A DNA stretch of 64,000 bases, taken from NCBI GenBank assembly GCA_021161465.1, contig JAGHAM010000036.1:25654-89653 (forward strand), written 5' to 3'. Made by a program: the position numbers and the translations under genes. The DNA comes from Candidatus Iainarchaeum sp. (lineage in GTDB: Archaea > B1Sed10-29 > WALL01 > JAGHAM01). The notes under the pieces were generated by a model that was not told the origin of the DNA, ran no database searches, and saw only the letters and a program-made list of their open reading frames with translations. Each line of letters starts with the position of its first letter. Within the stretch, counting starts at the first letter, position 1. Positions 1-64,000 of this stretch are shown one piece after another.

Positions 1-369
1 ATTGAATGCAAGTGTGGCATCCTGTTTTATGAATGGCCCATCTATAGCAGGTAGCAGCCAAGATTTTACGAGGGCCTGGAAGCCATTGCATATGCCCATT
101 ATTGGCTTTCCCTCTTCTACGAAAGCCCTGACTTCATTACCCATAAGATATTTTATCTGGTTTGCTAGTATCACGCCTGCGGATATATCATCACCATGGG
201 AGAATCCTCCAGGTATTATGAGGCCCTGGTAATCCTCTATGCCTTTCTGACCTTTCATCAGCGCGTTTATGTGGACTAGTTCAGGCTCAGCACCAGCTAG
301 CCTGAGGGCATTGGCTGTTTCCAGTTCGCAGTTTGTTCCCTCAACTCGAAGTACCAGCACTTTTACCAT
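1..369 (-). CDS. purQ: Phosphoribosylformylglycinamidine synthase, glutaminase subunit PurQ (partial)
   Basis: Class I glutamine amidotransferase subunit of FGAM synthase; it releases ammonia from glutamine for PurL in purine step 4. I translated 123 residues from the ATG at 369. They start MVKVLVLRVEGTNCE, contain the oxyanion segment PGGFSHGDD and the nucleophile elbow GICNGFQ, whose Cys is catalytic. The gene runs off the left edge, so the His/Glu of the triad are not visible. Its ATG lies inside the last codons of purL (ATGGTAA overlap), which fits translational coupling. It is the last visible gene of purEBMSLQ. Confidence 0.95.
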   Translation of the reverse strand, partial: MVKVLVLRVEGTNCELETANALRLAGAEPELVHINALMKGQKGIEDYQGLIIPGGFSHGDDISAGVILANQIKYLMGNEVRAFVEEGKPIMGICNGFQALVKSWLLPAIDGPFIKQDATLAFN

Positions 370-2714
370 TTGATAGTCCCACCCCATGCTCTTTTCAGTG
401 AACTCAGCGCTTCGCTTACGACTACTCCTTTCGAGCCCCTGACAACAACTTTCTTTTGTTTTGTTACCTCACCAATTTTAGCAAAACTGTTTCCCCCCAT
501 GACAGCTTCAAAGTCTTTTGCATTCTTCTTGCTGACTTCTACTATGAATCTGCTGTTTGACTCTGAAAACAGTATTTTATCATCCGTTTTGATTCTCTCG
601 CCCAACGGAACTTTCTTGAGGTTAATCTTTGCACCAAGGCCGCCCGCGAATCCCATCTCCGAAACAGCGACACCAATCCCACCCTCAGAGCAGTCGTGGC
701 AGGAGGCGACTAATCCACGGTCCATAGCCTCTGTTAGCGCATCCATGGATTTTTTTGCTTCCTTAAGGTTTACAGTTGGAACTTTTCCACCTTTTGTGCC
801 ATTGACCATAAGGTAATGAGAGCCTCCCAGTTCATCGTAAGTCTTGCCAACTATGTAGATGTAGTTCCCAGCCTTTTTGAGATCCATGGTGATAGCCGTT
901 CTAACGTCAGGGATTATCCCAATGGCAGTTATTACAAGTGTGTGTGGAATTGAAATTGTTTTCCCCTTGTAGACATATTCATTATGCAGGCTGTCTTTTC
1001 CTGATATGAAAGGAGCACTGAATCCTTTTGCGCCGTCATAGCACGCGCGGCTTGCCTCGATGAGTGCACCCATAACTTCTGGTTTCTCTGGGTTGCCCCA
1101 GCTGAAATTATCAAGGAGTGCGATTCTCCTCCCTCCACAAGCTACGTTATTTCGCATGGCTTCATCTATGGCTGATAACGCCATGTTATAGGGGTCTTCC
1201 GAGTATTTAGAATTAAAGCCATTTGATACTACAATCCCTCTCCAACTATCGTATAGGGGTTTCAGCACGGTTGCATCGCCCGGACCAAAACCAACACCTT
1301 GAAGAGGCTTTACAATCGTCCTCCCCTGAACTTCATGGTCATACTGTCTTATGACCCATTCTTTGCTTGCAACATTTGGAGATGCAAGGATTTTCTTAAG
1401 GTCTTCACCGAGTTTTTTCTTCCTTGGCAATTTAGGTATAACCTCCTTCGGCTTCTTCCATTTAGCGGTTCTTGCGATAGCTGGCGTGTCATGTAGGAAT
1501 CCCGCGTCGAGCTCTCCAACTATTTCTTCATCATAGTAGAGAATTAGCCGCTTGTCTGCCCTGAACTCACCAATGAAAGTGGCCTCGCATCCTTCGTTTT
1601 CAAATATCTCTTTTATCCTTTCCTTGTTTTCTGGTGGAACAGCTAAAATCATCCTTTCCTGGGATTCAGAAATCCATATTTCCCATGGTTTAAGCCCGCT
1701 GTATTTCAGCGGCACCCTATCGAGGTGCACGTTTGCACCAAGATTCTTAGCCATTTCACCTACAGCTGAAGACAGTCCACCTCCTCCGCAGTCAGTGACA
1801 GCACTGTATAATGGTCTGCTGCCGGCATCTCGGGCTTTAAGCAAGCCATCAAGAACGACTTTTTCCTTTATGGGATTTCCTATCTGCACCGCTCCGCTGG
1901 AGGTTTCTTCAGAGCTATCCTCAAGCTCAACACTTGCGAAAGTTACACCATGAATGCCATCCCTACCGGTTTTGCCGCCAACGAGCAGGATAAGGTCTTT
2001 TGGTTTGGGGTTATAGACATATCTTTCTATAGGCATTATCCCAATGCATCCTGCATAAACCAGCGGGTTTCCCACATAACCATCGTCAAAGGCCACAGCG
2101 CCATTGGCAGTAGGTATGCCCATCCTATTGCCATAGTCTCTTATTCCAGCGACTGAGCCCTTAAACAGTCTTTTCGGGTGCATGGTTCCTGGTGGAAGCT
2201 TGTCATAAGGATAATCCAGCGGACCAAAGAATAACACATCAGTGGACAATATTGGCTTTGCACCAACACCCATTACATCCCTGAATACCCCTCCAGAGCC
2301 AGTTCCAGCTCCACCGTAAGGGTCTAATGCAGTTGGGTGGTTATGGGTTTCAACTTTAGCTGCTATTGCATACTTCCCATCAAAATCGATTATCCCTGCG
2401 TTGTCTTTGAAGACCGACAAGCACCAGGGGTGGTTTAACTCCTCAGTTGCTTTGAATATGAAGCTTTTAAAGAGGCTCTCTATCTCGCCTTTTGGGGTTT
2501 TTATGGTGGCTTTGAACGTCTTGTGCACGCAGTGCTCAGACCATGTTTGTGCAATGGTCTCAAGCTCAATGTCAGTTGGGTTCCTCCCCATCCTTACATA
2601 GTATTCACGGATTTTTTTCATTTCATCTAAAGTCAGTGAGAGAAGCCCCTTCTTACTTAATTCCATGAGCTCCTCATCAGTTGCGTCAACTATGTTTATT
2701 TCCTTGGCAATCAT
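363..2714 (-). CDS. purL: Phosphoribosylformylglycinamidine synthase, synthetase subunit PurL (small type)
   Basis: ATP-dependent FGAM synthetase subunit that works with PurS and PurQ. It has 783 residues, slightly above the roughly 720-750 usual for small PurL. The family motifs are present: TWSEHCVHKTF near residue 58, the ETHNHPT metal/substrate segment near 120, the Gly-rich GGAGTGSGGVFRD after it, and in the second AIRS-type half DCSEGGIGVAVSEM. The ATG at 2714 follows the purS TAG directly, with no gap. PurQ overlaps the 3' end. Standard enzyme with clear identity. Confidence 0.97.
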   Translation of the reverse strand: MIAKEINIVDATDEELMELSKKGLLSLTLDEMKKIREYYVRMGRNPTDIELETIAQTWSEHCVHKTFKATIKTPKGEIESLFKSFIFKATEELNHPWCLSVFKDNAGIIDFDGKYAIAAKVETHNHPTALDPYGGAGTGSGGVFRDVMGVGAKPILSTDVLFFGPLDYPYDKLPPGTMHPKRLFKGSVAGIRDYGNRMGIPTANGAVAFDDGYVGNPLVYAGCIGIMPIERYVYNPKPKDLILLVGGKTGRDGIHGVTFASVELEDSSEETSSGAVQIGNPIKEKVVLDGLLKARDAGSRPLYSAVTDCGGGGLSSAVGEMAKNLGANVHLDRVPLKYSGLKPWEIWISESQERMILAVPPENKERIKEIFENEGCEATFIGEFRADKRLILYYDEEIVGELDAGFLHDTPAIARTAKWKKPKEVIPKLPRKKKLGEDLKKILASPNVASKEWVIRQYDHEVQGRTIVKPLQGVGFGPGDATVLKPLYDSWRGIVVSNGFNSKYSEDPYNMALSAIDEAMRNNVACGGRRIALLDNFSWGNPEKPEVMGALIEASRACYDGAKGFSAPFISGKDSLHNEYVYKGKTISIPHTLVITAIGIIPDVRTAITMDLKKAGNYIYIVGKTYDELGGSHYLMVNGTKGGKVPTVNLKEAKKSMDALTEAMDRGLVASCHDCSEGGIGVAVSEMGFAGGLGAKINLKKVPLGERIKTDDKILFSESNSRFIVEVSKKNAKDFEAVMGGNSFAKIGEVTKQKKVVVRGSKGVVVSEALSSLKRAWGGTIKW

Positions 2715-3182
2715 CTAGACCCTCACATATCGGTAATTATGAATTAGTGGGTTACAAAGGACCTTTTCGCAAACAGTCCTCAGTTCGCTCTCTGTTAACT
2801 TTCCTTTGATGATGTAACTGAATGCACTTTCAACACGTTCAACACCATGTATCCCAATTAGTGCCATAGCTTTCATCGCGCTTTCCCCAACAGCATCGGT
2901 GACACCCGTTTTGCTTTTGACCTGAACCAGCCAAGCATTTTTTTCAGTTATGAGCTTAAGGCTATCTCCTTCATGCGTGTATGAGAAATCTTGTGTTATT
3001 GGGTCAACAAACAACTCTTTACATGCTCTTAGGATTTCTGGCTCGCCTACTGTCCCATATATGAAGTAGACATACATGGTTTCAACACGTTCTACATGGA
3101 GCCTAAGGTCATGTATCTCACCTTTTTTCATAATGCCTATTGGGTCATAATCAGGTCGTTTGTACGTTACACCAACTATCAA
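2715..3182 (-). CDS. purS: PurS, internally duplicated (fused dimer)
   Basis: PurS bridges PurL and PurQ in the FGAM synthase complex; the family is usually about 80 residues and dimeric. This protein has 155 residues and is two PurS units in tandem. The second half (about 82-155) is a normal PurS (KSKTGVTDAVGESAMKAM, then VERVESAFSYIIKG, then LCNPLIHNYRYV). The first half repeats the pattern (VERVETMYVYFIYG, then VDPITQDFSY). The start is TTG at 3182, chosen because AGGGGGA lies 7 nt upstream and because the next ATG (residue 18) would cut into the first unit. See findings. Confidence 0.88.
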   Translation of the reverse strand: MIVGVTYKRPDYDPIGIMKKGEIHDLRLHVERVETMYVYFIYGTVGEPEILRACKELFVDPITQDFSYTHEGDSLKLITEKNAWLVQVKSKTGVTDAVGESAMKAMALIGIHGVERVESAFSYIIKGKLTESELRTVCEKVLCNPLIHNYRYVRV

Positions 3183-3194
3183 GAAAATTTCCCC

Positions 3195-4217
3195 CTAAAG
3201 CACCAATTCCTTGGTCTTGTATTTTACCACTATCTTTTTCTGCGGTATCACCTTGCCTATTATCTCAGGACCAAATTCATCGCCAATCATATCAACACAT
3301 CTCACCGCATCCTCACGATTTACCACTAGGGCAAAACCCCATCCAAGGTTGAATGTCTTGAACATCTCATCGTCAGCTATACCACCAATCTGCTGTATCA
3401 GTTCAAATATGGGCTGTGGATGAAAGTTGTCGAACTCAAACCCGACACCGAGTTTATGGAATTTCAGGTAAGCATCCCCTGTTATGTGGACAGCTCCTAA
3501 GACTTCTATTTCTTTCATGACTTTCATCACTGGTCTAACGTAAATTTTGGTTGGCTTGAGGACTTCATATATGAGCTCTTTGTCCAATGGCTCTGGCTTC
3601 TCAAAAGGGTCATACCTCCCACCCCACTCTTTGAATAAAACTTTCCTGACGAGACTTATACCGTTGCTGTGGACACCAGAGCTTTTGAGTCCTATAACAA
3701 CGTTACCTGGTTTTATCTTTGAGCCATCTACTATTTTCTCCTCTTTAACTTCTCCGACGCAATCGCAGTTTATGTGATATTCAGCCTGCATCAGCTCGGG
3801 GACGTCAGCAGTCTCCCCACCTATCAATGGACACCCTGCTTCTGATGCCCCACTATTCAATCCTTTCAACAGTTCCCCAAAAAGCCCAGGCTCGCTTTTC
3901 TTTAGGTCGATTACATCTGTTATGGCAAGCGGTTCTGCACCGGAGCGTATGCAGTCATTTGCGACCATAGCTACTGCATCTACACCAATAGTGTCGTGCT
4001 TCTCAGCAAGCTGGGCAAGCAGGACTTTCGTTCCAACACCATCTGACGTTTTTACCTGATACCTACCATCACCAATAGGGTACAGAACGTTGAATGGCGT
4101 TTCAACAACAGGACCATACTTGCTGAATGAGTATGTTTCCTTTAACTCAACCAGATGCTTTTTTGCTTTCTCCCTTAACTTCCTGTCTACACCTGAATCA
4201 GAGTATGTTAAAGGCAT
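3195..4217 (-). CDS. purM: Phosphoribosylformylglycinamidine cyclo-ligase (AIR synthetase)
   Basis: Closes the imidazole ring, FGAM to AIR, purine step 5. Hallmarks are SDGVGTKVLLA, NDCIRSGAEPLAITDVI and GGETADVPELM in the ATP-binding AIRS fold, about 340 residues in all as usual. I take the ATG at 4217 ([11 protein letters not shown]), with a GAGGAAGTGGG stretch upstream; a GTG nine bases earlier is also possible. The start overlaps the purB 3' end by about 10 nt, so the pair is probably co-translated. AIR is also the precursor used by ThiC, encoded upstream. Confidence 0.96.
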   Translation of the reverse strand: MPLTYSDSGVDRKLREKAKKHLVELKETYSFSKYGPVVETPFNVLYPIGDGRYQVKTSDGVGTKVLLAQLAEKHDTIGVDAVAMVANDCIRSGAEPLAITDVIDLKKSEPGLFGELLKGLNSGASEAGCPLIGGETADVPELMQAEYHINCDCVGEVKEEKIVDGSKIKPGNVVIGLKSSGVHSNGISLVRKVLFKEWGGRYDPFEKPEPLDKELIYEVLKPTKIYVRPVMKVMKEIEVLGAVHITGDAYLKFHKLGVGFEFDNFHPQPIFELIQQIGGIADDEMFKTFNLGWGFALVVNREDAVRCVDMIGDEFGPEIIGKVIPQKKIVVKYKTKELVL

Positions 4218-5548
4218 TTTTCCCACTTCCTCACGACTTCACGGGTTTTCTTCCTGGCAAGCCCTATGTAGTTCTCAGGTTTCATTATCTTGTCTAGCTC
4301 TTTTCTGCTTAGGTATTTCATGACAGTTTTATCCTTTGCCAGGACATCTTTCAATGGTATGTCTTCCTTTAGGCTTTTCATGCTGGCTTTCCTCAGAAGT
4401 TCATGTGCTTCCTGCCTTTCAAGACCTTTAGCCGCTAGCAGGGTGGTTACTGCTTCAGCCATTATTCTGCCTTTGGTCAAGTCAAGGTTCTCCTTCATCT
4501 TCTCTGGGAATACTTGAAGGTTGTTTAGTACTCTTATCATACGGTCGGTCATGTCATCTAACAGCAGGAAGACTGTTGGGAACACCGAGCGCTCGGCGGC
4601 AGAGTTAGTCAAATCCCTCTCATGCTCAAGTGCAATATTCTCCAGGGCCGGCAGGACACAGGAACGCACCACACGGGCGTTGCTGCATACGTTCTCACAG
4701 TTTATTGGGTTTCTCTTTTGTGGCATGGCTGAGCTACCAACCTGCTCTTTTCCGAACCCCTCACTTACTTCAGCGATTTCCGTTCGCTGCAGGTTCCTAA
4801 TCTCCTTCGCGATTTGTTCCAGTGTGCCAGCCATTATTGCCATGTCAGAAACCAACATTGCAATGTCCTCTCTTGGAACAACCTGCGTGCTTATTTCTGC
4901 TGCATCCAGGTCAAGCCTCTTCATTATTTTCCTCTCTATGCCAGCAACCCCAAACAGTTTTTGGGCAGCGTAAGTTCCGGTTGCCCCAGAGAATTTCCCC
5001 CTAAGGGAGAAGTAGTCACTCAGCAGGTTGTGCAAGTCATATCCAACTTTGTCAACGTAGTTGGCAAGCTTGAAACCAAAAGTTATTGGTGTCGCATGTT
5101 GACCATGGGTCCTACCCACCATCGCCGTGTTTTCATACTTTAGTGACAGGTCCATAAGCACCCTCATAAGGACTCTCCCTTTCTCCAGGAGGATAGTCAA
5201 GCCCTCCTTTAGCTGGAGAGCCAGGGCGGTGTCAACTATGTCATAGCTGGTTGCAGTTAAGTGAACATATCTTGCGGTTTTAGGTGAGCACTGTTCCGAC
5301 AGAGCCTTCACCATTGCCATCACATCGTGTTTTGTCTTGCGCTCTATTTCCTTCACCCGCTCAAGCTTCACATTCTTTGCTTTTACTCTGATTTCCTTGG
5401 CAGCTGTTTTTGGTGCTTTTCCCATATCAGCAAGGGCTTCCACCAGCGCGACTTCAACATCCAGCATTCTCTTAAGTCTGGTTTCCTCGTCGAATACCCT
5501 TCTCATCTCTTCGGAGCCGTAACGATAGTCTATTGGATGAACACTCAT
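4208..5548 (-). CDS. purB: Adenylosuccinate lyase
   Basis: Fumarase/aspartase-superfamily lyase that acts twice in purine synthesis (SAICAR to AICAR, adenylosuccinate to AMP). It has 446 residues, normal length. The signature loop [15 protein letters not shown], which carries the catalytic Ser, lies in the last third; [14 protein letters not shown] supplies the catalytic His region. The ATG overlaps the purE stop as ATGA. Mid-operon gene of purEBMSLQ. Confidence 0.97.
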
Positions 5549-6012
5549 TTTCTCACCTTCTCGTCAGACTTCTCAACCTTCTCTCGCATCTTCGCGCGAT
5601 AGTCTTCCAACTTCTCCCTCAGCTCGGGATGCTTTAAAGCCAAGATTTCTACAGCAAGTAACGCTGCGTTATCGCCTCGATCAACACCAACGGTAGCTAC
5701 CGGTATCCCTGGCGGCATCTGCATTATTGACAACAATGCGTCCAATCCCTCTAACTTTGCATTCACAGGGACACCAATTACAGGCTTCGTCGTATGAGCT
5801 GCAACTACTCCAGGTAGAGCAGCAGCAAGCCCAGCGATTGCTATAAAAACATTAGCGTCAGATTCCTTTACAATCTTTTCAAGTTTTTCCGGAGTCCTAT
5901 GCGCGGACGCCACCCTTATCTCATTTGAAATTTCAAAAGCGTTTAAAACAGAGATGCATTTGTCTGCTACGGGTTTGTCCGACTCCGAACCAAGAATAAT
6001 AAGAACTTTCAT
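5545..6012 (-). CDS. purE: N5-carboxyaminoimidazole ribonucleotide mutase (PurE)
   Basis: Converts N5-CAIR to CAIR (class I) or carboxylates AIR (class II). It has 155 residues from the ATG at 6012, supported by GGGGGAT 4 nt upstream; the longer in-frame extension has no ribosome site. The nucleotide-binding GSESD lies near the N-terminus and ASAHRTPE follows, both typical of PurE. First gene of the purine operon, behind a TATA element at about 6048-6058. No purK is seen in this window, so the class cannot be settled from context. Confidence 0.95.
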
Positions 6013-6044
6013 CAAATCCCCCACAGGTTTTGTTATAGTGCCTA

Positions 6045-6060
6045 GGGTTTTTATAATTTT
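6045..6060 (-). promoter_or_regulatory. TATA-box promoter of the purine operon
   Basis: On the minus strand the segment reads AATTATAAAAACCC, a good archaeal TATA element about 35-45 nt before the purE ATG. It predicts a leader of 15-20 nt carrying the GGGGGAT ribosome site. No riboswitch-like fold is visible in the 149 bases between thiC and purE. Confidence 0.6.
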
Positions 6061-6161
6061 GTTTGTGGTTAGTTGGCATAGTCCCAAAACGAGTGGAAGC
6101 GCCTTAGGGCGGTGGAAAACGGGTTTAGTTGATACAACTGACGGGTTAAGGATAAAGGCAA

Positions 6162-7424
6162 TTAGTGAGGCACTTTTCTTCCCTTTGTTTTGAAACCATG
6201 TTTGGATAAGTTCCTCAATCGTTTTATTGGGCAGTAACTATCGCACATTGAACAAGGGTTTTCATTCGTTAGCCTGTATCTCTCAAGCTTTGATGGGTCT
6301 ATGGCATACTTGTGTTGTACGCTCCAGTTTAGTTCAGAGCGCGCTTTTGACATACTGTGGTCCTTGCCTATATCTATACCCCTAGTTATATCAGCAGCGT
6401 GGGCAGCTATCTTTGATGCCACCACACCAAGCCTAACGTCATCTTTTCCAGGCAAACCCATATGCTCTGATGGGGTTACGTAGCAAAGGAAGTCGGCACC
6501 ATAGAATGCGGCTAAGGCACCGCCAATAGCCCCAACAATGTGGTCGTAGCCGACACCTATGTCAGTCACCAGCGGGCCTAAAACATAGAAAGGCGCGCCT
6601 GAACACAGTTTTTTCTCAAGTGCAACATTCTTTTCTATACCATCTAATGGTATGTGCCCCGGCCCTTCCACCATGGTTTGTACACTAGCTTTTCTGGCTC
6701 TTTTCACAAGCTTCCCAAGTATTTCAAGCTCTTTCAGCTGTGCTTTGTCAGTTGCATCGTATATCGCGCCAGGCCTTAGCCCATCACCAAGACTCAATGT
6801 GGCGTCATACTTCTTTGCCAACTCTAAAAGATAGTCAAAGTTCTCGTAAAGAGGGTTCTCCTCGCCAGTTTTTAGTATATACTCTGCTATAAGCCCCCCT
6901 CCTCTACTGACAACAGGAATCATCCTCTTATTCCTCTTTAAAACACCAACACTTTCTTTAGTTACACCACAATGAACCGTTACAAAATCAACGCCATCTT
7001 TAAGGTGCCTCTCAACAGCCTTGAAGACACAGTCTTCGCTTATGCTCCTACAGTCATAGACGGGAACAGTCCCTAACGGGGCTTTAACTGACTTTATCAC
7101 AGCCTTCCTGGTCTTACGCGCTTTTGAACCAATGCTTAAGTCCATGATTGTATCGGCGCCATAGGACACTGCCGTTAATGCTTTTTTCACCTCGGTTGCA
7201 GTGTTGCTGCGCGTTTCTGAAACGCCAATGTTGGCATTGACTTTCACCCGCAGGCCTTTCCCCACCCCTACAACAGGGATATCTCTCACTACGTTCTTTA
7301 AAACAACAATCCTACCAGCAGCTATTTCCTTCTTTAGGAATTTGCGAGTAACTCCTTCTTTTTTTGCCAGCTCGTTGACCTCAGGGCTAGTCTGCCCTCT
7401 CTTTGCCTCAACCATTTGTAGCAT
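6162..7424 (-). CDS. thiC: Phosphomethylpyrimidine synthase ThiC
   Basis: Radical SAM enzyme outside the classical CxxxCxxC group; it rearranges AIR into the HMP-P pyrimidine of thiamine. It has 420 residues, normal for archaea. Visible motifs are [24 protein letters not shown] and, near the C-terminus, the cluster ligands CSMCDSYC (spacing CxxCxxxC, one residue shorter than the bacterial CxxCxxxxC). Start at 7424 because GGGGTGA lies 4 nt upstream; a second ATG at 7415 is possible. It follows purA by 14 nt. I see no TPP riboswitch consensus upstream. Confidence 0.95.
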
Positions 7425-7438
7425 TAGCTCACCCCTAA

Positions 7439-9694
<2,256 letters not shown>

Positions 9695-9698
<4 letters not shown>

Positions 9699-10954
9699 AG
9701 AACCAACAGACTAGCATATAATGCAATGCTGAAGACCGTTGCACCCGCCAACATATCCAGGAAAGAGTCCTTGATGATTTCAAGTGCTTTGTAAAACCAC
9801 ATTAAAGGTATTGCCCCAAACAAAAGCTCACTTAACGAAGCGGCAGCAAACCCAACCACAACCATGTCAGCAGTTATGGCCTTGGTGCTACCCAGTATAG
9901 CCAATGAGGCAACCGTCGAGGCGCCGCTTACTAGGCCGCCAAGTATTATCGTAGGTATGAATGCATCCGGGAAATAATGCGTGAATAGCTCGATTATGAT
10001 TATCATGAGAAATAACTTTATCGAAAGCCCAATGGCGTGCATCACGTCGAAAGGAGACTTAATCTTTAGCACTGTTTTTTTAGAGCTTCTCAACCTCCTG
10101 TAACCTAGCAGGGCAAGTGCAAAAAAGCCCAGGAAGGCAGCCGGGGAGAGTTTTACAATCAGCACAGGCATGAATACGCCCACTAGAGCTAGGTTCCTCA
10201 GCAGAATTGAAGCGTTCAATGTTATCAGCGACCCCCCAACAAGATTTATATCCTTGGTTTTCTTGTAGATTTGGATTAACGGGCTGCAGCTTGCCTTCTG
10301 GCTTATTAGCCCCCCCAGGAAACCAATCAGTTCGACACATTTCCTTGCGGTTAGTAGTCTTGAGCCTATGAAGCCGACTAGGTTTATGATTGAGATTAAC
10401 ACAACCAGCAGCCACAACGAACGTAGGTCAAGACTTATGCCAGCGAAGTTGATTGGTGCTAGGGGTATGAATGGGTAAACTATGCCAATGACCACCATGA
10501 ACTCAATAAGGTCCAGCATCTCCTTCTGGGTTAAGTGCCTGACTACTCTGTGGAGTTTCTCCCTTGCGAATAAGATTAAAACAACGATGACCGCTATGAA
10601 AACTGCTTCCGCATAACAGTTTATGGAAACGAGGGCACCCATGGCATATGCTAGTAGAAGCGATATTGTTGTTGTCAGGCCTATCTCCTGAAACTTAAAT
10701 AGGTTGCCGATATAGAGAGCCAGAGCTAGAAGCCCAATAGCAAGAAAGCCAAGTACAGGCAGGTAATCAGCACTCATCAGTTCCGGTCCAGCTAGAATGC
10801 CTAGGACGCATCCAAGGAGGGAGATAAGCGAGAAGGTTCTAAGCCCAGCTATCTCCTGGTGTTTTGAATGCTCCCTTTCGAGCCCCATCAGCGCGCCTAT
10901 CAATGTTGCCAGGACTATCTTTTGGGTAAATTCAAGTCCGATTAGAAAATCCAT
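9695..10954 (-). CDS. MgtC/SapB plus DUF4010 family membrane protein
   Basis: Polytopic membrane protein of 419 residues. The N-terminal third has the MgtC/SapB look: a first helix, then LIGALMGLEREHSK, then GLRTFSLISLLG. The rest is a DUF4010-type domain with many hydrophobic helices, about a dozen in total by eye. Family members have no settled function; magnesium or other ion homeostasis is only suggested by the MgtC name. The gene lies 5 nt after GGGP synthase and overlaps rtcA by 4 nt. Confidence 0.8.
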
Positions 10955-10958
10955 TCAA

Positions 10959-11723
10959 TCACTGTTTCGCGTTTTTGATTGCGTTCTTGAATTTTTGTAC
11001 AGTTTCCTTAACGTTTTTGTTCCCTTCCATCAGCGTACCTATCTGGATTGCATTAGCTCCTGCCTTCACTATGTTTTTAGCTTCATCAAGTTTTCTTATT
11101 CCACCGCCAACTATGTAGGGAACATCTATGGTCTCTGCCACTGCCTTCACCATCTCAATTGGCATTGGCCCCTGTGGGCTTGCCGAGCCGCAATCAGTTA
11201 GTATGAACCTGTTTCCCATATACTGGCCAGCCAGGGCGAGGGCAGCGGCTATGTTTGGTCTCCAGCGTGGGACCAGATTGGCATTTCCAACCCACCCAAC
11301 GCTTCCACCTGGCTCTATTACTATGTAGCCAGTTGGTAATGGCTCAAGGCCATAACTCTTTATCACAGGCGCGCTTATGGTCTGGGCTGTGGATAACCAG
11401 TAAGGGTCACGCGAGTTGAGCATAGTCATAAAGTAAATGGAGTCTGCATGCTTTGTTATGGTTGCAACGTTTCCAGGGAACAGGTTTATCGGCACGTTTA
11501 CGTTTTCCCGTATAAGCTTGGTTGTTGTGTCAAGTAACTCACCCTGTGCACCTATGCTACCCCCAACAAGGATGAGGTCCGCCCCGCCCTCAACACTTTC
11601 TTTCGCAACCTGTGCAGCGACATCCGGGCTAGGATGGTCACACGGGTCGATTAAAATCATGAGCATGCCTTCTCCCCGTTCTTTGTAGTCACCTATGTAA
11701 CGCTCCACTTTGCCTGGTTTCAT
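10959..11723 (-). CDS. Geranylgeranylglyceryl phosphate synthase
   Basis: Makes the first ether bond of archaeal lipids from sn-glycerol-1-phosphate and GGPP. TIM barrel of about 254 residues with LIDPCDHPSPD, LVGGSIGAQGE, YIVIEPGGSVGWVG and the phosphate-binding YIVGGGIRKLDEA near the C-terminus. I take the ATG at 11723, placed 6 nt after GAAGGTGA; an in-frame GTG at 11732 overlaps that site and is less likely. First gene of a run leading to thiC. A diagnostic archaeal marker. Confidence 0.95.
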   Translation of the reverse strand: MKPGKVERYIGDYKERGEGMLMILIDPCDHPSPDVAAQVAKESVEGGADLILVGGSIGAQGELLDTTTKLIRENVNVPINLFPGNVATITKHADSIYFMTMLNSRDPYWLSTAQTISAPVIKSYGLEPLPTGYIVIEPGGSVGWVGNANLVPRWRPNIAAALALAGQYMGNRFILTDCGSASPQGPMPIEMVKAVAETIDVPYIVGGGIRKLDEAKNIVKAGANAIQIGTLMEGNKNVKETVQKFKNAIKNAKQ

Positions 11724-11779
11724 CAAATTCACCTTCTCAGCATAACTTTATATTTGACCCATTAATATACTTAATCTTG

Positions 11780-12712
11780 ATGAGAATACTTGTTACTGGG
11801 GCGGATGGTTTCGTTGGTTCACGCCTAGTTAAGAAGCTTTCTGAGAACCACTCAGTCCTGGCATTTTCCCGGTCCAAAAAGGAAATACCGGGCGCGAAAC
11901 AGGTAATAGTTGGGGATGTCTTGAAAGATCTGTCTGGCCTTAGGAAAAAGCATTTCGATGTAGTTTACCATCTGGCGGCTGTTCTGGATGAGTCTAATCC
12001 AGAGCTGTGGAGCGTGAACGTTGAGGGGACGCGCAACCTGCTTGAGCTGTGTAAGAATAGAAACGTAGAGAGGTTTGTGTACACAAGTTCAATAGGTGTT
12101 CTTGGCGAAACTAAAGAGCCCGCAGAGGAGGATTTCCCATACAACCCACAAACGAAATATGAGAAATCAAAGGCGGAAGCAGAGCGACTGGTCATGGACT
12201 ACAGGCTAAAGTATAGGATACCTTATACTATCGTGCGCTCGACGATAGTTTATGGTCCAAACAGTTTCTGGAAGCAGATTTTTGAGGCAGCGAGGGAAGG
12301 CTATCCAATCATAGGGAGTGGGAGCAATTATTTCCATTTAGTATACGTGGACGATTTTGTTGATGCATTGGTTGCTGTTTTGGACCTGAGGGCGCAGAAC
12401 CAGATATACCACGTGGCAGGGCCGGATGTTTACTCCTACAAAGAAACATACCATATGATAGCTAAGGCCCTTGGAGCCAAGGCGCCAGACAAGCATGTCC
12501 CAGTTAGTCTGGCAAAAGCGATGGCGCTAGCCCATGAAACTAGGGCGAAGCTGCAAAGAGAAAAGCCTAAGCTGACGATGATGAGGGCGAGCATAGCCCG
12601 GTTGGTTAGGAACAGGATAGTGAGCACAAAAAAAATAGAGAAAGAGTTGGGCTTCAAGCCAAACTACCCATTAGAGAAAGGCTTGAAGAAGACTGTGCAG
12701 GAACTATTATAA
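11780..12712 (+). CDS. NAD-dependent epimerase/dehydratase (extended SDR)
   Basis: About 310 residues. The Rossmann motif TGADGFVGSRLV is at the N-terminus, followed by the catalytic Ser region YTSSIGVLG and YEKSKAEAE with the YxxxK pair. The substrate cannot be read from the sequence; nucleotide-sugar or 3-beta-HSD-like roles are both possible. The ATG at 11780 lies about 25 nt after TTTATATTT, so the transcript is probably leaderless. Divergent from the GGGP synthase run and sharing its promoter region. Confidence 0.85.
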   Translation: MRILVTGADGFVGSRLVKKLSENHSVLAFSRSKKEIPGAKQVIVGDVLKDLSGLRKKHFDVVYHLAAVLDESNPELWSVNVEGTRNLLELCKNRNVERFVYTSSIGVLGETKEPAEEDFPYNPQTKYEKSKAEAERLVMDYRLKYRIPYTIVRSTIVYGPNSFWKQIFEAAREGYPIIGSGSNYFHLVYVDDFVDALVAVLDLRAQNQIYHVAGPDVYSYKETYHMIAKALGAKAPDKHVPVSLAKAMALAHETRAKLQREKPKLTMMRASIARLVRNRIVSTKKIEKELGFKPNYPLEKGLKKTVQELL

Positions 12713-12743
12713 CCCTCCTTGGCCATAAAGTTTAGTGAGAACT

Positions 12744-13349
12744 ATGGATACCGGCACCCTAACAGCTAGGCAGCTTGCGCCACTCATAGAGTCAAAACCA
12801 GTGGTTACAATTTGTCTGTCCGGGCGGGATGAACTTTACAACACATTCAAAGAGAACGGTATTTCTGCAGCTTTGAAATCACTTAGGTTCAGGTATGACG
12901 ACTGGGCCGATGGGATGGTTGCAGAGGAAGCTGTCCCCGACGAAGAAATAGATGCAACCACAGGATTCCATGTAGTGAGAAAACCTGGTGGGCTTCTATC
13001 AACCGCAAGACCAATAGAAGAAGATGAGATTGATGTTTTCCTTGCCATGTTGTTGAATCAGCATAAGGATATGTTTGCTTTAAACAAGAACAACCATTTC
13101 ATAGTGTTTCAGGACACGGTCCACACGGGGAAGTCGCTTGAAGCTATGAGAAAAGCCATTTTGTTGAATGGCATCCCAAAGAGTAAGGTGGTGACCGCCG
13201 CATTTAAGTCTAGTATATCGCCGGTGTTCCCTCCAGATGTCATTGGTGGGAGAGCCGTGCTTAGACCACCAAAACAGAAAAAGGATAGACAGTGGATAAG
13301 GGTTGACCACCGTGGAAGGGGCTTTGTTCTGAACGTGCCAATGCCATAG
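12744..13349 (+). CDS. Phosphoribosyltransferase-like protein, function unknown
   Basis: About 201 residues. I do not recognise the family with confidence. The segment FIVFQDTVHTGKSLEAM resembles the PRPP-binding loop of type I phosphoribosyltransferases (two acidic/amide positions, then TGxS/T), and the strand before it fits. The hood and other PRTase features are not obvious. Start ATG at 12744 or GTG at 12735. It lies 13 nt before a dUTPase/dCTP deaminase family gene, so nucleotide metabolism is a reasonable guess. Confidence 0.5.
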   Translation: MDTGTLTARQLAPLIESKPVVTICLSGRDELYNTFKENGISAALKSLRFRYDDWADGMVAEEAVPDEEIDATTGFHVVRKPGGLLSTARPIEEDEIDVFLAMLLNQHKDMFALNKNNHFIVFQDTVHTGKSLEAMRKAILLNGIPKSKVVTAAFKSSISPVFPPDVIGGRAVLRPPKQKKDRQWIRVDHRGRGFVLNVPMP

Positions 13350-13362
13350 GATGTGTTGTCTT

Positions 13363-13866
13363 ATGATTTTAAATGATAGCCAGCTAGCGAAACTGCAAAA
13401 GGCAAAACCACCCTTGATAGAGGACTATATAGATTGGGATAAACAGTTGCAGCCGAACGGGTTTGATATCACGGTTAAAGAAGTCCATCGGTTGCTGGGA
13501 CCCGGGCAGGTGGATTTCTCGAATGAGGAGAGAGAGCTTCCAAAGACAGAAGCTATGGGATTCAAGGATGGCTGGCTTGAGCTTCCTCCTGGCGCGTACA
13601 AAATACGGACAAATGAATATGTGAATATACCCAATGATGTGGTTGCATTCGCACAAACCAGGTCAACACTGCTTAGGATGGGCGCGTTTACGGTTCATGC
13701 TGTTTGGGACGCAGGGTTTCATGGAAGAAGCGAGTTCCTGCTTGTGGTGCAGAATAAGCACGGGATACGTTTAAAGAAAAACGCGAGAATAGCCCAGCTG
13801 GTTTTTGTGCGCCTTGGAACCAAACCAGACAAAGTTTACTTTGGTGTTTACAAGGGCATGAAATAG
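13363..13866 (+). CDS. dUTPase / dCTP deaminase family protein
   Basis: Trimeric beta-barrel nucleotidohydrolase family, 167 residues from the ATG at 13363 (MILNDSQL, like the usual Dcd start MILSD). The core is visible: QPNGFDITVKEV early, then RSTLLRMGAFTVHAVWDAGFHG with the conserved Arg-Ser and Asp, then ARIAQLVFVRL. Archaeal members may be dUTPases, dCTP deaminases or bifunctional, and I cannot decide which. It keeps dUTP out of DNA and feeds dUMP to ThyX (22738). Confidence 0.88.
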   Translation: MILNDSQLAKLQKAKPPLIEDYIDWDKQLQPNGFDITVKEVHRLLGPGQVDFSNEERELPKTEAMGFKDGWLELPPGAYKIRTNEYVNIPNDVVAFAQTRSTLLRMGAFTVHAVWDAGFHGRSEFLLVVQNKHGIRLKKNARIAQLVFVRLGTKPDKVYFGVYKGMK

Positions 13867-13941
13867 CTCTTTTGTGGATGGGTCTCATAATTGTTGAATG
13901 GCTTTTTGGGAATTTTCTATTCTCATTTACGCACAACTAAT

Positions 13942-14187
13942 TTAATACTCCTTGTCCTCTATCAACCCGTGTTTTATAAGTTCCTTCCTTATATCCCTGT
14001 GTCCAGATAGCTTTCTTATCACTTCTTCTCTTATCTTCAATCCTTCTGGAAGGCTACTTAAATGTTTTAGTACTCCCTTACGCTCAACTTCTTTCATTCC
14101 CAGGAACTCTGCGTTCACGTAACCCCCTGAGGTTCCTGCCCATCTCTTCACGATTTCTTTTGGTTCTTCCCTTGGTGCCATGAGCAT
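13942..14187 (-). CDS. Small hypothetical protein
   Basis: 81 residues (79 from the second ATG at 14181), charged, with no membrane segment and no family I recognise. Helix-rich C-terminal half (LSSLPEGLKIREEVIRKLSG). A TATA-like GTTTTATTAAC on the minus strand at about 14205-14215 lies the right distance upstream for a leaderless transcript, which supports a real gene. It is between the dUTPase-family gene and radA. Confidence 0.6.
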   Translation of the reverse strand: MLMAPREEPKEIVKRWAGTSGGYVNAEFLGMKEVERKGVLKHLSSLPEGLKIREEVIRKLSGHRDIRKELIKHGLIEDKEY

Positions 14188-14279
14188 TCAGTCTCAGATT
14201 GTGTTAATAAAACTTTCTGTGTGCTGTCGCTTAAAAGCGTCTTTGTGTTTTAGTCCAACTAAGCACTTGTTCCAAAGCT

Positions 14280-15224
14280 TTAAACATCCTCAATACCGTT
14301 TTCAGTGACGCGGAATATACATTCTCCCTCTGGAAGACACGGACTATCTACAAGCCTTGCTATACGCTTATCCTCTTTACTCTTGCGCAGATAAACTCTA
14401 TATGCACTTGCATGCCCAACTATGTGACCCCCTATGGGTGTAGTTGGGTCCCCAAACAGCAGTCCAGGGTTTGCCATGACCTGGTTGGTTACAAGGATAG
14501 CAAGGTTGTTCAGGTCAGCCAGCTTCCTGAGAGTGTGCATGTGCCTGTTCAGCTTCTGTTGCCTGCCAGCAAGCGCGCCTCTGCCAACGTATTCAGCCCT
14601 AAATAACCCTGTTAGTGAGTCAACTATAATTAGTTTTACATTATTCTCCGTTATCAGGTCTTCAGCTTTCTCAACCAATAGCATCTGGTGGTCAGAACTG
14701 AAGGCCCTGCCAACAAAAACATTATCTAGTGCCTCGTCTTCATCCAAACCAACTGCTTTTGCCATCTGGGCGACACGCTCTGGTCTGAATGTACCTTCAG
14801 TGTCTATGTATAGTGTGCTCCCACCCAAGCCACCTTTTTCAACTGGCAGCTGTACATTTACAGATAACTGAAATGCAAGTTGAGTCTTCCCAACACCAAA
14901 ACGCGAGTAAAGTTCAGTAATTGTTCTGGTTTCAATCCCTCCTCCAACAAGTGCGTCCAGCTGCTTTGAGCCGGTTGTTATCTTGCCAACCTCAGCCCGC
15001 TTTTTCAACAGTTCCCCAGCAGTTTCAAAGCCCATGTCCATGGCGTTTCTCGCGGAATTTATTAATTTTTTTGCTGCACTCTCCCCCATACCTGTTGCAT
15101 CAACCAGCTCTCCAGTGGAGGCTACTGCTATAGATTCAACACTTTTAAAACCGCTTTCCCTAAGCTTCTCTGCCGTTGTTGACCCAACACCCGGCAAATC
15201 TTCAAGTTCTTTAACATCTCCCAT
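14280..15224 (-). CDS. radA: DNA repair and recombination protein RadA
   Basis: Archaeal Rad51/RecA-family recombinase that forms filaments on ssDNA. It has 314 residues from the ATG at 15224, preceded by GGGTGA at 5 nt. The N-terminal helix-hairpin-helix domain ([18 protein letters not shown]) is followed by Walker [12 protein letters not shown] and Walker [13 protein letters not shown]; the L2-like segment is near [14 protein letters not shown]. The RBS includes the RPA stop codon, so RPA-radA are an overlapping operon. Confidence 0.97.
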
Positions 15225-15229
15225 TTTAT

Positions 15230-16474
15230 TCACCCTTTTAGTTCCTTATCCAGGTTAACATCCTCTATCTCCCTAACCACAAATTCCTTTCGGCCGAATC
15301 GCTGGTTCTCCTTAACCTGACCCCTGAATATCTTTTCTTCACCAAGGATTTTATTTGTATCATAATTCTCAATGCTTTTTGGCTCATCCCTTTTGATACC
15401 AAGAAGCTGTTCGGCTATGTCCCTGTAAAACACACCTTTTATAACACCTGTGCCGTCGTCCAGTTCGCAGTTTAGTATGGCTGTAGTTATCGATTCAACA
15501 CCACATTCAGGACATTTGCCACTAACCCTTTTCCCGCATTTTGGACAAACCTCAAGTGGCACTGGCTTATACGCTTGGACTATGACTGCTTTTATCTCTT
15601 TGTATTTGTCTCCGACTTGCAATTCTTTTATTTTAACCCGCTCTGATGTGCTGACGTCCGGTAGCTCTGGAGCCCCATCTGGGTTCACTTCTATCCTACC
15701 TTTCCACCCAAGGTTGAGTTCTAATGCTCCCCTGTTCATCTTAACATACGCACCCTCGGCCCTTATGATGTCGCCAGCATGTAGCTTCTCCGACCAGTCT
15801 GCTTGTTTGTCCCATAGAACCAGTCTTGCATCCGTACCATCAGATACGATTATGCTTGCCAGTTGGCCCTTCCTGTTGTTGGTGCTAAATTCTCTCTTTG
15901 GGAACACTCTCCTAACTCTTGCAAAGAAATTAACATTCTTCTGACCTTCAGCAAGGGCAGAGAGCTTAATGTAGTTGAGTTCTGGTTTGCTTTTGAATAC
16001 TATTTGTGACGAACGGCCATAGCTGAGCTCCAATTCATTCCTTTTGCGAACCATTAAGTTTCTGAGCTCCAGCCTGCTACCCTCTCTAGCTTCATCAAGC
16101 AGCTTACAGTCATCGTTCCAGAAACTTACTCTTACTGACCCAGAGGCATCAGACACAATCAGACTTCCTACTTTCTTGTTTTTTGCCCATTCCCTTGCGG
16201 GAAACACGGTCTTTACCTCACCGCTTATACTTGCTGTTCTAAGGGTTTCATCTAGCTCGCCTATTGGCGTCAGTTTCACGTCCTCTTTTATATCCAGCTC
16301 AACACCGAGGTCCTTGGCTATAGAATATGCAGCCCCAGCACGTGTGAGCAATCCACCGTATTCTTCCTGCTTCTTTTCTATCTCTTTAGCGAGCTGCTCT
16401 TTGGACAGGCTAGTTTTAGCTAGTATTTTTTCCTCCAAACCTTCTTCATTGTCTAATATCTCCGAGACCATCAT
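15230..16474 (-). CDS. Replication protein A, OB-fold/zinc-finger ssDNA-binding protein
   Basis: 414 residues. An N-terminal helical region (1-70) is followed by at least two OB folds ([18 protein letters not shown] and [16 protein letters not shown] mark equivalent strands) and a C-terminal zinc finger [16 protein letters not shown] before a third OB-like region. This matches euryarchaeal RPA. Start 16474 (or ATG 16471) lies about 25 nt from GCTATAAAAATAGC, so the transcript is probably leaderless. Cotranscribed with radA, as its partner in recombination. Confidence 0.93.
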
Positions 16475-16553
16475 TTAGCTTATATGCCAAGCTATTTTTA
16501 TAGCAACCCGCTAAACATTTCCGAGATTTTTTGTAAATTTTTATCAGAAAATT

Positions 16554-16566
16554 TTTTTAATAAGGT
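16554..16566 (+). promoter_or_regulatory. TATA box for the 16584 RNA and small HTH gene
   Basis: TTTTTTAATAAGG. At normal archaeal spacing it places the transcript start near 16584, exactly where the GC-rich stem of the next feature begins. Confidence 0.45.
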
Positions 16567-16583
16567 TGCACCATAATAGTTCC

Positions 16584-16644
16584 GGAGGGTGCTTTCGTTT
16601 TTTAAAACCGAACCTACCAAGAGTTCCAAAAAGGGGCGCCCTCC
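16584..16644 (+). ncRNA. Candidate structured RNA or structured 5' leader
   Basis: The ends pair: GGAGGGTGC (16584-16592) with GCGCCCTCC (16636-16644), 9 bp with one G-T. Inside is a second hairpin, TTCGTTTT against AAAACCGAA with one bulged C. The stem starts at the predicted transcript start. It could be a free RNA of about 61 nt or the leader of the small gene at 16664. I do not recognise the fold. Confidence 0.4.
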
Positions 16645-16663
16645 TATTTTGTGGGGTGCGAGC

Positions 16664-16816
16664 ATGAGAAAAGACATAAGTAAAGTTATTGATAGTTATA
16701 GGAAGGGGGATATAAGCTTATTCGAGGCTTCTAGGATTGTTGATATGCATCCAAGTGAATTCCTGGAATTATTGGTGAGAAGAAATAAGGTTGAAGTTGC
16801 TTACAGTTCATTTTAG
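16664..16816 (+). CDS. Small HTH-like protein, UPF0175-type
   Basis: 50 residues from the ATG at 16664, preceded by GGGGTG at 5 nt. The sequence SYRKGDISLFEASRIVDMHP followed by SEFLELL has the pattern of UPF0175 proteins (growth of a short helix, then a helix-turn-helix with an EFLELL end), often described as antitoxin-like. No toxin partner is adjacent. The last bases overlap the convergent PRC-barrel gene by 9 nt. Confidence 0.6.
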   Translation: MRKDISKVIDSYRKGDISLFEASRIVDMHPSEFLELLVRRNKVEVAYSSF

Positions 16817-17071
16817 TAGGGTTTCATCAACAACAATTACGTCGCTAACGGCGAAAACCGCTTTGAACGGTATTGCAACGAAGTCATCCTCAGTTCTGGG
16901 TAAATTCTTGGCTGTTTTGCTCTCCTCAGCTGGTTCAACAAGGAAAGTTTCGAGAACACCAGTGTGTTCATCGAATTGAATATCACTAAGCCTGCCAATC
17001 TCTTCTCCTTTGTTTGTTATAACTCGCTTCCCTCCTAATTGTTTTGCAATAGCGAATTTCCTCGTAGCCAT
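16808..17071 (-). CDS. PRC-barrel domain protein
   Basis: 87 residues, one PRC-barrel: KQLGGKRVITNKGEEIGRLSD then FDEHTGVLETFLVEP then FVAIPFKAVFAVSDVIVVDE. Single-domain PRC-barrel proteins of this size are widespread in archaea with no firm role; RNA metabolism and cell division links have been described for relatives. Monocistronic, downstream of a weak TATA-like stretch. Confidence 0.85.
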   Translation of the reverse strand: MATRKFAIAKQLGGKRVITNKGEEIGRLSDIQFDEHTGVLETFLVEPAEESKTAKNLPRTEDDFVAIPFKAVFAVSDVIVVDETLLK

Positions 17072-17094
17072 TTAAATCACTGGTTTCAATTACT

Positions 17095-18813
17095 CTAAAA
17101 GCCTATAAAAGCTTTTCGCTGGTTCTTGATGAAGAATACACCCACTGATATCAAAAGGAGTACAAACATTAAGACTAATGGATTCGGGTATTCATCAGCC
17201 ATATACTCTTCTCTTCCTTCAACAGAAACCTCAGTAATAGTGGAGTTCAGTACAGAGCTACCCAACTTATCATAAAGTGTTGTGTTAATGGTATATCTTC
17301 CAGGGATTGTAGGCTTCCACTCAAACAACTCCTTTCTCATCTTTTTTCCAGGTAATACCTTCTCAATTGAGGACTGAGAATAAACCACTTGCTTATTTTC
17401 ATCTGTTATCACAATAGTTAGGTTGTAAGAAGTGCTTTGGCTCTCCCCCCTATTTTTTACTGTTACTACACTCTTAGTTTTTACTCCTGTTATAAATGGC
17501 TTCACGAGTTCAACATTTTCTACAACTAGGTTTGCTTGAGTGCCTCCATGTGGGTGTACGTGTAGTAAAGAAGTGTCAACATCTTGAGAACCCTCAGGAT
17601 TCGTAACGGTTAACTGGAGGTTGTAATCTCCAACATCGGGGCAAATCAAGGGAGACTTTGCACCAGTTAAAGGTAGAGTCCAAGAACCATTAGTAACGGT
17701 CCAAGAGTAGGTCAAAGAGTGGCAGATTCCGCCTCCAGGACAGTAATTTGCGTCAGTTGAGCCGGTACCATCTAATTCTACATTCTCTCCACGAATACAT
17801 TCGTAGGGCCCATTTGCATCTGCAACTGGCCTTGAACCGCACGTACAGTCTGCTTTACACAAGCCTGGGCAGACCGAATCATCGTTGCCATCACACTCTT
17901 CTCCACAGTTCCTCTTTCCATCACCACAATGATTAGGACAACTGCTGCAGTAGAGTGAGCCCGTAAAGTACCTACTTGTGCATTTTGAAGAGTAACAGCC
18001 TTTTCTTACGAACCTTTGGTTGTTATAATCACAGTGACTTTTGGTATTGCATAATTTGTAGTTGCACCACTCTACACAAGAGTCTGAATCGCAATCTTTA
18101 CATTCCTGTAGGGTGCTGCCTAAACATCTCAGCTCTCCAGCATTACACTCATCCGTACAGACCGGTCCACAATCTTGCGGACATGTTTCCTTGGTTTCAT
18201 TACAATCACAAAGACCGTTGGGACAGTGTTTACACGTATTACAATACTCTTCTCCATGGATGACCCTCCCAATTACCACAACCCCATTCACAGTGTTGAA
18301 TCTACAATAATCATCATAACAATGGTAACATAGGAGTGCCTGATTCTTACAAGTTAAAGCACAGCATCCCTCTACACATTCTGCTCCTTTACATTTGTTT
18401 TCTCCAACACAGGATGAAAAATTAGAATATGTTGACCAAGAAACACCGCTGCAGTACCCAAGGAGTCCTCTTTCGTTTCCGCATGCGTACCTCCTGTGGA
18501 CATATCTATCTGCATGAAGGCAGGACCCTACACATTCCCTTCCCGCATAAGTATCCGATGATGGATGGCACGGACCAGCAACACATTCCGGGCTGCCGTT
18601 GATCATCTCGCAATGACTATCAGCTCCTGTGCAATACCCACTACAGTACCCGTCTATATCACAACTCTCTCCAGGTTTACAATCGGCATCTGTCTGGCAC
18701 TTTTGTGAAGTTATGTACAAGCACTCAGTGTCACAACAATTGTGGCACAAGTGAGAAAAAGAAAAAGGAACAAAGAGTAGATAACATAATAGGAAAACAA
18801 AAAGCTTCTTCAT
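17095..18813 (-). CDS. Secreted Cys-rich membrane-anchored protein with PKD and CARDB-like domains
   Basis: 572 residues. Residues 1-20 are a signal peptide (FVFLLCYLLFVPFSFS). About 20-335 contain roughly 55 cysteines in short EGF/furin-like spacings, including CGDGKRNCGEECDGNDD. About 335-420 is a PKD-like domain (GPYECIRGENVELDGTGSTD, YSWTV, GDYNLQLTV). About 425-530 is CARDB-like (LVVENVELVKPFITG, VKNRGESQS). A C-terminal membrane helix (PLVLMFVLLLISVGVFF) anchors it outside the cell. It overlaps the preceding gene as ATGA. No function assigned. Confidence 0.8.
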   Translation of the reverse strand: MKKLFVFLLCYLLFVPFSFSHLCHNCCDTECLYITSQKCQTDADCKPGESCDIDGYCSGYCTGADSHCEMINGSPECVAGPCHPSSDTYAGRECVGSCLHADRYVHRRYACGNERGLLGYCSGVSWSTYSNFSSCVGENKCKGAECVEGCCALTCKNQALLCYHCYDDYCRFNTVNGVVVIGRVIHGEEYCNTCKHCPNGLCDCNETKETCPQDCGPVCTDECNAGELRCLGSTLQECKDCDSDSCVEWCNYKLCNTKSHCDYNNQRFVRKGCYSSKCTSRYFTGSLYCSSCPNHCGDGKRNCGEECDGNDDSVCPGLCKADCTCGSRPVADANGPYECIRGENVELDGTGSTDANYCPGGGICHSLTYSWTVTNGSWTLPLTGAKSPLICPDVGDYNLQLTVTNPEGSQDVDTSLLHVHPHGGTQANLVVENVELVKPFITGVKTKSVVTVKNRGESQSTSYNLTIVITDENKQVVYSQSSIEKVLPGKKMRKELFEWKPTIPGRYTINTTLYDKLGSSVLNSTITEVSVEGREEYMADEYPNPLVLMFVLLLISVGVFFIKNQRKAFIGF

Positions 18814-19529
18814 TTGTTCCCCTCACTCAAACTGATTTTAACATGGTTCTTCTCAATGGAATCAATTTTCAATGAGTGCTGTTTATCTAACTCACATACT
18901 TTTGAAAGGTCTAGTGTTGAACCATTCAATAGAGCATAAAACGAGAAATTCCCATGGCAAGAAACACCAAGGATAACCATATTTTTAGAACGATCCACAT
19001 TTTCAACAATGATTTTAACATCTGTTTCTTTTATATGAAGACAAGTGGTCTCATTGAGGGTCAGATTGCCATGGCTCTTCTCACTGCATGGGTCAGTCAA
19101 TAGGAGGAGTACTTTGTCACTAGAGATTTCCGACACATTCACATCTAGGAATAACACCCTATGTTTTCCCTCAGGCAATTGTCTAACTGTTGAGTAGCCA
19201 CCTACAGACCATACAAAATTCATAAGAGCGGGATTTCCAGCTCTCTCTAAGTCAATCTCATATTTATCAATTTCAGCACTCTGACCTCTGCAAAGATAAA
19301 ATTTTTTATCGAAATGAGCCTGAACAACAGGTGGAGGGTTGAAACAAATGCACTCTTCTTCAGGGAAGTCTTGCGGACAGTTGCTGCAGTTTTCTCCGTC
19401 ATCTACTTTTCCATTACCACAGGAAAGCAGGTGTTGTTTAGGTATATGTAGGAGATGATAAACTACAAGGCTTAGTATAAGTAAAGAAAAGACAAGAAAA
19501 ATACCAACTAAAATACGAAACTTATCCAT
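18810..19529 (-). CDS. Membrane-anchored protein with a Cys-rich GENC-type motif
   Basis: 239 residues with one N-terminal membrane helix (9-30), then an outside domain starting CGNGKVDDGENCSNCPQDF, the same CGxGxxxxGExC pattern as in the next protein. Several N-glycosylation sequons (NVS, NLT, NET, NFS, NGS) are present. The remainder looks like beta-rich extracellular sequence. Overlaps the Cys-rich gene by 4 nt, so the two likely form one cell-surface unit. Base composition is more AT-rich than the flanking genes. Function unknown. Confidence 0.75.
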   Translation of the reverse strand: MDKFRILVGIFLVFSLLILSLVVYHLLHIPKQHLLSCGNGKVDDGENCSNCPQDFPEEECICFNPPPVVQAHFDKKFYLCRGQSAEIDKYEIDLERAGNPALMNFVWSVGGYSTVRQLPEGKHRVLFLDVNVSEISSDKVLLLLTDPCSEKSHGNLTLNETTCLHIKETDVKIIVENVDRSKNMVILGVSCHGNFSFYALLNGSTLDLSKVCELDKQHSLKIDSIEKNHVKISLSEGNK

Positions 19530-19587
19530 CCATAAGTGACTATTGAGTTTTAGTATATATTTTTAACTATTGCTTACTCTTTAATTT

Positions 19588-20574
19588 ATGAAACTTCATA
19601 AAAATGCTATGATTTCGGAGTCACTTAGGAAGGAGCTTACACATCAGCATTACAGGTTGGCTGGCGCGCATTCGGCAGTAAAGCTATGCCACTGGACTAA
19701 ACATAGCCTTTTGGAAAACCGCTACTGCTACAAACAGAAGTTCTATGGCATCCAGAGCCATCGCTGCCTCCAAATGACCCCTGCAATAGCATGGTGCAAT
19801 CAGAGGTGCCTTTACTGCTGGAGAACGCACAAGCTGGTAACGCCGGATATCAAATGGGATGACCCAGAAACAGTGATAGAGGAAAGTATCAAGGCACAGA
19901 GGGTGCTGCTTACAGGATATTATGGGCTTCTGGATAGGGTTGACAAGGCAAAGCTTGAAGAAGCAATGAATCCAAACCAGGTAGCGATAAGTTTAGCCGG
20001 CGAGCCGACTCTTTACCCGTATCTCAGCGGCCTAATTGAAGCCTTTACCAAGCGCGATTTTAGCACTTTCCTTGTGACAAATGGGCTTAGGCCGCAAGTT
20101 CTAGCAGAGCTAGCTCTGCCAACACAGCTTTATGTCTCCCTGAGCGCGCCGAACGAGGAGATACATAAGAAGCTGAATGTGCCGATGATACCAAACAGCT
20201 GGAAACTGTTGAATGAAACACTTAAGCTTTTTCCATCTCTGGATACCCGAAAAGTCATAAGGATAACCCTTGTTAAAGGCTGGAACGACGTGCATCCAGA
20301 GCTTTATGCCAAGCTGATAAGCAAAGCTAGCCCCGATTTCATCGAGGTTAAGGCGTATATGTTCGTTGGCGATTCAAGGAGGAGAATGACAATAGCTAAC
20401 ATGCCAAGGCATGGGGAAGTTGTTGCTTTCACTAGGCTGCTTGAGAACGAGCTACCAGACTACAAGCTGATAGATGAGAAAGAAGACTCGCGTGTTGTGC
20501 TTTTGAGTAATGGCAGGAAAACTTCCCTGATAGGCGAGGCTGAAAAACATGAGCAAAAAACCAAAGAATATTAG
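19588..20574 (+). CDS. taw1: S-adenosyl-L-methionine-dependent tRNA 4-demethylwyosine synthase (Taw1/TYW1)
   Basis: Radical SAM enzyme that makes the tricyclic base of wyosine at position 37 of tRNA-Phe. The cluster motif CNQRCLYCW is near residue 71, and the three upstream Cys (KLCHW, RYCYK, HRCLQ) fit the second 4Fe-4S site of the family. It has 328 residues, usual for archaeal Taw1, without the flavodoxin domain of yeast TYW1. Its 3' end overlaps the next gene by 26 nt. Confidence 0.95.
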   Translation: MKLHKNAMISESLRKELTHQHYRLAGAHSAVKLCHWTKHSLLENRYCYKQKFYGIQSHRCLQMTPAIAWCNQRCLYCWRTHKLVTPDIKWDDPETVIEESIKAQRVLLTGYYGLLDRVDKAKLEEAMNPNQVAISLAGEPTLYPYLSGLIEAFTKRDFSTFLVTNGLRPQVLAELALPTQLYVSLSAPNEEIHKKLNVPMIPNSWKLLNETLKLFPSLDTRKVIRITLVKGWNDVHPELYAKLISKASPDFIEVKAYMFVGDSRRRMTIANMPRHGEVVAFTRLLENELPDYKLIDEKEDSRVVLLSNGRKTSLIGEAEKHEQKTKEY

Positions 20575-21103
20575 TGAGTTAGTGCACGAGAGCATAGAGG
20601 TTAGGAAGGGTCTAACTAGTGGGAATCATCTATCCTATGTTGTTGTTAAAAAGGAGCCAGAGGGATTTCTTAAAGGCATTGAAAACAAGGAGCTCGAAAG
20701 ACAGGTTGCCAACTACATAAAGGAAAAGAAACTGGGACAAGTTGACATTGAATTTAGGAGAGTGAAGGAGTTGGTTAAAGCCCCCAACCCTAACAAGAGG
20801 CTCACGCCAAGTGAGGTAAGGAGATTAGGGCTTAATGAGGGTGACCTCGTTGCCGAAATAACTGATTTTTTCCCACTTCACGATGTACCTAACGAATACT
20901 ATCATAGACACTTTGAGCATGGGATGCATGTTGGTGACAAGGTGCTTGATAAGATTCTAACCAACTTAAAGGAAAAACACAAAATAAAAGCAGTTTTTGC
21001 AGACACACGGATGGAAAAAATGCAAGGGTTGCTAGAGTCCAGGGGCTTCAAAAGGGGGAGGAAGGGTACTGAGAGGGAACATGTATTTGTGAGGAGATTA
21101 TAA
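20549..21103 (+). CDS. Uncharacterised protein, GNAT-like C-terminus, paralogue of 21180 gene
   Basis: 184 residues. It shares a diverged common plan with the protein at 21180: ISELVHESIEVRKG near the N-terminus, a GFLKGIENKELE block, KEKKLGQVDIEFRRV, and a C-terminal MEKMQGLLESRGFKRGR that resembles the final strand and helix of GNAT acetyltransferases. Whether it binds acetyl-CoA is not clear; I see no R/QxxGxG/A loop. The ATG lies inside taw1 with GAGGCTGA upstream, suggesting coupling to taw1. Confidence 0.65.
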   Translation: MSKKPKNISELVHESIEVRKGLTSGNHLSYVVVKKEPEGFLKGIENKELERQVANYIKEKKLGQVDIEFRRVKELVKAPNPNKRLTPSEVRRLGLNEGDLVAEITDFFPLHDVPNEYYHRHFEHGMHVGDKVLDKILTNLKEKHKIKAVFADTRMEKMQGLLESRGFKRGRKGTEREHVFVRRL

Positions 21104-21179
21104 CCAGACAGAACAATGTGCTTCGTGCCCGGCGTTATTATATACCTAAAAAGCGTAAAAATTATACGGTGTTTTAATC

Positions 21180-21887
21180 ATGGAAAAACCAAGAGGGCGC
21201 GTCCGGGAAAAATTGGGGAAAGCAGGCAGGACCATAAAGAAAATCATAGAGCCTGTCCACTTCGATGAGCCAGTGAATAGTATAGATTCTAGGGCAAAGA
21301 TTGGACAGATTAAAAAGAAACCAAAGAAATACGAATCATTTAGGGAGCTTGTGGAGGATAACATAATAATTAAGAAATCATACCCATCTCACTCTAATAC
21401 ATACCTTAGATTTGATGTTTTCAAGAAGAAGGCCAGCGGAGATTTTGTTAAAGGCGCGTCAGAAAAAAGATTGAAAACTGTTTTGGATAAAATGAAAGTG
21501 CACCTAGGCGAAAAAAAGTTAGGTAGTGTGGGTGTAGAATATGGTCTTTTGTCATCTTTTGGGGATATTATCCACGAGGAAGGAAAGAAAGCTGGATTGG
21601 GGGGTCTGGATAAGGTTGCCAAGATAGACTGGTTCCGCCCGTCACACAGAATCAACAAACTATCCCGCAAGGAGATAATCAGAGAAAAAGTCCTCGATGA
21701 GATAATAAAGTTTATGCGAAATGAGCATGAAATCCGAAGAATTCACATTATAAATCCTCCTGAAGATTTAGTGGAACTTGCTGAGAAAAAAGGCTTTAAG
21801 GAGCTCAAACCAAGCGGAGATGTCCGCATAATGGTCAAGGACTTCAAGAAACGAAAGCAGAAACAAGAGCTGAACTGGTTCCACTAG
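21180..21887 (+). CDS. Uncharacterised protein, paralogue of 20549 gene
   Basis: 235 residues. A basic N-terminal extension (1-55) is followed by the same layout as the neighbour: FRELVEDNIIIKKSY, GDFVKGASEKRLK, GEKKLGSVGVEYGLL, and VELAEKKGFKELKPSG like the GNAT C-terminal motif. The two genes are probably an old tandem duplication. A TATA-like TTATTATATACC lies upstream at about 21130, so it may have its own promoter. Function unknown. Confidence 0.65.
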   Translation: MEKPRGRVREKLGKAGRTIKKIIEPVHFDEPVNSIDSRAKIGQIKKKPKKYESFRELVEDNIIIKKSYPSHSNTYLRFDVFKKKASGDFVKGASEKRLKTVLDKMKVHLGEKKLGSVGVEYGLLSSFGDIIHEEGKKAGLGGLDKVAKIDWFRPSHRINKLSRKEIIREKVLDEIIKFMRNEHEIRRIHIINPPEDLVELAEKKGFKELKPSGDVRIMVKDFKKRKQKQELNWFH

Positions 21888-21903
21888 CTGGGTAATCATA
21901 CAG

Positions 21904-22530
21904 TTAAACTTCTATCCCTTCTCCCGGACTGAGTACTAGGGCATTTTCTGTTTTTATGTCCTGTTTGCTGTAGCTTGCAATTGCAGGGAGTGTCCCGTAA
22001 TGCATTGGTATGAAGTGCTTTGGTTTTATGATTCCAACAGCCCTCTCGGCTTCTGTTAAGTCCATAGTGTAGACCCCACCAACTGGTAGGAATGCATAAT
22101 CAATGCCTTTTTCAGCAAGAGAGCTCATTTCAGGGATGATGTCTGTGTCACCTGCATGGTATACTTTTTTGCCTTCCAACGTCAGTATGTAGCCAACACC
22201 AAACCCCTTTGGGTGGAATTTCTTGTTTACGTTGTACGCTGGAATGCTCTCGACTGAGAACCAGTCAAACGATTTAGTTTCACTTTGTCCAATAACTTGC
22301 GGTTTGTACCCGGAAAGCTCTTTTTCACAGCTCTCTGGGCAGATTATGATTGTGTCGTTTTTGTAGACCTGGCTTATCTTGTCTTTATCCAAGTGGTCAA
22401 AATGCGGATGTGTTATAAGAATTACATCCGCCTTCTCACTGTAGTCCCCCTCCCAATAGGGATCAATGTAAACGGTCCTATCACCCGACTTTAAGCGTAT
22501 GGAAGCATGCCCAATCCATTTCAGTAGCAT
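21904..22530 (-). CDS. Metallo-beta-lactamase fold hydrolase, UPF0173 type
   Basis: 208 residues. The metal-binding THPHFDHLD (HxHxDH), HAGDTD and HFIPMHYG motifs are intact, so a two-metal hydrolase is expected. UPF0173 members are widespread with no agreed substrate. Last gene of the minus-strand group thyX - small protein - MBL, separated by 8 nt from the small gene. Confidence 0.88.
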   Translation of the reverse strand: MLLKWIGHASIRLKSGDRTVYIDPYWEGDYSEKADVILITHPHFDHLDKDKISQVYKNDTIIICPESCEKELSGYKPQVIGQSETKSFDWFSVESIPAYNVNKKFHPKGFGVGYILTLEGKKVYHAGDTDIIPEMSSLAEKGIDYAFLPVGGVYTMDLTEAERAVGIIKPKHFIPMHYGTLPAIASYSKQDIKTENALVLSPGEGIEV

Positions 22531-22538
22531 ACCCTCAC

Positions 22539-22724
22539 CTAAGATGCCTTTCCTTTTTTCCCTTTCTTGGTTTTCTTTACTGGTGCTTCTGGCTTGGCAG
22601 GCTCCATTCTTATCCTTGCCATATCAGTTATGACGTCTGGTATTGGCTTGTCATATTTGTATGCGAGCTCAATTATCTTTAGCTTTACTTCCATTAGCCT
22701 TAGCTCCATTTCAGATTCATCCAT
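22539..22724 (-). CDS. Small protein with a lysine-rich C-terminus
   Basis: 61 residues. The first 42 predict one or two helices (MELRLMEVKLKIIELAYKYD, then PDVITDMARI); the tail is basic (KKTKKGKKGKAS). It has a strong ribosome site, GAGGTGA, 4 nt before the ATG, and sits between thyX and the MBL gene with short gaps, which makes it a real gene. I recognise no family. Confidence 0.7.
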   Translation of the reverse strand: MDESEMELRLMEVKLKIIELAYKYDKPIPDVITDMARIRMEPAKPEAPVKKTKKGKKGKAS

Positions 22725-22737
22725 AATCTCACCTCAT

Positions 22738-23430
22738 TTATTTTTTTGCCGAAGCAAACAGTGGCTCATCGTTTCTTGGTGTTCCACACGTAAACTTCCC
22801 TTCTGGGCAGGGACCGCGAATACATGGTGGCCCTGCTTTTTCAAATATTACTGGGGCGACTTTCTTCACCTCGGCCAACATTGCGTCGGCCAGTTGCCTT
22901 ATTTCCCACTGCGCGCGGTAGCAACACCTCAAGGTGAAGAAGTGAAGAAGACTCCTGGCGTTCATTGTCACAACGATACTTGTATGAGTTGCATTCGGTA
23001 AGACGTATCTTGCATCCTCAGCAGGTATGCCCTGCTCAAGCAGATTTTTATAGCTCTCAAAGCTATTGTCTATTGTTTCTTTGTAGGCTTTTAACAGCTC
23101 GGGGTTCTCCTTTATGGTGTCAGGAATGGTATAATTTCCCTCACCAAGCTTAACATACCTCTGGCTTTGTTGCGTGTAGGAAGCCAGCCTATGCCTTACC
23201 AACTCGTGAGTCACCACCCTCGATACTCCACTTATGTTGAAGGTGAAGCTTGCATGCTCTATGACAGAAAGGTGCCCTCTTGATATAATATTCCTCAGGA
23301 CCCGCTCAACCCTCTTCCTGTCGAGATTTTTAAACATCTCATCGTCAAGCTTCTCATGAGTGCTCGCGTATGCTGCTACTGCGCAGGTCCTCTCTGGATC
23401 AGGCGTGTAGTTGATTAGCTCCACATGCAT
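22738..23430 (-). CDS. thyX: FAD-dependent thymidylate synthase ThyX
   Basis: Makes dTMP from dUMP using methylene-THF and FAD. The ThyX motif RHRLASYTQQS (RHRx7S) is followed by QRY. It has 230 residues. The protein starts MHVELINYTPDPE. It starts 2 nt after serA ends; the operon continues to the small protein and MBL hydrolase. Fits with the dUTPase-family protein and dCMP deaminase in the window as a dTMP supply route. Confidence 0.96.
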   Translation of the reverse strand: MHVELINYTPDPERTCAVAAYASTHEKLDDEMFKNLDRKRVERVLRNIISRGHLSVIEHASFTFNISGVSRVVTHELVRHRLASYTQQSQRYVKLGEGNYTIPDTIKENPELLKAYKETIDNSFESYKNLLEQGIPAEDARYVLPNATHTSIVVTMNARSLLHFFTLRCCYRAQWEIRQLADAMLAEVKKVAPVIFEKAGPPCIRGPCPEGKFTCGTPRNDEPLFASAKK

Positions 23431-23432
23431 TT

Positions 23433-24404
23433 TTATTTCTCCTTAATTGTGTTAATGCCATTAACACTGTTTATTATTTCCCCTTTTTCAAGGGCGTCCA
23501 TAATCTGCTTGGCTATCTCTGTGCCAACTCTTTCCTGGGCTTCTATAGTTGACGCTCCAAGGTGCGGCGTCATGAGCACATTCTCAAGCCCAACCAGGGG
23601 AGAGTTTGTTGGTGGCTCTTTCTCCCAGACATCTATAGCAGCACCAGCAACCTTGCCGGATTTGATGGCTTCTGCAAGAGCTGCTTCATTTATTAGGCCC
23701 CCTCTTGCAGCGTTTATTATCCTGACGCCTTCTTTCATAATATCAAACTGCTCCCTATCCAGTGTGTTTCTGGTTTCCGGAACCAGCTTAAGGCACATCA
23801 CTATGAAATCAGACTTTCTGCAGATTTCATCAAGGGTTGCTTTTGTTACCCCCCTTTCCAATAGTTCCTCTTTACTTCTAAATGCATCATAACCAATTAC
23901 ATTCATGGACAGACCTCTGGCAATTCTGGCTACTATGCTGCCAACATGGCCAATCCCAATTATACCCAATGTCTTGTCCTTGACCTCAACACCAACAAAA
24001 CGCTTTCTGTCCCATTCGCCCTTAAGCATGGACATGTGAGCCTTGTGGATGTTTCTTGCGAGTGCCAGCATCAGTGCTATGCTATGCTCTGCCGCGCTGT
24101 TGATGTTCCCTAAAGGGACATTCATCACAGGGATGCCTCTCCCCTTAGCGGTTTCACAATCAATGTTGTCGACTCCAACCCCTGCCCTGCCAATCACTTT
24201 AAGTTTTTCGCCAGCTTCTATAATTCTCTTTGTGACTTTGGTGCCACTCCTAACTACCAGTGCGTCGTAGTTCTTAATCTCAGCCACAAGCTCGTCCTCG
24301 CTGAGCCCTGTTTTCATTTCAACATCAAAATTAGGGTTTGATTTAAAGAGCTCTATGGCTTTGTTCGTGAGCTTATCGCTAACTAAAACCTTAAATACCA
24401 TCAT
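23433..24404 (-). CDS. serA: D-3-phosphoglycerate dehydrogenase
   Basis: First step of serine synthesis. It has 323 residues: a short form without the C-terminal ACT domain found in many archaeal SerA. The Rossmann motif GIGHVGSIVARI, GRAGVGVDNID and the catalytic region TPHLGASTIEAQ are present. The start is ATG 24404 (ATGA overlap with the upstream stop) or ATG 24401, which has better spacing to GGTGGTG. Downstream of the aminotransferase gene in a serine cluster. Confidence 0.93.
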   Translation of the reverse strand: MMVFKVLVSDKLTNKAIELFKSNPNFDVEMKTGLSEDELVAEIKNYDALVVRSGTKVTKRIIEAGEKLKVIGRAGVGVDNIDCETAKGRGIPVMNVPLGNINSAAEHSIALMLALARNIHKAHMSMLKGEWDRKRFVGVEVKDKTLGIIGIGHVGSIVARIARGLSMNVIGYDAFRSKEELLERGVTKATLDEICRKSDFIVMCLKLVPETRNTLDREQFDIMKEGVRIINAARGGLINEAALAEAIKSGKVAGAAIDVWEKEPPTNSPLVGLENVLMTPHLGASTIEAQERVGTEIAKQIMDALEKGEIINSVNGINTIKEK

Positions 24405-25504
24405 GCACCACCAACTTTAGGAAAAACCTCTTCATACGCGCCAAACAACGTGTCCAGATCTTCCTCCGTAGTGTCGCCCATGTGAGCTATCCTAAAAGTC
24501 ATCGGTTTTCCAGCATCAGCAAGTTTGTTGTTCAGTTTCCTGTAACCAGAGTCCACGGAGAAGCCCCTTTCACCCATGAGCTCTTTCATCTTGCTCAAGT
24601 CCATGCCTTTGGTGTCAGAGAAGCAACTTACGGTTACCGATTCGTAGCCAGTCTCTGGGAACAGCTCAAAGCCAAGTTTCTTTCCCCACTTTCTGGTTTT
24701 CTCTGCAAGTCGCTCATGCCGTTTGAATCTGTTTTCCAACCCTTCTTCCAACATTCTATCAAGCTGGTATTTCAGTGCATACAGGTGACTAACCGAAGGC
24801 GTATACGGTGTATTATCTTTGTCGTACATCTTCTTCAACTCAAGCAGGTCGAAGTAATAACCTCTTCCCGGGATTTGTTTTGCCCGTTCAAGAGCCTTCT
24901 CGGACACGGAAGCCAGCGCAATCCCTGGAGGCAGGGCAAGCGCCTTCTGTGAGCTGGTTATGCACATATCTATGCCTAGTTTGTCAACCTCTATCTTAGC
25001 TCCACCTAAAGAACTTACAGCATCCACGAGGAACATAACATCAGGATAGTTCTTGACAACTTCTGATATCTCCTCAAGATGGTGCATAACCCCAGTTGAG
25101 GTTTCGTTGTGAGTCACGCAAATTGCATCGAATTCACCAGTAGAGAGCTTTTCTTCAATCATATCTGGCTTGATGGCTTTCCCCCAGTCCACCTCAAGCT
25201 TCTCAGCTTCCTTTCCGCAGCGGATGGCTATGTTGTACCATTTGTCAGAGAAGGACCCACAAACGCAGTTTAAGACCTTCTTGCCAACGAGGTTCCTCAT
25301 AGCTGCCTCCATAAATCCACTTCCACTTGATGTGGAAACCATCACAGGATTTTCGGTGTAGAAAAGCTGCTTCAGCTTGCCCTTAACATCATGGAACAGC
25401 TCGGCGAACTCCTTTGTTCTGTGTCCCACTAAAGGTGTAGACATCTTCTCCAAAACATCCTTTCTCACCTCTACAGGTCCAGGAATGTAAAGTATTTTGT
25501 GCAT
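24401..25504 (-). CDS. Class V aminotransferase (serine/alanine-glyoxylate type)
   Basis: PLP enzyme of 367 residues. The N-terminus YIPGPVEVRKDVLEKM and GHRTKEF are typical of the alanine-glyoxylate/serine-pyruvate group; SSQKALALPPG carries the PLP Lys, VDAVSSLGG the Asp. Next to serA it most likely serves as the phosphohydroxypyruvate aminotransferase, as proposed for related archaeal and clostridial enzymes. This role is inferred from context; the family also contains serine-glyoxylate transaminases. Confidence 0.9.
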   Translation of the reverse strand: MHKILYIPGPVEVRKDVLEKMSTPLVGHRTKEFAELFHDVKGKLKQLFYTENPVMVSTSSGSGFMEAAMRNLVGKKVLNCVCGSFSDKWYNIAIRCGKEAEKLEVDWGKAIKPDMIEEKLSTGEFDAICVTHNETSTGVMHHLEEISEVVKNYPDVMFLVDAVSSLGGAKIEVDKLGIDMCITSSQKALALPPGIALASVSEKALERAKQIPGRGYYFDLLELKKMYDKDNTPYTPSVSHLYALKYQLDRMLEEGLENRFKRHERLAEKTRKWGKKLGFELFPETGYESVTVSCFSDTKGMDLSKMKELMGERGFSVDSGYRKLNNKLADAGKPMTFRIAHMGDTTEEDLDTLFGAYEEVFPKVGGA

Positions 25505-25525
25505 CGATACCCCCCAGCGTGATTA

Positions 25526-26758
25526 TTATTTCAAACTATACTTATATAAGAATATGCCACTGAGCAATTTTGGCCAGAAATAGGTTGACTTCTGTGGCAT
25601 GGCTATCTCCGGGTTTTTAATCCCGGCATCCGCCACCTCTTTTAATTCGTAGAACTCTACTGGTGCGAGTGAGACAGCGAACTGGTAATCGCCCTTGTCC
25701 ACCAGCTTTTTCATGTTCTTAAGCCCTTCCTCGTTGCCAGGGAAATAGTTAAAGTAGTGCTTATCCTTGAGCTTATCGGGGGATAAACCTAACTCTGGGA
25801 AGAGAATATGTTCCTGAAGGATGCTTGTGTCCAGGCGCGCCACAGCGTCCCCCCTTACCTGTTCAAGCAGACTCTCCCTGGCGCTTAGCTTTGTAGCCTT
25901 ATCCTTGAAATAAAAGATGAATGAGCGCTTCTCAGGAATTTTTAGCCCGTCAGTAGGTGTAATTTCAAATTTGCCTTCTAGCCGTTTGGGGAAATTCTCA
26001 AGCTTTTCCTCTGGGACCCCCCCAACCACCCTGTCATATGGCAGTATCTTCGCGCTTTCGGAAGGAGAGATGTATGTCTGCACATACTTCTGGCCCATCA
26101 CGAGCGCGCAGTGATAGCGGTGGTGGCCATCAGCTATGTAAACATTCTCCCTGGCTATGAGGTCGTGGATTCTTCTTCCAGGGGGCGAGTTTTCTGGAAT
26201 TCTCCACACACTGTTTGTTATCCCGTCCATGTCGGAAGTTCTTTCAAAATCCGTGGCGAATGAGCAAAGCGGTTTCAGGGTTGAAATCTCGTTAAGAGTT
26301 TCAAGTAGGTCCTCATTTTTGTCTTCAACTACTCCAAAAACAACACCGACCTGGTAGCCTAGCGCTTCTCTGAGTTTCTTCCTGTCTGTTACCTTGTTGT
26401 CGAAAGTTTTCTCGTGCCTGACGACTTTACCCTCTGAGTAGTCCGAGACTTCAAGGGCGAGCATCACACCTATGCGCGACCCACTTTCAAATTCCTGTTT
26501 GTAAACGTAATAGCATGGCTCGTCATCCTCAACCAGAAGATTTTGTTTTTTGAATTCTTCAAGTGCTGCACGCGCGTTTTCATACCTGGCTTCCCCCTCT
26601 CCTTTTGGCCTTAGATGTATGTGGATAAGGTTTTTCCTTGATGAGAGAACTTCATAAAGCTTGCTGTCGTGCGAGATGACATCATAAGGTGGCGCGACGA
26701 ACTCGGATATGGCATTCTCTGATGGCCTCAGCCCGATTAAGCCTTTATTTTCTGGCAT
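25526..26758 (-). CDS. DUF1015 family protein
   Basis: 410 residues from the ATG at 26758, chosen because GGGGGAT lies 4 nt before it; an upstream in-frame stretch lacks a ribosome site. Conserved features are GLRPSE, APPYDVIS, RHEKTFDNKVTDR and VYIADGHHRYH. The DGHHR signature resembles that of the ParB/sulfiredoxin-like fold, which includes the serine kinase SerK. The gene leads the serine cluster DUF1015 - aminotransferase - serA. No serB-like phosphatase is visible here. The family has no proven activity that I know of. Confidence 0.88.
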   Translation of the reverse strand: MPENKGLIGLRPSENAISEFVAPPYDVISHDSKLYEVLSSRKNLIHIHLRPKGEGEARYENARAALEEFKKQNLLVEDDEPCYYVYKQEFESGSRIGVMLALEVSDYSEGKVVRHEKTFDNKVTDRKKLREALGYQVGVVFGVVEDKNEDLLETLNEISTLKPLCSFATDFERTSDMDGITNSVWRIPENSPPGRRIHDLIARENVYIADGHHRYHCALVMGQKYVQTYISPSESAKILPYDRVVGGVPEEKLENFPKRLEGKFEITPTDGLKIPEKRSFIFYFKDKATKLSARESLLEQVRGDAVARLDTSILQEHILFPELGLSPDKLKDKHYFNYFPGNEEGLKNMKKLVDKGDYQFAVSLAPVEFYELKEVADAGIKNPEIAMPQKSTYFWPKLLSGIFLYKYSLK

Positions 26759-26886
26759 GCTATCCCCCATCCACAGCGCTAACCTTTTAAGAGCCCAGTG
26801 CATAAAAATGAAACGGTGAGGCGTTCCAACTTTTTCTTAAGTACCAAAAATGTTAGATTTTTATATGTTCAAAAACGCAAACCAGA

Positions 26887-27318
26887 ATGATGCATAGAGA
26901 CACTGCTAAGCTTATAGGGGGCCTTATACTACTTCTTGTTAGTATTTATTTTATTCTTTATCTTGGATACTTTGTATATGGAGTCAAAGAGGCATTGGCT
27001 TTTCTCCAATTTTTGTTTGTGGTGATGGTCCTACTACTCATTCCTTTTTTTCATTTGCTTTTGATGAGATTACTGCGCTTGTCTTTTCATTTTTTTGAAA
27101 AATATATCCATAAAAAGAACCCAAAAATTACTAAATACAAAGCCAAAAAATGTACTGCGATGTATTCCTTCTTCTTACTTGGATTTCTGATACTCTTCCT
27201 TTCTTATTTTTTTAGAAATGATTGGTGGAGGGCAACTCTACTTATTACAATAGCAACAGTTTTATTTGGCATCGGTATTGGCATGGCTTCGCCAACCGAT
27301 TGGCTGGAGGACTTTTAA
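26887..27318 (+). CDS. Hypothetical membrane protein, four helices
   Basis: 143 residues with four predicted membrane helices at about 8-32, 37-64, 93-113 and 118-138. A basic loop (KKNPKITKYKAKKC) separates the second and third. No known family. It is more AT-rich than neighbours. It ends immediately before the next membrane gene, so the two are a pair. Start ATG 26887 or 26890, about 27 nt after TTTTTATATG, so probably leaderless. Confidence 0.7.
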   Translation: MMHRDTAKLIGGLILLLVSIYFILYLGYFVYGVKEALAFLQFLFVVMVLLLIPFFHLLLMRLLRLSFHFFEKYIHKKNPKITKYKAKKCTAMYSFFLLGFLILFLSYFFRNDWWRATLLITIATVLFGIGIGMASPTDWLEDF

Positions 27319-27852
27319 ATGAAAAAAACCGAACTCATGAATAAAAAATTGGAGATAATTGGGATTTATGTTCTTATAATGAGTGCCTGGACATACTCTT
27401 CATCTATTTTACTCTCTCTAGTTAGTTTTTTATATAATAAACAGCAGGACAAGATAATTGCCTATAGCGGGATAGCTTTGATTCCACTTGCGATTATTGT
27501 TTCTTCATTGCTAATCGTTTTTAGTATCCATATATTAAGTTATAAAAAAGAACCGAAGCTGTGGTTTTACAAGTTTAAAACTCAGAAATACTTTATGAGT
27601 TTCATGATGGGGGTAGCTCTCCTTACACTCTCCTTCACCGCTTTTTCTCTTTTTGGTCTTTTATTGTTCTTTCTTGCTAATACACAACACATCGTACATT
27701 TCATAAACGTAGGCCTCTCTGTTTTTCTATTCTTTTTCTATCCTTTTAGCATCCTATTAGGATTGTTAACCTTCTCGTTGTTCTCAGAAGCTCTTGGCGA
27801 GTCGATACCTGATTTTATAAAAAAATTGAAAGGTAAAATAAAAAAGAGTTGA
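27319..27852 (+). CDS. Hypothetical membrane protein, four helices
   Basis: 177 residues with four predicted membrane helices at about 12-37, 45-73, 92-121 and 123-154, then a basic C-terminus. Directly abuts the preceding membrane gene (no intergenic base), and like it is AT-rich with no family I recognise. Possibly two subunits of one membrane complex. Confidence 0.7.
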   Translation: MKKTELMNKKLEIIGIYVLIMSAWTYSSSILLSLVSFLYNKQQDKIIAYSGIALIPLAIIVSSLLIVFSIHILSYKKEPKLWFYKFKTQKYFMSFMMGVALLTLSFTAFSLFGLLLFFLANTQHIVHFINVGLSVFLFFFYPFSILLGLLTFSLFSEALGESIPDFIKKLKGKIKKS

Positions 27853-27857
27853 TATGT

Positions 27858-28037
27858 ATGTGGTCGTTTTCTAAGAAGAAGGATGAGAAAGGCGTCAAGG
27901 AAGAGGTAAGTGAAAGCGCGCAGGGGCATGAGTGCGCGGCCTGCGGGAAACCTGGCGCGGATAAAAAGTATGGCGGGCAGTGGTGGCACAAAAAATGCCT
28001 GAGGAAATTAAGAAAGCAGGCTAAGGGCATGGTTTGA
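27858..28037 (+). CDS. Small zinc-binding protein
   Basis: 59 residues from the ATG at 27858. The charged N-terminal half is followed by ECAACGKPGADKKYGGQWWH then KKC: a Cys2-His-Cys arrangement like half of a LIM domain or a short zinc ribbon. Immediately follows the membrane pair. The role is unknown; the Cys/His spacing is the only functional hint. Confidence 0.6.
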   Translation: MWSFSKKKDEKGVKEEVSESAQGHECAACGKPGADKKYGGQWWHKKCLRKLRKQAKGMV

Positions 28038-28085
28038 TTTCGCCGAGGAAACATATTAATAGTTTTACCAACAAAATTAACGCTA

Positions 28086-28559
28086 ATGGAAACGGCGCAT
28101 GAAACTAAACCAAAGAAGCGGATAGATGCAGACCACTATTTCATGAAGATAGCGGAAGTCGTTAAGGAACGGTCTACATGCCTGCGCGACCAGGTTGGAG
28201 CAGTTCTTGTGAGGGATAAGCACATAATATCCACAGGCTACAACGGCGCTCCTTCGGGGCTACCCCACTGCACCGATATTGGTTATTGCATAAGGGAGCG
28301 GCTTGGTGTTCCCTCAGGCGAGAGGCATGAGCTGTCAAGAGGAGTCCACGCCGAGCAAAACGCAATTATACAGGCAGCACTCCACGGTGTCAGCACCGAG
28401 AACTCAACACTGTACTGCACGCATTCACCTTGCTCTGTTTGTGCCAAGATGTTGATAAATGCAAAGGTAAAAAGAGTGGTTTACAAGAGACACTACCCAG
28501 ATAAAATGGCATTTGATTACTTCAAGCAGGCTGGTGTTGAAGTTGTGCATCTGGACTAA
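28086..28559 (+). CDS. dCMP deaminase
   Basis: Zinc cytidine-deaminase-fold enzyme, dCMP to dUMP, feeding ThyX. It has 157 residues. The zinc site is HAEQNAI (His, catalytic Glu) and SPCSVCAKM (two Cys); [13 protein letters not shown] is typical of ComEB/dCMP deaminases. Monocistronic, with TATTAATAG-like promoter sequence upstream. Confidence 0.93.
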
Positions 28560-28599
28560 CACAATCTGCTTTAAATATAACTAACACGAATATAGTTTT

Positions 28600-28800
28600 A
28601 TGGAAAAAAGACGTTGTTTGTTCACGAAGTATGAGTTTGAGATAGGTGTTGTTACACTCCCTGCTCATCTTGTCGTCCTTAGTGTGGGAATTATATTGTT
28701 CAGCACACCAATAGGTAAACTAGTTGCTGTTTTGAGTTTAGTTGGGGCTCTAGCAGCAGTGAACTCATTGATTCATGGCGCTAAAGAAATCAAATTTTGA
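28600..28800 (+). CDS. Small membrane protein
   Basis: 66 residues with two hydrophobic helices (about 15-34 and 38-57) and a basic N-terminus. A TATA-like TTTAAATATAAC ends about 25 nt before the ATG, which supports expression. No family recognised. It is 9 nt upstream of the radical SAM gene and may be cotranscribed with it. Confidence 0.55.
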   Translation: MEKRRCLFTKYEFEIGVVTLPAHLVVLSVGIILFSTPIGKLVAVLSLVGALAAVNSLIHGAKEIKF

Positions 28801-28809
28801 GTTGGGATT

Positions 28810-29502
28810 ATGGAAGTTGGAAAAGTTGTGCCTCAAGATTTTCACATATGGGAAGGCCATGCCTCTTTTGTGATATTCACTATAGGGTGCAATATGCAAT
28901 GCCCTTACTGTTTTGTTCCTGATTTGGTGAGACACAGGGTGTCCAAGCTGGACTGGTTTCCCAAGTTGAGGCCTGTGATACACTCAATTGACAGTGTGGT
29001 TATAACTGGTGGCGAGCCGCTTATGCAGAAATATCTACCGGTGGTTTGCAAGAAGCTGAAGCTTGAAGGACTGAAGGTGAGGATAGAGACAAATGGCTCT
29101 AAGCCTGATGTTCTTAAATCCTTGATAAGGATGAAGGTGATTGACAGTGTTGCCCTTGATGTTAAGGCACCCTTTGGTGATTACCAGGCGTTGACTAACA
29201 GTCAGGTAAGCCCGGAAAACGTTAAGAAAAGCATAGGGCTTTTGCAGGAGAGCGGCATAGAGCACGAGCTAAGGACTACCTGGAGCCCAAACTTAACTGA
29301 GGAGCAGATAGCCGAGATAGCGAAACAGTGTTCCGGCTCAACATGGGTTTTACAGGAGTTCAAGCCGGGTGGGTGCCTGGATGCATCCTATGATTCCAAA
29401 GAGCAAACCAACTATGAAAAGCTTAAGAGTTTGGCTTCTAGGGTTACCGGCCCAGCCAGAGTGTTGATAAAAACAGGTAAAGGAGAGGAGTTGATAAGGT
29501 AA
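28810..29502 (+). CDS. Radical SAM protein, anaerobic ribonucleotide reductase activase-like
   Basis: 230 residues. CNMQCPYC is the CxxxCxxC cluster motif, VVITGGEPLMQ the GGE motif. The size and TIGCNMQCPYC context match the short NrdG-type activases (COG1180/NrdG2 group). Queuosine QueE-like enzymes are an alternative, but their signature loop is absent. No nrdD is in the window, so the target is unproven. It overlaps thpR by one base (TAATG). Confidence 0.8.
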   Translation: MEVGKVVPQDFHIWEGHASFVIFTIGCNMQCPYCFVPDLVRHRVSKLDWFPKLRPVIHSIDSVVITGGEPLMQKYLPVVCKKLKLEGLKVRIETNGSKPDVLKSLIRMKVIDSVALDVKAPFGDYQALTNSQVSPENVKKSIGLLQESGIEHELRTTWSPNLTEEQIAEIAKQCSGSTWVLQEFKPGGCLDASYDSKEQTNYEKLKSLASRVTGPARVLIKTGKGEELIR

Positions 29503-30005
29503 TGCGATGTTTCATAGGGGTTCCTTTAACAGACAATGTCAGGAAAGGCCTCTCTGAAATGCAGAAGAGGCTAAAGCACTCTTCCACAAAGATGAAGCTA
29601 GTCGAGCCGGAGAATCTACACATAACTTTAAGGTTCCTTGGTGAGATTGCTGATGTGGAAGTAGCCAAACCCTTGCTGGAGGGCATATCCATTAAAAAGT
29701 TTCATGTTCAATTTACCCACATTGGCGCATTCCCTAGCAGGGATTATATACGTGTCGTTTGGGCTGGCGTTGGCCAGGGGAGGGATGAGTTAGTTGAACT
29801 TTACAAGGCAGTTGGCGGGAAAAATAGCCTCGAGCCGCATGTAACCTTAGCTCGTGTGAAAACTAAACCCGATGCGCTGCTGTTGGAGATGTTAGATGAA
29901 AAATTAGATTTATCTATGGATGCTGAGAGGGTGCAGCTAATCGAGAGCAAGTTAACCCCAACTGGCCCAATATACTCAAAGGTGTTTGAAGTTGAATTTG
30001 ACTAA
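29502..30005 (+). CDS. thpR: RNA 2',3'-cyclic phosphodiesterase ThpR (LigT)
   Basis: 2H phosphoesterase of 167 residues. The two catalytic tetrapeptides, HITL (in LHITLRFLG) and HVTL (in PHVTLARVK), are intact. Family members open 2',3'-cyclic phosphates and have a reversible 2'-5' ligase activity on tRNA halves. Archaeal thpR often lies near the CCA enzyme gene, and cca is 3 kb downstream here. Confidence 0.93.
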   Translation: MRCFIGVPLTDNVRKGLSEMQKRLKHSSTKMKLVEPENLHITLRFLGEIADVEVAKPLLEGISIKKFHVQFTHIGAFPSRDYIRVVWAGVGQGRDELVELYKAVGGKNSLEPHVTLARVKTKPDALLLEMLDEKLDLSMDAERVQLIESKLTPTGPIYSKVFEVEFD

Positions 30006-31518
30006 ACTGGCTGTAGCGATGTTGTTAATCTGTGCGACCTCATCAGCCCTTACCATGCTCGGGAAAACACCAAACGGAACCATGCTGCTCGCGAACAAGA
30101 ACTATGTAGTGGAGATGGATCCAGCCAACAATACGCTTAACATCAATAACATTATCTCGGTTTATATGTTCCCAAAAGGCAGGATTCTTGGTACTGATAT
30201 AAAGCCACTGGAGCCATCCTTTGGAGACATACATACTGGAGAGCAGGTTGAAAGGTATATTGTGGAATACCCCCCCTCAATCGCAAAGAATGTTTACATA
30301 TCATCAAAAATAAACTTTGAGGATAAGTTCATACGACAGGAGATAACAATTGAAAACACTCAGAGCAGCAAACTTGATATAACCCTAAGACTTTCCCAGC
30401 AAAAGAACAGGAGCTACTACGTATTCGCGCCGTTCACAAATAATCCCCTTATGAACCATATGTGGATTTCTCCAAGTTTTAATCAGGAGAAGGGATTGGG
30501 CCTAGCAGTTTATTTCGATTCTGAGAATCCAACTTACTCTCAGACAGGAGAGGTAAGCCGTGTGGATAACTCTGGTGGCCTTTTGAATTGGAGGCTGTCT
30601 GTACCAGCCGGTGAAACAAGGACTATTATAGTTAAGTACATCCTAGGTTATGTTGCAGATTCAACACTTCTAAGGTCGCATGCATTTAAAATCCCCTCTA
30701 CAAAACAGCACCTGCTTGATACAGAAACTGATGCATTGTTCAGCTTCAAGAACGATGATGCACTCTCATCAATGCTCGATGGAATAAACGGTAAGAATCC
30801 CGGGGAAGTCTTTGATGAAACAAAGAGGGCTATGGGCCAGATTATGAATTCACCTGTGGAGGCAACTGTCTTAACAACAAACGTAAATTTCCAGGAGCTT
30901 GTCAGCAAACAGCAGCTTAATAGCCTGGAAAAGGCTTTGCTATTCAGGAAGCTCATTGAGGAGAAGGGCATCCCTGCTGAGCTTAACATAGGGATTAAAG
31001 GCGGGAGTTATTATGCGTGGGTCAAGGCATACCCAACCATAGAGCCTCTTGTTTACGACCCGGCTGGTGGCATGTCCGCTAGCAGGGAAATATACTCTGA
31101 CCCTACCCCCATCTATTGCAACTCAAACATTGGTAGCTGCAATTGGGCGGGTAGCATAAAGACAGATGTTGTGTGTATACTTAACCTTTGTTCTTCAGTT
31201 TATCTGCTGTCTGCTGTAATACTCATACTCATAATCGCTCTGTTCTTATTGCTGCAATACAAGGCGAATGCCCTGTACAAAGTGCTTGGCAAGAAGAAGA
31301 CAGGACAGGACATATCACAGATTGATGGCAGCTACATGGTATTGAATGAGAACTTCACACCCGACAATCCACTTGAAGATGCTGTGCTAAAAGAGATAAA
31401 GTCAACCATGGGTTCTGTTAAGCTTAGTGACTATACAAGAAAGACTGGGTTCTCCAGTTTTCTGATTGCTGCAGCCATCGAAAGTCTTATGGAAAAGAAA
31501 GTCATAAAAAAGCTTTAA
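29992..31518 (+). CDS. Membrane receptor-like protein: degenerate transglutaminase fold outside, wHTH-like inside
   Basis: About 508 residues. Signal peptide (LAVAMLLICATSSA), a large beta-rich ectodomain, then a transglutaminase-core-like stretch (EKALLFRKLIEEKGIPAEL, YYAWVKAY, VYDPAGG) in which the Cys and His positions appear replaced and only Asp remains. A membrane helix follows (LLSAVILILIIALFLLL), then a C-terminal 90-residue cytoplasmic part resembling a winged helix (KLSDYTRKTGFSSFLIAAAI). Start TTG 29992, 7 nt after GGTG; TTG 29986 is an alternative. Convergent with the secretion ATPase gene. Confidence 0.7.
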   Translation: MNLTKLAVAMLLICATSSALTMLGKTPNGTMLLANKNYVVEMDPANNTLNINNIISVYMFPKGRILGTDIKPLEPSFGDIHTGEQVERYIVEYPPSIAKNVYISSKINFEDKFIRQEITIENTQSSKLDITLRLSQQKNRSYYVFAPFTNNPLMNHMWISPSFNQEKGLGLAVYFDSENPTYSQTGEVSRVDNSGGLLNWRLSVPAGETRTIIVKYILGYVADSTLLRSHAFKIPSTKQHLLDTETDALFSFKNDDALSSMLDGINGKNPGEVFDETKRAMGQIMNSPVEATVLTTNVNFQELVSKQQLNSLEKALLFRKLIEEKGIPAELNIGIKGGSYYAWVKAYPTIEPLVYDPAGGMSASREIYSDPTPIYCNSNIGSCNWAGSIKTDVVCILNLCSSVYLLSAVILILIIALFLLLQYKANALYKVLGKKKTGQDISQIDGSYMVLNENFTPDNPLEDAVLKEIKSTMGSVKLSDYTRKTGFSSFLIAAAIESLMEKKVIKKL

Positions 31519-33008
31519 AATGAGGCAATTTTGTTCAGGAAACTATCCTTGTCGGTGTAAAACTCGTTGGACATCCTCATGATGTCCTCATAGGACACTT
31601 TCTGTTTTTTCATCCATTCAAGTATGCCTTCTCTAAGCTTAAGCTCTTCTGTAACCTCGTTTTTAGTCATACCACAGGTAAATGCTAGTTTCTCAATGGT
31701 TTGCGATGGTAGCTGTGTCCTTGAGATGGAGTCTCTTCCTTTGTCCCATTTGTAGATGCCGTTCAGCAATATCTGGTCACCCATCCAGCTTACCTCTGAA
31801 ACCTCAGTTACTCTCCTAACAACCCGTCCACCTTCTCCTTTGAACCTGTGTTGTATCACTATGAGGTCAAGGAGGGATAGCAGCTGTTTGTGCACATTCA
31901 TTGGAGGGGACTCCAACCGTAGCACTGTTTCCTTGGCATCATTTGCATGCAATGTTCCCATCGAGCCAGAGATACCAACATCCATGGCAGTGAAGAGTGA
32001 AGTGGCTTCCTCACCGCGCACTTCCCCAACTAGTATCCTATCCGGCCTCATCCTCAACGATGCTTTGACAAGGTCGTTCATGGTTATAGTGGTCTTACTT
32101 TTGTAGTCATACGTTGCCTCTAGCTGAACCCAGTTATCCCTTGAGCCTAAATTAAGCTCGAGAGTGTCTTCTATGGTTAGGACTCTGTTGTCATAAGGTA
32201 TGAAACCAGATATAGCATTTAGGGTTGTTGTTTTTCCACTACCTGCCCCACCACTTATGATTAGGTTCATTGGGCTTACCTTCATGCCTTCCACAGCAAG
32301 CCACAGGAAGGCAGCAAGCTCGGTTGATACAGTTCCAAAGTTGATTAAGTCAACTATGGAGAACGGGCGGAATGTGAATTTCCTTATGGTTAAGCTTGGG
32401 CTCACGGATGCCGGAGGAATAGCTATGTTAACCCTGGAGCCATCAGGAAGTCGGGTGTCTATCAGGGGGCTTGATCTACTCAACTCTTTTCCGCTGGAGC
32501 TTGAGATCCGGCTTAATAGCACTAAGAGTTTCTCCTGCGAGTGGAAAACAAGATTGGTCTTGCATGGGCCCTCTTTTCTGTGTACAACCCATACTGGTCT
32601 GTCAATACCATTTACAATAATTTCTTCTAGGTGCTGGTCGTGCAGGAGAGGAGTTAATTTTCCAACACCACAGAGCATGTTTGTTACTTCCTCAACTAGG
32701 TTGTCCTTGTTTTTCGACTTTGGTAGGTATTTATTGACGAATTTGCTGACAATCTCTTTTTTCCCTTCTAGCTCGGAGGAATCAAACAGGACATCATGTA
32801 TTTTCAGCTTGTTAAGCAGCTGATTTTCAATGGAATGCAGCCAAGCTCCAGCTTTTTTGTTTGATAAAAATATCTGTTCTATTTCCTCAACTGAGAATTC
32901 CTTCAGTGCCAACTTTGAAACCACATCTAAAAAGAGCTGCTCTTCGTCCGTAAATTCAGGCCTTTTAAGCAGATAATACTTCTGACCTTTTTTCTCAACT
33001 ATACGCAT
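31515..33008 (-). CDS. VirB11/TadA-type secretion or pilus assembly ATPase
   Basis: 497 residues. Walker A GGAGSGKTTTLNAI, the Asp box TIEDTLEL, Walker B RMRPDRILVGEVRG and the His box GTLHANDAKET identify the type II/IV secretion ATPase superfamily. The N-terminal 100 residues are family-variable. No platform protein (TadC/FlaJ-like) or pilin is adjacent, so the machine it drives must be encoded elsewhere. Convergent overlap of 4 nt with the receptor-like gene. Confidence 0.9.
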   Translation of the reverse strand: MRIVEKKGQKYYLLKRPEFTDEEQLFLDVVSKLALKEFSVEEIEQIFLSNKKAGAWLHSIENQLLNKLKIHDVLFDSSELEGKKEIVSKFVNKYLPKSKNKDNLVEEVTNMLCGVGKLTPLLHDQHLEEIIVNGIDRPVWVVHRKEGPCKTNLVFHSQEKLLVLLSRISSSSGKELSRSSPLIDTRLPDGSRVNIAIPPASVSPSLTIRKFTFRPFSIVDLINFGTVSTELAAFLWLAVEGMKVSPMNLIISGGAGSGKTTTLNAISGFIPYDNRVLTIEDTLELNLGSRDNWVQLEATYDYKSKTTITMNDLVKASLRMRPDRILVGEVRGEEATSLFTAMDVGISGSMGTLHANDAKETVLRLESPPMNVHKQLLSLLDLIVIQHRFKGEGGRVVRRVTEVSEVSWMGDQILLNGIYKWDKGRDSISRTQLPSQTIEKLAFTCGMTKNEVTEELKLREGILEWMKKQKVSYEDIMRMSNEFYTDKDSFLNKIASF

Positions 33009-33054
33009 AAATAGTAGTTCTCAGTAACTAAATAAAAGCTTAAGGGTTTGCTGG

Positions 33055-34299
33055 ATGCGTGACGATATTCTTAGAAAACTGGTACCAACTCCTAAGGAGA
33101 GGGAATTTGAGCTAGGATTGGCCAATGAGATAATCGACGAAGTGCGTGAGCATGGGCGCGATGCCATACTTGTTGGGAGCATAGCTAAGGACACATGTCT
33201 GAGGGGGGATAGGGATGTGGATATCTTTGTCTTATTCCCAAAAAACGTTCCTAGGGAGCAGCTTGAAAGGGAAGGCCTCAGCATAGGAAAGCAGGTGTGT
33301 AAGGCTTTTGGTGTGAAGCCAGAACTGAAATACGCGGAGCATCCGTATATAAGAACAGAAATAAAAGGCTGTGATATTGATATAGTGCCTTGCTATAAAA
33401 TAAAGCCAGGCGACAGGATAATTTCAGCGGTGGATAGGTCGCCATTGCATACTGAATACGTCAAGGCAAGAATTGGTGACAAAACCAAAGATGTGCGGCT
33501 GTTGAAGTACTTCTGCAAGCAGATAGGGGTTTATGGTGCCAATGTCCGGGTCAAAGGATTTAGCGGATACCTGTGCGAGTTGCTGGTGCTTAACTATGGC
33601 TCTTTTGAGAAAACCCTGCGTGCAGCATCTAGCTGGCACTACGGTGAAAAAATAGACCTTGAGAACCATGGAGAGTTGGAGTTTGATAGTCCTTTGGTTG
33701 TTATTGACCCTGTGGATTCCCAGAGGAACGTGGCTGCTGCGTTAAGTGAGGAGAACCACAGCTGGTTCATAGCAGCTGCGCGCTACTACTTAAAGTCCGG
33801 CGAAATACCAAAGAAAGTGAGGATAGGCACTCCAAGGGGAAAGCTGCTTCTGGTGGACTGGCGGATAAAGGAGAACATAGAGGAGATAGTCTGGTCACAG
33901 CTTGAGAAATTTAAGGAGCACGTTGTGAAGCATCTCAAACTGAATGGCTTTAGCGTAATAGACAGTTTCATCTGGACTGACTCTAAAGCCAGCGCGCAGA
34001 TGCTTTTGGAGCTGGAGGTGTGGCAGTTACCAGAGATAGAAATGCATTATGGCCCAGCTGTCTATGACAGGGAGCGCTCTGATAGTTTCATAGCGAAGTA
34101 CAAGAAAGTTATGGTGAAAGGCAACCAGCTTGTGTCCGAGAAGAAGCGCGATTTCCATAGCGCTAGAGACCTTTTAACCAAACTTCTGAAGAAGCCCCCC
34201 GCGCACCTTGGGAAGAACTGGAAGATAGTGGAGGGCGCATCCGTGAAGCGCGCAAAGGTCTTCAAAGAATACGAGAAGAAGCTATGGAAGCTTGCGTGA
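33055..34299 (+). CDS. cca: CCA tRNA nucleotidyltransferase, archaeal class I
   Basis: Adds or repairs the 3' CCA of tRNA. It has 414 residues. The nucleotidyltransferase motif VGSIAKDTCLRGDRDVDIF carries two catalytic Asp, with the third in CDIDIVPCYK. The C-terminal two thirds match the archaeal body and tail domains. It is needed here because the tRNA-Arg at 39067 has no encoded CCA. Start ATG 33055 close to a TATA-like AATAAAAG. Confidence 0.96.
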   Translation: MRDDILRKLVPTPKEREFELGLANEIIDEVREHGRDAILVGSIAKDTCLRGDRDVDIFVLFPKNVPREQLEREGLSIGKQVCKAFGVKPELKYAEHPYIRTEIKGCDIDIVPCYKIKPGDRIISAVDRSPLHTEYVKARIGDKTKDVRLLKYFCKQIGVYGANVRVKGFSGYLCELLVLNYGSFEKTLRAASSWHYGEKIDLENHGELEFDSPLVVIDPVDSQRNVAAALSEENHSWFIAAARYYLKSGEIPKKVRIGTPRGKLLLVDWRIKENIEEIVWSQLEKFKEHVVKHLKLNGFSVIDSFIWTDSKASAQMLLELEVWQLPEIEMHYGPAVYDRERSDSFIAKYKKVMVKGNQLVSEKKRDFHSARDLLTKLLKKPPAHLGKNWKIVEGASVKRAKVFKEYEKKLWKLA

Positions 34300-34306
34300 T
34301 GTGTTT

Positions 34307-35083
34307 TTATGGATAGTGGGAGTACACACCTTTAGCCAATATACCTTCCCTTTTGATTATCTCTTCTATACTTGCAACCTGCTCCTCCATCCCATTTTGA
34401 CTCGATAGTATCTCAAGACTCTCAGGGCTTATCTCTTTTAGCCATCTCTTGAACTTACCGCCACTGGCTCGTAGGTTCAGAAATTCAAACCAATAGTAAT
34501 CTACAAAACCCTTAGTCTTTTCAACGATTTCCTCGATATGGCTTAACCCCGGTATGATTGGGGAGATAAAAGCGTAATTTTGGATTCCTTCTTCATGCAA
34601 ACTCCTTAATGTGTTTACTCTTTTTTCAATTGGCGGAGAAAGAGGCTCAATTTCTTTCTTGACTTCTTTATCAAATCCGTTCACAGTTAGTCCAACACTG
34701 ATATCTTTGAATTCTTTGATTAGCTGAATGTCTCTTAGAACTAAATCTGATTTTGTTAGGATAGAAAGTTCAGTTCCTTTGTCCATAACCTCTAAAATCC
34801 TTCTTGTTAGCTCTAGTTTCTTTTCTATTGGTTGATAGGCATCGCTAATGCTGCTCATGTAAACTTGGCCTTCAACTTTTTTTCCTTCAGCCAGTTCTGG
34901 TATATTCTCTCTGGCAACAACCCATGACCCCCACTCACCATAATCGTACCATCTACACATGAATTTTGCATAGCAGTATTTACAAGCATGTTGGCACCCT
35001 ATGTACTGGTTTATAACCCATCTAGCCCCAGGAATCTTTGTTCTGTTGAACGCTCTCTTTGCCTTTTTTATTATTAGCTTCAT
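34307..35083 (-). CDS. Radical SAM protein, SplB-related
   Basis: 258 residues from the ATG at 35083. INQYIGCQHACKYCYAKFM contains the CxxxCxxC motif (C-QHA-C-KY-C) in the arrangement of spore photoproduct lyase-like proteins. The actual reaction is unknown. TATAAAAAGG lies about 25 nt upstream of the ATG on the minus strand, so the mRNA is probably leaderless. Divergent from asnS. Confidence 0.85.
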   Translation of the reverse strand: MKLIIKKAKRAFNRTKIPGARWVINQYIGCQHACKYCYAKFMCRWYDYGEWGSWVVARENIPELAEGKKVEGQVYMSSISDAYQPIEKKLELTRRILEVMDKGTELSILTKSDLVLRDIQLIKEFKDISVGLTVNGFDKEVKKEIEPLSPPIEKRVNTLRSLHEEGIQNYAFISPIIPGLSHIEEIVEKTKGFVDYYWFEFLNLRASGGKFKRWLKEISPESLEILSSQNGMEEQVASIEEIIKREGILAKGVYSHYP

Positions 35084-35145
35084 ATGCAAAATTTTGTGAC
35101 GTAGCCTTTTTATACCGATGTTTCTAAATTCTATTTGTGAGTGAG

Positions 35146-36420
35146 ATGGCATTCAAGCACATAGCAGAAATTCCAGGATACGTTGGCAAGGAGGTCGCGC
35201 TTAGGGGATGGGTCCATCGTCATCGCGCTACCAAGAACAATGTCTTCATAGTCCTTCGTGATTCGACAGGAGTTGTCCAGTGTGTGGTTAAAAAGGATGC
35301 TAAGTTCTTTGAAGATGCCGAGCGCGTGGGTATAGAAACTAGTATAGCTGTGAAGGGAACTGTGAAGAAAGATGAGCGCGCCCCTGGTGGGCACGAGCTT
35401 ACGCTTAACAGCTTTAAGGTGGTTGGGCCGTCAGAGGAATTCCCAATCACAAAAGACCAGAGCACGGAGTTCTTGCTGGATGTCAGGCATCTCTGGCTTC
35501 GCTCACAAAGGATGACACAGATGATGAAAGCCAGGGCATACCTGCTTGGTTATTTCAGGGACTGGTTCAAGGAGAACGGCTTCTGGGAGGTAAGCCCGCC
35601 GATACTAACAGTAACTGGCTGTGAGGGGGGCTCTACATTATTCTCCATAGACTATTTTGGTAGAAAAGCCTATCTGTCGCAAAGCGCGCAACTGTACCTG
35701 GAGGCGATTTCCTATTCACTTGAACGAGTTTACTCCCTCACACCCTCGTTCAGGGCTGAGAAGTCGCGCACTACAAGGCATCTGATTGAATATTGGCACC
35801 TAGAGGCAGAGGAGGCGTTTGTCGATAACGAGGGAAACATGAAGATAGAGGAAGAGTTAATTTCATATGCTTGCCAGAAGCTAGCCAAGGAGCACCCGCA
35901 GATTCTAAAGTTTTTTGGTAGGGAGCCGAAAGAAATGCTAGCTGTGAAACCGCCTTTTGAAAGACTTAGCTACGACGAAATGCTCGAGGAGCTTAAGCAT
36001 AAGGGCATTGACCTGCCATGGGGAGAGGACCCCGGTGCAAAAGAGGAAAAAGCGTTAACCATGGACAGGAAGAAACCCCTTTTTGTCTACAACTATCCAC
36101 GTGGTGCTAAGGCCTTCTATATGAAAAAGGCTGATGAGAAGCATGTGGCATGCGCGGACTTGCTTGCCCCAGAAGGTCACGGCGAGATAATTGGCGGCAG
36201 TGAGCGCATATGGGATTTGAAAGAACTGCTTCAGTCCATAAAGGAGTTTGGTTTGAATCCAAAGGACTATGAGTGGTACGTAGACCTAAGACGGTATGGC
36301 TCTGTCCCGCACTCTGGCTTCGGGCTTGGTGTCGAAAGAACTCTAAAATGGATACTCAAGCTGGAGCACATACGTGATGCAGTGCCGTTCCCAAGGACCA
36401 TAAACAGGGTTTATCCGTGA
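35146..36420 (+). CDS. asnS: Asparaginyl-tRNA synthetase
   Basis: Class IIb synthetase of about 424 residues. The N-terminal OB anticodon-binding domain (VALRGWVHRHRATKNNVFIVLRD) is followed by the catalytic core with SPPILTVTGCEGG, LTPSFRAEKSRTTRHL (motif 2) and GFGLGVERTLKWIL (motif 3). The motifs LLAPEGHGEIIGGSERIWD and AKAFYMK match archaeal AsnRS rather than AspRS. I used ATG 35146; a GTG at 35137 is in frame. Its presence implies direct charging of tRNA-Asn. Confidence 0.88.
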   Translation: MAFKHIAEIPGYVGKEVALRGWVHRHRATKNNVFIVLRDSTGVVQCVVKKDAKFFEDAERVGIETSIAVKGTVKKDERAPGGHELTLNSFKVVGPSEEFPITKDQSTEFLLDVRHLWLRSQRMTQMMKARAYLLGYFRDWFKENGFWEVSPPILTVTGCEGGSTLFSIDYFGRKAYLSQSAQLYLEAISYSLERVYSLTPSFRAEKSRTTRHLIEYWHLEAEEAFVDNEGNMKIEEELISYACQKLAKEHPQILKFFGREPKEMLAVKPPFERLSYDEMLEELKHKGIDLPWGEDPGAKEEKALTMDRKKPLFVYNYPRGAKAFYMKKADEKHVACADLLAPEGHGEIIGGSERIWDLKELLQSIKEFGLNPKDYEWYVDLRRYGSVPHSGFGLGVERTLKWILKLEHIRDAVPFPRTINRVYP

Positions 36421-36424
36421 GACA

Positions 36425-36649
36425 ATGCAGCTTTCTCATATCATAGGAAAATTGGTTTTCAAGAAAGAGGAAGGTTTTGTTGAGCTAACGTATAGGGGCG
36501 CGCCTGGTAACATAAAGAAGATAGCGCTGGCGCGCATAACCAGGGTCGCTCACGGATATTTTTATCTGGACAGTGGTTCTGCAATACCTTTGCACAGGAT
36601 AGTGAGAGTTAGCAGTGAGGGGAAAGTGCTTTGGGAGAAATCCCCCTAG
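36425..36649 (+). CDS. MJ1316-type RNA-end recognition domain protein (DUF504/UPF0248)
   Basis: 74 residues. The ending SAIPLHRIVRVSSEGKVLWEK matches the PLHRI signature of the DUF504/MJ1316 family, which has been predicted to recognise RNA cyclic-phosphate ends. Family members are about 75-90 residues. It is 4 nt after asnS and probably cotranscribed. Function predicted only. Confidence 0.75.
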   Translation: MQLSHIIGKLVFKKEEGFVELTYRGAPGNIKKIALARITRVAHGYFYLDSGSAIPLHRIVRVSSEGKVLWEKSP

Positions 36650-37533
36650 TCTTCTAGAAGCTTCTTTATCTCCTGTATCTGGTAAAGTGCGTCCTGCATA
36701 GATTCCTTTTCTTCTGGGGTGCTGGCGTTATTAACACCCGACTTCAGGACCTGTTCATGTTTTTCTATCCCCATTTTTTGTGGAGCTTCCTCAGCCGACT
36801 TAAGCTTCTCCAGAGCTTCAAGTGATTTCTCCAGTTCTTCTATCGGCTCCACTTCTTTAGCTCTTGGCTTTGCCCCTGGTGGTGCTGGTGGGGTCTTTGG
36901 CAAGCTTATGAACTCCCTTGACCTGCTTTCTATCTTCTGCACGTCAACACCTCTTGCTTCCAAGACTTCTTTGCGTATGTTTTTTATAAGTGATTTGGTG
37001 CCGTTTTGCACCTCTCCTAATTTACCCTCACCAACCCGTTGATGGGAAACACCATGCCAGTCCTTCACAAATAGATTTAATTTGTATTTTCCTTTCGCGA
37101 TTTCATAGGACTCCTCAATAGTATATTTATCGCTTTTTCCCCTCATGTAAAACCCATACCAACCAGAGGGAGCATCACTTTTCTGGCCATGTTTGTGGAG
37201 CACCCCGCTGAAGAGGAGTATTGGGGGCTTGAAATTGATTGATATCTCGGATTCCTTCAAATCAAACTCTTTATAGGTGCGTTTTAGTGCGCCCATAACT
37301 CTAAAAACAACGTTCAGGTAACCATAGAATCTTAGGAAAGCAATTGCTGCACACATTAATGAAACCGTTGGAACAACTACGAGCACAACAGGAAACGCTA
37401 CAATTTGGAGAGTTATCAAGGTTATATTGAATACGGCGGCGAGTAAGAAGAACAACGTTAAGAGGTCGCTTATTATGATGTTTACTAGTAAGGTTTCAAA
37501 CTTTGATGGACTAACCTTTAGGGTAATCTGCAT
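36646..37533 (-). CDS. Hypothetical membrane protein with coiled-coil tail
   Basis: 295 residues. Two N-terminal membrane helices (about 17-38 and 44-68) precede a soluble domain (80-190) with no family I recognise, then a Pro/Ala-rich linker (LPKTPPAPPGAKPRAKE) and a Glu/Lys-rich coiled coil to the end. The design suggests a membrane anchor plus a cytoplasmic assembly tail. Convergent overlap of 4 nt with the MJ1316-domain gene. Confidence 0.65.
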   Translation of the reverse strand: MQITLKVSPSKFETLLVNIIISDLLTLFFLLAAVFNITLITLQIVAFPVVLVVVPTVSLMCAAIAFLRFYGYLNVVFRVMGALKRTYKEFDLKESEISINFKPPILLFSGVLHKHGQKSDAPSGWYGFYMRGKSDKYTIEESYEIAKGKYKLNLFVKDWHGVSHQRVGEGKLGEVQNGTKSLIKNIRKEVLEARGVDVQKIESRSREFISLPKTPPAPPGAKPRAKEVEPIEELEKSLEALEKLKSAEEAPQKMGIEKHEQVLKSGVNNASTPEEKESMQDALYQIQEIKKLLED

Positions 37534-37586
37534 ATACGAGAAATAGAAAATATAACTATAAAAACCTTTGTAGCCAAAATGAACTC

Positions 37587-37994
37587 ATGAGTGTAGTAAT
37601 GGCTTTTGGCACTTTCTCCTTGGTACATCCCGGTCACATTTACTACCTTTCCGAGGCCAAAAAGTTGGCGGATGAATTGATTGTTGTCATTGCGAGGGAC
37701 TCAACAGTCAAGGAAGTCAAGGGTAAATGTGCTATTCCTGAAAGGCAAAGAGCGAAGGTAGTTGAGGCACTAAAGCCGGTTGATAAGGTTATACTGGGCT
37801 CCAAACAGGATAAATATGAAGTCATAGTGAGCCAAGAGCCCGATATACTTGCTCTTGGCCCAGACCAGGAGAAAAATATAGACAAATTCAAGTTTGAATT
37901 GTCTAAAAGGGGCTTGAACCCGAAGATAGTAAGGATACCTCGCTTGGAGGGTGAACTCTACAGCACATCAAAAATGTTGAAGTTTCTATGCTAG
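37587..37994 (+). CDS. ribL: FAD synthase RibL (cytidylyltransferase-like)
   Basis: 135 residues of the HxGH nucleotidyltransferase fold: FGTFSLVHPGHIYYLSEAK near the N-terminus and the C-terminal STSKMLKFL in place of the usual ISST. Archaeal members of this size transfer AMP to FMN to give FAD; glycerol-3-phosphate cytidylyltransferase is the near relative and cannot be excluded. FAD would serve ThyX and PyrK. Confidence 0.85.
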   Translation: MSVVMAFGTFSLVHPGHIYYLSEAKKLADELIVVIARDSTVKEVKGKCAIPERQRAKVVEALKPVDKVILGSKQDKYEVIVSQEPDILALGPDQEKNIDKFKFELSKRGLNPKIVRIPRLEGELYSTSKMLKFLC

Positions 37995-38822
37995 TTATTT
38001 CCTAAGCAATGTTAAAATAAAGCTTCCAGGTCCACCGCTTCCCTTCTTCAGCTCACTGACACCCACTTTTATCACGTCAACCCCATAGTCCTCCAGTACG
38101 TTGTTAAGTTCGTTGCAACTTTCGTCTATTATGACTTTATCTGGTTCCAGAGTTATGAAATCCGGAGCGAATTCTTGTTTGTCTTTTAGTGAGATTAATT
38201 CGAAATTCCTGCCTGAAAGGAAAGTTTTAAAGGCTGCTGGAAGTGATGGCTCGTATGCCACAGCAAGTGAGTCATCCACAATACCAAAAATAGAATCAAG
38301 ATGCGTTTCCTCTTTGTGGAATACGGGAAGCATTACCTTGTTGAAGAATTCGCACAGTTGTTCGAATCCATCCTGGTTGGTTCTATTGTTTAAGCCAACC
38401 GCAATCACGTCATCAGTTATCTGGACGAAGTCTCCACCCTCAAAGTAGGAGTTTATTATCCTGCCGAATACAGGGATGCCTAGCCTATCTCCCATAGCTT
38501 CAAGAAACAACTCTTCCCCCTGACGGTATTCATGGCGGAAGTAAGAGAGCACCAGACCGTTCACGGAACACACACCAAGGTCTTTTGTGAAATAAAGGTT
38601 AGGGGGTGGGACGTCTGGCCCAACTTCAACTAAGTCTACTTTCACTCCTTCTTCTTTCAAAACATTAATTAGCTTATCCATCTCTTCCGAGGCTTTTTTC
38701 CAGTTTGGCCGTGCCCTGAAGCCCCATACGCTTGGGTCTGTGATGAGCTCAAGCTCCTCCCCAGGTTTGTGCATTAGCACTCTTTTCAGCTTGCCAAAGC
38801 ACGACTTGGTCCCATATTCCAT
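37995..38822 (-). CDS. Amidinotransferase/arginine deiminase-fold protein lacking the catalytic Cys
   Basis: 275 residues. The pentein fold is clear: LKRVLMHKPGEELELI start, NLYFTKDLGV, YFEGGDFVQI, and THLDSIFGIVDDS with the conserved His-Asp. The active-site Cys of the family lies in a C-terminal GGxxC segment; here it reads GSGGPGSFIL, with Ser at that place (codon AGC). The protein may therefore be inactive in the usual chemistry, or have a different role. TATA-like TTTTATATTTTAAAAACC lies upstream. Confidence 0.8.
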   Translation of the reverse strand: MEYGTKSCFGKLKRVLMHKPGEELELITDPSVWGFRARPNWKKASEEMDKLINVLKEEGVKVDLVEVGPDVPPPNLYFTKDLGVCSVNGLVLSYFRHEYRQGEELFLEAMGDRLGIPVFGRIINSYFEGGDFVQITDDVIAVGLNNRTNQDGFEQLCEFFNKVMLPVFHKEETHLDSIFGIVDDSLAVAYEPSLPAAFKTFLSGRNFELISLKDKQEFAPDFITLEPDKVIIDESCNELNNVLEDYGVDVIKVGVSELKKGSGGPGSFILTLLRK

Positions 38823-38946
38823 ATACCTAAGTTATGGTTTTTAAAATATAAAAGATAGGTTTGCGCACATGCAGAAAACAAAAAGCATCTAAGATATATC
38901 AGCATAACTGAGCTGATTCTCTTTAACGGGGAAACGAGGTGAGAAC

Positions 38947-38997
38947 ATGCCTGCTAAGAAGAAAGCCAAGAAGACAACCAAGAAAAAGAAGAAGTAA
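38947..38997 (+). CDS. 16-residue lysine-rich peptide gene
   Basis: Reads MPAKKKAKKTTKKKKK then stop; 10 of 16 residues are Lys. A near-perfect ribosome site, GAGGTGA, lies 4 nt before the ATG, and a TATA-like AAGATATATC (38891-38900) upstream. An ATCAGC/GCTGAT hairpin (38898-38917) lies in between. A T-rich run at about 39038-39051 could end the transcript. Lys-rich peptides like this resemble tails of archaeal DNA-binding proteins; the function is unknown. Confidence 0.55.
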   Translation: MPAKKKAKKTTKKKKK

Positions 38998-39037
38998 CTC
39001 CTAAATTGTAATGCTTATCCGAAAACCGTCTATTTTC

Positions 39038-39051
39038 ATTTTCTTTTTTTA
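39038..39051 (+). terminator. T-rich tract, possible terminator of the lysine-rich peptide gene
   Basis: ATTTTCTTTTTTTAAT about 40 nt after the peptide stop codon. Archaeal termination commonly uses such T runs. It lies between this gene and the 3' end of tRNA-Arg on the other strand. Confidence 0.4.
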
Positions 39052-39080
39052 ATATTGTGGTAGAAGCGCTCCCGCCGGGA

Positions 39081-39277
39081 ATTCCACCTAACGGATTGCG
39101 TAGCAATCCTTTGCAGGTTTAGAGGTTCGTTCTCGACCATAGGTCCAGAACGTGTGCAACCCTTCTGGTGCACCCTTTGTGCACCCTTTGTGCACCCATC
39201 CTTCCTGCGTATCGGGTGGCCTTGTGCCACCCCTGCAGGTTTAGAAAGGGTGCAACCCTTCTAGTGCAACCAATCTT
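39081..39277 (-). other. T-loop (59/60) intron of tRNA-Arg, 197 nt
   Basis: Shares with the tRNA-Gly T-loop intron an AAGGGTTGCACCCTTTCTAA segment, an AACCTGCA segment, the GGATTGCTACGCAATCC hairpin and the 3' end AGGTGGAAT. Between them is an insert holding a GGGTGGC/GCCACCC hairpin and a tandem repeat of 11 nt. Ends were set by restoring a 7-base T-loop. Confidence 0.75.
39168..39197. repeat. Tandem repeat, 11-nt unit inside the tRNA-Arg intron
   Basis: GTGCACCCTTT occurs twice and a third partial copy, GTGCACCC, follows directly. The GTGCA core is also found in other parts of the same intron, so local duplication probably enlarged it. Confidence 0.85.
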
Positions 39278-39321
39278 TTTGAACCCGGGCTCCAAGCTCC
39301 GCAAGCTTGTGTTCTTTCCGT

Positions 39322-39341
39322 GCTTCGCGCTAGCGCGAAGC
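39322..39341. repeat. Perfect 20-bp palindrome in the tRNA-Arg D-loop intron
   Basis: GCTTCGCGCTAGCGCGAAGC is its own reverse complement. In RNA it would form a GC-rich stem of 8-9 bp that brings the two ends of the intron together. Confidence 0.9.
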
Positions 39342-39478
39342 AATCCAGGCTATACTACGGGAGCGCGTTGTAATTTATGTTGACAGAATTATTAAAAACC
39401 AAAGCATGTTGTAATACAGTTTTTACTCCTTGCAGCGCTATCTTTTTAAAACCCTAAACCTAAAATATAGCTCCTTAA

Positions 39479-39652
39479 ATGCGCGAAGGGTTGTATATGG
39501 CACTAAGATGTATTTCATGTAACCGGGAAGTAGCAGACGATTATGTCAGGTTTAAGTGTCCTTCCTGTAAAAAGGAGATAATTCGATGCCAAGATTGCAG
39601 GACGAATGCAATAAGATATAAATGTCCTGAGTGCGGGTTTGAGGGACCATAG
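39479..39652 (+). CDS. Small zinc-ribbon protein (HVO_2753-like)
   Basis: 57 residues with four Cys pairs: RCISCN, KCPSCK, RCQDC, KCPECG. This is the small archaeal zinc-ribbon RNA-binding type commonly encoded just before aEF-1beta, as it is here (11 nt gap). TTTTTAAAAC lies about 28 nt before the ATG at 39479, so that ATG fits a leaderless start; a second ATG at 39497 would give 51 residues. Confidence 0.85.
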   Translation: MREGLYMALRCISCNREVADDYVRFKCPSCKKEIIRCQDCRTNAIRYKCPECGFEGP

Positions 39653-39663
39653 GTGATAGGACC

Positions 39664-39915
39664 ATGGGTGAAGTTATAGTCATGTTTAAGGTTATGCCTT
39701 CAGAGGTTGACCAGTACGATACGATGAAACAAAAAGTGCTTGATATCGTAAAGGCAGAGAAGGTGGAAGAGGACTATGTTGCCTTTGGTTTGAAGGCATT
39801 GAAGATAACTGTTGTTATGCCAGATTCAAAAGGAGGAACCGATGAGCTTGAGCAGAAGCTTACGGCGATTCCAGAGGTTGGGAGTGTCCAGTTAGAGGGT
39901 GTTGGAAGGATTTAA
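39664..39915 (+). CDS. Elongation factor 1-beta (aEF-1B)
   Basis: Nucleotide exchange factor for aEF-1A. It has 83 residues, one alpha/beta sandwich: GEVIVMFKVMPSEVDQYD at the start, DYVAFGLKALKITVVMPD in the middle and the C-terminal VGSVQLEGVGRI. Normal archaeal length. Cotranscribed with the zinc ribbon. The last 24 nt overlap the convergent Mut7-C gene. Confidence 0.95.
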   Translation: MGEVIVMFKVMPSEVDQYDTMKQKVLDIVKAEKVEEDYVAFGLKALKITVVMPDSKGGTDELEQKLTAIPEVGSVQLEGVGRI

Positions 39916-40365
39916 GAACTCTTTTTTGATACCTGCCTTTATTTTATCAACGAATCTTTTAACGCCTTTCCAGTGTGAGCCTTCCCAGTACTGTTGGCCA
40001 CACTCAGTGCATACCCAACCATAGTTGACAAACTTAGGTAGCTCTTCAGGCTTAGCAATACGCAGCCTGCCGTTGCAGGTAGAACAATAAAGCGGAACTG
40101 GCTTTTCAGATATTGTTATCCCAAGCTTTCGTATCAGAAACTTTATTTGCTCGATAGGTGTTTCTGGAACCAGCAGCACGTCCCTGTGCCTTGCCAGCTC
40201 CTTATCACGTGTCAGCAATATCCTGACTTCAAGTCTTGCCCTTTCCAGTATTTTCTCGTCCGATTCTCTTGGAGATGCTAGCTCGGTGTCGTAGCCAAAT
40301 ATCCTTAGCCAGCGCGCAAGCTTTGCAAGCATGGCATCGCACAGGAATATCGGTTTTTCTTTCAT
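39892..40365 (-). CDS. Mut7-C RNase domain protein with zinc ribbon
   Basis: About 157 residues from the ATG at 40365. The PIN-like Mut7-C core shows FLCDAMLAKLARWLRIFGYD and ILLTRDKELA; the C-terminal zinc ribbon is YCSTCNGRL followed by WVCTECGQQYW. Predicted ribonuclease; the substrate is unknown. Confidence 0.88.
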   Translation of the reverse strand: MKEKPIFLCDAMLAKLARWLRIFGYDTELASPRESDEKILERARLEVRILLTRDKELARHRDVLLVPETPIEQIKFLIRKLGITISEKPVPLYCSTCNGRLRIAKPEELPKFVNYGWVCTECGQQYWEGSHWKGVKRFVDKIKAGIKKEFLNPSNTL

Positions 40366-40418
40366 GGCAAACAATTATTATGATGGTTTCACAATAAATA
40401 CGGGGGGCTTGATATTGG

Positions 40419-42767
40419 GTGATTAAGTCAGTAGTGCTTGAAAACTGGAAATCCCATGAGAAGACAGAGCTAGAGTTTACCAGTGGAACGAATGTCTTGA
40501 TTGGGCAGATGGGTGCAGGAAAGACAAGTGTCATGGATGGCATAACCTTTGCATTGTTTGGCACCTTTCCAGCGCTTCAGGCCAGAAAACTGAAGCTTGA
40601 CCAGTGCATAATGGACAAGCCAGAGAAGAAGCAAAAAGCAAAAGTCCAGCTGATTTTCTCTTTGAACGGAAGCAGCTACGAAATTATCCGGGAAGTTGAG
40701 AGAGGCAAGGGGACAACATTTTCTGAGTTCAAAAAGGATGGTACTGTAATAGAAAAGCCAAACTCTCAGCGTGTGACCGAAGCGATAATCCGTGAGATTC
40801 AGGTGGATTACGAACTTTTCTCTCGTGCCGTTTACTCGGAGCAGAACCAGATAGATTACTTCCTGCAGATACCAGCTGGCCAGCGCAAGAGGAAGATAGA
40901 TGAGTTGCTGAAACTGGACAGGCTTGAGAAGGCGAGGTCTGCACTCACCACAGTTGTGACGCGATTGAAGACACAGGCAAAGGATAAGGCTAAGGCCATA
41001 GAAGATTTTGAGAGGGAAAACATTGCTGAGAAGATTAGGAGCCTCGAGGCTGAGATGAAGGAGATAGAAGAGAACAAGTCCAAGAACTCCTCAGAGCTTG
41101 AAGGCAAGCGCGAGTTGCTTGAGAAAATCTCCACAGAGCTGAAGAGCTTGGAGGAGAAGGAAAAACGCGTAAGGGATTTGGAGAACCAGCTTAGTTCCAT
41201 AAAGGGGCAGCTAGGTGAGCTATCTGAGAAGATAGAATCCCTTAAGCACAGGCTTGGCGACAAGCTGGAGAAAGATTTAAAACATGAAAAAGAGGAGCTC
41301 GAAAGGAAGAGCAAAGAGATAACTCTTTCTCTGGAAAAGCTGAACGCCGAGGGATTGCAGAAGGAGCTTTCCGAGCTGAGCGCGCGTGTTGGCTCGCTTA
41401 AAACAACTGTTGAAGAGCTCTCTACCAAAGCTAAGGAGAAGGAAGAGGTTGAAAGAAAGCTAAGCTTACTGAAAAAAGAGGACTGGAAAAAGAAGCTTGA
41501 TGATAAAAAAGAAGAACTAAAGCGCCTGGAGGAAAGTTTAACAGGGTTCAAGATTGTGATTGAGAACGAGAACAAGCGCATAGGGGAGCTTGAAAAGGCT
41601 GGCGATAAATGCCCTGTTTGTGACTCACCAATTTCCAAAACAAAGAAAGAAGAGCTCAAGAAAAAGTCACTTAATGCTATTGAGTCGGCAAAATCTAGAA
41701 TAAAAGAGCTGGAAGAGAGAATAAGCAAGATAAGTTTGGATGAGATTGAGGGCAAGATTCATGAAACTGAAACACTCTCAAGAAGGCTTGAGGAGCTTGA
41801 TGTTGCAGGGAAGCTAAAAAAAGCTAAGGAAGAGCTTTTCAAAGCTGAAGCCGAGCTTGAAAAGAAAAAAGCAGAGCAGGAGAAGGTAGCTGCGGACAGA
41901 AAGGAGCTTGAGAAGGAAAAGGAAGAAGTGTTTAAGCGCTTATCAGATGCTGAACGAGTTGTTGAGCTACAGGGTGAGTACACGGCCGCACGTGAACAAA
42001 AAACTAAAAAGTCTGAGGAGCTGTCAGGAATAGAAAAACAGATTGCAGAGATGAAGTTTGATGAGAACTTGTTGTCGCAAAGGAGGAAAGCTAAGGAAGA
42101 GCTGGGGATTGAGGTTAGCAAGCTAGAGGGGTTGGTTGCATCCTTAAAACAGTTGCTTGAGGAGAAAGGCAAGCGCTTGGATGAGATTAAACTGAAGGAG
42201 AAACAAATTGCCCAATGGAAGGAAGATGTGGGATTCCTGAGGAAACAGGCTGGTGCAATGGAAGTTTTCAAGAAAGCCCTTGAGGCAACACAAGTCCAGC
42301 TTAGGGAAGAGACGCTTTCAGCGTTGAACGTGGGTATGGAAGATATATGGCCTAGGATATACCCATATGGGGACTACACTGGCTTGCGACTGGGCATAGA
42401 GGGTGGCGATTACATACTGCAATTGAAGAGGCGGGATGGGAATTGGATAGACGTTGAGGGCACAGCCAGTGGCGGTGAGCGCTCTGCTGCTTGCCTTGCT
42501 TTGAGAATTGCATTTTCCTTGGTGCTAACCCAGAATCTTTCGTGGCTTGTCCTTGATGAGCCAACCCATAACCTGGATAGTCAGGGTGTGGCAATGTTGT
42601 CAAAAGCATTAAGGGAACATCTCCCAGAGTTAGTAGAGCAGGTTTTTATAATAACTCACGACGATGAGATGGAATCAGCTGTCAGCGGCGCGCTCTACAG
42701 ACTTGAAAGGGATAAAGAGCAGGACGAGCCGTCCAGGGCCATACTTGTTAATATGGGAGCGAAATGA
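40419..42767 (+). CDS. rad50: Rad50-like SMC-type ATPase
   Basis: DNA double-strand break protein. It has 782 residues. Walker A LIGQMGAGKTSVMD near residue 30, long coiled coils on both sides of a zinc hook CPVC near residue 398, signature SGGERSAACLALR near 685 and Walker B LVLDEPTHNLD near 710. The Q-loop region EQNQIDYFLQ is near 147. Start is GTG at 40419. It is somewhat shorter than the usual archaeal Rad50 (about 850-900). No mre11, herA or nurA lies next to it, which is unusual. Confidence 0.93.
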   Translation: MIKSVVLENWKSHEKTELEFTSGTNVLIGQMGAGKTSVMDGITFALFGTFPALQARKLKLDQCIMDKPEKKQKAKVQLIFSLNGSSYEIIREVERGKGTTFSEFKKDGTVIEKPNSQRVTEAIIREIQVDYELFSRAVYSEQNQIDYFLQIPAGQRKRKIDELLKLDRLEKARSALTTVVTRLKTQAKDKAKAIEDFERENIAEKIRSLEAEMKEIEENKSKNSSELEGKRELLEKISTELKSLEEKEKRVRDLENQLSSIKGQLGELSEKIESLKHRLGDKLEKDLKHEKEELERKSKEITLSLEKLNAEGLQKELSELSARVGSLKTTVEELSTKAKEKEEVERKLSLLKKEDWKKKLDDKKEELKRLEESLTGFKIVIENENKRIGELEKAGDKCPVCDSPISKTKKEELKKKSLNAIESAKSRIKELEERISKISLDEIEGKIHETETLSRRLEELDVAGKLKKAKEELFKAEAELEKKKAEQEKVAADRKELEKEKEEVFKRLSDAERVVELQGEYTAAREQKTKKSEELSGIEKQIAEMKFDENLLSQRRKAKEELGIEVSKLEGLVASLKQLLEEKGKRLDEIKLKEKQIAQWKEDVGFLRKQAGAMEVFKKALEATQVQLREETLSALNVGMEDIWPRIYPYGDYTGLRLGIEGGDYILQLKRRDGNWIDVEGTASGGERSAACLALRIAFSLVLTQNLSWLVLDEPTHNLDSQGVAMLSKALREHLPELVEQVFIITHDDEMESAVSGALYRLERDKEQDEPSRAILVNMGAK

Positions 42768-42816
42768 CCACAATTTTTAAATAAGCAATACAATAAACAC
42801 TAAAGAGGAGAGATTA

Positions 42817-43344
42817 ATGCACAGATTTAGTCTTGGTTCTTTATGGGAGGTAGTGACCATCCCCTTCGTAGTGATGGTCATATGGAGCTTAGTTGTGTTT
42901 GTGATTGGAGTTATTGGCAGTGTGCCCGACTTAAGCATGGAGGCAGCAGGCTCTGGTTTGGTAGGCTTGATATTGGGGTTTATTAGCTCTTTGTTGCTTG
43001 TAATAATGTCTCTGATAGTCGGCTTTAATGCAGCTAGGAATAAGCTAACTGGATTAAAATCTTACCTAATCTGTGGAGCTTTATTTGGTTTTCTAGCAAG
43101 CCTTTTTGCTGGGATATTAGATTTTATCCTAGCTGTGATTGGCTGGCTAAGTGGCCAGCCTGCAGCCAGCGGCCTTCAGGGCATCTCACTTAGAGTGATT
43201 CTTTCTTTAATCGGTATGCAGGTAAATCCTGTGTGGAATCTTGGTTTGGTACTGGGCAATGCTATCTTACTTATGGCTGTGGGTGTATTAGGTGGGGCAA
43301 TACTAGCAACAATAGCAGGAGCCCTAACTGAAAGGCTTTCCTGA
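42817..43344 (+). CDS. Hypothetical membrane protein
   Basis: 175 residues with four or five hydrophobic helices (about 13-33, 45-72, 84-108, 115-135 and 145-168) rich in Gly and Ala, and a short N-terminal cytoplasmic stretch. No family recognised. A TATA-like TTTTTAAATAAGC precedes it by about 35 nt. Confidence 0.65.
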   Translation: MHRFSLGSLWEVVTIPFVVMVIWSLVVFVIGVIGSVPDLSMEAAGSGLVGLILGFISSLLLVIMSLIVGFNAARNKLTGLKSYLICGALFGFLASLFAGILDFILAVIGWLSGQPAASGLQGISLRVILSLIGMQVNPVWNLGLVLGNAILLMAVGVLGGAILATIAGALTERLS

Positions 43345-43392
43345 TGTTAGTTTTAAATAAACGAATGATTTAATACACAAAGGGGTGTCAGT

Positions 43393-43674
43393 ATGGAAAT
43401 ATACAAGGCAGATGTTGTCTCAATAACCAAGATGCTTGCTATTCTTGGGCTGGTCTTTGGTTTCCTGGTTGGCATATTAGTGTTTTTTCTTAACATTGTG
43501 ACTGCAATCTCATCTGGTGCCGATTTGGTAAATTCCTTTGTCTGGGGAATCGTTCTCTGGATTGCTTATTTCTTTGGTACTACAATAGGTATGGCTTTAG
43601 TTGGGGCTATTGGAACCATCGTGTTCAACCTAGTGGCGGAGAAGATTGGCGGAATAAATATAGAGCTAAGGTAG
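43393..43674 (+). CDS. Small membrane protein, DUF3566-like
   Basis: 93 residues, two hydrophobic helices (about 12-38 and 48-80). The pattern KADVVSITKMLAILGLVFGF and later GTIVFNLVAEKIGGINIEL resembles DUF3566-type membrane proteins. It has its own TATA-like TTTTAAATAAAC and a GGGGTGT ribosome site. Role unknown. Confidence 0.6.
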   Translation: MEIYKADVVSITKMLAILGLVFGFLVGILVFFLNIVTAISSGADLVNSFVWGIVLWIAYFFGTTIGMALVGAIGTIVFNLVAEKIGGINIELR

Positions 43675-44298
43675 TTAGTCCTCGATGAGTGGAACAAAGC
43701 TGCACGGGAAGTTAAGGTTGGTTTCTTTTAGCTCTTTGTTTCTCTCCACCAGCATAAGCTCTGCAGACAGTGGATTCCCAACAGGAATTACCATCCTCCC
43801 TTTTTCAGCTAGCTGCTCTTCAAGTTGCTTTGGGATTCTGCGCGCTGCACAGCTTACTACTATCCTATCAAACGGCGCATACTCATGGAGGCCTTTTGAG
43901 CCATCACCCAGTAAGACCTTGACATTGGTATAACCCTTTAGATTGCTTTTAGCCGTTGCTGCAAGCTCTGGGATTCTCTCTGTGGTGTAAACTCGGCCCT
44001 TTTCACCAACTAGGGCTGACAATATTGCCGCCTGGTAGCCAGAGCCTGCCCCGACCTCAAGCACTTTATTGCCGGATTCTGGTTTAAGCGCTTGCGTCAT
44101 AACAGCCACCATATGTGGTGCGGAGATAGTCTGGTTTCTGCCTATTGGAAGTGGCGCATCGGCGTAAGCCCTATCATGAAATTCTTCTGGAACGAAGAGT
44201 TTTCTATCAACTGCTCTCATTGCAGCTTCAACTTGCTTATTTGATAGTAACCCTGTTTGGACTAAGTGGTCAATTAGTGCGTCATTTGAGTAAGGCAT
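43675..44298 (-). CDS. pcm: Protein-L-isoaspartate O-methyltransferase
   Basis: Repairs isoaspartyl damage in proteins using SAM. It has 207 residues from ATG 44298. GRNQTISAPHMVAVM and the SAM motif VLEVGAGSGYQAAIL are diagnostic. An in-frame ATG at 44343 would add a short hydrophobic N-terminus; the TATATATATAAA on the minus strand at about 44353-44365 would put the transcript start downstream of that ATG, so I prefer 44298. Confidence 0.9.
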   Translation of the reverse strand: MPYSNDALIDHLVQTGLLSNKQVEAAMRAVDRKLFVPEEFHDRAYADAPLPIGRNQTISAPHMVAVMTQALKPESGNKVLEVGAGSGYQAAILSALVGEKGRVYTTERIPELAATAKSNLKGYTNVKVLLGDGSKGLHEYAPFDRIVVSCAARRIPKQLEEQLAEKGRMVIPVGNPLSAELMLVERNKELKETNLNFPCSFVPLIED

Positions 44299-44412
44299 GA
44301 TTATCAAAGGGATTGCCAACAATAAAACAGTAACTCCAAACATGTATGAAAAGTTTATATATATAAAAATATTATATACTAGTGGCGGTACGGTAGCCAG
44401 TGGGGGATACAG

Positions 44413-44796
44413 ATGCATGTTAGGATTCCATCAGACGTAAAAAAAGATTTAGAGCCAATCAGAAAGGCAGTTGTACCTAAAATAATCCCCCTGTTTTGCT
44501 TGGCGCTCATAAACGAGAAGCCCAGATATGGCTATGACATCATCAAGGAAGCCGCGCGGGTCAAGGACGAGATGGTTGGTCTTCCAATGAAAAAGACATA
44601 CACCAATGCAGCGGTCATATACCCAACATTGCACAAGCTTGAGAAGGATGGGCTCCTTGAGTCTAAGTGGGATGAAAGGAGAAAGGTTTACCACATAACC
44701 CGCAAAGGCAAGAGAAGGCTTGATATAAGTAGGGGAGTCTGGAAGGCATCGATTGATGCCCAAATGAAAATGTATAAAAAAATGTTTGAAAGGTGA
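44413..44796 (+). CDS. PadR-family transcriptional regulator
   Basis: 127 residues. Winged helix with IPLFCLALINEKPRYGYDII, AVIYPTLHKLEKDGLLESKW and RKVYHITRKGKRRL, the standard PadR layout. First gene of the ABC operon (its stop overlaps the GTG region before the next ribosome site), so it most likely controls that operon, as PadR-type regulators of export systems do. Divergent from pcm. Confidence 0.9.
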   Translation: MHVRIPSDVKKDLEPIRKAVVPKIIPLFCLALINEKPRYGYDIIKEAARVKDEMVGLPMKKTYTNAAVIYPTLHKLEKDGLLESKWDERRKVYHITRKGKRRLDISRGVWKASIDAQMKMYKKMFER

Positions 44797-44801
44797 TTGA
44801 T

Positions 44802-46061
44802 ATGAAAAAAATTTTAAGTTTGGTTTTGCCACTATTGCTCCTTACAGGGCTGGTGTTAGCGGGTGGATATAAGTCTGCTTTACTTTCCCACCCTCTGGAT
44901 GCGAACACCTACCCAACGGTTGTAAGACCAGGAGATACTGGAGTATACGTAGAAATACCAATAACTAACTACTTTAGCTATAGCTATGAGAACATCTCAA
45001 CCAGGCTAGAGGTCCAAACGCCATTTAAGGGTATAAAAACCCAAAATTTTATACGACGGATTGGGCCCGGTGAGAGGAAGAGCTTGTTTTACAAGATAGA
45101 CATTGATTCTAATGCCAATCCAGGGGAATACCTGGTTAACCACTATATGAACTACAGCTATACAGAATACGATGATGATGGAGACCCACACACATACAAT
45201 ATCACCGTGAAGAAAGTTATAGCGATTACCGTTAGCTATTCGGAAGATATAGAAATAACTTCTGTCGGGTTTGACCCAATTGAAATAAAACCCGGTGATG
45301 AAACACTACTCAAAGTTAGTGTCAAGAACACAGGAAGCATCCCGGTGAGGGACGTTGAGGTCTCCTACTCAGGATTTTCTGAAACCTCCACAACAGTTTC
45401 AACTGCGGGGGCAGTCTCAGAAACCAAAGTAAACTTTGTCCCGCTTGAGGCAACAAAGAAGACCATCAGTTCTATCGCGCCCAACGAAACAAAAACTATC
45501 ACGTTTAAGATGCGCTCTGTCAAAGACACGGCAGTTAAGGCCTACCAGATGCCAGTGACTGTTAGCTTCGATGGTGGCACTCTGACAGATAACGCGGTCA
45601 TAAACGTGATTGGGAAACCAGACATGAGGTTAGCTGGTTTCCAGTCGGACAAAGAGACAATAAAACAAGGCCAGTTGTTCTCATTGTCAGTGCAGTTAGA
45701 GAATGTAGGGACCGGGAGTGCAAAGTCAGTCAAGGCTGAAATTTTAAATGGGAATGCGACAGCTAACCTAACAGGAATAACTACCTCCTACATAGGAACA
45801 ATAGACCCAGATGATACAGGAACGGCAATATTTTCCCTTGAGGATACGAATCCAGGAAAGCACAGTGTTGAAGTTAAAGTATCATTTGAAGACGAATATG
45901 GCAACACTATGAGCAAGGACTATCAGGTGGAGTACATCATAACGAAAGTGCCACCAGACTACAGCGCGGTGATAATAGCTGTGCTAATCGTTCTTGGGAT
46001 AATATACTTTGTATACAGGAGATACAAGAGGAAAAAGGAACTTGAAGAGCTGGTGAAGTAA
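44802..46061 (+). CDS. Secreted membrane-anchored protein with CARDB/COG1361-like repeats
   Basis: About 419 residues from ATG 44802, with GGTGA 5 nt upstream. Signal peptide (LSLVLPLLLLTGLVLAG), then beta-sandwich repeats (GFDPIEIKPGDETLLKVSV with VKNTGSIPVRDVEV; and GQLFSLSVQLENVGTGSAKS), then a C-terminal membrane helix (YSAVIIAVLIVLGIIYFVY) and a basic end. Archaeal COG1361-type proteins are often encoded with MacB-like permeases; here it probably acts as the extracytoplasmic part of the exporter. Confidence 0.85.
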   Translation: MKKILSLVLPLLLLTGLVLAGGYKSALLSHPLDANTYPTVVRPGDTGVYVEIPITNYFSYSYENISTRLEVQTPFKGIKTQNFIRRIGPGERKSLFYKIDIDSNANPGEYLVNHYMNYSYTEYDDDGDPHTYNITVKKVIAITVSYSEDIEITSVGFDPIEIKPGDETLLKVSVKNTGSIPVRDVEVSYSGFSETSTTVSTAGAVSETKVNFVPLEATKKTISSIAPNETKTITFKMRSVKDTAVKAYQMPVTVSFDGGTLTDNAVINVIGKPDMRLAGFQSDKETIKQGQLFSLSVQLENVGTGSAKSVKAEILNGNATANLTGITTSYIGTIDPDDTGTAIFSLEDTNPGKHSVEVKVSFEDEYGNTMSKDYQVEYIITKVPPDYSAVIIAVLIVLGIIYFVYRRYKRKKELEELVK

Positions 46062-47201
46062 TTGCTCAAGATAGCCTATGAGAACCTTACAAGAAATAAG
46101 GCTCGTACAGCATTGTCAGTTATGGCACTGGTCATAGGCGTAGTTGCTATCATAACTATGGTTTCAGTATCGGATGGCATACGCAATTCTATGGTAGAAG
46201 CAATTTCTGGTATGAATGGAATCATAGTATGGGAAAAGGATGCCCTTGACCTTCCTTTCTCATGTCTCCCAATGAGTTACGAGAAGAAGCTAGAGGCGAT
46301 ACCGGGTGTCAAGGTGGTTTTTCCAGAAGTTTATGGACTTGTGAACACTATAGAGGGTGAGAAACCAAAAGGGGGTTCTATGACGATGGGCATGGCCGTC
46401 CTCGCAGGGTTTGACCCGGTCAAGGAACAGCAGAGAGTAGGCAGTATCTATGGTGTTGAAGTTGAAAAAGGAAGAAACCTACAGCCTGGAGACAAATACG
46501 TTGCAGTCATTGGCCACCAACTAGCGGATGAGTACGATAAAAGAGTAGGCTCCATAATGAAAGTTAATGGAAAGAGGTTCAAAGTTATAGGCATTCTTGA
46601 GGAAAGCCAATATGCGGGCTCAGCAGTTGTCGTACCAATAGACATTGCCAGGGAACTAGCTGGTTTAGATTCGGATACGGTTAATTCATTTACAGTGCAA
46701 ACCTACAATCCATCTGACCAGGAGGGGGTGTCAAAAATTATAGAAGCCAGGCTCGATGATGTTGATGCTATGAGCACACAAGCCATGCTTAAAGACCTGG
46801 AAGAGGTTATGGTGATTTTTGACTGGGCGTTTATCCTATTGTCATCGATATCTCTGTTGATAGCAGGGATTGGAATAATCAACACCATGCTGATGTCAGT
46901 CATGGATAGACAAAAAGAGATTGGCGTATTGAAGGCTGTAGGCTGGTCAAGTGAGGATGTGCTGAAGCTGGTGCTTTACGAATCAGCTTTGATAGGAGTG
47001 TTTGGTGGTTTGCTAGGGTGCATAGCTGGGGGACTTGTTGTTATCGGAATAGAGAATGTTGTGGAGTTTGGCCTAACCCTTAGTTGGACTACAATTCTTG
47101 GAGCGTTTGCCTTTGCAGTTTTTGCTGGGCTAGTCGGAGGAGTCTACCCTGCATGGAAGATTAGCAGGATAGACCCAATACAAGCTATAAGAATGGAGTG
47201 A
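46062..47201 (+). CDS. ABC transporter permease, MacB/FtsX type
   Basis: 379 residues: N-terminal helix (ALSVMALVIGVVAIITMVSVSDG), large extracytoplasmic MacB_PCD-like domain (about 40-240), then three helices of the FtsX domain (ILLSSISLLIAGIGIINTML and two Gly-rich helices to the end). Start is TTG at 46062 with GGTGAAG in front, inside the preceding gene's end. Similar to the next gene, with EIGVLKAVGWSSEDVLKLV against EFGILKAVGWSSGDVLKLV. Confidence 0.9.
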   Translation: MLKIAYENLTRNKARTALSVMALVIGVVAIITMVSVSDGIRNSMVEAISGMNGIIVWEKDALDLPFSCLPMSYEKKLEAIPGVKVVFPEVYGLVNTIEGEKPKGGSMTMGMAVLAGFDPVKEQQRVGSIYGVEVEKGRNLQPGDKYVAVIGHQLADEYDKRVGSIMKVNGKRFKVIGILEESQYAGSAVVVPIDIARELAGLDSDTVNSFTVQTYNPSDQEGVSKIIEARLDDVDAMSTQAMLKDLEEVMVIFDWAFILLSSISLLIAGIGIINTMLMSVMDRQKEIGVLKAVGWSSEDVLKLVLYESALIGVFGGLLGCIAGGLVVIGIENVVEFGLTLSWTTILGAFAFAVFAGLVGGVYPAWKISRIDPIQAIRME

Positions 47202-47204
47202 AAC

Positions 47205-48344
47205 ATGATAAAATTAGCACTTGAGAACCTGATGAGAAGGAAGTCGAGGACCTTCCTAGCTATGCTTGGGCTTATCGTTGGAGTCATGACAATAATATCC
47301 CTAATTTCTATAACAGAGGGTGTCCGGCTTAAGGTTTCTGAAATTGTGTCTGAGGTCAAGGGCATCATGGTGGTAGAGGCAAATGTCAGTATGCCAATGC
47401 TTTCAAGACTTGATGCTTCTGATGACAATAAAATAAAAGGGATATCTGGGGTTAGTGTTGTCTGCCCAAGGGTTGTCGGCTCTGTAGTTTTGCTTAAGGA
47501 GGGTGAGGAAAGAAAGAGCACGGCTATGCCAACTACAATTTACGGCATATCTCCAGGTGTAGAAGCCCTAACGAAGAAAGGTCTGTTGCCCTTTGGCGGG
47601 CAGCTTGATAAGGGGCGAATGCTGACAAGTGCAGACAAATATTCTGTCATTATAGATGAGAAAACAGCTGATGACCAGAAAAAGACTGTTGGTTCCAAGA
47701 TTGAAATAAGGGGCGAGAAGTATAAGGTGGTTGGCATATCACCTGCTATCGGCGGGCAGGGCAGAACAATAATCTTACCGATAGACCAGGCTAGGAGGAT
47801 ACTTGAAATCAGCAGTGATAAGGTCACAGGGTTTTTTGTTGAGGTTGTTGACCCATCGCAGGACAAACTCATAGCTAAAAAAATCGAGGCTAAGCTTGGG
47901 AACGCTGAAGCAAGAACCACGGAGGAGTTTGCTTCACAGGTTATGGGGATGCTGGCAAATGTTAATTCCTTCCTCTGGGTAGTTTCAGCAATAGCAGTTA
48001 TCATCAGTGCGCTTGGGATAATCAACACTGTGTTGATGTCAGTCAGGGAGAGGACAAAAGAGTTCGGCATTTTGAAGGCTGTAGGCTGGTCAAGTGGGGA
48101 CGTGCTAAAGCTGGTAATAGTTGAGTCTTTTCTTATAGGGGTTGGAGGCGGGTTCTTCGGGATAATTCTTGGGATAGTCCTGGTTTCTATAGCAAGGCCG
48201 CTGCTTGGAATACCATTAGCGGTTACCCCTATACTAGCGGTTCAGGCAGCAGTGTTTGCAATGGTTGTAGGCGCGCTAGGTGGGATTTACCCAGCATGGG
48301 AGGCAAGCAAGCTCGACCCAATACAAGCTATATCAAAGGAGTGA
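47205..48344 (+). CDS. ABC transporter permease, MacB/FtsX type (paralogue)
   Basis: 379 residues, same architecture and length as the gene before it, so a tandem duplication giving a heterodimeric exporter is likely. Helix FLAMLGLIVGVMTIISLISI, extracytoplasmic domain about 40-245, then the FtsX helices (VVSAIAVIISALGIINTVLM) and VGALGGIYPAWEASKLDPI at the end. The gap to the previous stop is 3 nt. Confidence 0.9.
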   Translation: MIKLALENLMRRKSRTFLAMLGLIVGVMTIISLISITEGVRLKVSEIVSEVKGIMVVEANVSMPMLSRLDASDDNKIKGISGVSVVCPRVVGSVVLLKEGEERKSTAMPTTIYGISPGVEALTKKGLLPFGGQLDKGRMLTSADKYSVIIDEKTADDQKKTVGSKIEIRGEKYKVVGISPAIGGQGRTIILPIDQARRILEISSDKVTGFFVEVVDPSQDKLIAKKIEAKLGNAEARTTEEFASQVMGMLANVNSFLWVVSAIAVIISALGIINTVLMSVRERTKEFGILKAVGWSSGDVLKLVIVESFLIGVGGGFFGIILGIVLVSIARPLLGIPLAVTPILAVQAAVFAMVVGALGGIYPAWEASKLDPIQAISKE

Positions 48345-48349
48345 CATGT

Positions 48350-49027
48350 ATGAAGACACCATTACTTGAAGCGAGAGATGTGTACAGGGAGTATCTACTG
48401 GGCAAGACAGTAGTCAAAGCCCTAAGGGGAGTGGATGTCGTTATCCACAAAGGGGATTTTGTTTTCATAGTTGGACCATCCGGTTCTGGCAAATCAACGC
48501 TGATGCACATACTTGGAGCTCTGGACCACCCCACAAAAGGAAGTGTTCTGCTTGATGGAAAGAACCTTGCAAGGCTGTCTGACTGGCAGCTTTCTATGGT
48601 GAGGCGCAACCGTGTTGGGTTTGTTTTCCAAGGCTTCAATCTGGTTCATTCCTTAAACGCCAAAGAGAATGTTATGCTGCCGTTGCAAACAAGCGATATA
48701 GACAAGGTCACGCTTGAGGCGAGGGCAATAAAGCTGCTTATGGAGGTTGGGCTCAAGCATAGGATAAACCACAGGCCAAATGAACTCTCTGGTGGGGAGA
48801 GACAAAGGGTAGCAACAGCCAGAGCTTTGATAAATGAGCCAGAGATTATCCTAGCTGATGAACCTACAGGAGAGCTGGACTCAAAGACTGGAGCCGAGAT
48901 AATGGGTCTAATGAGGACTATCAACAAAGAGAAGGGCACAACCTTTGTGATAGTGACGCACGATACAGAATACATAACTGAGAAAGACAAAGTTTTTAGG
49001 ATAAGGGATGGGAAGATAATAAGATAG
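48350..49027 (+). CDS. ABC transporter ATPase, LolD/MacB type
   Basis: 225 residues from the ATG at 48350, with GGAGTGA upstream; a longer in-frame extension overlaps the permease and lacks a ribosome site. Walker A VGPSGSGKSTLMH, Q-loop FVFQGFNLV, signature LSGGERQRVATARAL, Walker B IILADEPTGELD and His switch VTHDTEY are all intact. Completes the exporter with the two permeases. The substrate is unknown; relatives move lipoproteins, peptides or small toxic molecules. Confidence 0.93.
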   Translation: MKTPLLEARDVYREYLLGKTVVKALRGVDVVIHKGDFVFIVGPSGSGKSTLMHILGALDHPTKGSVLLDGKNLARLSDWQLSMVRRNRVGFVFQGFNLVHSLNAKENVMLPLQTSDIDKVTLEARAIKLLMEVGLKHRINHRPNELSGGERQRVATARALINEPEIILADEPTGELDSKTGAEIMGLMRTINKEKGTTFVIVTHDTEYITEKDKVFRIRDGKIIR

Positions 49028-49049
49028 AGCATAATAGAATGGTGAGCGT

Positions 49050-50459
49050 ATGGACGAAGTTGCTTTACTTAATTCCTTTCTTGGAAGTACAGTAGTTAGG
49101 GAGTTATTGCAAAGGATGACCGGTAATTGTGAGGTGTGCGGGAATAGATTGTATAATTATCTAAGTAAGTATGCTGGTGAGGAAGTTAATCTTTGCAAGA
49201 CTTGTGAACTTGGTTATGAAACTTTCTTCAAGGGAGCAATTTTAGCGGCAAAAAAGAAGTACGGTGTCACTGATGAAGAACTAAGAGAGTTTGTTTCTTA
49301 TACATTTAACAGAAGAGCAATCTTAAACATAGCTCACGGAGTTATAGACAATGGTCTACAAGAACCGCTTGTACCCAGAGCGCCTACTCTGGTAGTTTGG
49401 AACGTTACGAAGGCATGTAATCTCCATTGCAAACACTGCTACGAAAACGCTGGAGAACCAATGCCTGATGAGCTTACAACTGAAGAAGCTACGGATCTTA
49501 TCGATAAGATGAGTAACTTTGGTGTTGCTACAATCGCTTTTTCTGGTGGAGAACCACTACTAAGAAAAGATTTAACCAAGTTGGTAGAGCGAGCTAGTAG
49601 TCATGGTATGTTCGTTTCAATTGCCACCAATGGAACGCTTTTGAGTCTCAAGAAAGCCCAAGAGCTGAAAAAAGCAGGAGTGGGTTATGTTGAAATTAGC
49701 ATAGATTCTCCATACGAGGAGGCACATGATGAGTTTAGGGGGGTTCCTGGTTCTTGGAGACGGGCTTGGAAAGGTTTGGAAAATGCACGTAAGGCTGGCA
49801 TGACTAACGGTATAGCCTATACTGTAACGAAGAAAAGTGTAGGTGATGCACAAACGATGATTAAAATGGCTTTAGGAAAAGTCGATACTTTAATGTTCTT
49901 TAACTTTGTCCCAACAGGCAGAGCTATTGATAAAGAGGAATTAGATCTCTCTCCAGAAGAGCGAGAGGCATTTCTCAGGCAGGTTTACGAACAATTCGAG
50001 AAATATCAGGGAAAGATAATGATATCTTCAACCGCCCCCCAGTTGGGCAGGGTTTGCGTGCAAGAAAGGGGACCTGGTATGATGCATCTTATAGCTGTGA
50101 AAGAGAAGGCAAAGCAACTGGTGAGGCTCATTGGAGGATGTGGTGCTGGAAGGCTTTATTGTGCTTTGGAACCCAATGGGGATGTGAAACCGTGTGTTTT
50201 CTTACCCATAGTGGTTGGGAATGTGAGAGAAAAACCATTCGATAGGATCTGGTCAGAAAACCCAATCCTACTTGCCTTAAGAGATAAGAATCTCTTGGAG
50301 GGAAGTTGTGGTTCTTGTGAGTATAAGACAGTGTGCGGGGGATGTAGATCCAGGGCTTATGCCTTAACTCAAAATTATCTGGGTGGCGATCCTGGTTGTA
50401 TTTACTATAAGAGATGGACGAGGAAATCAACAGCTGCTACTCAGAAGCAACCCGTTTGA
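49050..50459 (+). CDS. Radical SAM/SPASM protein with N-terminal zinc motif
   Basis: 469 residues. Residues 27-52 hold CEVCGNRL and LCKTCELGYE, a likely zinc or cluster site. The radical SAM motif CNLHCKHCYEN is near 124 and SGGEPLLRKD follows. The C-terminal SPASM region has CGAGRLYCALEPNGDVKPC and CGSCEYKTVCGGCRSRA, for auxiliary 4Fe-4S clusters. AhbC/AhbD-type haem enzymes and peptide-modifying enzymes share this layout. No precursor peptide is evident beside it. Its codon use looks more AT-rich than the ABC operon before it. Confidence 0.85.
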   Translation: MDEVALLNSFLGSTVVRELLQRMTGNCEVCGNRLYNYLSKYAGEEVNLCKTCELGYETFFKGAILAAKKKYGVTDEELREFVSYTFNRRAILNIAHGVIDNGLQEPLVPRAPTLVVWNVTKACNLHCKHCYENAGEPMPDELTTEEATDLIDKMSNFGVATIAFSGGEPLLRKDLTKLVERASSHGMFVSIATNGTLLSLKKAQELKKAGVGYVEISIDSPYEEAHDEFRGVPGSWRRAWKGLENARKAGMTNGIAYTVTKKSVGDAQTMIKMALGKVDTLMFFNFVPTGRAIDKEELDLSPEEREAFLRQVYEQFEKYQGKIMISSTAPQLGRVCVQERGPGMMHLIAVKEKAKQLVRLIGGCGAGRLYCALEPNGDVKPCVFLPIVVGNVREKPFDRIWSENPILLALRDKNLLEGSCGSCEYKTVCGGCRSRAYALTQNYLGGDPGCIYYKRWTRKSTAATQKQPV

Positions 50460-50769
50460 TAAACGTTTTCCCTTCCTTTAAGAGTTCCTTACCTTTTTTT
50501 GTTATACTGTAGTATCTCCTTATCCTCCCATTGACTTCTTTTTCTGATGAGGTTACAAAACCCCTGGTTTCTAGGGGGTATAACACCCTGTACGAGATTA
50601 TCCTGCTTACCTTCAATCCAAACCGCTTGCTTAGCTCTTCTTGTATGGCATATGCATACATTGGCTTCTCATTGAGCAGATACAGTATATGTATCCAAAG
50701 GCATTCAACACCCAGCTTTCTTTTCAGTCTGTCCAGCTCGGGTGAGCCAGTTGGAGAGAAGTCTACCAT
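50437..50769 (-). CDS. PadR-family transcriptional regulator
   Basis: 110 residues, winged helix: WIHILYLLNEKPMYAYAIQEEL, YRVLYPLETRGFV, and RRYYSITKKGKELLKEG. Divergent from ino1 with only 63 bases between them, and the region contains a long inverted repeat over both promoters. It probably regulates itself and ino1. Convergent overlap of 23 nt with the radical SAM gene. Confidence 0.88.
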   Translation of the reverse strand: MVDFSPTGSPELDRLKRKLGVECLWIHILYLLNEKPMYAYAIQEELSKRFGLKVSRIISYRVLYPLETRGFVTSSEKEVNGRIRRYYSITKKGKELLKEGKTFIKRVASE

Positions 50770-50771
50770 GC

Positions 50772-50795
50772 TATATTTAACAACCGTTAAATATA
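50772..50795. promoter_or_regulatory. Inverted repeat over the padR-ino1 divergent promoter, candidate operator
   Basis: Arms TATATTTAAC and GTTAAATATA match perfectly (10 bp) around a 4-nt AACC centre. The right arm is part of the TATA element TTAAATATATAAAA for ino1 and, on the other strand, of that for padR. A second, smaller pair, ACAACC (50780-50785) and GGTTGT (50825-50830), lies around it. Confidence 0.6.
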
Positions 50796-50832
50796 TAAAA
50801 TTAGCGCGTGATAATTCATGTGGTGGTTGTAA

Positions 50833-51939
50833 ATGTCCAAAATTAGGGTAGCTATTTCAGGTATAGGCAACTGCGCCAGCTCTCTTATTCAGGGAAGGTA
50901 TTACTACAAGGATGTTAGCTCAAATGACGAGCTGGTACCCGGTCTTATGCACAATGTCTTTGGCGGTTATAAGATAGATGATATAGAGTTCGTGGCTGCC
51001 TTCGATATTGATAAGAGAAAAGTTGGTAAGGACCTGAGTGAGGCGATTTTTGCTAAGCCAAACTGCACCAAAACAGTATACAAGGACATCCCGAAACAAA
51101 ATGTTATCGTTAAGAAGGGCCCGGTCCTCGATGGGTTCCCTGACCATATGTTGGAATACCCTGAGGACAAGAGGTTCATGACTGACGATACGCCACCAGT
51201 AGACGTTGTAAAAGAACTGAAAAAGTCAAAGGCGGATATGCTTGTTAACTACATGCCAGTTGGCAGCCAGAAGGCCACAGAGTTTTATGCTCAAGCTGCC
51301 CTTGATGCCGGTATTGCCTTCGTCAATTGTATGCCTGTGTTCATAGCATCTGACCCAGAGGGCAAATGGCCTAAGAAGTTCGAAGAGGCAGGCTTGCCTG
51401 TGGTTGGGGATGATATAAAATCCCAAATAGGGGCAACGATTGTTCATAGGGTGCTTACAAAGTTGTTCAATGACAGAGGAGTCAAGTTGGATAAGACCTA
51501 CCAGCTGAATGTTGGTGGGAACACAGACTTTATGAATCTTATAGAGCACTCCAGGGGAAAAACAAAGAAGATAAGCAAGACAGAGTCTGTCCAGTCGCAG
51601 TTGCCTGTGCCTATGGCGCCGGATACAATCCACATAGGACCATCTGATTACGTGCCTTGGCTTAAGGACAACAAGCTTTGTTTCCTCAGGATGGAGGGTA
51701 GAAAGTTTGGGGACATACCCGTTGAGCTGGAGCTAAGGCTTAGTGTTGAGGATTCGCCTAATAGTGCGGGGTGTGTTATAGACGCTATACGTGCCTGCAA
51801 AATAGCTCTCGATAGGAAAGTCAGTGGCCCACTGATATCTATGTCATCCTATATAATGAAGCACCCACCACAGCAGTATCCAGATTTCATTGCAAAACAG
51901 ATGGTGGAGGACTTTATAAAAGGAGAAAGGGAGCGCTGA
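50833..51939 (+). CDS. ino1: Myo-inositol-1-phosphate synthase
   Basis: NAD-dependent cyclisation of glucose-6-phosphate to inositol-1-phosphate, precursor of archaetidylinositol and some compatible solutes. It has 368 residues, the short prokaryotic form. VAISGIGNCASSLIQG is the Rossmann motif; NYMPVGSQKATEFYAQAAL, VGDDIKSQIGATIVHR and LNVGGNTDFMNL are the family core. GGTGG lies before the ATG. Followed by two CDP-alcohol phosphatidyltransferase homologues. Confidence 0.95.
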   Translation: MSKIRVAISGIGNCASSLIQGRYYYKDVSSNDELVPGLMHNVFGGYKIDDIEFVAAFDIDKRKVGKDLSEAIFAKPNCTKTVYKDIPKQNVIVKKGPVLDGFPDHMLEYPEDKRFMTDDTPPVDVVKELKKSKADMLVNYMPVGSQKATEFYAQAALDAGIAFVNCMPVFIASDPEGKWPKKFEEAGLPVVGDDIKSQIGATIVHRVLTKLFNDRGVKLDKTYQLNVGGNTDFMNLIEHSRGKTKKISKTESVQSQLPVPMAPDTIHIGPSDYVPWLKDNKLCFLRMEGRKFGDIPVELELRLSVEDSPNSAGCVIDAIRACKIALDRKVSGPLISMSSYIMKHPPQQYPDFIAKQMVEDFIKGERER

Positions 51940-51950
51940 GGTTGGTTTGT

Positions 51951-52511
51951 ATGGATATTCAAACAAGGGTAGGGATGTTGTTTTCCAGGCTGAGAATTCC
52001 AGCAAACGTTTGGACTCTTTTGATAGTATTGCCGGCCCTGGCTACTTTTTATTTCCTCTTCAACAACCAGTTCCTTTACGCTGGAATCTCTTTCCTTATT
52101 GCGGTGTTATTCGATGTGGTAGACGGAGCGGTTGCAGAGGTGACCACTAAAGTCACACCAAAAGGCGCGTTTCTTGACGAGACAGTCACTATGTACTTAG
52201 AGGCTTTTGCCCTGCTTGGTTTGTTTAGCGCGCAGCTGCCTGCTGTTATACTGCCTGCAAATGCATGGGCTTTCCTTGCCCTGTTAGGGTTCCTTGGCAT
52301 GGAATATTCTTCGAAGGCAGCTAAAGCCAGGGGCTTGATAGAAAGGGACAGGGCGCATCTAGTGGTCAAGCCAACCAGGATAGGATTGGTTCTTGCTGTG
52401 CTGTTTTCAGCGGTTTACAGCAAGGAATTTGCAGTAGCCCTGCTGGCGGTAACTGCAGTAATAGCATTAATAGCGATGCTCAACAGGCAGGTTAAGGCGC
52501 TCGCCCAATAA
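51951..52511 (+). CDS. CDP-alcohol phosphatidyltransferase homologue with degenerate active site
   Basis: 186 residues from ATG 51951 (GAGGTTGG upstream), about five membrane helices. The family motif DGxxAR-x8-GxxxDxxxD is recognisable as DVVDGAVAE, VTTKVTPK, GAFLD and ETVT: the first two Asp are kept, Arg is Glu and the last Asp, thought to be the catalytic base, is Thr. So it may not be a working transferase. It lies 11 nt after ino1, in the place expected for the archaetidylinositol phosphate synthase. Its 3' end overlaps the PHP gene by 20 nt. Confidence 0.75.
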   Translation: MDIQTRVGMLFSRLRIPANVWTLLIVLPALATFYFLFNNQFLYAGISFLIAVLFDVVDGAVAEVTTKVTPKGAFLDETVTMYLEAFALLGLFSAQLPAVILPANAWAFLALLGFLGMEYSSKAAKARGLIERDRAHLVVKPTRIGLVLAVLFSAVYSKEFAVALLAVTAVIALIAMLNRQVKALAQ

Positions 52512-53142
52512 TCCTCCATTTGGATAGCTTTGTAACAGGTATCAAAACCCAGATGGAGTTCCTGCCAAACACGTGGGTTTTACCTCTCTTCAGGGCTTTT
52601 TTAAAACTTTCCAGATTATCAGCTTTTGCCTCAGTGAAGGCATTCCCTATCTCCCAGCGGATATGTGCATCGCTGCCACCAGTGATTGGTAAGTTGTGGG
52701 CTCCTGCGAACCTGCGCGCTTTTTCGTTTCCACCTGGTGTCCGCATACGCGAATTGAAGGCCTCAACACCATCTATACGCTTTGCGAATTCTTCAGGTTT
52801 TCTGAAGCCTTTTCTGTACTTGTCGAACGGGTGTGCAAAGACCGCTAACCCATCCTGGCTGTGGATTTCATCCAGAACTTCCATTGGTTCCCGTGATGTA
52901 ATTTCCTCGTTTAGAAACAGGCCAAGAATCTCTCCCCTTGGGGTCTTAATCTCTTCTCCAAATACAACAGGGAACCCAAGATTCCTGAAATCTTTCCAGG
53001 CTTTTGTCATGTCATGGTCAGTTATGGCGATGCCATCAAGTAGGCCTTTCTCCCTTTTCTTAGTCACAGCTTTGATTATCTTTTTGGGTGGCGACACACC
53101 ATCCTTCGAATACCAAGTATGAACATGCAAATCTAATCGCAT
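52492..53142 (-). CDS. PHP-domain metal-dependent phosphoesterase
   Basis: 216 residues from ATG 53142. DLHVHTWYSKDG, IAITDHD, GEEI, FAHPFDKY and GGSDAHIRWEIG are the metal-binding segments of the PHP family. Such proteins hydrolyse phosphoesters (nucleotide or sugar phosphates). Placed against the direction of the inositol genes, so the link to inositol phosphate turnover is only a guess. Confidence 0.88.
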   Translation of the reverse strand: MRLDLHVHTWYSKDGVSPPKKIIKAVTKKREKGLLDGIAITDHDMTKAWKDFRNLGFPVVFGEEIKTPRGEILGLFLNEEITSREPMEVLDEIHSQDGLAVFAHPFDKYRKGFRKPEEFAKRIDGVEAFNSRMRTPGGNEKARRFAGAHNLPITGGSDAHIRWEIGNAFTEAKADNLESFKKALKRGKTHVFGRNSIWVLIPVTKLSKWRIIGRAP

Positions 53143-53196
53143 AGGGAGTTTTATAAACTCGGGGCAATTAAAATTCAACGGTTTTGGAGGTACACC

Positions 53197-53823
53197 ATGT
53201 TTGATAAAAAATCAAGGGAAGCTGTAAAGGGGTACACACTAGCAGTTGGGAGGACTTTCGGAAAGTTTTTAACGCCAAACCAGGTGACCGTAATAACTCT
53301 TCTATTGGGTATCACAGCTGCAGAGCTTATATACCTAAAACTGTTTGTGCTTGCGGCTGTTGTGTTCTTAATCTCGGGAGTTACTGACTGGATTGATGGC
53401 GCGATAGCGAAAGCCATGAAGAAGGCAACAGCTTTTGGCGGGGTTTTGGATTCGGTGGTTGATAAGCTGACCGAGCTGATGGTTTACATAGCGCTTGCAG
53501 TAGTGTACCCCTGGCTAGCGCTCCCTGCTATACTTGCAGCCACTATGATGATGTGGTCAAGTTATGCAAACCAGAGATGCAAGTCTGTGGGGCTGGAAAA
53601 AGGCATTGGTTTCTTCCAGAGGAAAGAGCGATTGTTCTTGCTTTTAGTGCTTCTAGTAGTGCTGGAGCTTATGAGAGGAACTTCACTAGAACCCTTCATA
53701 CATGCCTTGGACAGTTCTCTAGCTCTGCCGGTAAGCTGGTTTATACTTTATACTATAGCTGGTTTATCGTTTATAACAGGGATGCAAAGGCTTTATGCGA
53801 CTTATAAGAAGGCGAAGAAATGA
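53197..53823 (+). CDS. CDP-alcohol phosphatidyltransferase, likely archaetidylinositol phosphate synthase
   Basis: 208 residues, about six membrane helices. The catalytic motif is complete: DWIDGAIAK, AMKKATAF, GGVLD and SVVDK give DGxxA(K)x8GxxxDxxxD, with Lys for Arg. It transfers a phosphoalcohol to CDP-archaeol; next to ino1 the substrate is most likely inositol-1-phosphate. GGAGGT lies 5 nt before the ATG. Overlaps the ATP-grasp gene by 4 nt. Confidence 0.85.
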   Translation: MFDKKSREAVKGYTLAVGRTFGKFLTPNQVTVITLLLGITAAELIYLKLFVLAAVVFLISGVTDWIDGAIAKAMKKATAFGGVLDSVVDKLTELMVYIALAVVYPWLALPAILAATMMMWSSYANQRCKSVGLEKGIGFFQRKERLFLLLVLLVVLELMRGTSLEPFIHALDSSLALPVSWFILYTIAGLSFITGMQRLYATYKKAKK

Positions 53824-54587
53824 AGGCAGTTGGAATTTACAGGGAGAGTTTTCTGGCAGGCAGTCCGGATAAGGACGCAATGATTCTAAGGCTTACTGCA
53901 GAAGAGCTTAGAAAGGGGGGGATTAGTGTTGAGCTGAGGCAGTACACTAATTTGAATCCATCTGGAAGGTACAATCTTGTGTTCTCTATGGCCCGCAGTG
54001 AAAAGGCCAGGCAGAAATTACAGGCTTTTGAGTCCAAGGGCGTAACTGTTGTAAACTCGCCTGAAGCTGTTGGTTTATCCCTCAACAGGGAGCTGGCTTA
54101 CAAGGAGCTTTTAGAAGCCGGGGTTAGCATACCCAAATCAGAGGTTCGCTCATTAAATGAGTTGGAGTTGTTCAAAAAACCCCTCGTCTTAAAGAGGGTA
54201 GACAGGCACGAGCAGTGGTTCATAGTTAAGGGGCAGGAAGATTTGGACGCTGCTCTGGAGTTTTATCGTTCTGAAAAGGTTAAGAAAGTCATAGCCCAGG
54301 AGTTTATTGATGGCTCCCATTTGAAATTTTATGCTATCGACGGTAAATTCTTCATACAACCTTGCCCGAGAGCCATTGTTGCTTTAACTAGAGTACAGGC
54401 GGTCACAGCAGGGAAAGCCATAGGGCTTGAAATTTATGGAGGAGATTTCATAGTTAGTGGTAAGCAGGCATACCTTGTGGACCTTAATGATTGGCCAAGC
54501 TTTGGTGGCATAAATGGCTATACACAAGGAGAGGCAGCAAGGGAGATAGCCAGCTATCTTTCCGATAAGATGAGAGGGGTTAAGTGA
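53820..54587 (+). CDS. ATP-grasp protein, ITPK-like
   Basis: 255 residues. The C-terminal ATP-grasp region has VLKRVDRHEQWF, AQEFIDGSHLKFYAIDGKFF and YLVDLNDWPSFGGI. The pattern QEF-(D/N)-G-x-x-K-x-Y and D-(I/L)-N-x-(F/W)-P resembles inositol 1,3,4-trisphosphate 5/6-kinases more than RimK. Its position after Ino1 and the phosphatidyltransferase supports an inositol or lipid head-group role, but D-Ala-ligase-like or RimK-like activity is possible. Overlaps its neighbour as ATGA. Confidence 0.65.
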   Translation: MKAVGIYRESFLAGSPDKDAMILRLTAEELRKGGISVELRQYTNLNPSGRYNLVFSMARSEKARQKLQAFESKGVTVVNSPEAVGLSLNRELAYKELLEAGVSIPKSEVRSLNELELFKKPLVLKRVDRHEQWFIVKGQEDLDAALEFYRSEKVKKVIAQEFIDGSHLKFYAIDGKFFIQPCPRAIVALTRVQAVTAGKAIGLEIYGGDFIVSGKQAYLVDLNDWPSFGGINGYTQGEAAREIASYLSDKMRGVK

Positions 54588-54919
54588 TGAAAGAGAGATA
54601 CAGGAAAAAGCTGGATGCGCTTTGGAACAAGGCGCCTGAACTCAGAAAGAATTTTAGTGCGGCTAAACCCCTGTTAGAGCGGCATATTGATGAGTTCAAC
54701 AGGCACACAAAAAGCAAGATGGACCTGGAAAGGCTCAAGCTTCCTTCCGAATCTATAGCTGCCCGAGTCATAAACAAAATAGCAAGGAATAACTCAGAGT
54801 TTGACCCAGTGGAGTTCTTACAGGCGTTTAAGGCAGCTAAGGAATATGCCAATCATCTGGCTAAGATAGAGAAAGCTACTAAAAAGATAAACGAGCTTGA
54901 GGATAAAGCACAAGCTTAA
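54587..54919 (+). CDS. Small helical protein, hypothetical
   Basis: 110 residues from ATG 54587 (GTG 54584 is also in frame), all predicted helix, charged, ending in a short coiled coil (AKIEKATKKINELEDKAQA). Last gene of the inositol cluster; the start overlaps the ATP-grasp stop. No family recognised. Confidence 0.6.
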   Translation: MKERYRKKLDALWNKAPELRKNFSAAKPLLERHIDEFNRHTKSKMDLERLKLPSESIAARVINKIARNNSEFDPVEFLQAFKAAKEYANHLAKIEKATKKINELEDKAQA

Positions 54920-54933
54920 ATATTTTTTAAGGT
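54916..54933 (+). promoter_or_regulatory. TATA promoter of the pyrimidine operon
   Basis: CTTAAATATTTTTTAAGG, 15-30 nt before the pyrD ATG, overlapping the stop of the preceding gene. The spacing suggests a leaderless or very short leader mRNA for pyrD-pyrK-pyrC-GNAT. Confidence 0.5.
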
Positions 54934-54945
54934 TACAATTAACCA

Positions 54946-55854
54946 ATGCTTGAAACAAAGATTGCTGAGGTTAGGTTGAGGAATCCAACTGTTCTTGCTT
55001 CTGGGATTCTTGGGACGAGTGCAGCCATACTAAAGAGGGTTGCCAGTTCTGGAGCTGGTGCGGTCACCATGAAATCAATAGGACCTGAACCTAGGGCAGG
55101 TCACAACAACCCAACAGTGCTTTCCTACGGCCCTGGTCTGATTAATGCGGTTGGGCTTCCAACTCCTGGCTACAAGAACATGAGCGAAGAGTGGGAGCAA
55201 CTGGCGGATTTGGAAGTACCAGTGATTGCAAGCATTTATGGTGGTTCAATAGATGAGTTTGTTGAGGTTGCCAGATTTGTTGCTGGAAAAAAGCCTGCGA
55301 TAATAGAACTTAACATAAGCTGCCCGAATACCAAGAAGCATGGGCAAGTGTTTGGATTTGAGCCAGATGTAGCTGGTGAGGTGGTTTCGAGAGTTAAGGG
55401 AGTCACAGAGGAAATCCCAGTTATGCCAAAACTTTCTCCAAATACACCGAAACTCAAGGAGGTTGCTAAGGCCTGTGAGGATGCCGGGGCTGATGCGATT
55501 TCAGCTATAAACACTGTAGGCCCTGGTATGGTTATAGATGTTAATACGGCTAAGCCTGTGTTGGATTTCAAGACTGGAGGTCTTAGTGGTCCAGCGATAA
55601 AGCCAATAGCCGTGCGCTGTGTCTATGACATCTATGAAGTGGTAGACTTGCCGATAGTTGGCATAGGCGGTGTGTCCACAGGAAGAGACGCTGCTGAGAT
55701 GATTATGGCTGGGGCGGTTTCGGTTGGCATCGGCTCTGGAGTTTATTACAGAGGGATAGATGTTTTCAAGAAGGTTTGTGATGAGCTTGAGGGCTTCATG
55801 GAAGAGAGAGGATACAAAACTATCAAAGAAATGGTGGGATTAGCTCATGAGTAA
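54946..55854 (+). CDS. pyrD: Dihydroorotate dehydrogenase, class 1B catalytic subunit
   Basis: FMN enzyme of 302 residues, dihydroorotate to orotate. NPTVLASGILGTS, KSIGPEPRAGHNNPTV, ELNISCPNTKKHG (active-site Cys region of the 1B class) and VGIGGVSTGRDAAEMI. The partner pyrK overlaps its end by 8 nt, which fits the PyrDB-PyrK heterotetramer using NAD. Confidence 0.95.
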   Translation: MLETKIAEVRLRNPTVLASGILGTSAAILKRVASSGAGAVTMKSIGPEPRAGHNNPTVLSYGPGLINAVGLPTPGYKNMSEEWEQLADLEVPVIASIYGGSIDEFVEVARFVAGKKPAIIELNISCPNTKKHGQVFGFEPDVAGEVVSRVKGVTEEIPVMPKLSPNTPKLKEVAKACEDAGADAISAINTVGPGMVIDVNTAKPVLDFKTGGLSGPAIKPIAVRCVYDIYEVVDLPIVGIGGVSTGRDAAEMIMAGAVSVGIGSGVYYRGIDVFKKVCDELEGFMEERGYKTIKEMVGLAHE

Positions 55855-56617
55855 AAACAGCCTTATGGATATGCCTGATACGTGCAGAATCACTAAAGTT
55901 CTCGAGGAAACACCATCAGTTAAAACCATTGTATTTGAGAAAGAGTTTTCCTTCAAGCCAGGGCAGTTTGTTATGGTTTGGGTTCCAGGATTGAATGAGG
56001 TACCGATGAGCCTATCAGGGGCAAATCAGATAACCGTGAAGGATGTTGGCAAAGTTACCCACATCTTACACTCACTGAAGCCAGGGGATTTCATTGGTCT
56101 TCGAGGCCCCTATGGGAATGGTTTTTCCCTTAATGGCAAACGTATACTTGCTGTGGGTGGCGGATTCGGGACAGTGCCGCTGAAACCTTTGTTTGGGAAT
56201 AAAAGAATCAAGAAATTTATAATTGGGGCAAGAAGCAAGCTCAATTTGCTCTGGATAGATGAAATAGCTGATGTAGCTGTGTGCACTGACGATGGCTCTA
56301 TGGGTGAGAAGGCGTTCGTGACGGAACTCGCTGACCGGGAGTTGGCAACAGGAAATTACGATCTTGTTATCTCATGTGGACCAGAAAAGATGCTTAAGGC
56401 TTTGTTTAAGGTGTGCGAGAAGTATGGTGTGGATGTCGAGTTCAGCTTGGAGCGATTGATGAAGTGCGGGTTTGGCGTTTGTGGACACTGTGCTATGGAT
56501 CCCATAGGATGGATGGTTTGCAAAGATGGGCCAGTTGCAGATTCTAGAATTCTAAGGCAGCTTACAGAGTTTGGAAATTACAAACGTGACATGAGCGGCA
56601 GGGTGGTGCCATTATGA
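55847..56617 (+). CDS. pyrK: Dihydroorotate dehydrogenase electron transfer subunit PyrK
   Basis: 256 residues. A ferredoxin-reductase-like beta barrel (FKPGQFVMVWVPG, PMSLSG) with an FAD site and a NAD-binding half is followed by the 2Fe-2S ligands in LMKCGFGVCGHCAM and MVCKDGPV near the C-terminus. It passes electrons from FMN in PyrD to NAD. Confidence 0.94.
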   Translation: MSKNSLMDMPDTCRITKVLEETPSVKTIVFEKEFSFKPGQFVMVWVPGLNEVPMSLSGANQITVKDVGKVTHILHSLKPGDFIGLRGPYGNGFSLNGKRILAVGGGFGTVPLKPLFGNKRIKKFIIGARSKLNLLWIDEIADVAVCTDDGSMGEKAFVTELADRELATGNYDLVISCGPEKMLKALFKVCEKYGVDVEFSLERLMKCGFGVCGHCAMDPIGWMVCKDGPVADSRILRQLTEFGNYKRDMSGRVVPL

Positions 56618-57912
56618 GTCTTGCAGTCAAGAATGGTCGGGTTTTCATAGGAGGTAAACTAGTTGATGCTGAAATCCTCTGTGAGGGAGGTAAGATAAAA
56701 AGAATTGCGAAGCGCGTTGATGGTGATGAAACAGTGAACGCGCAAGGCAAGATAGTCCTGCCAGGCGTGATAGACGCGCATGTGCACTTTCGTGTGCCAG
56801 GGATGGAACACAAGGAAGACTGGATTACAGGCTCTAGAAGCGCGGCCAAGGGTGGCGTCACCACCGTCCTTGACATGCCAAATACTTTACCGCCAACTAC
56901 CACGAGAAGACTACTGGATGAGAAAAGGCGGATTGTAAAAGGCAAGTCCCTGGTGAATTACGGTTTCTATCTAGGCGCTACCAAGGAGAACATGGAGGAG
57001 ATAAAGAAAGCAGAAGGCATACCTGGAGTTAAGCTTTACATGGCATCAACTACTGGAACCCTATTGGTTGAGGATGATGAGGGAATCCTAAATGTCATGA
57101 GGGCTGCTAAAGATTCTGGAAAGCTGATAGTTGCCCACGCTGAAGATGAGTCACTAGTTAAGGAGTTTGGAGAAAGAGCAAGGCGGCTTGATGAGGCTGA
57201 TCCGCTCTTACATGTGAAGGCAAGGCCAAAGCAGTGTGTCATCAAAGGGGCTAAGCGCGCGTGCGAATTGGCAGAGAAAGCAGGCAACAGGCTGCATGTG
57301 ACGCACATAAGCACAAAGGATGAGGTGGACGTGATTAACAGCCATAAAGGAGTTACCTGCGACACAACCACTTCCTACTTATTCCTTGAGGAGAGGGATT
57401 TAGTTAAACTTGGTAACTACGCCAAAATGAACCCTCCCGTTCGTTCTCATGCTGATAGGATGGCAATGTGGGATGGCATAAGGACGGGGAAGATACAAAT
57501 AGTGGATACTGACCATGCCCCTCATACGCGTGAGGAGAAGGATAAGGGCTACTGGGAGGCTCCTAGCGGTGTTCCTGGTGTTCAGACTCTGGTACCCTTA
57601 CTCCTGAATGAGATTAACCGTGGCAATCTGTTGCTTGAACGGTTTGTGAAGCTTGTGTGTGAGAACCCAGCTAAAATCATGAAGCTCAAAGGGAAAGGCT
57701 TCATTGGTGAGAGGGCAGTAGCAGACTTAACGATAGTTGATATGAAGTTGGAGCGCACACTCCACGATGATGACATTGAAAGCAAGTGTGGCTGGACACC
57801 ATATGCAGGAAGGCGCCTTAAAGGCTGGCCAACTACAACGATAGTCAATGGTGAGGTAGCATGGGATGGAACGTTTGGAGAGCTAAAAGGGAGGGAAATT
57901 CATGAGTATTGA
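56614..57912 (+). CDS. pyrC: Dihydroorotase
   Basis: Zinc amidohydrolase of 432 residues that cyclises carbamoyl aspartate. DAHVHFRVPG (metal His pair), EHKEDWITGSRSAAKGGVT, HVTHIST, and DTDHAPHTREEKD (metal Asp) fit the class I/type III dihydroorotases. It overlaps pyrK by 4 nt and the GNAT gene by 11 nt. Confidence 0.95.
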   Translation: MSLAVKNGRVFIGGKLVDAEILCEGGKIKRIAKRVDGDETVNAQGKIVLPGVIDAHVHFRVPGMEHKEDWITGSRSAAKGGVTTVLDMPNTLPPTTTRRLLDEKRRIVKGKSLVNYGFYLGATKENMEEIKKAEGIPGVKLYMASTTGTLLVEDDEGILNVMRAAKDSGKLIVAHAEDESLVKEFGERARRLDEADPLLHVKARPKQCVIKGAKRACELAEKAGNRLHVTHISTKDEVDVINSHKGVTCDTTTSYLFLEERDLVKLGNYAKMNPPVRSHADRMAMWDGIRTGKIQIVDTDHAPHTREEKDKGYWEAPSGVPGVQTLVPLLLNEINRGNLLLERFVKLVCENPAKIMKLKGKGFIGERAVADLTIVDMKLERTLHDDDIESKCGWTPYAGRRLKGWPTTTIVNGEVAWDGTFGELKGREIHEY

Positions 57913-58276
57913 GGAAGAGGTAAGGAGGGATGGGTATAACTGGCACCACGAGCCTTCTGGGGCCAGGGCGTGGATAGTAGATAAATACACCCCCTTAGTT
58001 GGGAAGGGGAAAAAACCAATAAGGCAGCCTGAAGTTCATGTATATGTCCCAGAGGAGCATAGAAGAAAAGGCATAGGCTCTGCACTCATTAAGAAGATTC
58101 TTAAGGACCTTGCCGAAGAGAATCTTCATTTACCAAAGGATAAGAGGTTTTATAGAGTGTATGTCCAGCTTACTCCCCACCTTGCGACAATGGGCTCTAA
58201 AAAAGTCTTCGACACTGATGAGTTTAAGGGAGATGAATTTTTCAAATATCACAAGATAGACAACTATGACGACTAA
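57902..58276 (+). CDS. GNAT acetyltransferase
   Basis: 124 residues. The acetyl-CoA binding loop is plain: VYVPEEHRRKGIGSALIKK (R/QxxGxG/A). A beta-strand before it and the C-terminal region complete a short GNAT fold. The acceptor is unknown. Embedded between pyrC and pyrE with an 11-nt overlap, so it is made with the pyrimidine enzymes, perhaps by chance. Confidence 0.8.
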   Translation: MSIEEEVRRDGYNWHHEPSGARAWIVDKYTPLVGKGKKPIRQPEVHVYVPEEHRRKGIGSALIKKILKDLAEENLHLPKDKRFYRVYVQLTPHLATMGSKKVFDTDEFKGDEFFKYHKIDNYDD

Positions 58277-58321
58277 ATGTTTAAATAAAATCTTACAGTA
58301 ATAACCTAACGGGGGATTCAC

Positions 58322-58945
58322 ATGGATTGGATTGAGACTAAGAAAAAGTTATCTAAAATGCTGTATGGGATTGGGGCCATAAAATTTGGAGAGTTCAAGC
58401 TGGTTTCAGGAAAGACAAGCCCATATTATATTGATTTGAGGATTGTCCCGTCGTTTCCTGATGCTTATGATTTCATAACCGACGCTTATATTGATAAACT
58501 AAAAGAAGAGCTTGAGCCAGATGGAAGTGAAGTGTTGGTTGGAGTACCCACAGCAGGAATTCCACTTGCAAGTCTGATAGCTTACAAGATGAAACTACCA
58601 ATGGCTTATGTCAGGAAGCAGGCTAAAGAGCATGGAACCGGAAGGCGCGTCGAAGGCGTCATAAAACCAGGGCAGCGTGTGATAGTCATCGATGACCTCA
58701 TAACTTCTGGTGGAAGCAACATGGAGGTTATAAAAGCCCTCAGGGAGGAAGGATTCAACGCTGGTGATGTGGTGCTCTTAGTTGATAGGATGCAAGGGGG
58801 AATTAAGCGGCTCAAAGAGGAGGGCATCATCGTTAGACCAATTATGACCGTGCTTGAGATAGTTGATTACCTCGAGGAGGATGGGGTAATACCAGAGGAA
58901 CAGGCAAAGACTATTAGAGCATATGTGGAGAGTGAACAGGCATGA
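58322..58945 (+). CDS. pyrE: Orotate phosphoribosyltransferase
   Basis: 207 residues. FKLVSGKTSPYYIDLR near the N-terminus, VGVPTAGIPLASLIAYK, MAYVRKQAKEHGTGRRVEG (flexible loop) and the PRPP motif VIVIDDLITSGGS. GGGGGAT lies 5 nt before the ATG, and TTTAAATAAAAT at about 58280 may give a second promoter. Overlaps pyrF as ATGA. Confidence 0.96.
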   Translation: MDWIETKKKLSKMLYGIGAIKFGEFKLVSGKTSPYYIDLRIVPSFPDAYDFITDAYIDKLKEELEPDGSEVLVGVPTAGIPLASLIAYKMKLPMAYVRKQAKEHGTGRRVEGVIKPGQRVIVIDDLITSGGSNMEVIKALREEGFNAGDVVLLVDRMQGGIKRLKEEGIIVRPIMTVLEIVDYLEEDGVIPEEQAKTIRAYVESEQA

Positions 58946-59823
58946 GGAATTTTGCTGATATCTTACTTGCAGCGATAGATAAAAAACAGAATCCCAGTGT
59001 AGTTGGTCTTGACCCACGGTTAGATAGGATACCTGATTCCATCAAAGAGGGAAAAACACCCGGTGAAGCAATCCTTGACTTCAACAAAGGCATAATTGAT
59101 GCAATTTCACATGTAGTGCCCATGGTAAAACCCCAGATAGCTTTTTATGAGCAGTATGGGGCTGATGGGATAAGAGCGTTTATAGAAACAATCGAATATG
59201 CCAGAAGCAAGAAGCTGCTGGTTCTGGAGGATGTTAAAAGGAATGACATTGGCAGTACTGCTAAGGCCTATGCTGAAGCCCATCTTGGGGGGGCTTTTGG
59301 GGGAGATGCAGTAACAGTTAATGCTTACCTAGGAAGTGATGGCGTCAAGCCATTCTTGGAGAAAACCAGTGAGGGTAAGGGTCTCTTCATTCTGGTGAAG
59401 ACTTCTAATCCATCGTCAGGTGAATTGCAGGACAAGCTCCTGGATGATGGGAGGGCAGTCTATGAGCTTATGGCTGAGCTGGTTGATAAGTGGGGGAACG
59501 ACTGTATTGGAGAACGTGGGTATAGTGCGGTTGGCGCTGTTGTAGGCGCAACCTACCCAAAGGAGGCAGAGCTCTTGAGGAAGGTAATGCCCAGGGCGAT
59601 ATTCCTAGTTCCCGGTTACGGCGCGCAGGGTGGCGGAGCAGATGATGTTGTTCCGTGCTTTAATCCAGATGGCTATGGCGCGGTGGTTAACTCTTCCAGA
59701 GGAGTTATCTTTGCCTATGAGAAACTTGGCGGGGAATTTGACGAGGCAGCAGGAAGAGCAGCTGAGGCAATGCGCGAGGACATCAGCAAAGCATTAAAGA
59801 AAGCGGATAAGTGGCCGTGGTAA
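58942..59823 (+). CDS. pyrF: Orotidine 5'-phosphate decarboxylase, type 2 (long form)
   Basis: 293 residues. The catalytic Lys-Asp array lies in VLEDVKRNDIGSTAKAY; SVVGLDPRLDRIP and VVPMVKPQIAFYEQYG are typical of the long type 2 family known from Clostridia, Bacteroidetes and Actinobacteria. Most archaea have the shorter type 1 enzyme of about 210-220 residues. Together with pyrD/pyrK/pyrE this looks like a bacterial-style set. The ATGA overlap with pyrE shows coupling. Confidence 0.93.
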   Translation: MRNFADILLAAIDKKQNPSVVGLDPRLDRIPDSIKEGKTPGEAILDFNKGIIDAISHVVPMVKPQIAFYEQYGADGIRAFIETIEYARSKKLLVLEDVKRNDIGSTAKAYAEAHLGGAFGGDAVTVNAYLGSDGVKPFLEKTSEGKGLFILVKTSNPSSGELQDKLLDDGRAVYELMAELVDKWGNDCIGERGYSAVGAVVGATYPKEAELLRKVMPRAIFLVPGYGAQGGGADDVVPCFNPDGYGAVVNSSRGVIFAYEKLGGEFDEAAGRAAEAMREDISKALKKADKWPW

Positions 59824-59872
59824 AAACCAAAATTATTTAAAAGAAGACCACCTACTCTCCATTGGTGGTGAT

Positions 59873-60541
59873 GTGGGATTTCTTGATTTTTTAAAGAGAG
59901 AATCTCCTCAGGAGAGGTATATAAAAGAGGCAGAGGAACAACGTAGAAGGTTAGAGCTTGAGAAAAAGATTGCCAAGTACAAAGGCCAACCTTTAAGGTT
60001 ACCCATCCAAGATGTCTATAAAATCATGGGTGTCGGTTTAGTTCCTGTTGGGAGGATCGAGTCGGGTGTTCTTTATGTTGGCCAAGAAGTCATAGTTATG
60101 CCATCTGGAGTTCAAACAAAAGTTAAAATGATAGAAGCACACCACCAATCATTACAGCAGGCCGTGCCAGGAGATAACGTTGGCTTTTCTCTTGAAAACA
60201 TATCTAAGGGTGACGTAGGAACGGGCTACGTAGTTGGTGATGTTGAGCACCCACCAACAGTTGCTAGCAAGATAAGAGCAAGGGTGACTTTCCTCCATGA
60301 TTTTGAAATGCATCCTGGTCTTTCATCGAAATTATTCTGTCACACCGTGAGGGTAGATTGCGTATTTGAGGATTGTGGTTCTGAGGCCATGATGAAAGGT
60401 CAGTCGAGAGAGTATACAATATCTTTCAAGCATCCAATATGCATAGAGAAAGCATCTGAATTTGAGAACTTAGGAAAGTTTGCTTTGAGGGATAAGGGTT
60501 TAACCTTTGCATGGGGAGAGGTTCTAGACATCAGCAAATAG
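59873..60541 (+). CDS. EF-1A/EF-Tu domain II-III protein without GTPase domain
   Basis: 222 residues. After a helical, charged N-terminus (MGFLDFLKRESPQERY, then about 25 more residues) comes an intact EF-1A domain II: PLRLPIQDVYKIMGVGLVPV, GRIESGVLYVGQEV, QSLQQAVPGDNVGFSLENIS. Domain III follows (PPTVASKIRARVTFL to the end, FENLGKFALRDKGLTFAWG). There is no P-loop, DxxG or NKxD. Start is GTG at 59873, with GGTGGTGAT directly before it. Monocistronic, behind TTATTTAAAAG. Function unknown. Confidence 0.85.
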   Translation: MGFLDFLKRESPQERYIKEAEEQRRRLELEKKIAKYKGQPLRLPIQDVYKIMGVGLVPVGRIESGVLYVGQEVIVMPSGVQTKVKMIEAHHQSLQQAVPGDNVGFSLENISKGDVGTGYVVGDVEHPPTVASKIRARVTFLHDFEMHPGLSSKLFCHTVRVDCVFEDCGSEAMMKGQSREYTISFKHPICIEKASEFENLGKFALRDKGLTFAWGEVLDISK

Positions 60542-60606
60542 GGATAATCTTATGTTGCCATCCTTTCCAAAATTTACAAAACGAAACTATCTAATCATCT
60601 GTTCCT

Positions 60607-60647
60607 TTCTCATGGAGAACCATACTCTCTAAAGAGACCCATGAGAA
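60607..60647. repeat. Stem-loop between convergent genes
   Basis: TTCTCATGG (60607-60615) pairs with CCATGAGAA (60639-60647), 9 bp, with an inner CTCT/AGAG pairing in the loop. It lies in the 140-nt gap between the EF-1A-like gene and the HD gene, both of which end here; a terminator or mRNA-end structure is the simplest reading. Nothing else is seen in the gap. Confidence 0.6.
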
Positions 60648-60681
60648 GGCATATGTGCAAGTGCCAGAATATTATTTTTAG

Positions 60682-61185
60682 TTAGCACGTAAGTGCTGCA
60701 ATCTCCTGATTTAGCTCCTCTGCGCGCTGAATGGCTGGATGGTTTGCTCCAACAGAATCCTTAAGCTTCCGCAGGGCCTCTGCGAAACTCATCATATGGG
60801 TACCATCCGCTAAAAAGTCGACGAAGCAGACTATCTTCTGCTCAAGGGTTTTTGGTATGTAGTTCTTTTTGGGTAGCCCAAGCTTTGCGGCGTCTTCCTT
60901 GCTTATGCCAACACCAATATGTGTTTCAGCAAATTCGGCTATTTTGGGTAACCCGTATTCTTTAAGTATTATCCCGCCTTTTATCCCATGGTCGATGCCA
61001 TGAGTTTGTGAGCGACCGATGTCGTGCAGAAGCGCACCTATCTCAACCAGTTGTATGTCAACAGGAACGCTAAGCTTTTTCGCAAGCTCCACAGACTTCT
61101 TTGCTACAAACTTGCTGTGCTCTACCACGTCAGGGGGAGTTCCAACTTCCTCCAGCAACTTCAAGGCTTGCTCTCTGGTTATCAT
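60682..61185 (-). CDS. HD-domain phosphohydrolase
   Basis: 167 residues. VVEHSKFVAKKSVELA and GALLHDIGRSQTHGIDHG give the HD metal residues of the HDIG type; THIGVG follows. Archaeal proteins of this size are uncharacterised hydrolases. The start overlaps the TFE stop by 4 nt. Confidence 0.88.
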   Translation of the reverse strand: MITREQALKLLEEVGTPPDVVEHSKFVAKKSVELAKKLSVPVDIQLVEIGALLHDIGRSQTHGIDHGIKGGIILKEYGLPKIAEFAETHIGVGISKEDAAKLGLPKKNYIPKTLEQKIVCFVDFLADGTHMMSFAEALRKLKDSVGANHPAIQRAEELNQEIAALTC

Positions 61186-61694
61186 TTTGCATCAAGCTTT
61201 TTCAGGTTCTTTCTTATTTCCTTGATTTCACTTACTGTTGATTCTATGACCTTCTTGTTACTTATATGCTTCATCTCAGAGCCGCATTCTGGGCACTTGA
61301 AATCATACTCAGCAGCGAGCTCAAAAGGCAGTCTTTCACAACCGTTAACACATTCAAAATAATAATAGCTGGACTCGTCGTCGAGTCGCGCTTCGAGCTT
61401 TTTGAGTTTCTCTTCCCAATAGTCCTTTATAATTTGGGGTATCTTGTCCTTCTTCACAAACCAGGTATATGTAAACCAGTTAGTTTTTTCATTCTTTTCT
61501 CTATTGTAATCCACCAGACCAGCGAAGTGAAGCTTGTTTAGCAAGGAGCGTATGGTGTTCAGCTGTAAGCCTGTCTTTTTTAGTATCTCTTCATCAGTCA
61601 ATGGTTTTTTCTTACAGGTTTCCAGAACACCTACTGCTTCCTCACCAACAATCTCTTTAAGGACCTTCCGCACTTCGCGGTAATTAAGCCCCAC
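61182..61694 (-). CDS. tfe: Transcription initiation factor E (TFE alpha)
   Basis: 170 residues. N-terminal extended winged helix (about 1-90: LTDEEILKKTGLQLNTIRSLLNKL, then VDYNREKNEKTNWFTYTW), then a zinc ribbon (FECVNGCERL, FKCPECGSEM) and a helical tail. It stabilises the open complex at archaeal promoters. Normal length. Confidence 0.94.
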   Translation of the reverse strand: MGLNYREVRKVLKEIVGEEAVGVLETCKKKPLTDEEILKKTGLQLNTIRSLLNKLHFAGLVDYNREKNEKTNWFTYTWFVKKDKIPQIIKDYWEEKLKKLEARLDDESSYYYFECVNGCERLPFELAAEYDFKCPECGSEMKHISNKKVIESTVSEIKEIRKNLKKLDAK

Positions 61695-61829
61695 AGTAAT
61701 CCCTGGCGTAGTTTATGGCTGTTCATTTATTTAAGTCTTCTCGTAGCATCCCACTCTCTAAATCCTGTCAGAAATCTTTTTATTTGCTAGTGACTAAAAG
61801 TATATCCTAATTTCACAGCTGGTGTTCCT

Positions 61830-63278
61830 ATGAAACTCTCGAAATCAATGTTTATAGTGGCATTGTTTTTGTTATTGGTACCTGTGGTGTTTTCCCAGGA
61901 GGCATCTTGTGGCAATAAGACAGTATGTGGTGTGTACTTCACAGGAATCGGCTGCCCGCACTGTGCGAGGGCAGACCCTGTTGTCCTTGAGGATACTATC
62001 CAGGAGCACCCAGAATTGATAGTTATCGAGTATGAGATTTACCAGTGGGGAATGAATGCACCTCTGATGTACTACTATGACTCCTATTACAACTCAGGGT
62101 TTGGCATACCTAACATACTTTTCAGTAAAGATAAGAAAATAGTCGGAGATTATCCCATCATACAAACGGTTGGGAATATGGTCAATGAGCTAAAATATAA
62201 CCCATGCCCGCTTGAAAACGGTTCTTCAGTTGACTTCAGTAGCCTTAACATAACGCAGCTGCCTGGTCACCCGAAGATATGGGCCCATAACAAAGTCCTA
62301 ATATGGTCTGGGGGGAATGGGAACGATAGTTTGTTAAGGAACCTAATGTTGTGTGATGAGCCAGCATCTATACTAAAGGGTGTAAATCACTCTGAGGTTG
62401 CTGTGGAGCCTGTCCCGCTTTCTGGTGGAAGTGTTAGCTTCGAACATGCTGTTAAAGTTGGTGGCTGGATTTTGGAGTGGAATGGAAACCCCATATCACA
62501 TGGTGGTGAGTGTGGGTGCAATTCTGAGAACCAAACAGGTCTTGGTGGGTGGTTCAGTGGTCCAGAGGTCCCTTCAGCTGGAGCGGGACTCACTCTTCCA
62601 AAGATAATTTCACTGGCAGCAGTTGATGCAGTGAACCCATGCGCGCTTGCAGTCCTGACACTCATGCTGCTGGCTATCCTCTCTTACAATCCAAAAGATA
62701 AGAAGAGAGTGTTGCTTGCCGGATTCGCCTTTACATTTTCAGTGTTTGTAACATACATATTCTATGGTCTGGTGATAATCAAGTCGTTCCAGCTGGTTCA
62801 GGCTTTGACGTCCTTCAGGCTTATCTTGTATAAACTTCTTGGTGCTGGTGCGTTCCTGCTGGGTTTGCTCAACCTAAAGGATTTCATTTGGTACAAGCCT
62901 GGCGGTTTGTTCACAGAGATGCCACTCTCACTTAGACCAACAGTGAAAAAGCTGATAAATGGGATTACTTCCCCAAAAGGCGCATTGGTTGTTGGATTCT
63001 TTGTCACAGTCTTCCTTTTGCCTTGCACTATAGGGCCATACGTGATAGCTGGTGGCATACTGTCAGCAATTGGGTTAGTTGAGACGCTTCCATGGTTATT
63101 GCTGTATAACTTGGTGTTTGTACTACCTATGGTTGTGGTAACTTTAATAGTCTATGCTGGTTTCACTACAGTTAAAGATGTTTCTGGCTGGAAGGACAAG
63201 AATATAAGGTATTTGCATCTGGTTGAAGGTGCAATCATGGCTGGTCTTGGTCTAGCCATGTTCATGGGATGGATTTAA
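61830..63278 (+). CDS. Thioredoxin-like domain fused to CcdA/DsbD-type membrane protein
   Basis: 482 residues. Signal peptide (FIVALFLLLVPVVFS), then a thioredoxin-like domain with FTGIGCPHCARADP near residue 43 (CxxC), a linker region with more Cys, and from about 250 a CcdA-type six-helix part containing VDAVNPCALAVLTLML and FLLPCTIGPYVIAGG, the two membrane Cys of the family. It would carry reducing power outward. A useful partner for the secreted Cys-rich proteins at 17095-19529, but that link is inferred. Confidence 0.9.
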   Translation: MKLSKSMFIVALFLLLVPVVFSQEASCGNKTVCGVYFTGIGCPHCARADPVVLEDTIQEHPELIVIEYEIYQWGMNAPLMYYYDSYYNSGFGIPNILFSKDKKIVGDYPIIQTVGNMVNELKYNPCPLENGSSVDFSSLNITQLPGHPKIWAHNKVLIWSGGNGNDSLLRNLMLCDEPASILKGVNHSEVAVEPVPLSGGSVSFEHAVKVGGWILEWNGNPISHGGECGCNSENQTGLGGWFSGPEVPSAGAGLTLPKIISLAAVDAVNPCALAVLTLMLLAILSYNPKDKKRVLLAGFAFTFSVFVTYIFYGLVIIKSFQLVQALTSFRLILYKLLGAGAFLLGLLNLKDFIWYKPGGLFTEMPLSLRPTVKKLINGITSPKGALVVGFFVTVFLLPCTIGPYVIAGGILSAIGLVETLPWLLLYNLVFVLPMVVVTLIVYAGFTTVKDVSGWKDKNIRYLHLVEGAIMAGLGLAMFMGWI

Positions 63279-63315
63279 GTCTGTCTCTCCGTTCCAACGC
63301 TTCCCGCCTTGTAAG

Positions 63316-63325
63316 TTTTTTATAT
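63316..63325 (+). promoter_or_regulatory. TATA box of tRNA-Lys
   Basis: TTTTTATATG about 26-35 nt before the first base of the acceptor stem, the right spacing for an archaeal tRNA gene. Confidence 0.6.
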
Positions 63326-63470
63326 GTGATATAACCTAAATACAGGAGAAGGGCCCGTAGCTCAGTCTGTATGTGAATAATCACATACCTGCTCTGGCAG
63401 AGCACCAGTTCGCTTAGGCGAGGTGTAGCTCTTAATCCGCCAGGAGATACCTGGCTGCCGCGGGTTCAAA

Positions 63471-63589
63471 ATAAGGGGCACCTACGGTTCCCCCTTATAA
63501 GCCCCTTCCCTTAATGGGATGGAAAGCAGTAAGGGCGTCATGTGTTCCTTATAAGCCCCCTCCCTTGATTACTAAGTGGGGGTGGAGAC
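63471..63589 (+). other. T-loop (59/60) intron of tRNA-Lys, 119 nt
   Basis: Starts ATAAGGGG, which pairs with CCCCTTAT (63491-63498), and ends GTGGAGAC, close to the AGGTGGAAT end of the Gly and Arg introns. It contains two copies of a 20-nt unit. Ends are set by restoring a normal T-loop. Confidence 0.75.
63493..63566. repeat. Direct repeat, 20 nt, in the tRNA-Lys T-loop intron
   Basis: CCTTATAAGCCCCYTCCCTT at 63493-63512 (Y is T) and at 63547-63566 (Y is C), one mismatch, 34 bases apart. Suggests growth of the intron by internal duplication. Confidence 0.9.
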
Positions 63590-63650
63590 TCCCGTCGGGC
63601 CCTTTACTTTCTAAAACATTAAAAAGAGGAAAAGCGAAAAATACGTTAGT

Positions 63651-63886
63651 GCGCCAGTAGTCTAGCCTGGAACAGCTGCAAAATCAGCTGGCACTTTGTA
63701 CGGTTGCTACGCAACCATACGGTGCTGGTTGGTTGGGCTGTGGGCAATAGGACTCAAGCTTGCCACTTCCATACGTCTGGAAGCAGACAGCTTGTGGCCC
63801 GGGTTCAAAAAGAAGGGTTGCACCCTTTCTAAACCTGCAGGGGATTGTTACGCAATCCGTAGGTGGAATTCCCGGCTGGCGCACCA
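63651..63886 (+). tRNA. tRNA-Gly(GCC) with three introns, CCA encoded
   Basis: Acceptor GCGCCAG (63651-63657) pairs with CTGGCGC (63876-63882), A73, then encoded CCA (63884-63886). The D-stem GTCT/GGAC is separated by an intron of about 78 nt (about 63671-63748). The anticodon arm CAAGC-TTGCCA ... A-GCTTG is broken at the canonical 37/38 site by 63766-63788 (23 nt, with CTTCC/GGAAG hairpin). The T-arm CCGGG-TTCAAA ... T-CCCGG is broken by 63810-63869 (60 nt). Mature length is 72 plus CCA. D-loop intron ends are uncertain by 1-3 nt. Confidence 0.88.
63810..63869 (+). other. T-loop (59/60) intron of tRNA-Gly, 60 nt
   Basis: Contains AAGGGTTGCACCCTT, AACCTGCAGGGG, a GGATTG/CAATCC hairpin and the end AGGTGGAAT. 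All of these recur in the tRNA-Arg T-loop intron 24 kb away. The shortest and perhaps basic form of the family. Confidence 0.8.
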
Positions 63887-63976
63887 TCACTAATATTGGT
63901 GTCTATATAACAAAGCAAAATGATTAGAGAAAAAACTGACAAAAACCTTTATATCTCATTTAATTAAAACTAATTG

Positions 63977-64000
63977 ATGAGAAAGTGTTGTGTCCTGGTG
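63977..64000 (+). CDS. Start of a gene cut by the window edge
   Basis: Eight codons, MRKCCVLV, are visible. TTTATATCTC lies about 25 nt upstream, so a leaderless start is plausible. Too short to identify. Confidence 0.4.

Follow-up and report, generated by a model that had tools for sequence, protein, structure and literature searches.

The window, by which we mean the whole 64-kb stretch of archaeal DNA analysed here, comes from a 0.98-Mb draft genome (93% complete). It contains a gene for a paralogue of elongation factor EF-1A that lacks the GTPase (G) domain. The gene was delimited as an open reading frame and identified with Pfam, NCBIfam, a structure-database match and an AlphaFold model, and it has a syntenic counterpart in a sister genome. 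Its surroundings, with neighbouring genes named by inspection, are as follows.

58322-58945, forward strand: pyrE, orotate phosphoribosyltransferase-like open reading frame, the upstream neighbour in both genomes
58942-59823, forward strand: pyrF, OMP decarboxylase-like open reading frame, ending 49 bp before the EF-like gene
59824-59841, forward strand: putative archaeal promoter element, BRE/TATA-like, AAACCAAAATTATTTAAA
59864-59872, forward strand: Shine-Dalgarno-like sequence, GGTGGTGAT, directly before the GTG start
59873-60541, forward strand: G-domain-less EF-1A paralogue, 222 amino acids, GTG start
59873-59980, forward strand: N-terminal segment MGFLDFLK... with a charged helix (residues 1-36), replacing the G domain
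59981-60238, forward strand: EF-1A domain II (residues 37-122), with the side chains of the aminoacyl/CCA pocket mostly retained
60254-60538, forward strand: diverged EF-1A domain III (residues 128-222), lacking a loop of about 16 residues
60682-61185, reverse strand: HD-domain protein, the convergent neighbour, conserved in both genomes
61182-61694, reverse strand: TFE (TFIIE-alpha-like), conserved in both genomes

Profile and structure comparisons agree on the origin of the protein. Pfam recognizes GTP_EFTU_D2 at residues 55-121 (5e-14) and GTP_EFTU_D3 at residues 129-220 (4.1e-11), and detects no GTPase domain within the 222-residue frame. Residues 31-221 align with positions 217-422 of the 426-position NCBIfam EF-1A profile (1.3e-51), an alignment that starts where the G domain ends and extends to the C-terminus. 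Among solved structures the nearest are the EF-1As of archaea and eukaryotes, the best of them being Sulfolobus EF-1A (1jny, 2.3e-41). The relationship to EF-1A is far beyond chance. The AlphaFold model (mean pLDDT 91.5) consists of one long predicted helix, residues 12-36, followed by two barrels, and superposes on Pyrococcus EF1A (3wy9) at 1.7 Å over 188 residues. Domains II and III are thus of EF-1A type, while the domain bearing the G1-G5 GTPase motifs, which an EF-1A must have, is absent from the frame and has no match nearby; the scores of 167.8 and 175.6 bits fall short of the EF-1A equivalog cut-offs of 540.1 (TIGR00483) and 502 (PRK12317).

The two retained domains have diverged to different degrees. 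Domain II is 55-65% identical to the EF-1As of archaeal relatives and keeps 25 of 26 EF-1A-invariant residues, whereas domain III is 32-39% identical and keeps 11 of 15 invariant residues and 23 of 46 conserved positions. A separate, full-length EF-1A is encoded elsewhere in the genome; it is 46% identical to the window protein over domains II-III, and in domain III it shows 63-87% identity to the same relatives. Relative to archaeal EF1A (1jny, 3wya, 3wy9), the window protein is therefore a two-barrel likeness that differs in the missing G domain, the deletion in domain III and a new N-terminal helix. A sequence-only reading had placed the frame at the same start and end, and had described an EF-1A relative without its GTPase domain, with a near-canonical domain II, a diverged domain III and a helical N-terminus where the G domain should be; each of these points stands, and structure prediction, which it had proposed as a check, returned the EF1A fold with confidence.

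A search for homologues and their neighbourhoods, likewise suggested by that reading, uncovered one orthologue. The sister genome (G001) is the only other genome of the same family examined, and in it an intact frame is flanked by pyrE-pyrF on one side and by the HD and TFE genes on the other, with a membrane-protein gene, missing at this place in the window, inserted between pyrF and the orthologue. The encoded protein (MGMFDFLKGETEEQ...) is 47% identical to the window protein over residues 1-124 and begins with a conserved N-terminus (MGMFDFLK... for MGFLDFLK...), but it is only 125 residues long and ends directly after domain II, domain III being wholly absent. Its AlphaFold model has the same helix and one barrel (pLDDT 85.5, two of five models poor). 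The two proteins form one clade against 29 EF-1As (bootstrap 92/85 with domain II only, 94/86 with the full proteins), and they have in common K37, just before the barrel, as well as five derived residues that almost never occur in EF-1As (L56, S64, A89, S106 and G116). Thus the proposal that domains II and III together are the retained form applies to the window protein, which has both, but not to the lineage: because the orthologue stops after domain II, the conserved unit is the N-terminus plus domain II, with domain III being lost. We infer that a single EF-1A-derived gene is represented here in two successive states of reduction, with domain III probably the dispensable part.

The distribution of the gene is narrow. 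It is present in both genomes of the family examined (2/2) and in none of 17 other genomes of the class that were examined, among them four of a related family (f2) inspected beside pyrF. Two scans of public genome contigs and one of viral contigs yielded no copy beyond that of the sister genome, nor did 61 archaeal genomes or the matches listed for 297 contain a further orthologue (G001 and L042 being the same copy), though a weaker, distant copy may lie beyond the matches listed for the 297. One full-length match, L038, was set aside as a canonical EF-1A. Among the genomes searched, the form with domains II and III was seen only in the window genome.

Known proteins of related plan were compared. 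Pbp11 (NF041207, named 'tRNA-binding protein Pbp11' in NCBIfam) likewise lacks a G domain, its EF-Tu-type domain II being preceded by a short charged N-terminus, and in plan it comes nearest to the sister orthologue; however, its domain II is far diverged and domain III is lacking, and the window protein resembles EF-1A itself much more closely. Similarity to the Pbp11 profile is weak, 26.6 bits for the window protein and 23.5 for the orthologue against a cut-off of 100, and a stand-alone domain II, typical of Pbp11, occurs in the orthologue but not in the window protein, which has domain III. The EF-family protein aSelBL, thought to keep aminoacyl-tRNA and ribosome binding with its GTPase function lost (PMC3037878), resembles the window protein in being a family member devoid of GTPase function, but it is SelB-related and keeps a degenerate G-domain fold; in the window protein 36 residues, predicted to form a single helix, precede domain II, and EF-1A matches at 1.3e-51 versus 3.8e-15 for selB. 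Pbp11 and aSelBL are therefore families distinct from the window protein. The C-terminal parts of eRF3 and Hbs1 have the same two-barrel fold (3e20, Z 25.1) but are 23-28% identical, and are eRF1/Pelota-binding parts of full GTPases rather than natural G-less proteins. In a survey of translational GTPases, every identified member has a G domain and domain II, and archaea added one paralogue only, aSelBL, to the ancestral set (PMC4342817). The window gene is an EF-1A paralogue without a G domain, and this form with domains II and III is new, though related to known proteins.

Could the gene be a decaying fragment left from an EF-1A duplication? Its very small distribution, the long branch of the window protein (1.45) and a domain III that is eroding here and missing in the sister genome would fit such an origin. 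The upstream sequence argues otherwise. When the genome's own EF-1A was used as tblastn query, no G-domain remnant was found in the 64-kb window and only domains II-III were matched, so a pseudogene with a broken upstream G domain, which the sequence-only reading had named as its refutation, was rejected; nor is there space for a lost G domain, since intact pyrF ends so close to the start. An assembly artefact or contig-end fragment was rejected as well, the gene being internal, flanked by intact neighbours and syntenic in the second genome. The other refutation named, homologues that are plain gene fragments, fails on the intact orthologue, whose frame, like that of the window gene, has stayed open in two genera at 47% identity. 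The BRE/TATA-like element recurs nearly identical and at equal distance to the start in the sister genome, and the upstream regions of both orthologues have a AAACnAAAAnTATTTAAA-like box, TACTCT and GTGAT at matching spacing, with GTGAT preceding the orthologue's ATG. Given this arrangement each orthologue appears to own an archaeal promoter, and the window gene appears to be independently promoted. Derived residues common to both proteins likewise speak against decay, and a new, conserved N-terminus is unexpected for a fragment. In both domains the conserved sites are kept preferentially, 36/47 vs 16/39 for domain II (p=0.001) and 23/46 vs 12/54 for domain III (p=0.006); the test is a rough one, since majorities are weaker in variable columns. 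The fragment reading is already largely refuted and we regard it as very improbable; the gene looks like that of a real EF-1A-derived protein whose job is other than GTP-driven tRNA delivery.

As to what that job might be, EF-Tu offers a starting point: its domain II carries the aminoacyl end of the tRNA, its domain III the T stem. In the window protein, eight of the ten pocket positions compared have the EF-1A residue; they correspond to the E. coli EF-Tu contacts E215, D216, F218, T228, E259, F261, R262 and N273. Fewer are retained in the sister orthologue, where H90 is replaced by N and N102 by S. The T-stem positions in domain III are only half kept, with changes V->K, A->D and M->K in the window protein. 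For these reasons a grip on the tRNA 3' end by domain II is favoured. According to this proposal, EF-1A was duplicated and the copy remained functional; in the ancestor of the archaeal family a short amphipathic, helical N-terminus would have replaced the GTPase domain; the domain II barrel would bind the 3' ends of tRNA, aminoacylated or as bare CCA, with no GTP switch involved, possibly so that charged tRNA is shielded, stored or passed on; the N-terminal helix would provide the contact to the ribosome, a membrane or some partner; and domain III, with its T-stem contact, would be becoming dispensable. The homology of domains II and III in the absence of a G domain, the AlphaFold model, the separate EF-1A, the syntenic orthologue and the pocket residues together suggest such a functional duplicate with a GTP-independent grip on charged tRNA 3' ends, which we prefer tentatively and at a little under an even chance. 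The naming of Pbp11, a weakly similar family of comparable plan, as a tRNA-binding protein points the same way.

Several observations temper this preference. Pocket retention is no better than that of domain II overall, so that tRNA 3'-end binding is an inference; no neighbouring gene suggests tRNA metabolism; and the gene is found in two genomes only. Moreover, EF-Tu/EF-1A in the GTP form clamps the charged 3' end with domain I on one side and domain II on the other; a G-less version should consequently bind weakly, unless another element takes the place of the G domain. A tRNA-binding role is possible. The fuller claim, that a GTP-independent aminoacyl-tRNA/CCA-end binder was carved from EF-1A in one archaeal family and is caught at successive states of reduction (first II+III, then II), is conceivable though doubtful. 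If true, it would offer a direct view of the origin of tRNA-binding proteins that, like Pbp11, consist of a stand-alone domain II. An EF-1A duplicate without a G domain, together with a sister form without domain III, is an unusual natural experiment, and raises the question of what an elongation-factor domain II can do without GTP.

The main rival to tRNA-end binding is that the protein competes, on the ribosome, for the partners of EF-1A. The G-less copy would occupy the docking site of EF-1A domain II, on the ribosomal shoulder or on EF-1B/Pelota/stalk partners, and tune or shut down elongation as a hibernation or decoy factor without holding tRNA. Both orthologues keep G53 and G55 of the G-x-G loop of domain II, the small-subunit contact in EF-Tu, and lost or altered tRNA contacts would weigh less under such a role. 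There is a bacterial parallel in the hibernation factor Balon, which works with EF-Tu, roughly domains II-III alone being resolved in 8rd8 and 8rdv (chains 184-185; PMC10901736). Ribosome binding by the window protein is, however, hypothetical, and the G domain, which this protein lacks, is where many EF-1A partners chiefly dock; such a regulator seems to us unlikely. Rather less likely still is a protein or membrane scaffold with no RNA role, in which the barrel would have been turned into a protein-binding module anchored by the MGFLDFLK-type N-terminus. The first 8-11 residues are indeed conserved, hydrophobic and amphipathic in the window protein (moment 0.43-0.46), but amphipathicity is lower in the orthologue (0.20-0.33), pLDDT is low at the N-terminus, and the pocket residues remain EF-1A-like.

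Proximity to tRNA genes has also been considered. Two such genes lie about 3 kb downstream.

63351-63602: tRNA-Lys(CTT)-like, four introns (one in the D arm, two in the anticodon arm, one in the T loop), exons by comparison with the sister genome
63651-63883: tRNA-Gly(GCC), three introns (D loop, anticodon loop, T loop), exons by comparison with the sister genome, spliced form called by ARAGORN

In their unspliced form both were missed by ARAGORN and Rfam. The T-loop introns, of about 119 nt (Lys) and 60 nt (Gly), are missing from the sister genome, which has both tRNAs in the same order (L033, about 10970-11174). Thus, of three tRNA genes with T-loop introns claimed from the sequence alone, two are real; a third was not found nearby, the contig ending at the window end. 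Since the tRNAs belong to a syntenic block conserved in both genomes, their proximity is no evidence of function.

Other EF-family proteins that have lost GTPase features were encountered in the archaeal genomes. On another contig of the window genome (G000:C2:5142-5408; L003, L037), a 350-residue frame combines a SelB-like domain II with an N-terminal half that is strongly degenerate; its best solved match is 3wnb, and it is a candidate aSelBL-type pseudo-GTPase. In G005, a distant stand-alone EF-type domain II protein of 123 residues (L034:8175-8546; about 29%; MPLRDLPGAIAGFLFGKKEKPK...) follows a dCMP-deaminase-like gene and lies between two anaerobic ribonucleotide reductase-like genes, a context unlike that of the window gene, and may be an independent G-less case. 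Pbp11-type proteins, with a short charged N-terminus and domain II, are carried by G045 and G023. From the G005 protein and these Pbp11-type proteins, G-less domain II proteins seem to have originated more than once among archaea. In G045, two Pbp11-like domain II proteins are encoded within 2 kb of each other (C1:1014835-1015149 and 1016689-1016937; L085), the second scoring far below the family cut-off.

Follow-up and report, generated by a model that had tools for sequence, protein, structure and literature searches.

The window analysed here is a stretch of 64,000 nt (C30:25654-89653) from a 976-kb archaeal genome that is assembled into 40 contigs, is 93% complete, and is labelled G000 among the genomes of its class. 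Three tRNA genes lie in it, for Lys(CTT), Gly(GCC), and Arg(GCG), each heavily interrupted; ARAGORN and Rfam called zero tRNAs across the 64,000 nt because the genes are too disrupted for these detectors. The genes and their inserted elements are as follows.

39067..39364, minus strand: tRNA-Arg(GCG) gene
39081..39277, minus strand: 59/60 T-loop intron of tRNA-Arg(GCG), family A, 197 nt, a composite with two core modules
39093..39109, minus strand: hairpin GGATTGCTACGCAATCC in the Arg 59/60 intron
39234..39260, minus strand: first family A core of the Arg intron, identical to the Gly core
39316..39342, minus strand: tentative 27-nt insertion in the Arg D-loop at about 20a/21, with a weak BHB
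63351..63603, plus strand: tRNA-Lys(CTT) gene, its anticodon arm also interrupted, with approximate splice sites there
63370..63396, plus strand: tentative 27-nt insertion in the Lys D-loop, read by hand
63471..63589, plus strand: 59/60 T-loop intron of tRNA-Lys(CTT), family B, 119 nt
63651..63883, plus strand: tRNA-Gly(GCC) gene with three introns; the spliced cloverleaf has a 7-bp acceptor stem and a 5-bp T-stem
63672..63746, plus strand: D-loop intron of tRNA-Gly at about 20/20a, family C, 75 nt, kin to the 37/38 introns of Ala, Ser, and Thr
63766..63788, plus strand: 37/38 intron of tRNA-Gly(GCC), 23 nt, with a good BHB
63810..63869, plus strand: 59/60 T-loop intron of tRNA-Gly(GCC), family A, 60 nt, from an independent parse
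63813..63839, plus strand: family A core AAGGGTTGCACCCTTTCTAAACCTGCA (hairpin 1 plus linker) of the Gly intron, a repeated 27-mer
63842..63858, plus strand: hairpin GGATTGTTACGCAATCC in the Gly 59/60 intron

A preliminary description of this DNA had placed introns at 59/60 of tRNA-Gly (63810-63869) and tRNA-Arg (39081-39277, minus strand), and our independent parse returned exactly these coordinates. The sequence blocks said to be shared by the two introns were likewise recovered, the 27-mer AAGGGTTGCACCCTTTCTAAACCTGCA occurring exactly twice in the window (0.00 expected from shuffles) and a second block, AGGTGGAATTCCCGGC, also twice. The Lys intron had been described as sharing their 3' end, but it belongs to family B (ATAAGGGG...CCTTATAAGCCC), and the likeness of its end, GTGGAGAC, is one of splice motif rather than homology, because the 3' ends of the Lys, Gly, and Arg introns must each pair with T54-T55-C56-A57. 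For clustering, folding, and the likeness tests, the Lys intron was entered by hand with one extra A at its 5' end, which left its family unaffected.

Splice sites were assigned by this pairing together with the restoration of a cloverleaf. In 30 of 35 T-loop introns, 4 nt situated 1-3 nt before the 3' site pair with bases 54-57 at all four positions, the intron tetramers being TGGA, TGAA, TGAG, or TGGG against exon TTCA, and CGAA against TTCG in tRNA-Gln. The outer helix is the T-stem, and the 5' bulge consists of A58, A59, and the first intron base. The predicted folds keep the T-stem and, in most cases, pair the intron 3' end with bases 54-56. Families A and B have a common layout, in which a hairpin directly after the 5' site is followed by a TAARCCY-like linker and a second hairpin abutting the central helix, and two-sided changes were seen in the core hairpin of family A (alignment A1). 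The precursors of both families are predicted to fold as a three-way junction at the 5' side rather than as a strict textbook bulge. The 3' bulge measures 3 nt in about half of the T-loop introns and 4 nt in 13 of the 35, and this longer form counts against a BHB substrate cut by an alpha4 enzyme, which is not expected to favour such a bulge. No exact C box of box C/D guide RNAs was found in the introns. Self-splicing or retro-intron identity finds no support, given that no Rfam intron family matched in the window and no RVT_1 domain was detected in the genome. Judged from motif and fold, the T-loop inserts are very probably protein-spliced archaeal tRNA introns of the BHB type, and the mature spliced tRNAs for Gly(GCC), Arg(GCG), and Lys(CTT) would then show GGTTCAAATCC joins.

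Both the splicing endonuclease and the RNA ligase are encoded, as one EndA gene and one RtcB gene. The 170-aa EndA aligns with residues 3 to 169 of Methanocaldococcus jannaschii EndA with the Tyr/His/Lys positions kept, and a loop insertion of the crenarchaeal or ARMAN kind is absent from this alignment; its likeness to 1a79 points to an alpha4 type enzyme. A weak second endonuclease match on contig C38 was discarded, as its 372-aa frame looks like TruD and not EndA. The enzyme closely resembles the EndA of intron-poor relatives, and a single copy is the rule in the class: 16 genomes gave an EndA match, and 15 of these hold one gene. The exception, G016, has two EndA genes and also has few standard-model tRNAs (12). 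Searches of the genome for an RVT_1 reverse transcriptase and for a Y1 transposase returned none; at 93% completeness, the assembly might still lack the gene for a reverse transcriptase or for a second EndA subunit.

Across the genome, T-loops were located by pattern and the surrounding stretches were parsed by removing BHB-like inserts and requiring a cloverleaf under a template score. A free search for the BHB motif with ARAGORN scoring had yielded spurious splice choices, and the template score was used in its place. At least 43 tRNA genes were recognized in this way, a lower bound because genes were counted only from stretches around the matches and because several contig ends fall within repeated introns (the assembly breaks inside such introns at C20:1, C25:1, C34:6844, C32:1, C2:1, and C5:1). 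Other tRNAs of the genome are far from lacking such introns: 37 of the 43 genes carry one at 59/60. Thirty cleanly parsed genes hold 57 introns, or 1.9 per gene, with 26 at 59/60, 22 at 37/38, and the other 9 chiefly in the D-loop, and intron removal gives a cloverleaf tRNA in all 30. The remaining 13 genes were partly parsed and read by hand, some of them ending at contig edges, and 11 carry the 59/60 intron; among the hand-read genes, the splice sites 5' of the T-arm are approximate for Lys(CTT), Pro(GGG), and Gln(TTG). The tRNA-Cys gene (G000:C10:763-845) has an odd T-loop, GGGGGTGCGACTGCGCAAGCAAATCCCTC, possibly with a short insert near 56/57. The published record for density is held by Pyrobaculum calidifontis, with 71 introns in 46 tRNA genes against an archaeal mean of 0.21 introns per tRNA gene (PMC8450103). 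Against the shared block being a general repeat outside tRNAs, a blast of the Gly intron against the genome gave 30 matches, 28 of them within tRNA genes, one near tRNA-Ile, and one by chance (14 nt). A family A-like block lies outside a tRNA at G000:C16:28259-28277, 4 nt downstream of tRNA-Ile(GAT).

Clustering set the two main families of T-loop introns, A and B, well apart (cut-off 36 against a shuffle null maximum of 26). Family A comprises 18 T-loop introns and one at 37/38 (His), and its hosts are Gly, Phe, Ile, His, Leu, Met, Pro, Gln, Arg(GCG), Ser, and Thr; family B, with 11 T-loop introns and later 14, is hosted by Ala, Asp, Glu, Lys, Val, the other Arg, some Leu, and some Ser; family C is made up of 37/38 and D-loop introns. 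Introns of one family are non-independent observations. Isoacceptors of Leu, Arg, and Ser include both A and B, and His carries family A at 37/38 as well as at 59/60. The 59/60 intron of Gly(GCC) is identical over 60/60 positions to that of Gly(TCC) on contig C12, although the rest of the two genes differs. Long introns are composites in which modules are repeated, and what sets two Ser genes apart is one 83-nt intron module with a 19-bp direct repeat at its borders, a signature of DNA recombination. The exact intron pattern found no match in named bacterial and archaeal genomes, and two intron patterns found none in viral contigs. A search with the PurL protein of the genome had as its best matches Hydrothermarchaeota-, Bathyarchaeota-, and Latescibacterota-like sequences at about 57%.

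The preliminary description had proposed that these introns moved between tRNA genes by way of homologous exon flanks. Movement is borne out, in that the families ignore tRNA identity (Leu, Arg, and Ser having both) and, in the comparison of intron with tRNA likeness that it had called for, the intron 5' halves did not correlate with the exons in family A (Mantel, Spearman r 0.06, p 0.28, not significant) or family B (r 0.01, p 0.44, not significant). The 3' ends track the host weakly (family B r 0.28, p 0.02). We regard it as very probable that the introns moved between tRNA genes. The proposed means holds in part: the T-loop sites do have exon sequence in common, namely GGTTCRAA alone, but homologous exon flanks cannot be the sole route because the same families also occupy anticodon loops at 37/38 with other flanks (His here; Asp, Glu, and Ser in relatives).

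The reading we prefer, and consider probable, is that BHB introns at 59/60 have multiplied from tRNA gene to tRNA gene and have been kept alike by DNA recombination between these genes. With T54-T55-C56-R57-A58 near-constant among tRNAs, one intron would fit all; the T-stem, the 4-bp helix, and the two bulges would place both cuts, EndA would cut, and RtcB would join. Ectopic gene conversion between tRNA genes that carry introns would spread and homogenise the copies while selection preserved the splice-site ends, and jumps to the anticodon loop would need a further event, perhaps recombination via the excised intron ligated by RtcB. Three findings favour DNA recombination, if by little more than an even chance, as the main route of spread: the module bounded by direct repeats, the mosaic make-up of composite introns, and a genome in which no reverse transcriptase was found. 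The copies at 37/38 are hard to account for by simple gene conversion, and moves between T-loop and anticodon loop are unexplained by DNA recombination alone. Transposition at the RNA level, whereby an excised intron is put into another tRNA by reversed EndA/RtcB chemistry, copied to DNA, and recombined, would fit one family sitting at both 59/60 and 37/38 and family homology starting exactly at the 5' splice site. It nevertheless seems unlikely, as the 93% complete genome shows no RVT_1, and the 3' ends vary by site and fit the local exon, an outcome that simple reinsertion would not yield.

Relatives in the class bear on the age of these introns. Among 19 class genomes, the standard tRNA model gave 6 good matches here, 5 in G012, 12 in G016, and 13-44 in the others, and the family A model matched 39 times in this genome, 7 times in each of G001 and G012, and 0-2 times in the others. 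In the sister genus (G001), family A occupies the orthologous Leu, Gly, and Ile T-loops just as it does here, but the two genomes differ at the T-loops of Ala(CGC), Arg(CCT), and Arg(TCT), which have family A in G001 and family B in G000. Near-identical intron copies occur in at least six tRNAs of G012, and family B stands at 37/38 in the tRNAs for Asp and Glu (G007) and for Ser (G010). By comparison of these genomes, the intron-rich state is thus recent and patchy, and it either had several origins or was spread by lateral transfer. A history in which ancient introns descended with each tRNA gene, gained no new sites, and were later homogenised within each genome through concerted evolution would explain why family A is also present in G001 and G012 and why it is shared at the orthologous Leu, Gly, and Ile T-loops. 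This is improbable in view of the many standard-model tRNAs of most class genomes (12-44 against 6 in G000 and 5 in G012), the differing Ala and Arg T-loop families of G000 and G001, and the presence of the same families at 37/38 in relatives.

Rearranged tRNA sequences were also seen in these relatives. In G007 (C3, C36, C34), intron-free genes for tRNA-Val and tRNA-Ala are closely followed on the 3' side by family B elements, and a tRNA-Asp gene is trailed by several copies of its own 3' end; in G012 and G008, incomplete tRNA copies, either 5' fragments or repeats of the 3' end, adjoin full tRNA genes. The reverse complement of a long family B hairpin, GGGGCACCTACGGTTCCCC, known from the Lys, Leu, and Arg introns of G000, is present on G012:C33. 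At G012:C1:1650-2200, the anticodon intron of a tRNA-Pro(CGG) seems to hold a second tRNA-Pro (AGG), circularly permuted and with its T-loop split; the same stem of ~15 bp joins both, and ARAGORN accepts both after in-silico splicing. The hairpin modules could be relics of integrative or hairpin-type DNA elements with tRNA attachment sites that were tamed as introns, a model like that proposed for Caldiarchaeum (PMC3293823), and one with which the repeated tRNA 3'-end fragments adjoining tRNA genes in relatives and the family B elements in the G007 tRNA trailers would agree. We consider such an origin very unlikely, given that no Y1 transposase was found, that the two intron patterns were unmatched in viral contigs, and that the block is essentially limited to tRNA genes in this genome.

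The kind of intron is already known; what is unusual is the density, the single dominant site, the modular families, and the plain one-gene endonuclease. Comparison with the Thermoproteales, which the preliminary description had drawn, is apt: in keeping with intron transposition of that type, the same intron occurs here at different tRNA positions, and intron likeness is discordant with tRNA likeness. According to Fujishima et al. 2010, as cited in PMC4090602, tRNA introns were transposed and spread within one lineage in that order, whereas in the present genome one site, 59/60, prevails, the introns are composites built of modules, and there is one short EndA; intron-rich Crenarchaeota have an alpha2beta2 EndA (PMC4090602). 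P. calidifontis likewise has several BHB introns per tRNA gene (PMC8450103), at 1.5 per gene (71/46) against 1.9 here (57 in 30 clean genes). ARMAN/Micrarchaeum is also a small-genome archaeon with non-canonical tRNA introns, with a broad-specificity epsilon2 EndA bearing an ASL loop (PMC12397907), unlike the 170-aa enzyme found here, which is almost insertion-free against M. jannaschii EndA. The model for tRNA-Thr disruption in Caldiarchaeum (PMC3293823) resembles our case in intron gain and scattered tRNA fragments, but no recombinase-bearing element was found attached to the introns here.

In published work, multiple non-canonical tRNA introns go with alpha2beta2 or loop-bearing EndA, and the introns of alpha4 organisms are few and confined to 37/38 (PMC4090602, PMC12397907). 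In this genome, the densest tRNA intron set found in our literature comparison coexists with one short alpha-type EndA like that of intron-poor relatives. We tentatively suggest that the T-loop introns may be minimal mobile elements, of RNA and DNA alike, that are adapted to the UUCRA common to all tRNAs, with a fixed 5' core of hairpin plus TAARCCY, a host-fitted 3' end, and a three-way junction as the substrate of an ordinary single-subunit EndA. If true, this would break the rule that links non-canonical introns to alpha-beta or loop-bearing endonucleases. Because intron-rich, intermediate, and intron-poor genomes share one class, it allows direct tests of intron gain, of the true specificity of EndA, and of how the introns spread.
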